Source: Spirochaetia bacterium
GTDB taxonomy: Bacteria; Spirochaetota; Spirochaetia; CADAEX01
Assembly: GCA_017649605.1 (NCBI GenBank)
Contig: JAGCGL010000071.1
Span: 1-35,625 of the forward strand
Direction of reading: 5' to 3'
DNA length: 35,625 nucleotides
A program made the position numbers and the translations under genes. Below, one piece after another: positions 1 through 35,625 of the stretch. The first letter of the stretch is position 1. Each line of letters starts with the position of its first letter. Below the pieces are notes generated by a model that searched no databases, had not been told where the DNA came from, and saw nothing but the letters and a program-made list of their open reading frames with translations.

Positions 1-35
1 AGCGCCGATATACCCCCGAGCTATCATATAAAAGG
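1..35. other. Left end of the window, possible cos-proximal sequence
   Basis: Short non-coding leader before the first gene. It starts AGCGCCG, and the opposite end of the window finishes TTGGCGAC. Joined, these give GGCG-ACAG-CGCC, an interrupted inverted repeat centred on the join. The region lies between an HNH nuclease gene and the packaging genes, where cos sites of HK97-type phages usually lie. The join itself cannot be seen in a linear window. Confidence 0.4.
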
Positions 36-554
36 ATGGGGTGGTCAATGGGTGAGATAAATAAGATTGAAAAGGTTAAAATTGACGATCTTATCCCGTA
101 CATAAATAATGCTAAGGTACACTCGGAAGATCAGATAACTAGGATATCTTCGAGCATTCGAGAGTTCGGATTTTTAACTCCTGTTTTGATTGATAAGGAC
201 AAAAATATCATTGCTGGACATGGCCGAATTATGGCCGCAAAAAAGCTCAAAATTGATGCAATTCCATGCGTTTTTGTTGAGGGTCTGACAGAACAGCAAC
301 GAAAAGCATACATCCTGGCAGATAATCGTCTGGGTGAGCTTGCAGAGTGGGATATGGATCTTGTGTCCAGTGAGCTTGATATGCTCCAGGATAATGACTT
401 TGATATTGATATGTTTGCGTTTGAGCTTCCTGATCCGGAGGATGATACATCTGCGGAACCAGTGCAAGAAACTGAGATACCTGAACAAGTAGAATCTCGT
501 TGTAAATTGGGCGATATTTGGAAACTGGGGGGGGCACAGGCTTATTTGTGGTGA
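36..554 (+). CDS. ParB-like nuclease-fold N-terminal half of a DNA methyltransferase (frameshifted)
   Basis: Residues about 10-110 match the ParB/Srx-like N-terminal domain commonly fused to phage DNA methyltransferases (pattern ...YINNAKVH...QI..I..SI.EFGF..P, then a GHGR motif). The end of the reading frame, GDIWKLGGAQAYLW, departs from the expected GDIWxLGxHRLxCGDST. That expected sequence appears in the +1 frame directly after a run of eight G at 527-534. With one G fewer the gene would read through to 1209 as one protein of about 390 residues. The start could also be ATG 48. Known fusions of this type modify adenine or cytosine in phage DNA, probably against host restriction. As written, the frame stops before the catalytic domain. 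Confidence 0.8.
   Translation: MGWSMGEINKIEKVKIDDLIPYINNAKVHSEDQITRISSSIREFGFLTPVLIDKDKNIIAGHGRIMAAKKLKIDAIPCVFVEGLTEQQRKAYILADNRLGELAEWDMDLVSSELDMLQDNDFDIDMFAFELPDPEDDTSAEPVQETEIPEQVESRCKLGDIWKLGGAQAYLW
527..534 (+). other. G8 homopolymer at the methyltransferase frameshift
   Basis: Eight consecutive G residues follow the codons for DIWKL. Removing one G joins the ParB-like half to the methyltransferase half with the conserved linker HRLICGDSTD. The tract may be a phase-variable switch, a fixed mutation or a homopolymer miscount in the assembly; the sequence alone does not decide. Confidence 0.85.
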
Positions 555-585
555 TAGTACAGATATTGCGGTTATTGATAGGCTT

Positions 586-1209
586 ATGGATGGAATAAAA
601 GCTGATATGGTCTTTACAGATCCACCATACGGATACAATTATCAATCCAATATGAGAACAAAAACTGAGAAATTTGATGTAATAGAGAATGACGATAAAA
701 TATTAGACTTTTTTCCTAACCTGTTTGATAGAGTTGAAGGCTTTGTAATGATTTGCACTACATGGAAAGTATTGGATAAATGGCTACCATTATTTAAGCA
801 GTATTTTGATTTATCAAATATGATTATTTGGGATAAAGGTGGAGGTGGCATTGGAGATTTAAAACATACATTTTCAACCGATTATGAGGTTATATTGTGT
901 GCTAATAATGGCGCAGAAATCAGAGAGAAGCGTATTGGAAGTGTATGGAGTATAGGAAAAGACAACGCAAACGATTATAAACATCCGACACAAAAACCTG
1001 TTGAATTGTCAGCAAATGCTATTAGGCATACAACTGATAAAGATAATGTGGTTATGGATTGCTTCGGAGGCAGCGGCAGTACTATGATGGCCTGCGAACA
1101 ATTGAAACGCAAGTGTTATATGTGTGAACTGGATCCTCATTACTGTGATGTGATAATCCAGAGATGGGAAAATCTGACCGGTAAAAAAGCGGAGTTAATA
1201 AATGAGTGA
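586..1209 (+). CDS. DNA methyltransferase domain (N6-adenine/N4-cytosine, beta-class order)
   Basis: Catalytic half of the split gene. The DPPY motif IV sits at residues 12-15, HPTQKPVEL lies near the middle, and the AdoMet-binding FGGSGSTM motif I is near residues 160-167. This IV-then-I order marks beta-class amino-methyltransferases of the N6_N4_Mtase family; DPPY favours adenine-N6. ATG 586 has no good ribosome binding site, and homologous sequence starts upstream at about 535 in this frame, so the domain was probably made as the C-terminal half of a fusion with the gene at 36. The last 8 nt overlap the terminase small-subunit gene, which suggests coupled translation. If the G8 tract is real and fixed, this half may be silent. 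Confidence 0.85.
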   Translation: MDGIKADMVFTDPPYGYNYQSNMRTKTEKFDVIENDDKILDFFPNLFDRVEGFVMICTTWKVLDKWLPLFKQYFDLSNMIIWDKGGGGIGDLKHTFSTDYEVILCANNGAEIREKRIGSVWSIGKDNANDYKHPTQKPVELSANAIRHTTDKDNVVMDCFGGSGSTMMACEQLKRKCYMCELDPHYCDVIIQRWENLTGKKAELINE

Positions 1210-1591
1210 TGATATTAAGGCCAAAGCTAAAAAAGAGGAGAGAAGAATAAAGGGCCTGCTGTCAGGATCCGGAGTCTCGGCAACTAAAATGAAGCTCCTG
1301 GAGCCCATTATATTAAATACTGCTTGGATGAAAGCCAAGCTGGATGATGCAAGGGATGCGATTAAAAGCAGTAACATCGTTATCACCTATGATAATGGAG
1401 GCGGCCAAAAGGGCCTACGTGAGAATCCATTATTTAAAGGATATGAAAATCTTTGGCGATCATATATGGCCGGAATGAATCGGATAATGGATTCATTGCC
1501 TGATGAGGTTGTTAGGCAGGTTGAAGAAGAAGCTGAGCAGCCAAAGACAATGCTGGAATTAATAAGGAATAAGCATAAAAGAGAGGCGTAA
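1202..1591 (+). CDS. terS: Terminase small subunit (P27-like)
   Basis: A 129-residue, charged, mostly helical protein directly upstream of the large terminase gene, which it meets with an ATG overlap at 1591. Length, position and features such as the NPLFKGYENL...YMAGMNRIMDSLP region fit P27-type small terminase subunits. These recognise the packaging site and regulate the large-subunit ATPase. The gene overlaps the methyltransferase gene by 8 nt. Family assignment rests on position and general likeness, not on a catalytic motif. Confidence 0.7.
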   Translation: MSDDIKAKAKKEERRIKGLLSGSGVSATKMKLLEPIILNTAWMKAKLDDARDAIKSSNIVITYDNGGGQKGLRENPLFKGYENLWRSYMAGMNRIMDSLPDEVVRQVEEEAEQPKTMLELIRNKHKREA

Positions 1592-3021
1592 TGAAAGGAA
1601 GTCAGGAGCCTAGAATAAAAGTTGAGCCGCAGAGATTCTCCACAGATGGAGAAGATGCGGCTATTTTAATGAGTGAATATGGATGCAAGCTCGATAAATG
1701 GCAAGAACTTGTCATAGATTGCTGGCTCGGTAAGGATGAGCAGGGCCGTTATAATGTGACATCTGCCGGCCTAGCACTCCCCAGGCAGAATGGCAAAAAC
1801 GTCTGCCTGGAGGCGAGGGAGTTCTACGGTCTTGTAGTAAACGGGGAGAAAATCCTTCATACGGCTCACCAGGTTCGTACCAGCAAGAAGTCATTCCGGA
1901 GACTTGCTGCAATGTTTACTGACAAGAGGCATCCGGAAATCACAGATATAGTTCGTACAATTAGATATACAAATGGCGAAGAGTGCATCGAGCTTGACAA
2001 CGGCGGCGTGATAGAGTTCTCTGCCAGGAGCCGACAAGCTGCCAGAGGTTTTGACGGAATATCCCTTGTTGTATATGACGAGGCTCAGGAGCTTACAGAT
2101 GATCAAGTTGAGGCTATTATGGCAACGCTCTCGGCCAGTGCCACAGGAACCAGGCAATTAATATACACCGGCACGCCACCATATCCGGGCTGCCCTGGTG
2201 AGGTGTTCCGGAGGCGGCGCAATGTGTGCCTGACAGAGCCCAGCAAAAGAGACTGCTGGCATGAGTGGAGTGTGAGCGCTGATAGCGTATCACAGATCAA
2301 TATTGCTGACACTTCTCTCTGGTATATGTGTAATCCGGCGCTGGGAATCAGATTATCTGAGGATTTTACAGCAGAAGAACAAAAAACCATGAGTGCGGAT
2401 GGATTCGCCAGGGAGCGATTGGGATGGTGGTCCCCTGTTATAGAAGCTCAAAATGATTATGCTATACCGGTTAAGCTCTGGGACAGCTGCAAGAGCATAG
2501 CCAAGGCTCCTGTTGGCAAAACTGCATACGGGGTTAAGTTCACATTGGATGGCTCTGAGGTGTGCCTCAGCGGCGCAGTGATTGCTGCAGATGGTTCGGA
2601 GAGGATTGAGCTGATAGACAGGAGGCCCACAGGGCTGGGCACACAATGGCTCGCAGACTGGCTCAATGTTCGCAAGGATAAAGCGTGCTGTGTAGTCATC
2701 GATGGCCGTAATGGCGTTGATGTTTTGATAGATAAGATAGCAAATAACTGGCGTGTAAAAGGCTCCATTATTAAGCCAAGCGCCAAGGACGTGATTGCAG
2801 CTGTGAGTGTGGTCATGGATGGCCTGAATGAACAGACTCTCACCTGGTATGCAGAGCAGGACGATCTGAGGGATAGTGCAATTACCTGTTGTAAGAGACC
2901 CATTGGAGGCGGATGGGGATTCGGTGGGGAGAATGCTGCTCCAATAGAATCCTGCGCTCTGGCCTTATGGGGTGTTAAGAATAGTAAAAGGGATCCAACA
3001 AGGAAAATGAGAATCGGATGA
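1591..3021 (+). CDS. terL: Terminase large subunit
   Basis: Packaging motor of 476 residues. The ATPase domain shows a Walker A-like LPRQNGKN at residues 63-70, Walker B LVVYDEAQE with D163/E164, and the coupling motif YTGTPP at 192-197. The C-terminal half contains VKFTLDG and VVIDGRNGVD, consistent with the RNase H-like nuclease that cuts concatemers. Length is usual for HK97-type large terminases. It pairs with TerS upstream and the portal downstream. The nearby HNH gene across the joined ends is the usual partner of cos-cutting terminases in Gram-positive phages. Confidence 0.95.
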   Translation: MKGSQEPRIKVEPQRFSTDGEDAAILMSEYGCKLDKWQELVIDCWLGKDEQGRYNVTSAGLALPRQNGKNVCLEAREFYGLVVNGEKILHTAHQVRTSKKSFRRLAAMFTDKRHPEITDIVRTIRYTNGEECIELDNGGVIEFSARSRQAARGFDGISLVVYDEAQELTDDQVEAIMATLSASATGTRQLIYTGTPPYPGCPGEVFRRRRNVCLTEPSKRDCWHEWSVSADSVSQINIADTSLWYMCNPALGIRLSEDFTAEEQKTMSADGFARERLGWWSPVIEAQNDYAIPVKLWDSCKSIAKAPVGKTAYGVKFTLDGSEVCLSGAVIAADGSERIELIDRRPTGLGTQWLADWLNVRKDKACCVVIDGRNGVDVLIDKIANNWRVKGSIIKPSAKDVIAAVSVVMDGLNEQTLTWYAEQDDLRDSAITCCKRPIGGGWGFGGENAAPIESCALALWGVKNSKRDPTRKMRIG

Positions 3022-3031
3022 GGTGAGCGAG

Positions 3032-4489
3032 ATGTTGTCAATTAATCCGGATATGATCGTGGGATTCGATATGAATGAATCTGACAGGCTGAAGCAGCTG
3101 CTTGACCAGTTCAATCTCCACCAGGGAAAGAATGCTGATAAAAACAGATATTATGAGGGTAATATCAGTCTTAATTCGGTCAATTTGGGCATTGCACTCC
3201 CGGATGGATTATCCAGGCTTGAGATAGGATGCTCCTGGGGTGCCAAGACTGTTGATGTGCTTGCAGCACGCAGCATGTTTGATGGATTTGTTGGAATCAA
3301 CGGCTCAGAAGTCGAGGCCCTGGATAATATCGTTATAGGCAATAACCTGATTGCTGAATATGCAAAAGCCTGCAGAGATGAGCTAAAGCTGGGCTGCACA
3401 TTTGCGACATTATCTGCAGATCCTGTGATTGGGGCCAAAATAAGATTCCATTCTCCAATGACAGCATCAGCAATGTGGAATGGAGTAAAGGGCAGGATTG
3501 ATTGCGGATTCGCAATCATGGACTCAGTTCCCGATAACGAGAATCGTACTAGCTGGAGCCCATCATTCATAGCCTACTATACAGATGATGCCCTCTGGGA
3601 GATCAAGCGAGATCAGGATTCAGAGGTCTGGTATGCGGAAAAGTTTCCGCATAAGATGGGCAGGCCTCTCATGGAGCCTCTGATCTGGAATGCGACAAGC
3701 GATAAGCCGTTTGGAAGATCTAGGATCAAGGAGCCAGTGAGGAGGCTCATTGATGGATACGTAAGAACCATAGCCAATGCTACCATCGGCCTGGAATTTG
3801 CCACAAGTCCTCAAAAATATCTCCTAGGAATCACTGATGATCAATATGATGCAGTAATTAATCAGAAGTTCAAGCAATATGTTGGATCTATCCTGGCCAG
3901 CACAAATAATCCGGAGACAGGCGATAAACCTGCATTCGGTCAGCTCCCTCAGGGTAATATATCGCCTCATGTGGAGATGATCAGGATCCTGGCGACACAG
4001 TTCTCAGCTGCCACAGGATTATCCGTGACTGACACCGGCGTTGTATCAGAGGCTAATCCTACCAGTGCAGAGGCTGTGGTTGCACAGGGGCAGACTCTCA
4101 TTGCAATGGCTGAGCAGCTTAATACCGGTAATGGAGACAGCCTCAGGACTATAGCTCTTATGGCTACAGCTATTGCGAATGATGTATCACTGGATGAGCT
4201 GACTGAGGAGCAGAGAGATGTTGTGGCGCATTTTAAGAATCCGGCATTGCCGAGCGTGGCAGCATCTGCGGATGCAGCAATCAAGATTGCAAGTGCAAGG
4301 CAGGGGTTTGCAGCGACAGACACATTTCTTGAGATGATCGGTTTTGATAAGGCTGATATCAGGAGAATTAAGGCTCAGGAGGCTATGCAGCGAGGATTGA
4401 CGTTATTGGAGGAAATTGGAAACGCTCCGGAGATGGTAGAGCCTGAGGCAGGTGTTGAGAATGAAGATAACGGAGAATCAATGGGTTAG
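3032..4489 (+). CDS. Portal protein (SPP1 gp6-like)
   Basis: A 485-residue protein following TerL. The N-terminal pattern (RYYEGN.., then CSWGAKTVDVLAARSMFDGF) and the internal NPTSAEAV segment are typical of SPP1 gp6-type portal proteins, which form the dodecameric ring through which DNA enters and leaves the head. I prefer ATG 3032 because GAGGTGAG ends 4 nt before it; an in-frame GTG at 3023 would add three residues. The 3' end overlaps the minor capsid gene by about 29 nt, suggesting coupled expression. Confidence 0.88.
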   Translation: MLSINPDMIVGFDMNESDRLKQLLDQFNLHQGKNADKNRYYEGNISLNSVNLGIALPDGLSRLEIGCSWGAKTVDVLAARSMFDGFVGINGSEVEALDNIVIGNNLIAEYAKACRDELKLGCTFATLSADPVIGAKIRFHSPMTASAMWNGVKGRIDCGFAIMDSVPDNENRTSWSPSFIAYYTDDALWEIKRDQDSEVWYAEKFPHKMGRPLMEPLIWNATSDKPFGRSRIKEPVRRLIDGYVRTIANATIGLEFATSPQKYLLGITDDQYDAVINQKFKQYVGSILASTNNPETGDKPAFGQLPQGNISPHVEMIRILATQFSAATGLSVTDTGVVSEANPTSAEAVVAQGQTLIAMAEQLNTGNGDSLRTIALMATAIANDVSLDELTEEQRDVVAHFKNPALPSVAASADAAIKIASARQGFAATDTFLEMIGFDKADIRRIKAQEAMQRGLTLLEEIGNAPEMVEPEAGVENEDNGESMG

Positions 4490-5192
4490 TTTCATAAGTC
4501 GGTTATCAAAACTAAATAACACAGCCGGGCAGAAGGTTAAAAACTTTATCGAAATATATGGCATTAATGATCCTGGGCTAATTGAGTATGCATTCTCTGT
4601 TGCTAACAGATATGGAGAGGCTGCCGGAGCAGCTGCGGCAGAGTGGTATAACGAGATTGCTGCAGCAAGTGGTGTTGTGGTTCCTGATGCTGAGTTGGCG
4701 GATATGCCCACAATTGAAGAAGTGGCCAAGGCGGTCAATGGTACACGCAAGACAGGCCTGCCTGATAATGTAGCCAATGCAATCAGCCGTCTGGTCAAGA
4801 TGGCTGGCATAGATACAACTATGCAGAATGCTATCAGAGACGGTGCTGAGTGGGCCTGGATTCCTCATGGCGATTCATGCGCATTCTGTATCACTCTTGC
4901 ATCAAACGGCTGGCAGCCAGCTAGTAAAGAGGCGCTAAAAGGTCATCATGCAAGTCACGTGCATGCGAATTGCGATTGCACCTATGCCATAAGATTTGAT
5001 GGCCAGCCGGAATATGAGAATTATAATCCTGATGAATACCTGGAAATATATGAGGGAGCCGAGGGCAATAGTTCGGAGGATAAGATCAATTATATTCGGA
5101 GAATGAAATATCAGCAAAATAAAGATCGGATAAATGCTCAGAAAAGAGCAAATTATGCTGATAGGAAAAAACTTGAGCAGGACACTATATAG
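4461..5192 (+). CDS. Minor capsid / head morphogenesis protein (VG15/MuF-like)
   Basis: A 243-residue protein placed just after the portal gene, as MuF/VG15-type minor head proteins are. The centre holds the cysteine-rich signature DSCAFCITLASNG ... HANCDCTYAIRFDG (about residues 133-180), seen in minor capsid proteins that bind the portal and enter the prohead. A Lys/Arg-rich tail follows. The start may be ATG 4461 or the in-frame GTG at 4452. A rho-independent terminator overlaps the 3' end. Confidence 0.75.
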   Translation: MKITENQWVSFISRLSKLNNTAGQKVKNFIEIYGINDPGLIEYAFSVANRYGEAAGAAAAEWYNEIAAASGVVVPDAELADMPTIEEVAKAVNGTRKTGLPDNVANAISRLVKMAGIDTTMQNAIRDGAEWAWIPHGDSCAFCITLASNGWQPASKEALKGHHASHVHANCDCTYAIRFDGQPEYENYNPDEYLEIYEGAEGNSSEDKINYIRRMKYQQNKDRINAQKRANYADRKKLEQDTI

Positions 5193-5206
5193 TCCCTGCT
5201 TTTTTT
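5175..5206 (+). terminator. Rho-independent terminator after the minor capsid gene
   Basis: AGCAGG pairs with CCTGCT around the self-complementary ACTATATAGT and is followed by seven T. It lies at the 3' end of the minor capsid gene and before the scaffold gene. It could lower readthrough between packaging and capsid genes, so that the heavily made scaffold and capsid are set by a separate level of expression. Confidence 0.75.
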
Positions 5207-5272
5207 ATGTTCAAAAATGGCAACACGTGCCTCAAACGTGGGATAAACACTACTCATTTGGAGGGATTTAAT

Positions 5273-5767
5273 ATGGCAGAAACTGTGAATCAGGAAACTA
5301 ACAACAATGCACAGGCTGCAGAGGGCAGCGCCGATCAGAGCGAGAAGCTGTTCACACAGGAGCAGGTCAATAGCTTTTTTAACAAAAGATATTCGGAGAT
5401 GATGAGCAAGATATCTGAATATGAGGAAAAAGCTAAGAAGTTCGATGAGCTGGAAGAGGCCAGTAAATCCGAACTTGAGAAAGCTACTGAGAAGGCCGCA
5501 AAGCTTGAGGCGGAGCTTAAGGACCTCAAGAAAACTGCAGAAGTGCAGGCAATTAAGGACAGAATCTCCCAGGAGACAGGCGTGCCGGCATCACTCCTGA
5601 GCGGAGAGACAGAGGATAGCATTAAAGCCCAGGCAGATGCTATCAAGGCATTCGCCAGCGGCGGCCAGGCATATCCTCAGGTTAAGGATGGCGGCGAGGT
5701 AGTAAAAACATCAAAACTTGATACCCGTCAGCTCTTCGCTCAGGCGGTGAGTAAGATGGGCACCTAA
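5273..5767 (+). CDS. Scaffolding protein (DUF4355/GP20-like)
   Basis: A 164-residue, highly charged protein just upstream of the major capsid gene. It has a long predicted coiled coil (about residues 35-100, repeated E/K/A heptads) and a C-terminal region with GVPASLLSG...I.AFA, as in the DUF4355 scaffold-like family. Scaffold proteins guide capsid assembly and then leave. I chose ATG 5273 because GGAGGG lies 7 nt upstream; the longer frame from 5207 begins inside the terminator region and has no ribosome site. Confidence 0.8.
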   Translation: MAETVNQETNNNAQAAEGSADQSEKLFTQEQVNSFFNKRYSEMMSKISEYEEKAKKFDELEEASKSELEKATEKAAKLEAELKDLKKTAEVQAIKDRISQETGVPASLLSGETEDSIKAQADAIKAFASGGQAYPQVKDGGEVVKTSKLDTRQLFAQAVSKMGT

Positions 5768-5782
5768 TAGGAGGATAATACT

Positions 5783-6673
5783 ATGGCTGTAACAGGAATC
5801 CCTACCAATAGGACAAGCATTGATCTCCCCATTGAAGTATCCGGAGAGATTCTGCAGAAAACTCAGGAAGCTTCTGCCGTTATGCAGCTTGCAAGGCAGA
5901 TCACACTGCCCGGCAACGGCGCAGCTATCCCTGTTATCACAGCTGATCCCGAGGCTGCTTGGGTAGCTGAGACAGGTGCGAAGCCCGTATCCAATCCCGG
6001 ACTTGATACCAAGATCATCAGAGCTTATAAGCTCGCTGTGATTGTTCCATTCTCTAACGAGTTCAGAAGAGATGCAGCTGCTCTCTATGATGCACTTATT
6101 CAGAGACTGCCCAACGCTCTGGGCAAGAAGTTCGATAACACAGTATTCGGCGGTACAGAGGCTCCCGGCTCTGACTTCGATACTTTCGCAGATCTGACAG
6201 CAAGAGATCTGGACGATGATGCATATGCATCTCTCGTTGCAGCTGATACAGATATCGCTATCCATGGCGGTGTAGTAAACGGATTTGCTCTCAGCCCTCA
6301 GGCAAGAGGCATCCTGCTCTCTGCCAAGGATGAGAATGGCAGGCCTCTGTTCATTAACTCTGTTGCAGAGGGCGCAGTTCCTATGATCCTGGGTGCGAGA
6401 ACATACCAGTCCATGGGCGCATATATCCATGGCAATCCTGATGTTGTTGGATTCGTTGGTGACTGGACTCAGGCAATGTGGGGCACCGTTGAAGGTGTTC
6501 AGATTGATATCTCTGACCAGGCAACACTGAGCTATCTGGATGATAAGGGCCAGGCTGCTGTTATGAACCTGTTCCAGCAGAACATGTTTGCTGTAAGAGC
6601 TGAGATCGAGGTCGGATTCCGTGCCGATACCGATGTATTTAACTCTCTTACATCCAGCAGCATCTCCGCTTGA
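5783..6673 (+). CDS. Major capsid protein (HK97 fold)
   Basis: A 296-residue protein with a strong AGGAGG site. It has the hallmarks of HK97-fold capsids of Firmicute phages: an N-terminal strand region, IPVITADPEAAWVAETG, VPFSNEFRRD, a central NAFxLSP-like segment (VNGFALSPQARGILL) and the terminal AVRAEIEVGFRADTDVF. It sits directly after the scaffold gene. Codon choice is the most regular in the window, as expected for a highly expressed gene. The stop overlaps the next start (TTGA). Confidence 0.95.
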   Translation: MAVTGIPTNRTSIDLPIEVSGEILQKTQEASAVMQLARQITLPGNGAAIPVITADPEAAWVAETGAKPVSNPGLDTKIIRAYKLAVIVPFSNEFRRDAAALYDALIQRLPNALGKKFDNTVFGGTEAPGSDFDTFADLTARDLDDDAYASLVAADTDIAIHGGVVNGFALSPQARGILLSAKDENGRPLFINSVAEGAVPMILGARTYQSMGAYIHGNPDVVGFVGDWTQAMWGTVEGVQIDISDQATLSYLDDKGQAAVMNLFQQNMFAVRAEIEVGFRADTDVFNSLTSSSISA

Positions 6674-6882
6674 TTAAGCTCATTGATAAGTTCACAGGCA
6701 CTGTGATGTGGGTCACGGATAAGCGCAAGGATGAATACATGGCGGCCGGCCACAAGCTGGCCGCTATAAGCGAAAGCCCCAAGGTGCCTGATGAGCCCAC
6801 AGCAGAGCCTGATGAGCCTGCAGAGGTTCCGGATGAGAAGCCCGTTAAGCCCACAAGACGCAGGCGGCGCAGAGAGGAGTAA
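6670..6882 (+). CDS. Small head-module protein with Pro/Glu linker and Arg tail
   Basis: A 70-residue protein starting at TTG 6670, which overlaps the capsid stop codon, so it is probably translated by coupling. Residues 1-33 form a small beta-rich unit (MIKLIDKFTGTVMWV). A Pro/Glu/Asp-rich linker and the basic tail PTRRRRRREE follow. Small proteins of this plan are common right after the capsid gene in Clostridia phages. Function is unknown; binding to capsid or DNA is possible. Confidence 0.6.
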   Translation: MIKLIDKFTGTVMWVTDKRKDEYMAAGHKLAAISESPKVPDEPTAEPDEPAEVPDEKPVKPTRRRRRREE

Positions 6883-6884
6883 GC

Positions 6885-7298
6885 ATGGCATACGCAACAG
6901 TGGAAGATATCCAGGCCAGAATGACAAGGCCTCTATCAGAATCTGAACAGTTAGTGTGCGCAGCTCTCCTGGATGATGCTGCAGTGTTCATTGATGCATG
7001 CAATAAGGCTGCGGAACTATATGCGAAAAAGATTGTATCTGTTCGCATGGTTATGCGCTCTATTGGCAGCGGTGACAGCGGTGTGCCTATCGGAGCAACT
7101 CAGGGCTCAATGTCTGGCCTTGGATATGCGCAAAGCTGGACGGTAGGAACAGGCGGCAGCACAGGAGAGCTATATCTCTCTAAAGCTGACAAGCTGCTCC
7201 TGGGAACCGGCAACAAGATCGGATCTCATTCGCCGCTTGAGGATATGACTTATGGAGGGCCTGACGATGAAGGGGATGACGGTTTGGTTAGCGGTTAA
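6885..7298 (+). CDS. Head-tail connector (Gp19/Gp15/Gp42-like)
   Basis: A 137-residue protein after the capsid genes. The N-terminus MAYATVEDIQARMTRPLSESE and the helical pattern with AELYAKKIVSVRMVMR fit the phage Gp19/Gp15/Gp42 head-completion family. Such proteins sit under the portal and prepare the head for tail joining. The end overlaps the next gene by about 32 nt. Confidence 0.75.
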   Translation: MAYATVEDIQARMTRPLSESEQLVCAALLDDAAVFIDACNKAAELYAKKIVSVRMVMRSIGSGDSGVPIGATQGSMSGLGYAQSWTVGTGGSTGELYLSKADKLLLGTGNKIGSHSPLEDMTYGGPDDEGDDGLVSG

Positions 7299-7620
7299 GA
7301 GAGTGGTCGGACGGGATCCTTTTGGCGCTCCCATCGAGGCTGAGGAGCTTGTCGAGGTTGATGATGTGCTTGTTGGCCAGCCCTCATCTGATGATATTGT
7401 CAGCGCCATTCAGATGTATGGGAAGAAGATTGTATATGTTCTAGGCATTCCTAAGGGCGATACTCATAATTGGACCGATACAGATGTGATTATCTGGGGT
7501 GAGAGGTTCAGAACAGTGGGTTATCCCGAGACAGGGATCCAGGACAATATCCCACTAAGATGGGGCCAGAATATCAAGGTGGAGCGCTATGGGCAAAGTG
7601 AAGGTGGTTCTCAATCGTAA
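7267..7620 (+). CDS. Putative head closure / head-tail joining protein
   Basis: A 117-residue protein with a predicted beta-rich fold (VWLAVKRVVGRDPFGAPIE..., later DTDVIIWGERFRTVGYPETG), at the position where head-closure proteins of the SPP1 gp16 / HK97 gp9 type are encoded. Start ATG 7267 has GGAGG 8 nt upstream; ATG 7252 lies within that site's sequence and is less likely. The gene overlaps its neighbours on both sides, as this connector set usually does. Confidence 0.6.
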   Translation: MKGMTVWLAVKRVVGRDPFGAPIEAEELVEVDDVLVGQPSSDDIVSAIQMYGKKIVYVLGIPKGDTHNWTDTDVIIWGERFRTVGYPETGIQDNIPLRWGQNIKVERYGQSEGGSQS

Positions 7621-7834
7621 AGGCGTTATAGAACTTCTGAAATCACCGGAAATGGTGGAGATTCTTGATGCTGAAGCAGGTGCTATTTGCAAAACGTTGG
7701 GAACCGGATATGAGCATGATACATACATTGGTCCAAACAGAGCTAACGCCTCAATTCGGGCAGAATCTATCCCAGCTAAAATTGACAACATGAAAAACAA
7801 TTCACTGCTTAAGGCGGTGGGAGGTAGTAAATGA
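7589..7834 (+). CDS. Putative minor tail / HK97 gp10-like joining protein (short form)
   Basis: An 81-residue protein in the connector cluster, between the putative head-closure gene and the putative tail terminator. Its pattern (N-terminal strand, RKGVIELLKSPEMVEIL, G.GYE.DTYIGPNRANA, and a C-terminal helix NNSLLKA) fits the short gp10-like proteins of Clostridia phages. It overlaps the upstream gene by 32 nt and the downstream one by 4 nt (ATGA). Confidence 0.55.
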   Translation: MGKVKVVLNRKGVIELLKSPEMVEILDAEAGAICKTLGTGYEHDTYIGPNRANASIRAESIPAKIDNMKNNSLLKAVGGSK

Positions 7835-8172
7835 TCGAGGATATTATCCTAAATTCGCTCGGTGATAGCCTGGGGCTCCCGGTGTTTGCTGAGATTCCAA
7901 AAAACTACCCCTCGGAGTTTTACGTTATCGAAAAAACAGGGAGCTCCCAGGTTAATCATATAAGGAGAGCTACTGTGGCGATCCAGAGCTATAGCACAGG
8001 CTCCAAGTATACAGCGGCCTCGATGAATGATGAAGTGATAGAGGCCATGCTGAGCAAGGTAGTAACGCTGCCCGAGATCGCCAGGGTAGAGCTCAACTCT
8101 GATTATGATTACACGGATACAACGCAGAAAATATACAGATATCAGGCAGTATTCGATATCACATATTACTAA
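7831..8172 (+). CDS. Putative tail terminator / tail completion protein
   Basis: A 113-residue protein immediately upstream of the tail tube gene. N-terminal helix IEDIILNSLG, a strand with FYVIEKTG, mid-segment VAIQSYSTGSKYTAASMNDEVIEAM, and C-terminal YRYQAVFDITYY resemble tail-completion proteins such as HK97 gp10/lambda gpU in size and pattern. Such proteins cap the tail tube and join it to the head. Assignment is mainly by position. Confidence 0.6.
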   Translation: MIEDIILNSLGDSLGLPVFAEIPKNYPSEFYVIEKTGSSQVNHIRRATVAIQSYSTGSKYTAASMNDEVIEAMLSKVVTLPEIARVELNSDYDYTDTTQKIYRYQAVFDITYY

Positions 8173-8183
8173 GGAGGCTAATT

Positions 8184-8756
8184 ATGGCTAACACAGCAAG
8201 CTATGTAACTGCCGGTAAGCCTGCCATTGCCGGAGCTATCCATGTAGCTCCCAAGGGCAGTGAGCTGCCTACAGATGCCACCACAGCTCTGGATACATCT
8301 ATATTCAAGGCTCTGGGCTACTGCAGTGAGGATGGCCTCACCAACGCAACCAGCATTGAGAGTACAGAGATCAAGGCCTGGGGTGGCGCTACAGTTCTTA
8401 CGATTCAGAAATCCAAGGATGACAATTTTACATTCACTCTCATTGAGGTCCTTAATCTGGATGTTCTCAAATTCGTATATGGTGCCAGCAACGTCACCGG
8501 CGATCTGGAGAGCGGTATCACAGTTAAGGTTAATGATGCAGATGTTGAAGAGGTGGCACTCGTCATCGATATGATCCTCAGAGACAACACAGCACGAAGA
8601 ATTGTTATTCCTGACTGCAAGATTTCTGAGATGGGTGATATTGTCTATTCTGACGGCGAGGCTGTTGGATATGAGACAACGGTTGTCTGCATGCCTGATG
8701 CAGAAGGTAACAAGCACTATGAATATACACTTAGGAGCGGCGAGATCAGCGCCTAA
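8184..8756 (+). CDS. Major tail (tube) protein
   Basis: A 190-residue, beta-rich protein with a strong AAGGAGG site. Features of siphovirus tube proteins include AGAIHVAPKGSELPTDATTALD near the N-terminus, LGYCSEDGLTNA, IKAWGGATVLTIQKSKDDNF and a late YETTVVCMPDAEGNKHYEY. It sits between the tail-completion and chaperone genes, the conserved order in siphoviruses. Codon choice is regular, fitting high expression. Confidence 0.88.
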   Translation: MANTASYVTAGKPAIAGAIHVAPKGSELPTDATTALDTSIFKALGYCSEDGLTNATSIESTEIKAWGGATVLTIQKSKDDNFTFTLIEVLNLDVLKFVYGASNVTGDLESGITVKVNDADVEEVALVIDMILRDNTARRIVIPDCKISEMGDIVYSDGEAVGYETTVVCMPDAEGNKHYEYTLRSGEISA

Positions 8757-8781
8757 GAGGTAATTATCCGAGGGGGAATCT

Positions 8782-9087
8782 ATGGAGATCACTACAAGCA
8801 ATGGTTTTAAATGCAATATCAACGAAAACAGACTCAAGGATTGGCGATATGTCAAGGCCAGTGCCAAAATGGCCAAAGCAGCCAAGGCAGATGATGAGAT
8901 AGAGCTGATTGATCTGCTGGACTATCTCATCACATTCCTCATGGGGGAGGAGAATAAAAACGCATTTCTTGAGAGCCTCGCAGGGGATGAGGGCGTGTGC
9001 GAATCGCATGTTGTGGTTGAAGAGTTCCAGAAGATCACAAATGCCCTCAGCGAGCAATTAAAAAAATCAACGTCCTCACCGGGATGA
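8782..9087 (+). CDS. Tail assembly chaperone, short form (gpG-like)
   Basis: A 101-residue protein between the tube and tape-measure genes, where the G and G-T chaperones are encoded. It is acidic and helical (DDEIELIDLLDYLITFLMG). The heptamer A-AAA-AAA at 9060-9066 lies in phase with AAA AAA codons. A -1 slip there would extend this protein into the 9084 frame to give about 222 residues. Chaperones of this kind bind the tape measure during tail assembly, with the two forms made in a fixed ratio. Confidence 0.85.
   Translation: MEITTSNGFKCNINENRLKDWRYVKASAKMAKAAKADDEIELIDLLDYLITFLMGEENKNAFLESLAGDEGVCESHVVVEEFQKITNALSEQLKKSTSSPG
9060..9066 (+). promoter_or_regulatory. -1 ribosomal frameshift site (A-AAA-AAA)
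   Basis: Seven A residues in the phase X-XXY-YYZ relative to the frame starting at 8782. A -1 slip makes the next codons ATC AAC GTC CTC ACC GGG ATG, which enter the 9084 frame with no stop codon until 9447-9449. Position just before the tape-measure gene matches the conserved G/G-T frameshift of siphoviruses. Confidence 0.85.
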
Positions 9088-9449
9088 TCGCACTGGATGA
9101 GGACGATCTGATCTGCGATTTTGCAGAATATTATGGCATCTATGATCTGTATGCTCTGGATGTCGAATATGCAGCGACTCTTGCAAGTGGTCTCCGGGAT
9201 AACTCTAGGATCAAGTTAAAGGCGCAGGGCCTGAGGGTAGAGCTCAATACTCTGCTCCTGGCCCGAATTGCTGATGCTGCAGCATTAAATGTTTACGCCA
9301 AGACCAAGGATGCACAGCATAACAGGAATAAGCCCAAGTCAGTGCTTGAAGCTCTGACAAAAGATGATAAAGAGGAGCTGAGGCACTTCACAAGTGGCGC
9401 AGCTTTTGAAGAGGAATGGAGGCGCTTAAATGGCAACAGAACTTGCTAA
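9084..9449 (+). CDS. Tail assembly chaperone, frameshifted extension (gpT-like)
   Basis: Second part of the chaperone locus. The frame is open from the slippery site at 9066 to the stop at 9447-9449 and contributes about 127 residues to a fusion with the 8782 gene. The ATG at 9084 overlaps the upstream stop codon (ATGA), so separate translation of a 121-residue protein is also possible. The C-terminal segment (DDKEELRHFTSGAAFEEEWRRLNG) reads like gp15-type chaperone tails. It overlaps the tape-measure start by 20 nt. Confidence 0.8.
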   Translation: MIALDEDDLICDFAEYYGIYDLYALDVEYAATLASGLRDNSRIKLKAQGLRVELNTLLLARIADAAALNVYAKTKDAQHNRNKPKSVLEALTKDDKEELRHFTSGAAFEEEWRRLNGNRTC

Positions 9450-11469
9450 GGCGTATGTGCAGATAGTTCCATCAGCCAAGGGAATAGGCAGCGCTATCTC
9501 CAAGGAAGTAGGCGGAGAATCTGCCAGTGCCGGCAAGAGTGCCGGGCTTAATATTGCAGGAGCTATCAAGGGTGCTATCGCTGCAGCCGGTATCGGTACA
9601 GCGATCAAAGCAGCCCTGGAGGCAGGCGGTAATCTGCAACAGTCATTTGGCGGCCTGGATACTCTCTACGGTGATGCTGCAGAGGGTGCCAAGAAATATG
9701 CTGCAGAAGCTGCCAAGGCAGGAATATCTGCGAATAATTATGCTGAGCAGGCTGTGTCATTTGGTGCAAGCCTTAAGGCTGCATATGGCGGAGATACTAC
9801 CAAGGCAATGGAGGCTGCCAATACAGCGATTCTTGACATGGCGGATAATAGCGCAAAGTTAGGAACACCTATCGAAAGTATCCAGGTGGCGTACCAGGGC
9901 TTTGCGAAAGGGCAGTATCAACTCCTTGATAATTTGAAGCTTGGCTACGGAGGCACCAAAACTGAGATGCAGAGGCTCCTTAAGGATGCCGAAAAGATCT
10001 CCGGCGTTAAGTATGATATGAGTAATCTCGGAGATGTATATGATGCCATCCACGTGGTACAAGAGGAGCTGGGCCTCACGGGTGTAGCAGCTGCTGAGGC
10101 GGAGGGAACTTTTACCGGATCGCTTGGATCCATGAAAGCAGCGGCGGAGAATCTCATGGCTAATCTCGCCCTGGGCGAAGATATAACAGATGAGCTGAAT
10201 GTTCTCATGACCAGTGCTTCGACCTTTATCACCAAGAATCTGGGGCCAATGGTTGCGAATATCCTGACTGCACTGCCTAACCTGCTCACTGGACTATCAA
10301 CTATCATAACTGATTCTATCAGCAATATAGATATGAATAGCCTGGTGCAGACAGGTCTGCAGATAGTGACTGGCCTGGCTAATGCGATCGTTACAGCTGT
10401 GCCACAGCTCTTGATTGCAGCTGGTCAGCTGGTCATTGCCTTGGGGCAGGCACTACTTGAAACAGACTGGCTCTCATATGGGGCCTCTATCATTTTAAAT
10501 CTGAAAGATTCACTTATGACAGCTGCGGCTGATATGTTCGGAGGTGATCCGTTTATCGTTAGCAATATCGGCCAGGGTATTACGGCAGCTCTCCCAGAGA
10601 TTCTGGGCAAGGGTGTCGAGATCTTGACCAATCTGGTCAACGGTATTCTTGAAAATATACCGCAGCTCATTGCTACAGCAGGGGAGCTTGTCACATCGTT
10701 TGCAACATTTATATTGGAAAATCTGCCGGCTATCCTGGATGCAGGCGCTCAGCTCTTCACTAATCTGGTTAATGGCATTGTCAAGAATCTGCCCAAGATT
10801 GCATCAACAGCGCTTGATGTTGTTGTTAAATTCGCAGCTGCTATTGCTAAGAACCTGCCGCAGATTCTGCAGAAGGGCATTGAGCTCCTGGGAAGGCTCC
10901 TTGCTGGTATCATCCAGGCAATTCCGAAGATCCCCGGAACAATCATGAAGGTCATTAATGCTATCAAAGAAAAGTTCTCAGGCTTTGATTGGAAGGAGAT
11001 CGGCAAGAATATCCTGGAAGGTGTCAAAAACGGCATCCTAAACGCAACCAAAATGGTTGTTGATGCTGCCAAGGAGGCAGCCGGCAAGATCTGGGATGGC
11101 ATCAAGGGATTTTTCAAAATTGAATCACCGTCTAAGCTCACGGCCTATGCCGGTGAAATGATAGACGCAGGCCTTGCCAAGGGTATCCTTGATAATGAGG
11201 GCATGGTCGATAAGGCTGTGAAGAGCCTGAGCACAACGGCAAGCACATCCCTGCAGGTTAATCCGACTTATGGATCATTCACAGGGCCTCAAACAGACCT
11301 GGATGCTCTGACAGATCTCCTGGCAAGGTATCTGCCTGTTATCGCCAGCGGCGAGAATACCAAGGTAGTTATCGAGGCAGATGCAGGCAGAATGTTCAGA
11401 GTGATGCAGAGAGAATCCATCAGGAACACTCAGCTGGTAGGAACAAACGCAGTCCTGGCTGCACATTAA
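9430..11469 (+). CDS. Tape measure protein
   Basis: A 679-residue protein following the chaperone locus. Residues 1-270 resemble the phage tail tape-measure core, including QQSFGGLDTLYG and SIQVAYQGFAKGQYQLLDNLKLGYGGT. The middle (about 275-510) is a run of amphipathic repeats of the form LP.IL..G..IL..LVNGI..N.PQI, the usual helical length-setting segment. The C-terminus has IESPSKLTAYAGEMIDAGLAKGI, a conserved tape-measure ending. The short length implies a modest tail. Hydrophobic stretches at 280-350 may help DNA enter the membrane. Confidence 0.93.
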   Translation: MATELAKAYVQIVPSAKGIGSAISKEVGGESASAGKSAGLNIAGAIKGAIAAAGIGTAIKAALEAGGNLQQSFGGLDTLYGDAAEGAKKYAAEAAKAGISANNYAEQAVSFGASLKAAYGGDTTKAMEAANTAILDMADNSAKLGTPIESIQVAYQGFAKGQYQLLDNLKLGYGGTKTEMQRLLKDAEKISGVKYDMSNLGDVYDAIHVVQEELGLTGVAAAEAEGTFTGSLGSMKAAAENLMANLALGEDITDELNVLMTSASTFITKNLGPMVANILTALPNLLTGLSTIITDSISNIDMNSLVQTGLQIVTGLANAIVTAVPQLLIAAGQLVIALGQALLETDWLSYGASIILNLKDSLMTAAADMFGGDPFIVSNIGQGITAALPEILGKGVEILTNLVNGILENIPQLIATAGELVTSFATFILENLPAILDAGAQLFTNLVNGIVKNLPKIASTALDVVVKFAAAIAKNLPQILQKGIELLGRLLAGIIQAIPKIPGTIMKVINAIKEKFSGFDWKEIGKNILEGVKNGILNATKMVVDAAKEAAGKIWDGIKGFFKIESPSKLTAYAGEMIDAGLAKGILDNEGMVDKAVKSLSTTASTSLQVNPTYGSFTGPQTDLDALTDLLARYLPVIASGENTKVVIEADAGRMFRVMQRESIRNTQLVGTNAVLAAH

Positions 11470-11479
11470 GGAGAGTATC

Positions 11480-11854
11480 ATGAGGAGTCATTTAGTTGTC
11501 AATAATACTGACTATACGGATCATATAGTGCCGGATTCTTATGATATATACTCTGAGGATATATATGAATCCTGGCTCGATGGCAACAAGCGTGAGCACA
11601 GGATAATTGTGGCCAAAAAGATCCGGGGCTCGCTGCAGATCAGGTGCGCTCCGGGGATCCTGCCTCTGAGCACGTTCCTGGCCAGCTGGAATACTGCCAC
11701 AGATAACGGCGTGACAACAATGGGCATATATGTGCCCAACGAGGATAAGTTCTCAGCTATCGAGGCATATTGTGCTATCAAGCCAGCCCAGCACATCAAG
11801 GATGTTGGGGGCAACTTATATGATGTTCTGACAATCGAGATATCAGAGAGGTGA
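11480..11854 (+). CDS. Putative distal tail protein
   Basis: A 124-residue, beta-rich protein between the tape measure and the large baseplate gene, the usual place for a distal tail (Dit) protein or a short equivalent. It has a good GGAG site. Visible features are VNNTDYTDHIVPDSYDIYS and a C-terminal GGNLYDVLTIEISER. It is shorter than classical Dit proteins (about 250 residues), so it may represent only the hexamer-forming N-terminal domain. No catalytic motif is seen. Confidence 0.55.
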   Translation: MRSHLVVNNTDYTDHIVPDSYDIYSEDIYESWLDGNKREHRIIVAKKIRGSLQIRCAPGILPLSTFLASWNTATDNGVTTMGIYVPNEDKFSAIEAYCAIKPAQHIKDVGGNLYDVLTIEISER

Positions 11855-11858
11855 GCCC

Positions 11859-13736
11859 ATGATCGAGGTTCCTGTTGAGGTAAAAGAGGCCCTTAAGGAT
11901 GGGCGGCTTAAGAAGAATTATAAAATATCGGTTCTTAATGATGATGGCTCAGTCGATTTTGTTATAGATAACGATAACCTTGTTGACGAATCCGTGAGCA
12001 TTGATGAGCGACTTGATTCCGGGGATCTTATCAAGTTCGGATTATGTGAAGGAGCTTCCCTGGAGTTTCAATATTTTGGACTCGATAATATAACCGGCCG
12101 CAGGGTATTCGTGACTATAAGCATCCAATACACAGATGAGGATTGGTATGATATCCCGATGGGATATTTTACAGTAGAAAAATGCTCCAGGCAAGCCAGC
12201 ACCGGGATATTAAAGGTCACAGCATACAATAAGCTGCAGAGTAAATATCTGGATGCCAAGGCTAATACTATCCTGGCTGAGAGCTATAGCCAGGATTATA
12301 CACTTAAAGTTTACGATATCATGAAAACCTTGCTCAGTGATTATCAAGTGGGCAAGGAGAGGGTACCGGTGGATCGAGATCATCCCGGTCCTTATTTTCC
12401 TGAGACGATTCCATCTAATACTGCTAATCTGGGAGCTTTTAGATTCCCGGTTACATATGGCCGAAATACTCCACTTAATGCGTATGAGGCTGATGTTGAG
12501 GCTAATGAACAATTTAATATATCAATAATAGCCAATTCGCCAGATTATAGGCTTGTAAATGGTTTTTATGAGTTGGATATCATAGCTGGCACAATTGAAG
12601 GCTTCGAGCGAAATTTGGTGCAGTATATTAAAGACTTATTTGATAATTCAGATATTGAATATATAGGCAAAACGGGATCGGTTGGTGATGCAGTAATAAA
12701 TACAATCTGTCAAAATGGTGGGTTTTTTAGGATATGCGGCATCGCTGTTCAAGAAAGTTCTACTACATATGGCTTTTATTCAACCATAGACTATGAGCAT
12801 GGAGTGTCGGGAGCGAGGCCTATCAGAGATATTGTTAATCGTGCTGTTTCTTCAATAAATGGTATGCATTTTCTATATATCTCGGTTCCAAGCGCAATTT
12901 ATCTGGATACCGGTCTGCAGATTGATTTTAGAAGTTTTATATTTGACAGATTTTGGCGAACCGACCCAAATATATACAGCTATTACGATGAAAACAATGT
13001 TTTGAGAACAGATCACTGGCATGCTTTAAAGCTTTCTAATGGTGATGATTATGAAGATAATACTTACACCATTAGATTATATCAAGTCCAGCTCACCGAA
13101 GCTGAGCAGATCCAGGTTACGATCTCCAATATGCCTGACTTTACACTGAGAGAACTTGCCACAGCTGCCTATGAGACGGTATGCCAGTACGGCCAGCTTG
13201 ACAGGGTGACGGATCTCTTCAAAGGTGTGGAACTTAATCATTCCAGGTTATTCCCTGCAGAGGATCTATATCCTAATGATTCTCTATATCCAGGCGGCAG
13301 TGCAATGAGCTCTGAAAAATCGAGCTATTCACAGCTCTGGGCCGATGAGGGCAATATCAGAAAATGGAGATACTTAATCATAACCTATAAGGGACGCAAT
13401 AGCAGCCAGCAGGAGACGGAGCTCACACTGCAGCGGACTATCAACGAGGATGGAACTGATGATTATCTAATGACAGATAACTGGCTCTTTAATAATATCA
13501 TCTGGACAGATGCAGATGTGGGGGCCTATGCAGATAGGATGGTGCCGAAGCTTAAGGATATTACCTGGTTCCCGTTTGAGATGTGGCTCCCGGGCCTGCC
13601 ATACCTGGAGACAGGTGACGAGATAGAGGTTACTGTTAACGATTCAACATATACCACTTACATCCTGCAGCGGCAGCTTAAAGGCATTCATAACCTGCAG
13701 GATACTTATATCAACGGCACGCTTGATATATTCTAA
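11859..13736 (+). CDS. Baseplate hub / tail-associated protein
   Basis: A 625-residue protein downstream of the putative distal tail gene. The N-terminal 140 residues (FVIDNDNLVDESVSIDERLD, PMGYFTVEKCSRQASTGILKVTAYNKL) match the hub-like start of Tal/gp27-type tail proteins in Firmicute phages. The C-terminal part (TWFPFEMWLPGLPYLETGDEIEV) matches the usual end. The middle, about residues 215-410 (12500-13080), is visibly richer in A+T than both flanks, as if replaced by recombination. No peptidase or lysozyme motif was recognised. It probably forms the tail tip and contacts the cell wall. Confidence 0.75.
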   Translation: MIEVPVEVKEALKDGRLKKNYKISVLNDDGSVDFVIDNDNLVDESVSIDERLDSGDLIKFGLCEGASLEFQYFGLDNITGRRVFVTISIQYTDEDWYDIPMGYFTVEKCSRQASTGILKVTAYNKLQSKYLDAKANTILAESYSQDYTLKVYDIMKTLLSDYQVGKERVPVDRDHPGPYFPETIPSNTANLGAFRFPVTYGRNTPLNAYEADVEANEQFNISIIANSPDYRLVNGFYELDIIAGTIEGFERNLVQYIKDLFDNSDIEYIGKTGSVGDAVINTICQNGGFFRICGIAVQESSTTYGFYSTIDYEHGVSGARPIRDIVNRAVSSINGMHFLYISVPSAIYLDTGLQIDFRSFIFDRFWRTDPNIYSYYDENNVLRTDHWHALKLSNGDDYEDNTYTIRLYQVQLTEAEQIQVTISNMPDFTLRELATAAYETVCQYGQLDRVTDLFKGVELNHSRLFPAEDLYPNDSLYPGGSAMSSEKSSYSQLWADEGNIRKWRYLIITYKGRNSSQQETELTLQRTINEDGTDDYLMTDNWLFNNIIWTDADVGAYADRMVPKLKDITWFPFEMWLPGLPYLETGDEIEVTVNDSTYTTYILQRQLKGIHNLQDTYINGTLDIF

Positions 13737-13747
13737 GGAGGACAATT

Positions 13748-15040
13748 ATGGCACTCCCTAAGCTATTTGAGCGAATATTCTGGCATAACAATACAACGCC
13801 AGATATCAACGAAGATAATTTAAACTCGATGAGCAAGGCCATTGATGATATCGATGATAGAGTCATTGGGCTGGGTGATACGATCATGGAGGATGTGCCT
13901 CAGATAATTGAGGCCCTGGATGATCTGGATGAGGTCATCGATACAGTTCAAGGCTACGCCACAACGGCAGAGAATGCTGCAACGACTGCAACAAATAAGG
14001 CCGGAGAGGCCTCTGCATCAGCAACAACGGCCAGCGACAAGGCAGGAGAAGCTGCAGCCTCTGCAACAACAGCATCCAACAAGGCAGGAGAAGCTGCAGC
14101 CTCTGCAACAACAGCATCCAACAAGGCCGATGCTGCAAGTTCATCAGCAACGAGCGCTGCCAGTCAGGCGCTTAAGGCTGAGGGATATGCTGTCGGAGAG
14201 CAGAATGGCAGCGCTGTATCCAGCGGATCTCCATATTACCACAATAATGCCGAATATTATTCCGACCAGGCCCTTGGCAGTGCATCTGCTGCTGCTGCAA
14301 GTGCAACAGAGGCGGCATCCTGGTCAGCTCATCCACCATATATTGGAGTTAATGGCAATTGGTACGTGTGGGATATATCAGATTCACAATATGAGGATTC
14401 CGGGATTGATGCCAGCATCACAATAACGGTGGGGTCAATTCAGATGCTGGACTATGGGTCAACTCCGGAAGTCACGAACAGCGGCACCAGCACGGATGCC
14501 GTTTTTAATTTCAAATTACCAATATCTGCAGGTGTCAAGAGTGTAGCCAAAACAGGTGCATCCGGCCTGGTAGATAGCTACCGTATGACTTTTGATGATA
14601 ATTCATATTTCGACTATACCGTCACTAATGGTCAGGACGGCATTGACGGCTTAGATGGTGATGATGGATACAGCCCTGTTGTGATTATCACATCTATCAC
14701 GGGCGGCCATACTGTGACCATCACGGATGCAGCTCACCAGAGTCCTGGGCAATCATTCAACGTTATGGATGGAGTTGATGGCCAGAATGGTGAAGATGGC
14801 CAGGATGGAGCTGATGGAGTGAGCCCTAAGGTCACTATATCACCCATCACAGGAGGGCACCGTGTAACTATTACAGACGAAGATCATCCCACAGGACAGA
14901 GCTTTGATGTAATGGACGGATCAGGAAGTGGCGATATGTTGGCGGCTATCTATGACCCGGATGGTGACGTGGCCACAGCTGGAGGCATAGTTCAATATAT
15001 TGATGATACTATTACAGCAGCCCTGACTGCATCGTACTAA
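13748..15040 (+). CDS. Tail fibre-like protein with Ala-rich coiled coil and collagen-like segments
   Basis: A 430-residue protein with a good AAGGAGG site. After an N-terminal attachment region (EDNLNSMSKAIDDIDDRV), residues about 70-135 are an Ala/Ser/Thr-rich helical repeat containing 14-residue units. Then come a beta region and two segments of the form GQDGIDGLDGDDGYSP and DGVDGQNGEDGQDGADGVSP, which are collagen-like Gly-X-Y runs followed each time by V.I..I.GGH.VTITD and SF.VMDG. Such proteins trimerise and carry receptor-binding tips. Duplicated units suggest length variation by recombination. Confidence 0.8.
   Translation: MALPKLFERIFWHNNTTPDINEDNLNSMSKAIDDIDDRVIGLGDTIMEDVPQIIEALDDLDEVIDTVQGYATTAENAATTATNKAGEASASATTASDKAGEAAASATTASNKAGEAAASATTASNKADAASSSATSAASQALKAEGYAVGEQNGSAVSSGSPYYHNNAEYYSDQALGSASAAAASATEAASWSAHPPYIGVNGNWYVWDISDSQYEDSGIDASITITVGSIQMLDYGSTPEVTNSGTSTDAVFNFKLPISAGVKSVAKTGASGLVDSYRMTFDDNSYFDYTVTNGQDGIDGLDGDDGYSPVVIITSITGGHTVTITDAAHQSPGQSFNVMDGVDGQNGEDGQDGADGVSPKVTISPITGGHRVTITDEDHPTGQSFDVMDGSGSGDMLAAIYDPDGDVATAGGIVQYIDDTITAALTASY
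13997..14122 (+). repeat. Three 42-bp tandem repeats in the fibre gene
   Basis: Three 42-bp units at 13997-14038, 14039-14080 and 14081-14122 each encode a 14-residue block of the type KAGEAAASATTASN. The second and third units are identical at every base, while the first differs at several positions. A partial fourth unit begins at 14123. The repeat keeps the reading frame, so copy-number changes would alter fibre length. Confidence 0.95.
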
Positions 15041-15051
15041 GGAGGTGGATA

Positions 15052-16152
15052 ATGTCAGCTTTAACTAATTTATTCACATCTTTGGCAAATAAGATCCGCT
15101 CCAAGACAGGCGGATCTGATACATATACGCCGCCTCAGATGGTGGCGGCTATAGATGATGTATATGATGCAGGAGTGGCAGCAGGAACCAAGCCAACACA
15201 GACCAAAAGTGCCGGGCCTAACGTTTCAACGAATAAGGATGTAACGCCTGATAGCGGATATTTGCTCTCCAAAGTAACGATCACGCCTCTATCGCATACT
15301 GGCACATATACGCCAGCGGCTAACACTGCTGCTAATGATATGGGACAGTATCACGATAAGAGGTACGTGAACACTTCCGGGATGATAATCCCAACTGGTA
15401 ACAAGTCCATTACTGCCAACGGCACCGGAATAGACGTGAGCGGCTATGCTACAGCCTCTGTCAACGTTCCTAATCCTACACTTAGCGGTGATGCGACAAC
15501 TAGTGACGTATTATCTGGTAAGACTTTTTACAGTGATAGCTATACTAAAAAGACAGGAACATATACAGCGCCGACAATAACATCAATTACTCCAAGTAAT
15601 ACAAGCCCTGTATCAATGTCAGCGAACAATAATTATAAACCGACAGCGAGCGGATATGCTATATCATCGTATTCGTCAGTGACTCCATCCTCTAGCGGCG
15701 CATCATTCTCCAGCGGAATGGTCAAGATGGACGGTAACGGATACGCCTATTCGTCAAGACCATCGAGCGGATATAATTACGGATGGAATAGTTCAACGTT
15801 ATTATGGAATAATGGAAGCTCAACCAGTTCATTCGCTGCTCAGACTATCACATTAAGTCAGGCGTTTACGAATTTTAGATACATTCGTATTGTATTTAAC
15901 GCCGCCACAAGCAAAACAACACAGGCTTCAATTATAGTCACTAAAGAGGATCTTCAAAATTCGCTTTGGTCAGACAATACAAAACCTCTTGTTTCATTTA
16001 GTGGGCGTGCACCTTCTGCAAATGCTCAATTTACAAGGCGTATCGTTTACGTTAGTGCAACGCAATTACAGATAACAGATTGTTATCAGTTCGGTGCGGC
16101 TACAACAAATAATAGCTCAACAATTCCGTTATACATTTACGGATTAACTTAA
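15052..16152 (+). CDS. Putative receptor-binding / tail tip protein
   Basis: A 366-residue, Ser/Thr/Tyr/Asn-rich, beta-rich protein downstream of the fibre gene with a strong AAGGAGGTGG site. The N-terminal region (LANKIRSKTGGSDTYTPPQM, then repeated STNKDVTPDSGYLL and NGTGIDVSGYATASVNVPNP) is a pattern I associate with tail proteins in Firmicute phages. The last 120 residues use more A+T-rich codons and may be an exchanged receptor-binding tip. No enzyme motif is visible. It could also be a decoration or head-fibre protein. Confidence 0.6.
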   Translation: MSALTNLFTSLANKIRSKTGGSDTYTPPQMVAAIDDVYDAGVAAGTKPTQTKSAGPNVSTNKDVTPDSGYLLSKVTITPLSHTGTYTPAANTAANDMGQYHDKRYVNTSGMIIPTGNKSITANGTGIDVSGYATASVNVPNPTLSGDATTSDVLSGKTFYSDSYTKKTGTYTAPTITSITPSNTSPVSMSANNNYKPTASGYAISSYSSVTPSSSGASFSSGMVKMDGNGYAYSSRPSSGYNYGWNSSTLLWNNGSSTSSFAAQTITLSQAFTNFRYIRIVFNAATSKTTQASIIVTKEDLQNSLWSDNTKPLVSFSGRAPSANAQFTRRIVYVSATQLQITDCYQFGAATTNNSSTIPLYIYGLT

Positions 16153-16167
16153 AAGGAGGGCGAACAG

Positions 16168-16383
16168 ATGAAATATTATGTATCAGAAATAACAACCGTC
16201 AACGGCACGGAGGCTAAAGCTATTTGGGATCATAGCACTATAGAATCAGCCAAGGCTCAGTATCATCAGATTCTTGCCAGCGCCTACGCTAATGCTGATT
16301 TGACCTATGCGCTTGTGCAGATAAAAGATGATAGAGGATTCTGCCAGGTGACAGAGAGGATCCCGGAGTATGTTGAGGAGTAA
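16168..16383 (+). CDS. Small hypothetical protein at the end of the tail module
   Basis: A 71-residue protein with an AGGAGGG site 9 nt before the start. The sequence shows strand-turn patterns (KYYVSEITTVNGTEAKAIWD, ALVQIKDDRGFCQVTERIPEY) and no transmembrane segment. It lies between the putative receptor-binding protein and the lysis-region membrane proteins. Function unknown; a small tail accessory protein is the simplest guess. Confidence 0.6.
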   Translation: MKYYVSEITTVNGTEAKAIWDHSTIESAKAQYHQILASAYANADLTYALVQIKDDRGFCQVTERIPEYVEE

Positions 16384-16414
16384 ATAAGTTTAGTTACTCA
16401 ATGGGGGGAACACT

Positions 16415-16768
16415 ATGCAACAGCTATATAATATACTGCAATTCTTATTGTTATGCTGCAACCTTGCTTTAATGTTCTGGATGTTCCGCAATTTCCTGAG
16501 GAGGCCCCATGATGCACTTGAAGCAAGAGTGACTGCCGCTGAAGCCAGGATAACAGCTAACGAGGTTGCTATTAAGGAAAATAGGGACAGCTTAAAACAA
16601 GGCAATGACAGATTCCGAAAGCAGGATACTGCTATCGAAGTGATCACTCAGAACGTCCTCGCCTTGGTAGAATTCGAAATAGAATATTGCCTAACGGAGC
16701 ACAAGACTCCCTCTGCAGCCCTGGAAGAAGCGAAGAAGGAGCTAAATAAGTATCTATCCAGGAGGTGA
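16415..16768 (+). CDS. Membrane-anchored coiled-coil protein in the lysis region
   Basis: A 117-residue protein. Residues about 4-26 (LYNILQFLLLCCNLALMFWMF) form one membrane segment, followed by a predicted coiled coil over about 33-75 (heptad-like EARVTAAEARITANEVAIKE). The plan resembles small phage membrane proteins found next to holins and spanin- or holin-like accessory factors. Function is inferred from position only. It is followed by two further membrane proteins and the endolysin. Confidence 0.6.
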   Translation: MQQLYNILQFLLLCCNLALMFWMFRNFLRRPHDALEARVTAAEARITANEVAIKENRDSLKQGNDRFRKQDTAIEVITQNVLALVEFEIEYCLTEHKTPSAALEEAKKELNKYLSRR

Positions 16769-16770
16769 TT

Positions 16771-17022
16771 ATGAGAAAGCCTAAGACCGGGATTGAGCAG
16801 CTCCGGGGATCTCCTAAGCTGTCAGCCCTGGATAAATATGTTATCTTTAGCCTGGGCAATATAGTGATATTTACGCTGATAGCAATCATATACCAATGGA
16901 TATCCGGCCAGGAGTTATCGAGCACGCTTACAACGTGCTTTTTTTCATGCTTCGGAGGCGAATTGTTATTGCTTGCTATGATCAAGCGACTCAAGCTCAG
17001 AAGAGGAGGCGGCAATGATTAA
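16771..17022 (+). CDS. Holin-like two-span membrane protein
   Basis: An 83-residue protein with two hydrophobic segments (about residues 23-43 and 53-72) and charged ends, including a basic tail LKLRRGGGND. AGGAGGT lies immediately upstream of ATG 16771; an in-frame GTG at 16765 lies inside that site. It sits just before the LLH-type holin gene. It may be a second holin or an antiholin. A terminator-like hairpin lies inside the gene at 16921-16945. Confidence 0.55.
   Translation: MRKPKTGIEQLRGSPKLSALDKYVIFSLGNIVIFTLIAIIYQWISGQELSSTLTTCFFSCFGGELLLLAMIKRLKLRRGGGND
16921..16945 (+). terminator. Terminator-like hairpin inside the holin-like gene
   Basis: AGCACG and CGTGCT pair around a 7-nt loop and are followed by seven T. 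This is the form of a rho-independent terminator, but it lies within coding sequence and upstream of the LLH holin and endolysin genes. It may lower transcription of these lysis genes unless translation or an antiterminator keeps the hairpin open. The six-bp stem is short, so chance is possible. Confidence 0.5.
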
Positions 17023-17344
17023 TGATATTTTGATGATAATATTAAAGGTCCTGGTTATCATGTTCGTTCTAATCATGACCAGGTATGTGCTGCCATATAT
17101 CAGATTGCTGCTCCTTGACTCGCTTGATTCTAAGCTCTGGGATGTGATCCTGACTGCAGTTAAGTCGGTGCAGCAGGATCCTAAGTATAGTATAGGAGAC
17201 GCCAAGAGGCTTGAGGTCATCCGGAGGGTGACTGACTGGGCCAATGAGCATGGGATTCCATTCACTGAGGAGCAGCTCTCTGAGCTGATAGAGGCAGCCG
17301 TGTGGACCATGAAGCATGAGGACGATATCACAGGAGGTGGCTGA
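17015..17344 (+). CDS. Phage holin, LLH family
   Basis: A 109-residue protein with one strong N-terminal membrane segment (about residues 5-27, LMIILKVLVIMFVLIMTRYVLP). A cytosolic helical domain with AVKSVQQDPKYSIGDAKRLEVIRRVTDW and FTEEQLSELIEAAVWTMK follows. This combination is characteristic of LLH-family holins (Phage_holin_6_1 type). Holins form membrane lesions that time lysis. The gene overlaps the previous one by 8 nt and the endolysin start by 1 nt. Confidence 0.85.
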   Translation: MINDILMIILKVLVIMFVLIMTRYVLPYIRLLLLDSLDSKLWDVILTAVKSVQQDPKYSIGDAKRLEVIRRVTDWANEHGIPFTEEQLSELIEAAVWTMKHEDDITGGG

Positions 17345-18102
17345 TGGCAACAGAAGCGCAGAGGAGGCAGTTCATCAAGGACATGGGCCAGTGTGCTCGC
17401 TCATCATTTGCCAGGATCGGCAAGGTCCTGCCCAGTGTAGCTGTGGCCATGGCATGCGTTGAATGTGCCTACGGCACAGCCGGATCCTGCAAGTATCACT
17501 CATATTTTGGCTTTAAAGTTGGTACCGGCAAGACAGCAACAACCTACTGGGGCGGTAAGTATTTTACTGCAAAGACCGGAGAACAGTATACTGACGGCTA
17601 TCACACAATAACCGCAGCATTCAGAACTTATGACAGCATGCAACAAAGCTGTGATAATTTCTACGAGCTCTTAAATACTGCTCTATATAAGGGCGTGCAG
17701 CATGGATCCGATTACCGGACTCAGATGCAGCAAATAAAAGCGGCTGGATATATGACAAGCTCCACCGAAGTCAATACGGTTATCCAGATTATCGAGAAAT
17801 ACGGCCTCACAGATCTGGATGGAGGCCAGGAGAAAAAGCCCCAATATTCTCTCCCAAACGGGCCGGATATTGAGATAAGGTTCAAGACCAAAAGCCTGAG
17901 GCAAGGCTGCAAGGGCAGAGAAGTCAAGACTATGCAGCTGCTCCTGGAAAGCCTGGGATATAAGATCATTCCGGACGGATTCTATGGTAACGGCACCAGG
18001 GATATTGTCAAAAAGTTCCAGGATGACAGGGGACTCGTTGCTGATGGCGTGGCCGGGGTTAATACTTTGACCAAGCTCCTGCATGATGTTATGGTGGAAT
18101 AG
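17344..18102 (+). CDS. Endolysin: glucosaminidase domain plus peptidoglycan-binding domain
   Basis: A 252-residue lysin. Residues about 5-165 resemble the FlgJ/LytG-type glucosaminidase domain: VAMACVECAYGTAGSCKYHSYFGFKVG carries the likely catalytic E40 and the usual N/Y-x-FG-K motif, followed by AFRTYDSMQQSCDNFYELL. Residues about 183-248 form a PG_binding_1-type domain (VKTMQLLLESLGY.I.PDGFYGNGTRDIVKKFQDDRGLVADGVAG). No signal peptide is seen, so release should depend on the holin encoded just upstream. Length and domain order are typical for Clostridia phage endolysins. Confidence 0.9.
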   Translation: MATEAQRRQFIKDMGQCARSSFARIGKVLPSVAVAMACVECAYGTAGSCKYHSYFGFKVGTGKTATTYWGGKYFTAKTGEQYTDGYHTITAAFRTYDSMQQSCDNFYELLNTALYKGVQHGSDYRTQMQQIKAAGYMTSSTEVNTVIQIIEKYGLTDLDGGQEKKPQYSLPNGPDIEIRFKTKSLRQGCKGREVKTMQLLLESLGYKIIPDGFYGNGTRDIVKKFQDDRGLVADGVAGVNTLTKLLHDVMVE

Positions 18103-18141
18103 ATTGGAGTATGTTATCATAGCATCAAGGAGGTGATAATC

Positions 18142-18402
18142 ATGGACGAGCAGAACGTATCATATATAGCCTATGAGAGCGCTATGGCAAGGCAGGAAAG
18201 GACCATCAAGAGGATCTGGATTCTCTGCATCCTGTTAATCCTGTGCCTCGTTGGTAGCAATGTGGCCTGGATAATTTATGAAAATTCATTTGAAGATGTT
18301 GTAACCATTGAGCAGGATGCTGAATGGGATCAGGGCAAAGTCATTTTTAACGGCACCGGGGAGGTGAGTATAAATGGCGAAAGCACATCAGAAAATAACT
18401 AA
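18142..18402 (+). CDS. Small membrane protein after the endolysin
   Basis: An 86-residue protein with one hydrophobic span (about residues 25-46, RIWILCILLILCLVGSNVAWIIY) and a C-terminal acidic tail with beta-like VIFNGTGEVSINGE. AAGGAGGTGAT precedes ATG 18142; an in-frame GTG at 18133 lies inside it. Similar small single-span proteins often follow lysis genes in Clostridia phages. Function unknown; it may modulate lysis. It overlaps the next mini-gene by 29 nt. Confidence 0.65.
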   Translation: MDEQNVSYIAYESAMARQERTIKRIWILCILLILCLVGSNVAWIIYENSFEDVVTIEQDAEWDQGKVIFNGTGEVSINGESTSENN

Positions 18403-18502
18403 AACGAGAACACGCAAGACCGGAGGCAACTCCGGTTATATCAAATGCAACATGTGCGGCGGTACGGGAAGGGTGAAGAATTGGCGAAAAAGAAAGTCAT
18501 AA
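18374..18502 (+). CDS. 42-residue basic CxxC mini-protein
   Basis: A short gene with AGGTGAG upstream of ATG 18374. It encodes a Lys/Arg/Thr-rich N-terminus (MAKAHQKITKTRTRKTGG) and a knuckle-like YIKCNMCGGTGRVKNW, similar to one CxxCxGxG half of a DnaJ zinc motif. One such half has only two Cys, so metal binding may need a dimer or partner. It overlaps the genes on both sides (18142 and 18481), and the tight packing supports a real coding frame. Confidence 0.65.
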   Translation: MAKAHQKITKTRTRKTGGNSGYIKCNMCGGTGRVKNWRKRKS

Positions 18503-18708
18503 GCTACACCAACGACGAGATTGCTGCAGTGATCGATTCTTATATTCATAATCAGCGCAACAGATTGATCTTGAAGCGCAGATATATTGATGGTATATGC
18601 CTGGAGCCATTATCGGAGGAATTTGATCTATCCGTCAGCCAGGTCAAGAATATCATCTATCACAACGAAAACACCATATTCTCCCACTTAGATAGCGAGG
18701 CCCCGTGA
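18481..18708 (+). CDS. Sigma-70 region 4-like HTH protein
   Basis: About 75 residues from TTG 18481, preceded by GGGTGAAGA. A longer in-frame start at 18445 would add 12 residues that overlap the mini-gene. The segment NRLILKRRYIDGICLEPLSEEFDLSVSQVKNIIYHNENTIFSHL resembles the sigma-70 region 4 helix-turn-helix, in which the second helix reads the -35 element. Small proteins of this type act in phage late transcription or as anti-activators. It is the last gene before a strong terminator. Confidence 0.65.
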   Translation: MAKKKVISYTNDEIAAVIDSYIHNQRNRLILKRRYIDGICLEPLSEEFDLSVSQVKNIIYHNENTIFSHLDSEAP

Positions 18709-18736
18709 GTTAATAGCTCACAGGGCCTCATTTTTT
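18697..18736 (+). terminator. Strong rho-independent terminator after the lysis module
   Basis: GAGGCCC-c-GTGAG pairs with CTCAC-a-GGGCCTC around a 7-nt loop and is followed by ATTTTTTG. The 12-bp stem closes the late transcription unit and overlaps the 3' end of the sigma-like gene. Confidence 0.9.
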
Positions 18737-18876
18737 GTTGTAGAAAAGGCATAAATTGAACGAAGAAGTTTACATGGGGTAACTAAATTATAGCATAAAT
18801 ATAGCCGTAAACAGGCCATTAATTGACTTTTTATCGTATATCAAAAGGATATTATTAATTCATGGAGGAGTAGGAA
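18737..18876 (+). promoter_or_regulatory. A+T-rich intergenic region, weak promoter candidate
   Basis: The 140 nt between the terminator and the protease-like gene contain TTGACT at 18823-18828. Possible -10 sequences lie at GATATT or TATTAT, but spacing is 19 or more, so this is a weak match. A promoter is expected here because a strong terminator lies upstream and an operon starts downstream. No clear operator is visible. Confidence 0.3.
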
Positions 18877-19260
18877 ATGTGGAAAGAGTACAATCCCAAC
18901 CCAATGAAGAGAAGAGTCGAGGACTGCGCTGTGCGAGCTGTGGCCAAGGCTCTGGATATAGACTGGGAGGAGGCGTATGCTCTCCTGAGCGCTGCAGGCT
19001 ATGCCATGGGGGATATGCCTCACAGCAATGCTGTATGGGGAGCAGTTCTGAGACAACACGGATATTACAGAGATGCGATTCCGAACAAGTGCCCTGATTG
19101 CTATACTGCAGCAGATTTTGCCAGGGATCATCCGAAGGGCACATTTATCCTGGGATTTGGGCAGCATGTGGCTACTGTGGTGGATGGTGATATATATGAT
19201 TCCTGGGATAGCTCCAATGAGATCCCTCAATATTTTTGGTTTGTAAAGGATAAAAAGTAA
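18877..19260 (+). CDS. Papain-like cysteine-protease-fold protein (C39-like)
   Basis: A 127-residue protein. EDCAVRAVAKALDIDWEEAY places a likely nucleophile C17 at the start of a long helix. GFGQHVATVVDGDIYDSWDSS gives a likely catalytic H97 with D108 or D111. This Cys-helix, His-strand and Asp order is that of papain-like and C39-like peptidases. Domain size fits a minimal C39 fold without a transporter. No signal peptide is seen, so action is probably cytoplasmic or on virion precursors. The stop codon overlaps the next gene's ATG (TAATG). Activity and target are inferred. Confidence 0.7.
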   Translation: MWKEYNPNPMKRRVEDCAVRAVAKALDIDWEEAYALLSAAGYAMGDMPHSNAVWGAVLRQHGYYRDAIPNKCPDCYTAADFARDHPKGTFILGFGQHVATVVDGDIYDSWDSSNEIPQYFWFVKDKK

Positions 19261-19763
19261 TGGCTTATAATAACGGCTATCCAATGTATTCTCCCCAATA
19301 TAGCGGCATGCCCCTGCCCTCTCAGGGCATGGGGCAGCAATATGCCCAGCAAGGATATCAACAGGGATTCCAGGGGCAGCAGCTGCAGCAGAGCATCCAG
19401 CAGCCTCAGCAGATTCAGAATGGCGGATTTATGCTAGTACCCTCTGAGGATATAGCAAGATCATATCCTGTGGCTCCCGGGAACTGCGTCACGTTCAAGA
19501 TTGAGGGCCAGCCTATAGTGATGGAGAAATCCATGGGATTCTCACAGCTGGAGGCTCCCCGTGTGGAGAGATATAGACTTGTCAGAGAGGATGAAGCGGC
19601 AGCAGGTGAAAAAAGCCCTGCAGAGGCTCCTGAGGCCTCTCAGCAATGTGCTGCAGATATCGAGGATATCCGAAACGAGATATCTAATATCTGGAAAAAC
19701 ATAGACAAGCTCAAGGAGCAGATTAGGCGGCCCATTAAGCGCAAGGATGAGGAGGCATCATGA
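19260..19763 (+). CDS. Gln/Pro/Gly-rich accessory protein
   Basis: A 167-residue protein of unknown function. The first 55 residues are low-complexity Gln/Gly/Tyr/Pro (SQGMGQQYAQQGYQQGF). A compact region (LVPSEDIARSYPVAPGNCVTFKIEGQPIVMEKS) resembles segments seen in small accessory proteins of Clostridia phages. The C-terminus is a short predicted coiled coil with a basic end (IDKLKEQIRRPIKRKDEE). Translation is coupled on both sides by overlaps. It may be a virion-associated or assembly factor. Confidence 0.6.
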   Translation: MAYNNGYPMYSPQYSGMPLPSQGMGQQYAQQGYQQGFQGQQLQQSIQQPQQIQNGGFMLVPSEDIARSYPVAPGNCVTFKIEGQPIVMEKSMGFSQLEAPRVERYRLVREDEAAAGEKSPAEAPEASQQCAADIEDIRNEISNIWKNIDKLKEQIRRPIKRKDEEAS

Positions 19764-19984
19764 GAGGAAGTCCGGGAGATGTTATGACGGTATTTAATCG
19801 ACTAAAGGAGGATCCCAGGCAGATATTATCCATGAGATTCAATATTCCTGATAACGTGGATCTAAATGATCCCGGGGCCATCCTGCAGCATCTGCTCAAC
19901 TCGGGCCAGGTATCACAGGCCCAGGTCAACAGAATGATGTCCATGCAGAATAATCCCATGATTCGGAGATTGTTCGGGATGTAG
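19760..19984 (+). CDS. Small helical accessory protein
   Basis: A 74-residue protein beginning at ATG 19760 inside the upstream stop (ATGA overlap). It is rich in Met and Asn with FNIPDNVDLNDPGAILQHLL and NSGQVSQAQVNRMM, a pattern of short helices. I recall similar small proteins next to the other genes of this cassette in Clostridia phages, but no function is known. A perfect 18-bp palindrome begins two nt after its stop codon. Confidence 0.55.
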   Translation: MRGSPGDVMTVFNRLKEDPRQILSMRFNIPDNVDLNDPGAILQHLLNSGQVSQAQVNRMMSMQNNPMIRRLFGM

Positions 19985-19985
19985 A

Positions 19986-20003
19986 ACAATGTCATGACAT
20001 TGT
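19986..20003. promoter_or_regulatory. 18-bp perfect palindrome
   Basis: ACAATGTCATGACATTGT reads the same on both strands. It lies directly after the 19760 gene and about 8 nt before a possible -35. No T-run follows, so it looks more like a protein-binding operator than a terminator. Confidence 0.6.
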
Positions 20004-20010
20004 AATACGG

Positions 20011-20039
20011 TTGAAACAAGTTGAAAACGGTAGTTAATA
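20011..20039 (+). promoter_or_regulatory. Candidate promoter upstream of the structured leader
   Basis: TTGAAA at 20011-20016 and TTAATA at 20034-20039 are 17 nt apart. The -10 match is only moderate; TACAAT slightly downstream is an alternative with longer spacing. The location, between an 18-bp palindrome and the leader at 20123-20194, supports an internal promoter for 20203-22030. Confidence 0.35.
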
Positions 20040-20076
20040 CAATAAATCTTTGTAAATCGTAATATAACCATCAAAA

Positions 20077-20093
20077 ATGCAGAAAATCTGCAT
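20077..20093. promoter_or_regulatory. Inverted repeat ATGCAGA-AAA-TCTGCAT
   Basis: A perfect 7-bp inverted repeat with a 3-nt centre. It is followed by TAATTTGGTTTTATT, which is only weakly U-rich, so it could be a weak terminator or an operator. It lies between the candidate promoter and the structured leader. Confidence 0.45.
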
Positions 20094-20122
20094 AATTTGG
20101 TTTTATTCGTAAATAATGCATA

Positions 20123-20194
20123 TTAAGGCGGCCACCTTGATAGACGGGCTATCCGGCGAGAGGGTAGCTCCTGACCTTAAATAATTAAAGGAGG
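20123..20194 (+). promoter_or_regulatory. Riboswitch-like 5' leader with alternative folds over the ribosome site
   Basis: Two folds compete for CCTTAA at 20175-20180. Fold A pairs it with TTAAGG at 20123-20128, closing a domain that contains the hairpin GCTATCC (20148-20154) with GGGTAGC (20162-20168). Fold B pairs it with TTAAAGG at 20185-20191 over a 4-nt loop, and CCT at 20170-20172 also pairs with AGG at 20192-20194. Fold B hides the whole AAAGGAGG site that serves ATG 20203. A further local hairpin, AAGG 20125-20128 with CCTT 20135-20138, would break fold A. I do not recognise a known riboswitch class. Confidence 0.55.
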
Positions 20195-20202
20195 ATAGAA
20201 CT

Positions 20203-21093
20203 ATGGCACTCACTGATACTGATAACATGGTAATGCCTGTGGCGCCGATGTACGGAGGCGGCGGCAGCGGATTCGGATCCGGATTCGGTGGAGATTGGGG
20301 CTGGATCATATTGCTCCTTCTCCTGGCAGGAGGTAACGGCTGGGGCGGCGGCTTCGGTGGCGGATTCGGCAACGCTCAGCTGGGATATGATTTTCCCTGG
20401 CTTATGAACGGCCAGCAGGGGATTGTTGCAAATACCAATTACGGATTCCAGAATGCGCTCTTAAATGACAATGTAACATCCATAAGAGATGGCGTATCAG
20501 CGCTCTCAACTCAGCTCTGCAGCTGTTGTGGGGATATCGCTGCGCAGCTCTCCGGAGGTTTTGCCGGAGTGAATGCTGCAGTAACAGGCGCACAGAATGC
20601 TATCGCTCAGCAGCTTTATAGCAATCAGATTGCAGATCTTAACAGAAGCTTTGATGCTCAGACCGCAGTTACTACCGGCATGAACAGTCTCTCTATGGGA
20701 TTGCAGAATTGCTGCTGCGAGAATAGAGCAGCCACAGCTGATCTCAAGTATACTGTAGCAACAGAGGCGTGCGCCGATCGTGCAGCCATCAGTGATGCGC
20801 TCCGTGACGTGATCTCTGCTAATACCGCATCAACTCAGCGCGTTCTCGACCAGCTCTGTGCTGACAAGATAGAGCAGAAGAACGATACTATAGCCCAGCT
20901 CAGGAGCGAACTCATATACGCTCGTGGCCAGGCATCCCAGGACGTACAGACTGTAGCCATCCAGGCAGGACAGCGTGCTCTTGCCAACGAGGTTGAGCAG
21001 TACGTGCTGCCTACTCCCAGGCCTGCCTATATCGTGCAGAATCCCAATTGCTGCCAGCAGAATCTCTGCGGCTGCGGTTGTGGTGTAGGCTGA
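20203..21093 (+). CDS. Gly-rich and Cys-rich membrane-associated accessory protein
   Basis: A 296-residue protein of unknown function. The N-terminus is glycine-rich (GSGFGSGFGGDWGW) and contains one hydrophobic segment (WIILLLLLAGG, about residues 29-40) between Gly/Phe repeats. The middle is helical and Ala/Asn-rich, with clusters CSCC and NCCCENRAATADLKYTVATEACADRAAISDAL. A predicted coiled coil follows at about 220-255, and the end is Cys-rich (NPNCCQQNLCGCGCG). The regular pattern of helices and paired Cys suggests a secreted, surface or virion-associated fibrous protein. Its ribosome site is controlled by the leader described at 20123. Confidence 0.65.
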   Translation: MALTDTDNMVMPVAPMYGGGGSGFGSGFGGDWGWIILLLLLAGGNGWGGGFGGGFGNAQLGYDFPWLMNGQQGIVANTNYGFQNALLNDNVTSIRDGVSALSTQLCSCCGDIAAQLSGGFAGVNAAVTGAQNAIAQQLYSNQIADLNRSFDAQTAVTTGMNSLSMGLQNCCCENRAATADLKYTVATEACADRAAISDALRDVISANTASTQRVLDQLCADKIEQKNDTIAQLRSELIYARGQASQDVQTVAIQAGQRALANEVEQYVLPTPRPAYIVQNPNCCQQNLCGCGCGVG

Positions 21094-21106
21094 TCGGAGG
21101 TGCGCT

Positions 21107-21586
21107 ATGGCTGAGTATGTATACGATCCTGTGCAGCGTGTGCAGGCTAATCAGAATGTATTATTGCAGGATTCAATCCCTTGTACCAAGGGATATGTAT
21201 TTCACAGAAACGGATCCGGCATCTTGACTCTCAGAGGCATAGTTAACAATTCTTGCGGCTGTTTTGCCAGATATCAGGTGACTTTTAACGGCAATATTGC
21301 AATCCCGTCAGACGGTACAGCTCCGGCTCCCATAGCCGTTGCTCTCAGCATTAATGGCGAGCCTATAAGGACATCCAGGGCCATTGTTACTCCTGCAGAT
21401 GTTGCTGCGGATCCGCCCACTACTGAGAACTTTTTCAATGTGACTTCGACGGCATTTATCACAATACCAAAAGGGTGCTGTCTGACCATTGCTGTGGAGA
21501 ACGTGAGCGAGGCACCTACAGCTGCAGATCCTGCTCCGGCTATCCTGGTGCAGGATGCTAATCTGACAATAGCTAGGACGGCCTAG
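21107..21586 (+). CDS. Predicted beta-sandwich (jelly-roll-like) accessory protein
   Basis: A 159-residue protein with GGAGGTG before ATG 21107. The sequence alternates short strands and turns (GSGILTLRGIVNN, YQVTFNGNIAIP, PIAVALSINGEPI, TAFITIPKGCCLTIAVENV, ILVQDANLTIART). This is typical of TNF/C1q-like or exosporium BclA-like C-terminal domains, which trimerise. Cys residues occur as C-G-C and CC. No enzyme motif is visible. It may form the outer part of a structure with the 20203 protein. Confidence 0.6.
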   Translation: MAEYVYDPVQRVQANQNVLLQDSIPCTKGYVFHRNGSGILTLRGIVNNSCGCFARYQVTFNGNIAIPSDGTAPAPIAVALSINGEPIRTSRAIVTPADVAADPPTTENFFNVTSTAFITIPKGCCLTIAVENVSEAPTAADPAPAILVQDANLTIARTA

Positions 21587-21601
21587 CGGAGAGGAGGCAG
21601 G

Positions 21602-22030
21602 ATGATGGATGCTCTATATGAACTTAAGGAAATGCTCTGCGAAGAGCTGGAAGAATATGGACGCAAGGACAAGCTCGATGTCGGCGGCCTGGAGATAGTT
21701 GATAAGCTGGCCCATACAATCAAGAACCTGGATAAGATCATCGAGAATTATGAGGAAGATGGCGAGTATTCCGGGGCTTATGACGATATGGGAGGATCCT
21801 ACGCCAGGCGAGGCAGCAGGATCTATTCCAGGGAAAACAGAGGCGGCAGCAGGCGTGATTACTCCAGGGCAGCAGGCCGCAGATCTGGAGTAAGGCGTGA
21901 CTCCATGGGCAGATACTCAGGGGATGCTAAGGCTATGATCCCGGAGCTGAGAGAGCTGATGGAGAGCACCGGTGATGAGCGCATGAGATCCGAGATGCAG
22001 CGCTTTATCACCAGGATCGAATCAATGTAA
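21602..22030 (+). CDS. Helical protein with Arg/Tyr/Gly-rich middle
   Basis: A 142-residue protein with GGAGGCAGG upstream. Residues 1-52 are a helical domain (LKEMLCEELEEYGRK, IVDKLAHTIKNLDKII). Residues about 60-108 are a low-complexity basic stretch full of Arg, Ser, Tyr and Gly (SYARRGSRIYSRENRGG). A C-terminal helix follows (MIPELRELMESTGDERM). I recall this three-part plan in a hypothetical family common in Clostridia genomes and phages. The basic centre could bind nucleic acid or acidic polymers. It is the last gene of the cassette, before a terminator. Confidence 0.6.
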   Translation: MMDALYELKEMLCEELEEYGRKDKLDVGGLEIVDKLAHTIKNLDKIIENYEEDGEYSGAYDDMGGSYARRGSRIYSRENRGGSRRDYSRAAGRRSGVRRDSMGRYSGDAKAMIPELRELMESTGDERMRSEMQRFITRIESM

Positions 22031-22051
22031 TGCATATTGTAATTACTTTTT

Positions 22052-22082
22052 TAGAGAGGCTGTGACAGGCCTCTCTATTTTT
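22052..22082 (+). terminator. Rho-independent terminator after the accessory operon
   Basis: TAGAGAGGC pairs with GCCTCTCTA around an 8-nt loop and is followed by TTTTTATG and a further T-rich tract. It separates the accessory operon from the early promoter at 22116. Confidence 0.88.
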
Positions 22083-22108
22083 ATGTATTTTTTTATTAAA
22101 ATTCCGAT

Positions 22109-22116
22109 ATGAGTAT
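22109..22116 (+). promoter_or_regulatory. Operator half-site overlapping the -35 region
   Basis: ATGAGTAT is identical to one arm of the palindrome at 22132-22147 and begins 23 bp before it, about two helix turns, so both sites would lie on nearly the same face of the DNA. Its last base is the first base of the -35 hexamer. Confidence 0.55.
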
Positions 22117-22144
22117 TGACAAATAATGCTAATGAGTATATACT
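22116..22144 (+). promoter_or_regulatory. Strong sigma-A-type early promoter
   Basis: TTGACA (22116-22121), exactly 17 nt, then TATACT (22139-22144). This is a near-consensus vegetative promoter reading rightward into the early and replication genes. The -10 lies inside a perfect palindrome, so transcription is probably repressible. Transcription should begin near 22151, giving a leader of about 50 nt with a small hairpin GCCGG/CCGGC before ATG 22204. Confidence 0.9.
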
Positions 22145-22147
22145 CAT
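22132..22147. promoter_or_regulatory. 16-bp palindromic operator over the -10 box
   Basis: ATGAGTATATACTCAT is a perfect palindrome covering the -10 hexamer. With the half-site at 22109 it looks like a cooperative repressor site. Candidate ligands encoded nearby are the ribbon-helix-helix protein at 23157 and the HTH protein at 23771. Confidence 0.75.
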
Positions 22148-22203
22148 AGATGTAAGGAACACAGAGCACCGAGGCCGGCGGTATCCGGCTAGAAAGGAAC
22201 AAT

Positions 22204-22395
22204 ATGACAGGTTTTGAGAATTATACAGATGAAGAACTGCTAAAAAAGTATGACGATATGGATTATTATGACGATGATCTAAACCGTGAACTTGCTGCAA
22301 GAGCTGGATTACTCGATGAATACAACGAGGCTGACGGCCAGAGCTTTGAAGATGTTTTATATGAAGCAGAAAAAGTGCTTAGAAAGGAGAACTGA
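22204..22395 (+). CDS. Small acidic early protein
   Basis: A 63-residue, strongly acidic protein (many Asp, Glu and Tyr; NYTDEELLKKYDDMDYYDDD), first in the transcript from the 22116 promoter. AAAGGAAC lies upstream. Highly acidic first-expressed phage proteins often bind host factors or mimic DNA, but nothing here identifies a target. Confidence 0.65.
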   Translation: MTGFENYTDEELLKKYDDMDYYDDDLNRELAARAGLLDEYNEADGQSFEDVLYEAEKVLRKEN

Positions 22396-22396
22396 T

Positions 22397-22639
22397 ATGT
22401 CAAAGTATGAAGTATGGAATCATGTTACAAACAAGGATCTCATGGATAGCACCATGATCCTGGCAACAGACGATATCGAAGAGGCAAGAGCTGCTGCACG
22501 TGAGCAGGCTGCCAAGGATGCTGCTGATCCTATGGGATCATCCAGGCAGTATTCTACCGAGATCCGCACAGACTTCTCAGGCTACATGGATGAGGATGAT
22601 GCAGAATCATATGCATCCTGGAACAGTATTGAATATTAA
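22397..22639 (+). CDS. Small early protein of unknown function
   Basis: An 80-residue protein from ATG 22397 with AAAGGAGA upstream; a longer in-frame start at 22286 would run inside the previous gene and is unlikely. The sequence (KYEVWNHVTNKDLMDSTMILATDDIEEARAAAREQA) has a strand-strand-helix character typical of compact alpha/beta domains. The C-terminus is acidic. No motif recognised. Confidence 0.65.
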   Translation: MSKYEVWNHVTNKDLMDSTMILATDDIEEARAAAREQAAKDAADPMGSSRQYSTEIRTDFSGYMDEDDAESYASWNSIEY

Positions 22640-22650
22640 GGAGGTAGTCT

Positions 22651-23124
22651 ATGAAACGTACACTAATAGCAGTATTCCTGGGATGGGCAGGAGGATATCA
22701 GTTTTATCAGCGTAAATGGCTGATGGGAATCATATATCTATTCACTCTGGGGCTGTTCGGATTCGGATGGCTCCTGGATATCATCAAGGCCGTATCTGCT
22801 GATATCAGATATAACAAGCCTGTTGTTGTCAATTGCGAGATCCGGGGAACGTTTGCCGAGAGCAAGAGGAATCCTAAGATCAAGCGCAAGGATATCCTGG
22901 CAGAGGTTCCTGTCGGGGCAGATCTGAGCATAGAATCTGCATCTTACAAGGGGGCCCCATTCTATCTGGTATGCACCAAGGATGGCAGGGATATCGGAGC
23001 TGTTCCGGCAGAGATCAACTCAGAGCTCAGAGGTATTGCCGGAGATGTTAGGATCTCTGCCAAGCTGACAGACAAGGACGATCCTGAATGTCCTCATATG
23101 AGGATGTATATCAAGAGAAAGTAA
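22651..23124 (+). CDS. TM2-domain protein fused to a HIRAN-like domain
   Basis: A 157-residue protein. Residues 1-52 are a TM2 domain: two membrane spans with GWAGGYQFYQRKWLMG and a GLFGFGWLLDII ending. Residues about 60-150 have the HIRAN-like pattern: a strand start (VVVNCEIRGT), RKDILAEVPVG, SASYKGAPFYLVCTKDGRDIGAVPAEI, and a C-terminal strand region. TM2 domains are found in many membrane proteins; HIRAN domains bind DNA ends and stalled forks in helicases of the SNF2 family. A membrane-anchored HIRAN could tether DNA to the membrane. This role is inferred. Confidence 0.7.
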   Translation: MKRTLIAVFLGWAGGYQFYQRKWLMGIIYLFTLGLFGFGWLLDIIKAVSADIRYNKPVVVNCEIRGTFAESKRNPKIKRKDILAEVPVGADLSIESASYKGAPFYLVCTKDGRDIGAVPAEINSELRGIAGDVRISAKLTDKDDPECPHMRMYIKRK

Positions 23125-23156
23125 AGATTTTCTTTAATTACCTAAAGGAGAAAAAT

Positions 23157-23333
23157 ATGACAGAAGCAGAAAAAAGAGCCAGGCAGAAATATGACCAGGC
23201 TCACAAGGACAATTATCGTAACTATTTCATTAAGTGCAACAAGGAAACAGATGCAGATATCATTAAATATCTGGATGCTGTCAAAAACAAACAAGGGCTT
23301 ATAAAGGAGTTAATCAGGGCCCATATCAGTTAG
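23157..23333 (+). CDS. Ribbon-helix-helix-like putative regulator
   Basis: A 58-residue protein from ATG 23157 with AAAGGAG upstream; the longer frame from 23088 overlaps the preceding gene. After a helical start (KRARQKYDQAHKDNYRNYF), the pattern FIKCNKETDADIIKYLDAVKNKQGLIKELIRAHI has the short strand plus two helices of an Arc/MetJ-type fold. Such dimers bind palindromic sites, so the 16-bp operator at 22132 is a possible target. Confidence 0.65.
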   Translation: MTEAEKRARQKYDQAHKDNYRNYFIKCNKETDADIIKYLDAVKNKQGLIKELIRAHIS

Positions 23334-23341
23334 GAGTAATC

Positions 23342-23593
23342 ATGGAGAACGTCATTAAAATTAATCCGGGGAACAAACTTGAGAAATATATCGACAAGAT
23401 TGCCACTCAGCGGCATGATGCAATCCATAAGCTAATCATGCAGCCATCTGCAGAGAATGCATGCAAGGTTAGAGAACTTAATGGCCAGCTCTGGGGGATG
23501 CTGGCCGTACTGAATTGTTTGGAGGATCAAGTGAAGGCTCCTGGCAAGAAGGTATTGAATAACTGTAGAGATATTATCGAAAAAGCGTTATAA
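23342..23593 (+). CDS. Small early hypothetical protein
   Basis: An 83-residue, mainly helical protein (INPGNKLEKYIDKIATQRHDAIHKLIM, ELNGQLWGMLAVLNCLEDQV) with a taggag site close to the start. No motif recognised. It is the last gene of the 22116 transcript before the separate promoter at 23604. Confidence 0.6.
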   Translation: MENVIKINPGNKLEKYIDKIATQRHDAIHKLIMQPSAENACKVRELNGQLWGMLAVLNCLEDQVKAPGKKVLNNCRDIIEKAL

Positions 23594-23603
23594 TTAATCC
23601 ACC

Positions 23604-23632
23604 TTGACTTTTAGGGGAAGTATATGTAATAT
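23604..23632 (+). promoter_or_regulatory. Second early promoter
   Basis: TTGACT (23604-23609), 17 nt, TAATAT (23627-23632). A TATAAT at 23630-23635 is an alternative -10 with longer spacing. It lies directly upstream of the hairpin-rich segment ending in a terminator at 23731. Confidence 0.75.
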
Positions 23633-23638
23633 AATATA

Positions 23639-23731
23639 TGTACATGCATTGGTAATTATTCGTTAAACCTGGGTGGAACGCAAATATTTCAATCCAATGC
23701 AAGTATATTTTAACAATATACTTGCTTTTTT
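23639..23731 (+). ncRNA. Putative structured small RNA or attenuated leader
   Basis: The unit from the 23604 promoter to the terminator at 23731 is about 93 nt and has no convincing reading frame. TGCATTGG (23645-23652) pairs with CCAATGCA (23694-23701). Inside it, TATTCGT (23657-23663) pairs with ACG (23678-23680) and AATA (23683-23686) with a CA bulge, leaving the loop TAAACCTGGGTGGA. The 3' end is an 11-bp hairpin GCAAGTATATT/AATATACTTGC followed by six T; it shares three bases with the outer stem. It may be a stable sRNA or an attenuator for the 23771 operon. Confidence 0.55.
23699..23731 (+). terminator. Terminator/attenuator before the HTH gene
   Basis: An 11-bp perfect stem, GCAAGTATATT with AATATACTTGC, 5-nt loop TTAAC, then TTTTTT. 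It lies between the 23604 promoter and the HTH gene, so expression of that gene needs readthrough or another promoter. Confidence 0.85.
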
Positions 23732-23770
23732 ATTACAAAGAAGCAGGTGGGAGAGGAGTCAAGGTAAGAA

Positions 23771-24019
23771 TTGAACACAATTGCGATATTAGTCCGGGAG
23801 GCATTATCTGAGAAGTATCCAACTCCTAGCAAGGGAATGACCGAGATTCTAGGGATTAAAAGGCAGAACGCCAGCAACAAGCTCTGCGGAAGAATTCCGA
23901 TAACCCTCAGAGAACTTGCCAAGCTGGATAGAGCTCTCGATCTTGATGCTGAGAGCTTGAAGAGAGCTATCTCCAATTACAAATGGGGGGAGGACTTAGA
24001 TGGGGATAAACCGAAATAG
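23771..24019 (+). CDS. Helix-turn-helix DNA-binding protein (Cro/CI-like)
   Basis: An 82-residue protein from TTG 23771; AGGAG lies about 12 nt upstream, which is a wide spacing. The segment KGMTEILGIKRQNASNKLCGRIPITLRELAKLDRALDLDAE fits a Cro/C1-type HTH: a short helix, turn, then a recognition helix with R-Q-N. It could bind the operators near 22132 or its own region. No C-terminal cleavage domain is present, so it is Cro-like rather than a LexA-like repressor. Confidence 0.65.
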   Translation: MNTIAILVREALSEKYPTPSKGMTEILGIKRQNASNKLCGRIPITLRELAKLDRALDLDAESLKRAISNYKWGEDLDGDKPK

Positions 24020-24527
24020 TATCTTGCCATTAATAGTAATAAGCAGCCTGCTCGCTGGGAACGAGTGGCTGCCAGTTCGTGATGTGTATGCATCAGAGTA
24101 TTCAGCTCCAATTATTCTAGCATACACATCAGACGAGCGCAATACTGTTGATGCAAAAAAAGTCGAGGATCCTCTGTACGGGGAGTATACAGAGGAAGAG
24201 ATCGACATGATGACAGTCATCTGCTACAGAGAGGCCCGGGGAGAGGGCATCGAGGGGATGAGGCTCGTGGCTGATGTGATTCTTAATAGAGTCGATTCAG
24301 AATTTTTCCCAAATAGTGTTAAAGACGTTATATCAGAGCCGCATCAATTCTCTACCTATCGCAATGGCGATATGACCGAGAAGGATCTCACAATTGACTG
24401 TTACGGTGCTGTGTTGGCAGAGATCCAGGAGCGCACCGATTCAGAGATATTATACTTCACTGCCGGAGGTTACAGCCCATACGGCGAGCCGGCATACAAG
24501 GCAGGTAATCATTATTTCAGCAAGTGA
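24000..24527 (+). CDS. Exported SleB-like cell wall hydrolase
   Basis: A 175-residue protein starting at ATG 24000 inside the previous gene, with GGGGGGAGG upstream. Residues 1-31 look like a Sec signal (hydrophobic ILPLIVISSLLAG, likely cut after VYA). Residues about 65-175 match the SleB/Hydrolase_2 domain: VICYREARGEGIEGMRLVADVILNRV with likely catalytic E78, FPNSVKDVI, and ILYFTAGGYSPYG...AGNHYF. SleB-type enzymes are lytic transglycosylases. It lies in the early region, far from the holin and endolysin, and would not need the holin. Confidence 0.85.
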   Translation: MGINRNSILPLIVISSLLAGNEWLPVRDVYASEYSAPIILAYTSDERNTVDAKKVEDPLYGEYTEEEIDMMTVICYREARGEGIEGMRLVADVILNRVDSEFFPNSVKDVISEPHQFSTYRNGDMTEKDLTIDCYGAVLAEIQERTDSEILYFTAGGYSPYGEPAYKAGNHYFSK

Positions 24528-24535
24528 GGGGTCAT

Positions 24536-25042
24536 ATGATCGGCAGCAGGCGTGACGTTATTCAATGGTTACAGAATCAAAAGCATGACATGTTCGAGGT
24601 AAGAGAGTATAGCCCTAAGCGGTCATTGACTGCGAACGATTACTACTGGAAAACTCTCACCGAGCTCGCACAAGTATTACATTGCACTACAGCCTATCTG
24701 CATAACAGGTTCCTGAGGGAGTGTGCGCCGCCGGCTACCATGGGCGGCCAGGTGGTGTATACGTTCCTGCCGGATACAGCCCAAGCTATGCACGAAGCAG
24801 AAGAGAGCACAACATTTCATATCAAGCCCACATCTCAGATCAGGCCCGGCAAAAATGGCATAGATTATCGTGCTTATATCGTCTTAAAAGGATCCTCAGA
24901 GTTCAACTCTAAGGAGATGGGCGCACTGATAGACAGGGCTGTCGAAGCTTGCAAGGACTGTGAGATCGCTCCGCCGCCTACTGCTATTATCCAGGCTACA
25001 CTTGAGAAGATGGCCAGGAAGGAAGAGAGGGCCAAGGGATGA
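24536..25042 (+). CDS. NinB-like recombination protein
   Basis: A 168-residue protein from ATG 24536 with GAGGGG upstream; GTG 24524 is an alternative. The N-terminal EYSPKRSLTANDYYWKTLTELA and the end RAYIVLKGSSEFNSKEMGALIDRAVEACKD correspond to the pattern of NinB/ORF-type phage proteins that help recombination in lambdoid and Clostridia phages. The HNH-like partner gene follows with an ATGA overlap. Confidence 0.65.
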   Translation: MIGSRRDVIQWLQNQKHDMFEVREYSPKRSLTANDYYWKTLTELAQVLHCTTAYLHNRFLRECAPPATMGGQVVYTFLPDTAQAMHEAEESTTFHIKPTSQIRPGKNGIDYRAYIVLKGSSEFNSKEMGALIDRAVEACKDCEIAPPPTAIIQATLEKMARKEERAKG

Positions 25043-25338
25043 TGAAGTCTGTTGTTGCTACTTCTATGAAGTATTGCATGGTATGCGGAAGACCTGCAGA
25101 GCATGTCCATCATATGATATGCGGCACTGCTAATCGGAAAAATTCCACGGCAGCAGGCCTTTTGGCTCCGCTCTGTGAAGAGCATCATAGGGAGATCCAT
25201 GAGGGAGTAAATGGATCTTATTACTGGAGTCATGCCCTGGCAGAAATGGCCTGGATACATGACAATCAGCTGCCATATGAGGACAGGGAGGCAGTGATCG
25301 AGCGTTTTATTGACAAGTTTGGGAAAAACTATCTATAG
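25039..25338 (+). CDS. HNH-like zinc-finger nuclease of the NinB neighbourhood
   Basis: A 99-residue protein beginning at ATG 25039 (ATGATG) inside the upstream stop. YCMVCGRPAEHVHHMICGT supplies a CxxC and an HH pair; LCEEHHREIHEG supplies the distal Cys and His. This is the pattern of small HNH-type, treble-clef nucleases found after NinB in Clostridia phages. It may cut recombination or replication intermediates. Confidence 0.7.
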   Translation: MMKSVVATSMKYCMVCGRPAEHVHHMICGTANRKNSTAAGLLAPLCEEHHREIHEGVNGSYYWSHALAEMAWIHDNQLPYEDREAVIERFIDKFGKNYL

Positions 25339-25348
25339 GGGGGGAATC

Positions 25349-26248
25349 ATGGAGGTCATCAAATTATTAGCGAGTAATAATTTTATTACATTCAACAGGG
25401 ACCTGGCTAAGCTGGTAGGCCTGGAGGCTGCTATCATGCTCGGGGAATTAGCCAGTGAGCAGAGTTATTGGATGGCCAGGGATGGCCTGGAAGATGGTTA
25501 TTTTTTTTCAACACTTGAAAATATTGAGAACAAGACCACTTTATCAAGGAAAAAGCAGGATAAAGCCATTAAAATGCTTAAGGATAAGGGCATTATCCAG
25601 GTGAAGGTCCGTGGCTGCCCTGCTAAGAGATATTTTAAAATAAATGAATATTGGATATTGAGACTATTATCCGGAGAGGTCGCTGAGGATGTTCCTGAGA
25701 ATCCGGATATTGAAGATGGGGCAAACCAGTTTGACCAAACGGGACAATATAGTTTGTCCCTTTCGGACAAACTGGATTGTCCGAACGGGACAAGTAATAA
25801 GACAAAAGATAATAAGACAAAAGAAAAAGAATGTATACACGTCAGTCAAGTTGTGGAAATGTATAACGAGATATGCAAATCACTGCCGAGAGCTGAGGTG
25901 ATATCGGATAAGCGCAAGCAGCTCATTAATGCCAGGCTAAAATCATATAGCCTGGATAAAATCCGGGAGGTATTTGAAAAAGCAGAAAAATCGGCATTCT
26001 TGAGGGGAGAGACAGGGAGGCCATCATTTAAGCCAGGTATTGACTGGCTGCTTAATGAGACAAACATGATTAAGGTGCTTGAGGGCAATTATGACGATAA
26101 GCCTGGCGGAGGAGGTGGAGTCTATGTCGCAAGCAGATCAGATACACTCAGAATTGCCGAACAAATTGCAGAATCCCAGCAGCAACGAGCGCAGCGAGAG
26201 TGGGTTGAAGAGAACAGACGGCTCGCCGCAGAATACGGAATGTCCTGA
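25349..26248 (+). CDS. Replication initiator (winged-helix, DnaD-like)
   Basis: A 299-residue protein from ATG 25349 with AGGGGGGG upstream. Residues about 1-110 are a winged-helix domain (NFITFNRDLAKLVGLEAAIMLGEL, TTLSRKKQDKAIKMLKDKGIIQVK), as in phage replication initiators. Residues about 125-165 are a Ser/Thr/Lys/Asn-rich linker with little predicted structure. The C-terminal part (VEMYNEICKSLPRAEVISDKRK, GRPSFKPGIDWLLNETNMIKVLEG) resembles the end of DnaD/phage O-type initiators. Its DNA contains an origin-like repeat cluster at 25740-25824, as in lambda O. It is followed by the helicase loader, overlapping by 125 nt. Confidence 0.8.
   Translation: MEVIKLLASNNFITFNRDLAKLVGLEAAIMLGELASEQSYWMARDGLEDGYFFSTLENIENKTTLSRKKQDKAIKMLKDKGIIQVKVRGCPAKRYFKINEYWILRLLSGEVAEDVPENPDIEDGANQFDQTGQYSLSLSDKLDCPNGTSNKTKDNKTKEKECIHVSQVVEMYNEICKSLPRAEVISDKRKQLINARLKSYSLDKIREVFEKAEKSAFLRGETGRPSFKPGIDWLLNETNMIKVLEGNYDDKPGGGGGVYVASRSDTLRIAEQIAESQQQRAQREWVEENRRLAAEYGMS
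25740..25824. other. Candidate replication origin inside the initiator gene
   Basis: Five copies of CGG(G)ACAA occur in alternating orientation: 25740-25747 (+), 25753-25760 (-), 25764-25770 (+), 25777-25783 (-) and 25786-25793 (+). Directly after them is a perfect 15-bp tandem repeat TAATAAGACAAAAGA at 25795-25809 and 25810-25824, giving an A+T-rich tract. Iterons beside an A+T-rich unwinding element, placed in the linker part of an initiator gene, follow the lambda O/ori layout. Confidence 0.7.
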
Positions 26249-26984
26249 GTGCGGCGGCACTCATTGGATATTCAAGAAAGTTCAAGGGAATAGTGATTTT
26301 CACTTTACGCCCAAAGGCAGACAGATGCCTGTTGGAGCTGAGTACGCTATATCCTGCCCTAAGTGCGGATATAAGGTGAAGCTGGGAGGCTCCGGGATCC
26401 CTGGGAAATATTACAGCCTGGGCTATGATGAGGAGCGTTTCTGGTCCGTATATCGAGATAATTGTGCGCAGCAAAAGGCCATGGTTGGCAGTTTTGTCGC
26501 TAAGAATCCGCAGTGGAAATATGGCCTCTATATCTGGTCAACTCAGAGAGGCACCGGCAAGACAAGGCTTTCCTGCAGCATTCTGACGAGTATTAAGCTC
26601 AAGCATGAGATCTCGATCAGGTTCATATCTGTGCCGGACTATCTGTATAAGCTGCGCAATTCATACCGGGAGAACACTGTGGACGCTACATCCATGGTAA
26701 GAGAGCTTATGGATGTTGGCCTACTCTGCCTGGATGATCTGGGAGCTGAGAAGCGATCAGAGTGGACTGATCAGGAGCTTTATTACTTGATAGATTCCAG
26801 GTACCGCAAGGGCCTCAAGACCATCATCACCAGCAACAACGATATTACCGGGCTATCTGAGGATTCCAGGTTATCTGACAGGATCCGGGAGATCTGCATC
26901 GAGATGCATATGCCAGAACAATGCATCAGGACGCAGCAAGCATTCCAACAGCAGCATGAGTTCCTGCAGAGCATGGGATTGTGA
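26124..26984 (+). CDS. DnaC-like helicase loader (AAA+ ATPase)
   Basis: A 286-residue protein from ATG 26124, with GGAGGTGG upstream. The N-terminal part has a Cys4 motif (C40, C43, C78, C81) of a zinc-ribbon. The AAA+ core shows Walker A STQRGTGKT at 139-147 and Walker B LLCLDDLGAE with D204/D205, a sensor-like TIITSNND and an arginine-finger region near SDRIREI. DnaC/DnaI-type loaders bring host DnaB/DnaC helicase to the origin. No phage helicase or polymerase is present, so host replication proteins must be recruited. Confidence 0.88.
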   Translation: MSQADQIHSELPNKLQNPSSNERSESGLKRTDGSPQNTECPECGGTHWIFKKVQGNSDFHFTPKGRQMPVGAEYAISCPKCGYKVKLGGSGIPGKYYSLGYDEERFWSVYRDNCAQQKAMVGSFVAKNPQWKYGLYIWSTQRGTGKTRLSCSILTSIKLKHEISIRFISVPDYLYKLRNSYRENTVDATSMVRELMDVGLLCLDDLGAEKRSEWTDQELYYLIDSRYRKGLKTIITSNNDITGLSEDSRLSDRIREICIEMHMPEQCIRTQQAFQQQHEFLQSMGL

Positions 26985-27126
26985 TCCTTTTGGCCGCAAG
27001 GCTGGGAATATATATCACGGGGAAACTGTAAACGGCAAAGGGCAGAGCTGAGATATAACTCTGCCGGAAAGGAGCAAAAGGGTTATAAAGGGGTTACAAG
27101 TAAATGACCAAAAGGGTGATAAAGGG
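26985..27126 (+). other. Intergenic region with hairpin and repeats
   Basis: A 142-nt gap after the helicase loader. GGCAGAG at 27041-27047 pairs with CTCTGCC at 27059-27065 with no T-run, so it is a hairpin of uncertain role. Two near-identical 21-nt repeats begin at 27076 and 27110. An eight-codon frame starts at ATG 27104 and stops at the GTG start of the next gene. Confidence 0.5.
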
Positions 27127-27130
27127 GTGA
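27076..27130 (+). repeat. Two 21-nt direct repeats upstream of a membrane mini-gene
   Basis: The segments at 27076-27096 and 27110-27130 differ at two positions only (T to G). Each has the form AAAAGGGT-ATAAAGGGGT-A. Purine-rich, spaced by 34 nt from start to start, they could be binding sites or the result of a local duplication. Confidence 0.7.
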
Positions 27131-27252
27131 TAGTAATAATAATAATCAGTGTTATTGTGGCCGGGCTGGGTGTGGGGCTCATGTTGTCGGCCATATGTGG
27201 GGCCCTGATCGGGATCCTGTTCAACGATGATATCTGGGAGGTGGATGAATGA
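27127..27252 (+). CDS. 41-residue single-span membrane protein (DUF3789-like)
   Basis: Start GTG 27127 overlaps the stop of the eight-codon frame upstream (GTGA). The product is almost all hydrophobic (about residues 2-32, with G-rich VAGLGVGLMLSAICGALIGIL) plus a short acidic tail. Tiny proteins with this plan, of the DUF3789 type, are frequent in Clostridia phages and plasmids. The stop codon overlaps ATG 27249 by 4 nt, which supports a real gene. Confidence 0.6.
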   Translation: MIVIIIISVIVAGLGVGLMLSAICGALIGILFNDDIWEVDE

Positions 27253-27446
27253 GGGATAGTATTGTCAGCAGAAAGAGACTTGCCAAGGCGATAGGATATC
27301 TGGGCGGATATTGTGACAAGCATAGCAGCTGTGGAGAGTGCAGGCTATACGATGTGGAGGAACGTGCGTGCAAATTGCGCCAGGCTGCCTGTGACTGGGA
27401 TCCTGATGAAATGCTGGGGCAGCAGTCAGAAAAGCGAGAAGATTAA
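27249..27446 (+). CDS. Small Cys-rich protein
   Basis: A 65-residue protein with GGAGGTGG upstream. CDKHSSCGECRLYDVEERACKLRQAAC has five to six Cys in a spacing that may bind zinc. It overlaps the preceding mini-gene. Function unknown. Confidence 0.65.
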   Translation: MRDSIVSRKRLAKAIGYLGGYCDKHSSCGECRLYDVEERACKLRQAACDWDPDEMLGQQSEKRED

Positions 27447-27465
27447 GGAGATTAAGGAGAGAGCT

Positions 27466-27780
27466 ATGAGCAAGGAATTGAATATTGACGAGTTTGGCAA
27501 AATTATTGATAAGCAGATCAGGGAGGACGATGTTAATCTCCTGATCGAACTGCCGGAGGGGTCTATGGATCCGGAAATAAAATCCGTATATGGGATTCCG
27601 GTAATTGACTTATATATCATGATTCATGCGCTAAAGAAAGTCATAACAGATTTATTCAAGCAGGGGGAGCTGCTGGATCCAGACAAGAAAGGTGATTTTC
27701 TGGATGGAATTATGGATATGATCAAAGGTGAGATATTAGAGGAGGAGGCTGATGATGGTAGAGATACAAGTCAACAATGA
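27466..27780 (+). CDS. Acidic hypothetical protein
   Basis: A 104-residue protein from ATG 27466 with AAGGAGA upstream; the longer frame from 27313 overlaps the previous gene and lacks a site. The sequence is acidic with helices (IDEFGKIIDKQIREDDVNLLIELPEG, FLDGIMDMIKGEILEEEADD). No domain recognised. It overlaps the next small gene. Confidence 0.6.
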   Translation: MSKELNIDEFGKIIDKQIREDDVNLLIELPEGSMDPEIKSVYGIPVIDLYIMIHALKKVITDLFKQGELLDPDKKGDFLDGIMDMIKGEILEEEADDGRDTSQQ

Positions 27781-27910
27781 CGAGATCAAGCTGACCAAGG
27801 ATGAGGTTATAGAGCTGCTATCTGAGATATATGACTGCTCGATTCCCTGGGCCAACAAGGTCACAGTTATCGAGATCGTGCAGAGATTCCTGGGAGGCAG
27901 CAGGCCATGA
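27755..27910 (+). CDS. 51-residue hypothetical protein
   Basis: A short gene with GGAGGAGG close upstream and ATG at 27752 or 27755. Product: MVEIQVNNDEIKLTKDEV then a helical IELLSEIYDCSIPWANKVTVIEI. The stop overlaps ATG 27907 (ATGA). Compact size, site and overlaps support translation. Function unknown. Confidence 0.55.
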   Translation: MVEIQVNNDEIKLTKDEVIELLSEIYDCSIPWANKVTVIEIVQRFLGGSRP

Positions 27911-28260
27911 TCGAATACGAGCAAATGACCTTAGAAAGCTATATGGCAGAGCTTAAAGCATCAGAGGAAAAAGCCAGGGAGCCTCAGGATGATTATATCC
28001 GGGAGAATCCGACCTGCTTTTACGTTTTTGGTCATTATCTCGATAGATTAGAGGGGTGGCACAAGATGCCGCAAGAGCTCCCAGAGATGGCTTCCTGGCA
28101 TCTCGTTGATGTTGTTGCGTATGGTAAGAAAACAGGGACTGTCTGTATGGAACATGGGAAATGGGAAGCGAAGATCTGGACCTTTCGCAGCGTTGGGGAA
28201 AGGCGGAATTGTGAAGAAATAGATATATTGGCATGGAAGCTATCTGATGATGAGGATTGA
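27907..28260 (+). CDS. Hypothetical protein
   Basis: A 117-residue acidic protein that starts inside the preceding stop codon. It shows NPTCFYVFGHYLDRLEGWHKMP and a WHLVDVVAYGKK strand region with VCMEHGKWEAKIWTFRS. No motif I can name. It is the last gene before the A+T-richer cassette block beginning near 28260. Confidence 0.6.
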   Translation: MIEYEQMTLESYMAELKASEEKAREPQDDYIRENPTCFYVFGHYLDRLEGWHKMPQELPEMASWHLVDVVAYGKKTGTVCMEHGKWEAKIWTFRSVGERRNCEEIDILAWKLSDDED

Positions 28261-28284
28261 GCTACAGGAGAGTGAGGGGTAGGA

Positions 28285-28461
28285 ATGAGAAAACAAACAT
28301 TTTTAGAAAGAATAATAAATTGGTTTAAAGGTCTATTTTGTAGTAAAAAGAAAATCCAAGAAAATAGTGATGAAATAAAAAGAGAAATGTGCAGTAAAGC
28401 TGTTCAAGGCTGTGTATGTCCGCACGCTTGTGATATATGTGCGTGGAATACCTTAGTATGA
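28285..28461 (+). CDS. 58-residue Cys-rich mini-protein
   Basis: Starts at ATG 28285 after AGTGAGGGGTAGGA. N-terminus hydrophobic/basic (KQTFLERIINWFKGLFC), C-terminus MCSKAVQGCVCPHACDICAW with five Cys and one His, a possible zinc site. A+T-rich codons differ from the structural genes. First member of the small-gene block with recurrent junctions. Confidence 0.6.
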   Translation: MRKQTFLERIINWFKGLFCSKKKIQENSDEIKREMCSKAVQGCVCPHACDICAWNTLV

Positions 28462-28491
28462 AGCAGATAAGCCAAGGAGTGAAAATAAGTA

Positions 28492-28767
28492 ATGACAAGG
28501 GAAGAAGCAATAAAAACATGGTTACCAATTATATCTATGAGTATTGATAATATGCCCGAACTTAAAGAAGCCTTTGATATGGCAATCAAAGCACTAGAGC
28601 AAGAGCCAAAAGCGGGGCATTGGATTGATTGTGATAACAGCGAAGATTATAGCGCTGATGGATATGATTGCAGTGTGTGTGGAGTTAATGCAGAGTACGC
28701 AACAAGCTATTGTCCTAATTGCGGTGCAAGGATGGTTGAGCCACAGAAAAGTGAGGACACGGAATGA
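28492..28767 (+). CDS. MTREEAIK-type protein with C-terminal zinc ribbon
   Basis: A 91-residue protein. N-terminus MTREEAIKTW and the block FDMAIKALEQEP are shared with the 30313 gene; the DNA for the second block is identical over 33 nt. The C-terminus is a Cys4 zinc ribbon (YDCSVCGVNAEYATSYCPNCGARM). Proteins of this modular plan are common in Lachnospiraceae phages. Function unknown; zinc ribbons often bind nucleic acid or proteins. It ends PQKSEDTE, part of the junction motif. Confidence 0.7.
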   Translation: MTREEAIKTWLPIISMSIDNMPELKEAFDMAIKALEQEPKAGHWIDCDNSEDYSADGYDCSVCGVNAEYATSYCPNCGARMVEPQKSEDTE

Positions 28768-29021
28768 ACAAATCAACATTGGTTATAGATACCCCCAAGA
28801 GTTGTGGCGATTGCCCCCTTTGTATATTTTCGGCGGAGGAAAAAAGATATATTGGCTATTGTAATACTTCTGATGATGATTATTATTGCAAGGTGTTAAA
28901 TCGCTTTATGGAATACGATAAGGTTGACGGCGGGATGGATATACTTGGAAAGCCGAACGATTGTCCGTTGCAGGCAGAAAGTGAGGATATGGCATGTCGA
29001 GACGTGAAGAAAATAGAATAG
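28764..29021 (+). CDS. Small Cys-rich protein
   Basis: An 85-residue protein starting inside the upstream stop (ATGA). CGDCPLCIFSAEEKRYIGYCNTSDDDYYCKV contains five Cys, and NDCPLQAESED carries a sixth; this fits the loose pattern of small Cys-rich proteins in Clostridia phages. It overlaps the next gene by 28 nt. Function unknown. Confidence 0.6.
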   Translation: MNKSTLVIDTPKSCGDCPLCIFSAEEKRYIGYCNTSDDDYYCKVLNRFMEYDKVDGGMDILGKPNDCPLQAESEDMACRDVKKIE

Positions 29022-29176
29022 TTATTGATAAAATGATTAAAATGGCGGAACTTAAACCAAGTGGGACTTATGAAGAAATGGTAACATTGCAACTTGGTAC
29101 AATAGCTACAATGCTTGCAGATATATCAAAAAGCCTTGCAATCCTCGCTGACAAGGCAGAAAGTGAGGAAATATGA
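28994..29176 (+). CDS. 60-residue helical protein
   Basis: Starts at ATG 28994 after AGTGAGGATATGGC. Helical segments ENRIVIDKMIKMAEL and TLQLGTIATMLADISKSLAILADKA, ending AESEEI. The repeated hydrophobic spacing suggests a small coiled coil. The end encodes the junction motif. Function unknown. Confidence 0.55.
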   Translation: MSRREENRIVIDKMIKMAELKPSGTYEEMVTLQLGTIATMLADISKSLAILADKAESEEI

Positions 29177-29475
29177 ACAAAGAAAAGCAGATACAGGAAT
29201 ACGAAAATAAACGGTTAATAGAGGAATTATCAAAGATGCCATCTATGGTAATAGCAACCGCATATCTTCATGCTATTAACTATACATTGTATGGCGAAGA
29301 TGTTACAGAAAAATGGATAACAGCTACTCAAAATGCAAGCGCATTAGAAAAGGCATATAGAAAAGGTTATTATGATGCCTTGCAAAGACAGGCAGGAAGT
29401 AATGAGTGTATGTTTTCAGACTATCCCGATATGCCGTATCAGTATGACAATATGACAGGTTCAATGAATTTGTAA
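29173..29475 (+). CDS. Helical protein with YDNMTGSMN C-terminal tag
   Basis: A 100-residue protein with ATG 29173 in the stop of the upstream gene. Mostly helical (KQIQEYENKRLIEELSKM, ALEKAYRKGYYDAL). The last residues are QYDNMTGSMNL, nearly identical to the end of the 30968 gene. Function unknown. Confidence 0.6.
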   Translation: MNKEKQIQEYENKRLIEELSKMPSMVIATAYLHAINYTLYGEDVTEKWITATQNASALEKAYRKGYYDALQRQAGSNECMFSDYPDMPYQYDNMTGSMNL

Positions 29476-29498
29476 TAGGCAGAAAGTGAGGTGTAGGA

Positions 29499-29678
29499 AT
29501 GATAACAATTATAAAGCGAGGAACTAAAGATGTTACAACATGCAAAACGTGCGGCTGTGTGTTCGCTTATGAGCGTGAGGATGTGATTAATGAGGACACT
29601 GACAACTATAAGGCATTTAGGGAGTATGTAACATGCCCTCAATGCAATACTGAGGTTGTACTCAGGCAGGTCAAATGA
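29499..29678 (+). CDS. 59-residue two-CxxC zinc-ribbon protein
   Basis: Starts at ATG 29499 after AGTGAGGTGTAGGA. TCKTCGCVFAYERED and VTCPQCNTEVVL give a classic two-knuckle Cys4 zinc ribbon. Small proteins of this form may bind nucleic acid or transcription factors. No further assignment. Confidence 0.65.
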   Translation: MITIIKRGTKDVTTCKTCGCVFAYEREDVINEDTDNYKAFREYVTCPQCNTEVVLRQVK

Positions 29679-29687
29679 GGAGTGAGG

Positions 29688-29927
29688 ATGAATAGATTGG
29701 TACACCACAATAAATGCTCTGGCGGTCATGCTTTTGATGAAGTAGACGGCAAGACATATTGCTTGGGGCAGACTGATGCAAGCTATGAGAATGAGGTATT
29801 TGTCCCCGAATGCAAAAAGTGCCCGAGATTACTAAAAAATAACGAAGTAGCAATAAATGAGTTTTGTGCAGAAGCCCAAAAAAAGAATGGAATAAGCAGG
29901 GAGAAGCGAAAAAATGCAAATAGGTGA
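29688..29927 (+). CDS. Small Cys/His protein
   Basis: A 79-residue protein from ATG 29688 with GGAGTGAGG upstream; a GTG at 29682 would add two residues. VHHNKCSGGHAFDEVDGKTYCLG and VPECKKCPRLL provide four Cys plus His, a possible metal site. The basic C-terminus overlaps the next gene. Function unknown. Confidence 0.6.
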   Translation: MNRLVHHNKCSGGHAFDEVDGKTYCLGQTDASYENEVFVPECKKCPRLLKNNEVAINEFCAEAQKKNGISREKRKNANR

Positions 29928-30291
29928 TAAGGTCCTGGTCAGAGGGACAATAGATGAGATCCGGAAGGATGTAGTGATCATCAAGAATGAGGGCGGATAC
30001 TTCGGGACAGTGACAGGTGAGATCCTGGCAAATGAAGTATGTCAGGATCATGAAGCAATGCCGACAATGTGGCAGGATGTTGACAAAGAGGAAGCTGCCA
30101 AGTCGGTTATCATACTTGATTTATTCTCGAAGGTATTTTGCCGGTATAAAAATGATTATGAGCGTTTTGATGATTTAAAGTTCAGATGTAATGAATGCCC
30201 ATTCCAACATGAGGATAGGTGCAGTGTTAAAGAATTTAAAATAAAATATGCACCAAATTACAGAGATTTTGGAGCAATGGGCGATTTATGA
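29914..30291 (+). CDS. Hypothetical protein with N-terminal beta domain and Cys cluster
   Basis: A 125-residue protein with GGGAG upstream. Residues 1-40 form a small beta barrel-like unit (QIGDKVLVRGTIDEIRKDVVIIKNEGGYFGTVTGEIL). The C-terminal part has FCRY, FRCNECPFQHEDRCSVKE with four Cys in a likely zinc site. The first half looks like an SH3/Tudor-like or OB-like mini-fold. Function unknown. Confidence 0.6.
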   Translation: MQIGDKVLVRGTIDEIRKDVVIIKNEGGYFGTVTGEILANEVCQDHEAMPTMWQDVDKEEAAKSVIILDLFSKVFCRYKNDYERFDDLKFRCNECPFQHEDRCSVKEFKIKYAPNYRDFGAMGDL

Positions 30292-30312
30292 AGCAGATAG
30301 GAGTGAAGAAGA

Positions 30313-30564
30313 ATGACAAGAGAAGAAGCAATTAAGTGGTTTAGAGAAAATCCATTTTATCATAAAAATCACGTACCTTTTAATATGGCAATCAAAGCAC
30401 TAGAGCAAGAGCCAAGGTGTAAAGAATGTAAATGGTGGAAAGATAGTGATAGTGTGTATAGAAGAGGTTGTAGGGCTGAAAGTAAATGTCCTATCAATCG
30501 CAAAGAAGTATTTGAGGGTAGCGGATATTGCTACTTGTTTGAGCAACAGGAAAGTGAGGAGTAG
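30313..30564 (+). CDS. MTREEAIK-type protein with Cys-rich C-terminus
   Basis: An 83-residue paralogue of the 28492 protein in its first half only: MTREEAIKWF and FNMAIKALEQEP. The 33 nt at 30383-30415 are identical to 28577-28609. The second half is different: CKECKWWKDSDSVYRRGCRAESKCP...GYCYLFEQ. It ends QQESEE, the junction motif. It illustrates N-terminal sharing with C-terminal exchange. Confidence 0.7.
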   Translation: MTREEAIKWFRENPFYHKNHVPFNMAIKALEQEPRCKECKWWKDSDSVYRRGCRAESKCPINRKEVFEGSGYCYLFEQQESEE

Positions 30565-30566
30565 GA

Positions 30567-30752
30567 ATGAAAAGAGTAGCTAAGATAACTATAATTTGCC
30601 CTATCGAGATAGATGATGACGTAGACGTAACAAACGAAACTGAATTAGGTGATGCTATGAGCGAAGCAGTAGGAGAAGATTTATTTTCTACGGAATATCT
30701 GAGAAAATGGGGTGAGTTGGAAATTGAAGATAAGGGCGAGTGGGAGGATTGA
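30567..30752 (+). CDS. 61-residue acidic protein
   Basis: Starts after AGTGAGGAGTAGGA. A short strand (RVAKITIICPIEIDDDVDV) and helix with many Asp/Glu. A+T-rich codons. Function unknown. Confidence 0.55.
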   Translation: MKRVAKITIICPIEIDDDVDVTNETELGDAMSEAVGEDLFSTEYLRKWGELEIEDKGEWED

Positions 30753-30776
30753 GCCACAGGAAAGGAACGATAGGGA

Positions 30777-30965
30777 ATGTTGAGGATGACTAATTATGGA
30801 GTATGGGTGGACGATGACGGCGACTTAATCGAAAACGAAAAGGCTATGATTTACATCAAAGAATGTGCTGAATCGGTGGGTATAGAAGTAATTGATGGCA
30901 AAACGGCTTTTAGCATTCCTTTTATGGCCGAAGTAATGCGAAGGTTGAGAGGAGATGAGGGATAA
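30777..30965 (+). CDS. 62-residue hypothetical protein
   Basis: Start ATG 30777, or ATG 30786 with a GAGG directly upstream. Strand-helix pattern (YGVWVDDDGDLIENEKAMIYIKECAESVGIEVIDGKTAFSI). The context (AAAGGAACGATAGGGA) is a variant of the junction motif. Function unknown. Confidence 0.5.
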   Translation: MLRMTNYGVWVDDDGDLIENEKAMIYIKECAESVGIEVIDGKTAFSIPFMAEVMRRLRGDEG

Positions 30966-30967
30966 TT

Positions 30968-31333
30968 ATGGCAGAGATAAATGATGCTCTAAGAGCAAAG
31001 GAATACCTCATGAAGATGAGAAAAGTGTTTGATAAGACTATGGCACCGGAAATGAAAGCAGCTATGAAAGAGGCAATCAACGCCCTGGACCTGCAGATAC
31101 CTCAATCCCCGGATATCACCGGAGATGGATATGCTCCAGGAACGGATCAGATCGTATATGATACCTGGTATTGCCCGAATTGCGGATGCAGTTATGAATA
31201 CCCGGATGAGACCCATAAGTTCTGCCTAAAATGCGGCCAGGCTATCGAATGGCCACAGGAAAGTGATGTAGGGGACTATCCAGATTCAATACACGATCAG
31301 TTTGACAACATGACAGGTTCAATGAATGTGTAA
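30968..31333 (+). CDS. Zinc-ribbon protein with FDNMTGSMN C-terminal tag
   Basis: A 121-residue protein. Helical N-terminus (LRAKEYLMKMRKVFDKTMAPEM), central zinc ribbon (WYCPNCGCSYEYPDETHKFCLKCGQAI) and C-terminal QFDNMTGSMNV. WPQESD echoes the junction motif, but here translation continues past it to the tag. Compare the 29173 gene, which ends in the same tag after a different body. Confidence 0.65.
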   Translation: MAEINDALRAKEYLMKMRKVFDKTMAPEMKAAMKEAINALDLQIPQSPDITGDGYAPGTDQIVYDTWYCPNCGCSYEYPDETHKFCLKCGQAIEWPQESDVGDYPDSIHDQFDNMTGSMNV

Positions 31334-31353
31334 TGAATACAAGGAGCAGGAAG

Positions 31354-31506
31354 ATGGAACCGTATAAAATCACAGCTGAAATGAATTTAAAAAACTTTAT
31401 CCTTGAATTAAGGGAAGTCGCACAAGCTATAAATGAGTGTGCGGATAAACTTGTGATGATTGATATCAAATACAGCAAGGAGCAGGAAGATGGGAATGAC
31501 GATTGA
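31354..31506 (+). CDS. 50-residue hypothetical protein
   Basis: Starts after AAGGAGCAGGAAG. Product: YKITAEMNLKNFILELREVAQ then INECADKLVMIDIKYSKEQ. It overlaps the next gene by 17 nt, and the same GGAGCAGGAAGATGG string occurs before both genes. Function unknown. Confidence 0.55.
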   Translation: MEPYKITAEMNLKNFILELREVAQAINECADKLVMIDIKYSKEQEDGNDD

Positions 31507-31750
31507 TGAGGCTATAAGCCACTTAGACACGTATTCAAGCACTATGGGGAGCGGTCAAACTACCCAGGCTCAACATGAAGAGTCTAAAAGAGTTGCAATA
31601 GATACCATGTGCAAGTATCAAGAGCAAACAAAACATTTAAAGGCACTACAGAGAAGATGCTTTGCATTAACCAGCGGAACAATGTGTCTATTTTGTCCTA
31701 TGGAGTGCGTGGCTAGAAAAGGGGTAGAGGATGGGAATGACGTTAGATGA
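31490..31750 (+). CDS. MGMT-type small protein with Cys cluster
   Basis: An 86-residue protein from ATG 31490 with GGAGCAGG upstream; the longer frame from 31460 is unlikely. MGMTIDEAISHLDTYSSTM is a shared start also seen in the 31731 gene; RRCFALTSGTMCLFCPMECVARKG provides four Cys. The N-terminal module resembles MTREEAIK-type starts (MTxxEAI). Function unknown. Confidence 0.6.
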   Translation: MGMTIDEAISHLDTYSSTMGSGQTTQAQHEESKRVAIDTMCKYQEQTKHLKALQRRCFALTSGTMCLFCPMECVARKGVEDGNDVR

Positions 31751-32054
31751 AATGATAATGAGCATTATTGAGGGAATGGAAAAGCATCTGGATGGATATT
31801 ATGTTGATGAGGTGACATTCCCGGACGAAATTAAAGAGCTCATTCATGAGGCAGCAGATAAATGCAGGCAAACTGGATTGTATCTAAACACAAAGAATGA
31901 TGTTCCGGAGGAGTTTAAGACCGGCAAAGCATCAGATTTGTACATAGAGATGCTTGTAAAAACGGCAAATGCACCAACATTTCTGCATGCAGCAGGCACT
32001 ACAAGACTAATGTTGCCACTGATATCGGATGCCATTAAGAGGGAAGAGTTATGA
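31731..32054 (+). CDS. MGMT-type helical protein
   Basis: A 107-residue protein whose start MGMTLDEMIM repeats the beginning of the 31490 protein; the rest differs. Helical throughout (MIMSIIEGMEKHLDGYY, ELIHEAADKCRQ). Overlaps both neighbours (20 nt and 4 nt). Function unknown. Confidence 0.6.
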   Translation: MGMTLDEMIMSIIEGMEKHLDGYYVDEVTFPDEIKELIHEAADKCRQTGLYLNTKNDVPEEFKTGKASDLYIEMLVKTANAPTFLHAAGTTRLMLPLISDAIKREEL

Positions 32055-32512
32055 ATTTGGGAGGATCTTATTTATCAAAATTAGAACTGCATACCTCTGA
32101 TCCGGAGCAAGTCATCCAGGCTCTGGTCAATGAGAACGGCAAGAATCGGAGTGAGAGGCGGCAGATAGCCAGGGCTTTTGGCAAGGTTAAAAACCGAGAT
32201 GCATATTATGAAAAGCAGAGAGCCAGGGAGAATGAGAACCTGAGGGATCAATATCAGAAGATGCTCGATGCCAGGATAAACAACGCTGAGCATGTTGTAC
32301 ATGATGGCCTCATTGATAACTGGACCAAGATGATGGCTCTCATGGCCCTGGTATTGAAGCGAAAATATAACTGGAGTGATGGCAGGATAGGATCCTTTAT
32401 CGAAAAAGCAAACGAGCTGCACAAGGACCTGGTTGCATCCGGGGAATGGGCAGATATTGAGAAGCTTGTCGAGGATGAGTGCAGCATAGAGCTGGAGGTA
32501 TCAGATGATTAA
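32051..32512 (+). CDS. Conserved phage helical protein
   Basis: A 153-residue protein. A basic central coiled coil (RSERRQIARAFGKVKNRDAYYEKQRARENENLR, about residues 33-70) is followed by a helical domain with HDGLIDNWTKMMALMALVLKRKYNWSDGRIGSFIEKANEL, a pattern I recall in hypothetical proteins of Clostridia phages. Possible nucleic-acid contact by the basic part. It overlaps the next gene by 8 nt. Function unknown. Confidence 0.6.
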   Translation: MNLGGSYLSKLELHTSDPEQVIQALVNENGKNRSERRQIARAFGKVKNRDAYYEKQRARENENLRDQYQKMLDARINNAEHVVHDGLIDNWTKMMALMALVLKRKYNWSDGRIGSFIEKANELHKDLVASGEWADIEKLVEDECSIELEVSDD

Positions 32513-32672
32513 GTGTATCAACAAATACTGCCCGTATTATGAACCTGTTACCATTAAGGCGAAAAATAAAGATATTGAGAGCGATTGTTGCCACAAGTTC
32601 CATCCCAGGGGATATTGTACCAGGCTCGATGAGCTGTGTGATCCTGACTGGCAAGGGAGGGATTGCAGGTGA
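32505..32672 (+). CDS. 55-residue Cys-rich mini-protein
   Basis: Starts at ATG 32505, overlapping the upstream gene. KCINKYCPYYEP, SDCCHKFHPRGYCTRLDELCDPDWQGRDC contain seven Cys and two His, likely one or two zinc sites. Its stop overlaps GTG 32669 of the glycosyltransferase (GTGA), so the two are translationally coupled. Confidence 0.6.
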   Translation: MIKCINKYCPYYEPVTIKAKNKDIESDCCHKFHPRGYCTRLDELCDPDWQGRDCR

Positions 32673-34561
32673 TAGAGCTGTCAATCATAATCCCGTACTA
32701 TAATGCTGAGCCATATACGAGCGAGCTCCTGGATGTATTGGCTCCGCAGGTGGCTGTGTATAGTGATAGAGTCGAGGTTATTGTTGTCGATGACGGCAGC
32801 AGGCCGGAGTTTAATACCAAGCATGATTTTGTAAAAATAATCCGCAAGGAGAACGGCGGCACAGCATCTGCCAGGAATAGAGGACTTGAAGAGGCAGCAG
32901 GCGCATATATCCAGTTCATAGATGCAGATGATCTGGTTCCGGGATATTTTATCGAGAAGCTGTTGCATAAAATCCACATCTCTGAGGCAGACGTGATAGA
33001 TTATTCCTGGAAGTCGTTGGACCATATCGGGGCCCAGGCTGATCTGCAGCTTATTGAAGATAAAACATTTTTAACGAATCCGTCAGCCAGCACTCGATGC
33101 TTTAAAAGATCTTTTATAGGAGATATCAGATTTAACGAGAACAAGGATACCACTGAGGATGAGGATTTTAGCAGGAGGCTGGGCTATCTTTTTGATGATA
33201 CTCCAATGTTTAAGGTATCCATGGCTGCATATATGTACTACTACCGTACCGGTGTAGTTGGCTCTCAGAGTAAGAAGTACAAGAAGGGCCTCAAGCGTAC
33301 CAGGAGAGTAGTCTACTATTATGAGCATGTATCTGCAGATATGACCTGGCTGGTCGATGAGATCCGGAAGGAAGATGAGCACAACGAGGTCAAGCTTTTG
33401 ACGAAAAAGTGCGATATCCCTGAGCTCAAGAGGTGGTGTCAGATAACTGGATTAAAAAAGACCTGGGCTCATGTCTTGAGAGGCGAAAAAACGAGCCTGG
33501 TCGAAGTGATTCCGGTGCCGCTCAAGTATGATATAGTGCTTTACTGCAATAAGCTAAATACCGTGGGCGGTATCACGTCATTTATCTATTATTGGGCCCA
33601 GTATTTTAAGAATGAGTATAATATCTGCCTCTTATATGACAAGATAGAGGATACTGCAGCGCAGCGGTTCAAGGGTCTCGTTGATGTGATAGAAAACAGG
33701 GGCAGCAGGCCAATTGTGTGCGATACCATTATTTTAAATCGCTTAAGTGATGTGATTCCGGCAAATGTGACCTACAAGAAGAGCATCCAGGTATGTCATG
33801 CCTGCAAATATGGGGAGTTGCATATTCCCAAGGGCAGAGATTACCTGGTCAACGTATCTGAGCATGCTAAGCAGTCTTGGGGCCAAGAGGCAGCAGGCGG
33901 AATTGTGATCCGGAATATGGTTCGTAAATCTGAGGAAAATACTCTGATATTGGTATCAGCCACCAGGATCGGGGCCGGAGATAAGGGCGATAATGATAAA
34001 CGTTTCCGGATCCTGGCCGATAAGCTCAACAGAGCCGGGATACCATTTATCTGGTTCAACTTCTCAGATAAGCCTCTGCCAAATGCGCCCAGGAATTTTA
34101 TAAATCTGCCATCAAGAAATGATATTCAGCCATTTATGCAGATAGCTGATTATGTTGTGCAGCTATCGACATTTGAGGCATGCAGCATGACCGTGCAGGA
34201 GGCACTTGTTAATCACACTCCTGTGATCTGCTGTCCTGTGCCATCTCATATGGAGCAGGGTGTTGTTGATGGGATCAATGCTCATATTGTGCCATTTGAT
34301 ATGGATTTTGATATCAATATATTAAGGGATATACCATCATTCGGTTATGCCCAGGATACGGATGCCATTAAGGACAAATGGAGAAAGCTCCTGGCTGCGC
34401 CGCCTGTGCCGCACAAGGTAGTGAGAGTGAAGGTGATTCGTAAGTACAAGGATATGGAGCTGGGCAAGAGTCTATATCCGGGATGCGTCCTGGAGATGAA
34501 TAGGGAGAGGGCTGAGCATTTGGCAGCCAGTGACCTGAGGTGCGTTGAGATTATAGGATAA
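32669..34561 (+). CDS. Two-domain glycosyltransferase (GT2-like plus GT4-like)
   Basis: A 630-residue protein from GTG 32669, with GGGAGG 8 nt upstream; TTG 32663 is a poorer alternative. Residues 1 to about 250 are a GT-A fold family 2 enzyme: ELSIIIPYYNAE, VIVVDDGS (41-44) and the metal-binding IDADD (85-88). Residues about 285-580 read as a GT-B/family 4 enzyme (CNKLNTVGGITSFIY, VSATRI, LSTFEACSMTVQEALVNHTPVI). Residues about 588-630 are a separate small domain (KVIRKYKDMELGKSLYPGCVLEMN). Possible targets are virion proteins, phage DNA bases or host wall polymers; the sequence does not decide. It stands alone without sugar-nucleotide synthesis genes. Confidence 0.85.
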   Translation: MIELSIIIPYYNAEPYTSELLDVLAPQVAVYSDRVEVIVVDDGSRPEFNTKHDFVKIIRKENGGTASARNRGLEEAAGAYIQFIDADDLVPGYFIEKLLHKIHISEADVIDYSWKSLDHIGAQADLQLIEDKTFLTNPSASTRCFKRSFIGDIRFNENKDTTEDEDFSRRLGYLFDDTPMFKVSMAAYMYYYRTGVVGSQSKKYKKGLKRTRRVVYYYEHVSADMTWLVDEIRKEDEHNEVKLLTKKCDIPELKRWCQITGLKKTWAHVLRGEKTSLVEVIPVPLKYDIVLYCNKLNTVGGITSFIYYWAQYFKNEYNICLLYDKIEDTAAQRFKGLVDVIENRGSRPIVCDTIILNRLSDVIPANVTYKKSIQVCHACKYGELHIPKGRDYLVNVSEHAKQSWGQEAAGGIVIRNMVRKSEENTLILVSATRIGAGDKGDNDKRFRILADKLNRAGIPFIWFNFSDKPLPNAPRNFINLPSRNDIQPFMQIADYVVQLSTFEACSMTVQEALVNHTPVICCPVPSHMEQGVVDGINAHIVPFDMDFDINILRDIPSFGYAQDTDAIKDKWRKLLAAPPVPHKVVRVKVIRKYKDMELGKSLYPGCVLEMNRERAEHLAASDLRCVEIIG

Positions 34562-34571
34562 GGGGGAGCCT

Positions 34572-35009
34572 ATGACAACTACTGAGATTAAGGACTTTTT
34601 CAAGAGCATAAGGAGAGAGCAGCTGGAGATCATCCACCTGGCTCAGATGATTCACAAGGAAGAGGCGGAGTTATTACCCAGGGCCATTGCATATGATAGG
34701 CCCAAGGTACAGACCAGCCCTGAGGATCATCTGGCTGTATCGGCTGCCAAGATCAACAAGCTGGATAGTCAGCTGCGCACATCAATTGATATCCTCAATA
34801 AGAAGAGGGCCCGGGCTGAGGCTATGATCATACAGCTCACTGATGCTAATGAACGAGAGGTTATGAGATATTACTATTTGGATACTAAGAATGGCCGCCA
34901 ATATAGCTGGAGTGACGTTGGAGACGCTATGGATATGAGCCTCAGGACGGTGTTCCGGATCCATGGTGATGCCCTGGTTAATCTGACCAGGAGTATTGAT
35001 TGGCAGTAA
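34572..35009 (+). CDS. RinA/DUF1492-like late transcription regulator
   Basis: A 145-residue protein with GGGGGAG upstream. The N-terminal two thirds are helical with HLAVSAAKINKLDSQLRTSIDILNKKR. The C-terminal part, DANEREVMRYYYLDTKNGRQYSWSDVGDAMDMSLRTVFRIHGDALVNL, is a sigma-70 region 4-like HTH as in DUF1492, ArpU and RinA-type activators that switch on packaging and structural genes. The last three codons TGG CAG TAA are the first unit of the 10-bp repeat array, so gene and array are physically linked. Confidence 0.8.
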   Translation: MTTTEIKDFFKSIRREQLEIIHLAQMIHKEEAELLPRAIAYDRPKVQTSPEDHLAVSAAKINKLDSQLRTSIDILNKKRARAEAMIIQLTDANEREVMRYYYLDTKNGRQYSWSDVGDAMDMSLRTVFRIHGDALVNLTRSIDWQ

Positions 35010-35070
35010 TTGGCAGTAATTGGCAGTTAATGGCAGTTAATGGCAGTTAATGGCAGTTAATGGCAGTTAA
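35001..35070 (+). repeat. Seven-unit 10-bp tandem repeat array
   Basis: Two units TGGCAGTAAT (35001-35020) then five units TGGCAGTTAA (35021-35070), with no spacers. Unit 1 supplies the last codons of the upstream regulator (TGG CAG TAA). The 10-bp period places every unit on nearly the same face of the helix. It is a likely cis element for late control. Confidence 0.97.
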
Positions 35071-35100
35071 ATTAATGATAATGTGATATCAGGAAGTATT
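35071..35100 (+). promoter_or_regulatory. Candidate late promoter after the repeat array
   Basis: GATAAT at 35077-35082 could be a -10. No good -35 is seen, because the place it would occupy is the repeat array itself. This would fit a promoter that needs an activator bound to the repeats. Confidence 0.35.
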
Positions 35101-35143
35101 GTTCAAGTTCCTCAAGCTTTAATCTCCTTTTTACAGCACCAAG

Positions 35144-35180
35144 AAAGCAGCGGTTCACTCCCACTTGCCGCTGCTTTTTT
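35144..35180 (+). terminator. Terminator between the repeat array and the HNH gene
   Basis: AGCAGCGG (35146-35153) pairs with CCGCTGCT (35168-35175) over a 14-nt loop, with six T following and AA before. It either ends the early transcript or attenuates a late transcript that starts near the repeats. Confidence 0.8.
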
Positions 35181-35211
35181 GCTGCAGAAAATAGGCCCGG
35201 AGGATATAACC

Positions 35212-35556
35212 GTGGGAACTAACCCTCGATATCATAACGGCTCCCGGCGGCGTAAATACCGGGCCAGGTTCAAGGCCATGGGGGCACCGTGTGGCATCTG
35301 TGGCGGAAGGCTTGGAGAGATTCATTACGATGAGCCAAGTGATGCGCAGCATCCATTGTCATTTGTCATTGATGAAAAAATACCTATCAGCAGATACAAG
35401 GAGTTCGGATATGAGAGCCGGGAGGCTGCTGCAAATGACTGGGGGAACCTACAAGCTGCACATTACTGTTGCAACGCAGCGAAATCAAATAAATTAATCA
35501 CTAATGCGGTTGTAAAAAGCATAAATAAAGCAATTAAGCATTCGGATAATTGGTGA
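35212..35556 (+). CDS. HNH endonuclease beside the packaging genes
   Basis: A 114-residue protein from GTG 35212, with GGAGG 8 nt upstream; the longer frame from 35083 runs through the terminator and has no site. CGICGG, VIDEKIPISRYKEFG and NLQAAHYCCNAAKSNK are the zinc and catalytic regions of the small HNH nucleases that neighbour terminases in HK97-type phages. The first His is replaced in this subfamily-like DE..P motif, while the distal N and H are present. With TerL it would help cut at cos. Confidence 0.85.
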   Translation: MGTNPRYHNGSRRRKYRARFKAMGAPCGICGGRLGEIHYDEPSDAQHPLSFVIDEKIPISRYKEFGYESREAAANDWGNLQAAHYCCNAAKSNKLITNAVVKSINKAIKHSDNW

Positions 35557-35625
35557 CACAGCAATAACAAGCTGGGGCGCCGCTCCAGGGGTGGGGAGAG
35601 GGCTCTCCCCGTGGCCATTGGCGAC
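35557..35625. other. GC-rich hairpin region at the window end, candidate cos site
   Basis: Two inverted repeats: CTGGGGC/GCTCCAG near 35572-35588 (one G-T pair) and the perfect GGGGAGAG/CTCTCCCC at 35593-35600 and 35603-35610. The last bases TTGGCGAC join the first bases AGCGCCG of the window as an interrupted inverted repeat. The position next to the HNH and terminase genes fits a cos region. Confidence 0.5.

Follow-up and report, generated by a model that had tools for sequence, protein, structure and literature searches.

The leader of a phage mRNA for a Gly/Cys-rich protein probably carries a homotypic kissing-loop element, a hairpin (hp1) that would join two copies of the same mRNA. Judged from sequence comparison, what evolution has kept in the loop of hp1 is the self-complementarity of a hexamer and not its letters. 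The window, as we call the whole stretch of DNA that was analysed, is one whole contig (C93) of 35.6 kb from a metagenome-like assembly of 1.79 Mb with 136 contigs. With a terminase and a tape measure present, it looks like a tailed phage. The features in question are these.

1591-3021: terminase
9430-11469: tape measure
19760-19984, + strand: 74-aa ORF upstream of the leader, ending before it, with the Gly/Cys-rich gene on the other side
19986-20003, + strand: perfect 18-nt palindrome ACAATGTCATGACATTGT, directly 3' of the stop codon of the 74-aa ORF; hairpin loop TCATGA (UCAUGA)
20121-20142, + strand: hp1, stem TATTAAGG/CCTTGATA (20121-20128 with 20135-20142), 6-nt loop CGGCCA (20129-20134) with the self-complementary core GGCC
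20146-20170, + strand: hp2, stem GGGCTATCC/GGGTAGCTC (20146-20154 with 20162-20170), loop 20155-20161; found in long-form leaders
20172-20191, + strand: hp3, TGA plus CCTT/AAGG (20175-20178 with 20188-20191), loop AAATAATTA
20187-20194, + strand: Shine-Dalgarno sequence (SD) AAAGGAGG, partly inside hp3
20203-21093, + strand: Gly/Cys-rich gene (296 aa, phrog_16490), ATG at 20203; the leader precedes its homologues in relatives

The Gly/Cys-rich protein has no Pfam match, and its PHROG match (phrog_16490) has no assigned function. Its AlphaFold model is poor (mean pLDDT 49) and mostly helical. The gene is single-copy in 20 of the 20 records checked. Two relatives have an in-frame stop in the gene match under the standard code, TAG in L005 (G001) and TAA in L047 (G006). 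Many further TAG codons lie near the match in G001, which may have a recoded stop codon.

Relatives of the protein were gathered from two sets of 80 viral loci and from 80 loci in genomes, with 201 distinct upstream regions among them. A hairpin with a palindromic hexamer loop is present in 120 of the 201, compared to 16 (9-26) in dinucleotide shuffles and 8% of 1370 other gene starts from the same loci. A stricter cut retains 94 regions versus 5 in the shuffles and 3.4% of other gene starts. By the criteria used, about 40% of the distinct upstream regions are without such a hairpin. The common loop hexamers are UGCGCA, GUGCAC, and GCGCGC. Rarer ones are UGUACA, UGAUCA, CGGCCG, UGGCCA, UCCGGA, CGUACG, CUGCAG, UUGCAA, CAGCUG, GCAUGC, CCGCGG, ACGCGU, and AGCGCU. 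In 107 loci, a set chosen as palindromic, 16 different palindromes are found, with at least 56 hexamer changes on the protein tree.

The fair test uses hairpins selected by stem and flank only, with the hexamer ignored. Among loops selected in this way as [AG]AG-N6-TA, 14 of 15 are palindromic with four different hexamers. For G-N6-A loops on a stem of at least 5, the number is 18 of 19 with five hexamers. The same blind selection before other genes gave three palindromic loops out of 34, and the chance expectation is 1/64 per fixed position. Three pairs of hexamer columns covary in the alignment from the blind selection; the stem pairs in it were selected for pairing and only the hexamer columns count as a test. 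This pattern selection took the place of an alignment (A2) made with MAFFT from many hp1 hairpins, which folded to nothing because the flank lengths differ.

The hexamer has G or A as its 5' neighbour in 81 of 109 cases. On the 3' side the neighbour is A in 48 cases and G in 25, and another 25 have T, which belongs to the ..UA type; this is a mixed picture as regards flanking purines. Two flank types are conserved in hp1 loops, AAG..UA and G..A. In most relatives hp1 begins a median of 7 nt past the stop codon of the upstream ORF, and it lies about 42 nt from the start codon in short leaders and about 76 nt in long ones. Some relatives have a longer spacer between the stop codon and hp1, several with an apparent terminator hairpin. 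L122 and L143, from different phages, share a structured-looking stretch (..ATCTCACG..ATGCTTACGCATGTTCCTGAACAAAACAAGTATAAGCC..CGTGAGAT) between the upstream ORF and hp1, for which no Rfam match was found. One clade (L022, L196, L198, L206, L214, and L215) keeps the hairpin and the ATATAAA following it, with non-palindromic loops of the AAAAUA type. This group may represent either a natural loss or the use of another pairing partner. The cultured phage Ceridwen (MN882553.2), which was isolated on Butyrivibrio fibrisolvens (PMC7372960), has the full leader, with the hexamer UGCGCA in an AAG-N6-UA loop and two copies of hp2.

Folding predicts three hairpins before the Gly/Cys-rich gene in the window: hp1, hp2, and hp3. 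The predicted probability of hp1 is about 0.98, and the internal AAGG/CCTT hairpin proposed in the first-pass annotation is part of it. Taken alone, the stability of hp1 in the window is unremarkable (z -1.0 to -1.6); its significance comes from the relatives. In position and flanks it is homologous to the relatives' hairpins. On its letters, the window's hp1 is a weak member of the family, as cGGCCa has a 4-nt palindrome in a 6-nt loop and this is expected by chance in roughly one in five such loops. The GGCC core is also found in nine relatives. Model R2, built from 25 relatives, matches the window's leader at 57.6 bits, a score to be read with the window among those 25 sequences.

The window's hp1 is preceded by an AT-rich spacer of 136 nt without a counterpart in most relatives. 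Within this spacer, 20077-20093 (ATGCAGAAAATCTGCAT) resembles a terminator, a hairpin followed by a T-rich tail, whether read on the + or on the - strand. The transcript of the Gly/Cys-rich gene may start downstream of it. A search for a GC stem with a U run found no terminator-like site at hp1, hp2, or hp3. The palindrome at 19986-20003 is the longest perfect one in the window and occupies the site where most relatives have hp1. Perhaps it acts here as an additional kissing hairpin, or as a displaced one.

Downstream of hp1, tandem copies of hp2 are found in L001, L055/L056, and phage Ceridwen. The window's hp3 has a predicted probability of about 0.5-0.8 and overlaps the SD. Across relatives the hp3 consensus is TRA-CCNN-AAAAATTA-NNGG, with arm pairs CCTA/TAGG, CCGC/GCGG, CCTC/GAGG, CCGT/ACGG, CCAT/ATGG, and others. 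RNAalifold on the relatives gave two-sided compensatory changes in 10 of 12 pairs for hp2 and hp3 together and in seven of eight pairs for hp2 alone. Going by this covariation, the leader is a structured element far beyond chance. At the gathering score, no Rfam 15 family matched the leader, including riboswitches, leaders, and GOLLD/ROOL/OLE, and a permissive threshold (E<=5) on the element returned nothing meaningful. The first-pass annotation was right that the leader is structured but unclassified, and related phages do conserve it through compensatory changes. It overlooked hp2 and the main feature, the self-complementary loop of hp1. An int-alpA RNA (RF02996) scores above the gathering threshold on the same phage contig as one relative's leader (L055 2682-2749, - strand).

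The same annotation read 20123-20194 as a translational switch in which a ligand or a protein would select among two or three folds that exclude one another. The letters it relied on are present in the window (TTAAGG at 20123-20128, AAGG and CCTT within hp1, CCTTAA at 20175-20180, and AAAGGAGG at 20187-20194), and the complementarities between them exist. The pairing of the CCTTAA arm near the SD has its counterpart in the predicted and covarying hp3, which touches or overlaps the SD. Of 49 long leaders, 26 have an hp3 that overlaps the SD, which would fit the switch, but in the other 23 hp3 precedes a separate downstream SD that lies clear of the hairpin, so that sequestering the SD is not a conserved design. 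For the other half of the switch, closure of 20123-20128 with 20175-20180, folding either of two leader-length stretches gives a probability below 0.01. Removing the SD-bearing 3' end raises it only to 0.07-0.09, and forcing the closure costs about 3-4 kcal/mol. All six pairs can form in two of the 49 long-form relatives (the window and L055) and in 1.8% of shuffles; closure at the shuffle frequency argues for chance complementarity. Covariation between 20123-20128 and 20175-20180 was sought in the relatives and not found. We therefore rejected a translational riboswitch with exclusive folds, because of the two alternative pairings hp3 alone covaries and the closure is no commoner than chance allows. 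There is no hint of a ligand, and the strongest signal, the self-complementarity of the loop, is one of RNA-RNA pairing. The proposed switch is very improbable, the long-range pairing being neither conserved nor predicted.

The dyad could instead be a DNA operator or recombination site, as a stem with a palindromic loop also reads as an inverted repeat in DNA. In some relatives (L192, L221, L228, and L229) stem and loop merge into one perfect palindrome, and there a DNA dyad and an RNA hairpin look alike. The flanks of the hexamer argue for RNA. The stretch between stem and hexamer is longer on the 5' side in 65 hairpins, equal on both sides in 31, and shorter on the 5' side in only three, where a DNA dyad would be symmetric. 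Detection without bias found 10 G-U interruptions of the pairing versus three A-C, a weak test of strand that leans the same way. The position directly past a stop codon also goes against a DNA site, the median gap of 7 nt leaving little room for an intervening promoter. Moreover, the palindrome varies freely, unlike a site read by a single protein. Taken together, we find a DNA site quite unlikely. If hp1 were the site for an RNA-binding protein, such as a translational repressor or processing factor, the palindromic loops would be incidental. Such a site would be expected to look much like this, a hairpin kept in one position ahead of a single gene, with AAG..UA and G..A conserved as flanks. 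But the loop hexamer, which the protein would read, varies and only its self-complementarity is kept, and we regard a protein site as unlikely as well.

We thus favor the kissing loop, in which pairing would be between molecules as the adjacent letters of one loop cannot pair together. An intramolecular partner was sought from -800 to +1500, where a leader's own palindrome is not enriched (52 copies with 47 expected). Scanning nine records for a second copy of the element found none that was convincing. The scan omitted hexamers with fewer than three G/C, making it blind to leaders with UGUACA and UUGCAA, and gave many chance matches in the GC-rich records G009 and G010. In G005, G004, and G020, where the leader hairpin is visible to the scan, no hairpin with the same hexamer was found elsewhere except for the antisense reading of the site. 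Credible R2 scores in the window's genome, the record pieces, and the loci searched occur only at this leader. Searching 393 genomes of the phylum with R2 returned two weak matches (L264 and L265) in AT-rich sequence, which we judged false. The simplest partner for the loop is another copy of the same mRNA.

In the proposed mechanism, the apical-loop hexamer, usually with a purine 5' and mostly A or UA 3', would pair loop to loop with that of a second transcript. Dimers would presumably form in the infected cell at the high mRNA levels of late infection. We are less confident about what follows, that the dimer may control translation or stability of the Gly/Cys-rich gene. By keeping the RNA folded from the upstream stop codon to the SD, it could set initiation or shield the 5' side from exonuclease. 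The hairpin is placed where a ribosome finishing the upstream ORF would sit, about 40 nt before the start codon, and could set re-initiation. In long leaders, hp2 may serve as a spacer, and hp3, next to the SD, may contribute translational control of its own. Alternatively, the purpose of the dimer may be to gather nascent chains of the protein, which is helical in the poor model. A more tentative idea, and one we hold as doubtful, is that a late phage mRNA senses its own concentration, with dimers or clusters forming only when it is abundant and then altering translation or stability or co-localising nascent chains.

If the dimer forms, this would be a new mode of control for bacterial mRNA. 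Under the concentration-sensing idea, self-recognition would be by RNA only, and different phages with different palindromes need not cross-pair. The 16 interchangeable palindromes, spread over very divergent gut and rumen phages, would then be a natural experiment on loop-loop recognition. The idea is testable, as the isolated phage Ceridwen (Butyrivibrio fibrisolvens DSM 3071) carries the leader.

Few RNA homodimers are known in nature that have evolution to support them. Among them are the genomes of RNA viruses, large noncoding RNAs, certain riboswitches and ribozymes, and a handful of eukaryotic mRNAs (PMC7357161, PMC9104694, PMC12286853). No description of a leader like this one was found in the literature searched, the scope of which left out most subscription papers and all preprints. 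The guanidine-II riboswitch also sits in a bacterial leader and has kissing hairpin loops that are self-complementary (PMC7357161). However, it has two hairpins with fixed, ligand-binding ACGR loops, while in the phage leader there is one hairpin, its hexamer varies, and nothing suggests a ligand. The leader is proposed to work like the kissing loop of oskar mRNA (PMC7357161), though the latter is eukaryotic, lies in a 3' UTR, and acts in localisation, and the phage hairpin is in a 5' leader beside the SD. OLE, ROOL, and GOLLD are bacterial or phage RNAs joined in part by symmetric kissing loops, and a ROOL RNA was found in cow rumen (PMC12286853). The logic that a change from palindrome to palindrome reflects intermolecular pairing was applied to the OLE and GOLLD homo-oligomers, whose loops show covariation of this type (PMC12286853). 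These RNAs are noncoding and hundreds of nucleotides long, whereas the leader is a cis element of 20-40 nt before a coding gene with no Rfam match to them. In retroviral DIS elements the palindrome is a GC-rich hexamer flanked by purines (PMC7357161). The leader family likewise has stable hairpins with a self-complementary hexamer at the tip, though the window's loop has the 4-nt core only, and its sequence changes keep the self-complementarity, as the 16 palindromes and at least 56 changes indicate. Shared with the HIV-1 DIS are the GC-rich apical-loop hexamer and palindromicity kept through change, with a partial likeness in the flanking purines, and the DIS hexamer GUGCAC is among the commonest here (PMC7357161). 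Unlike the DIS of a packaged RNA genome, hp1 lies in the mRNA leader of DNA phages or between their cistrons, with no known chaperone or packaging role and no Rfam relation.
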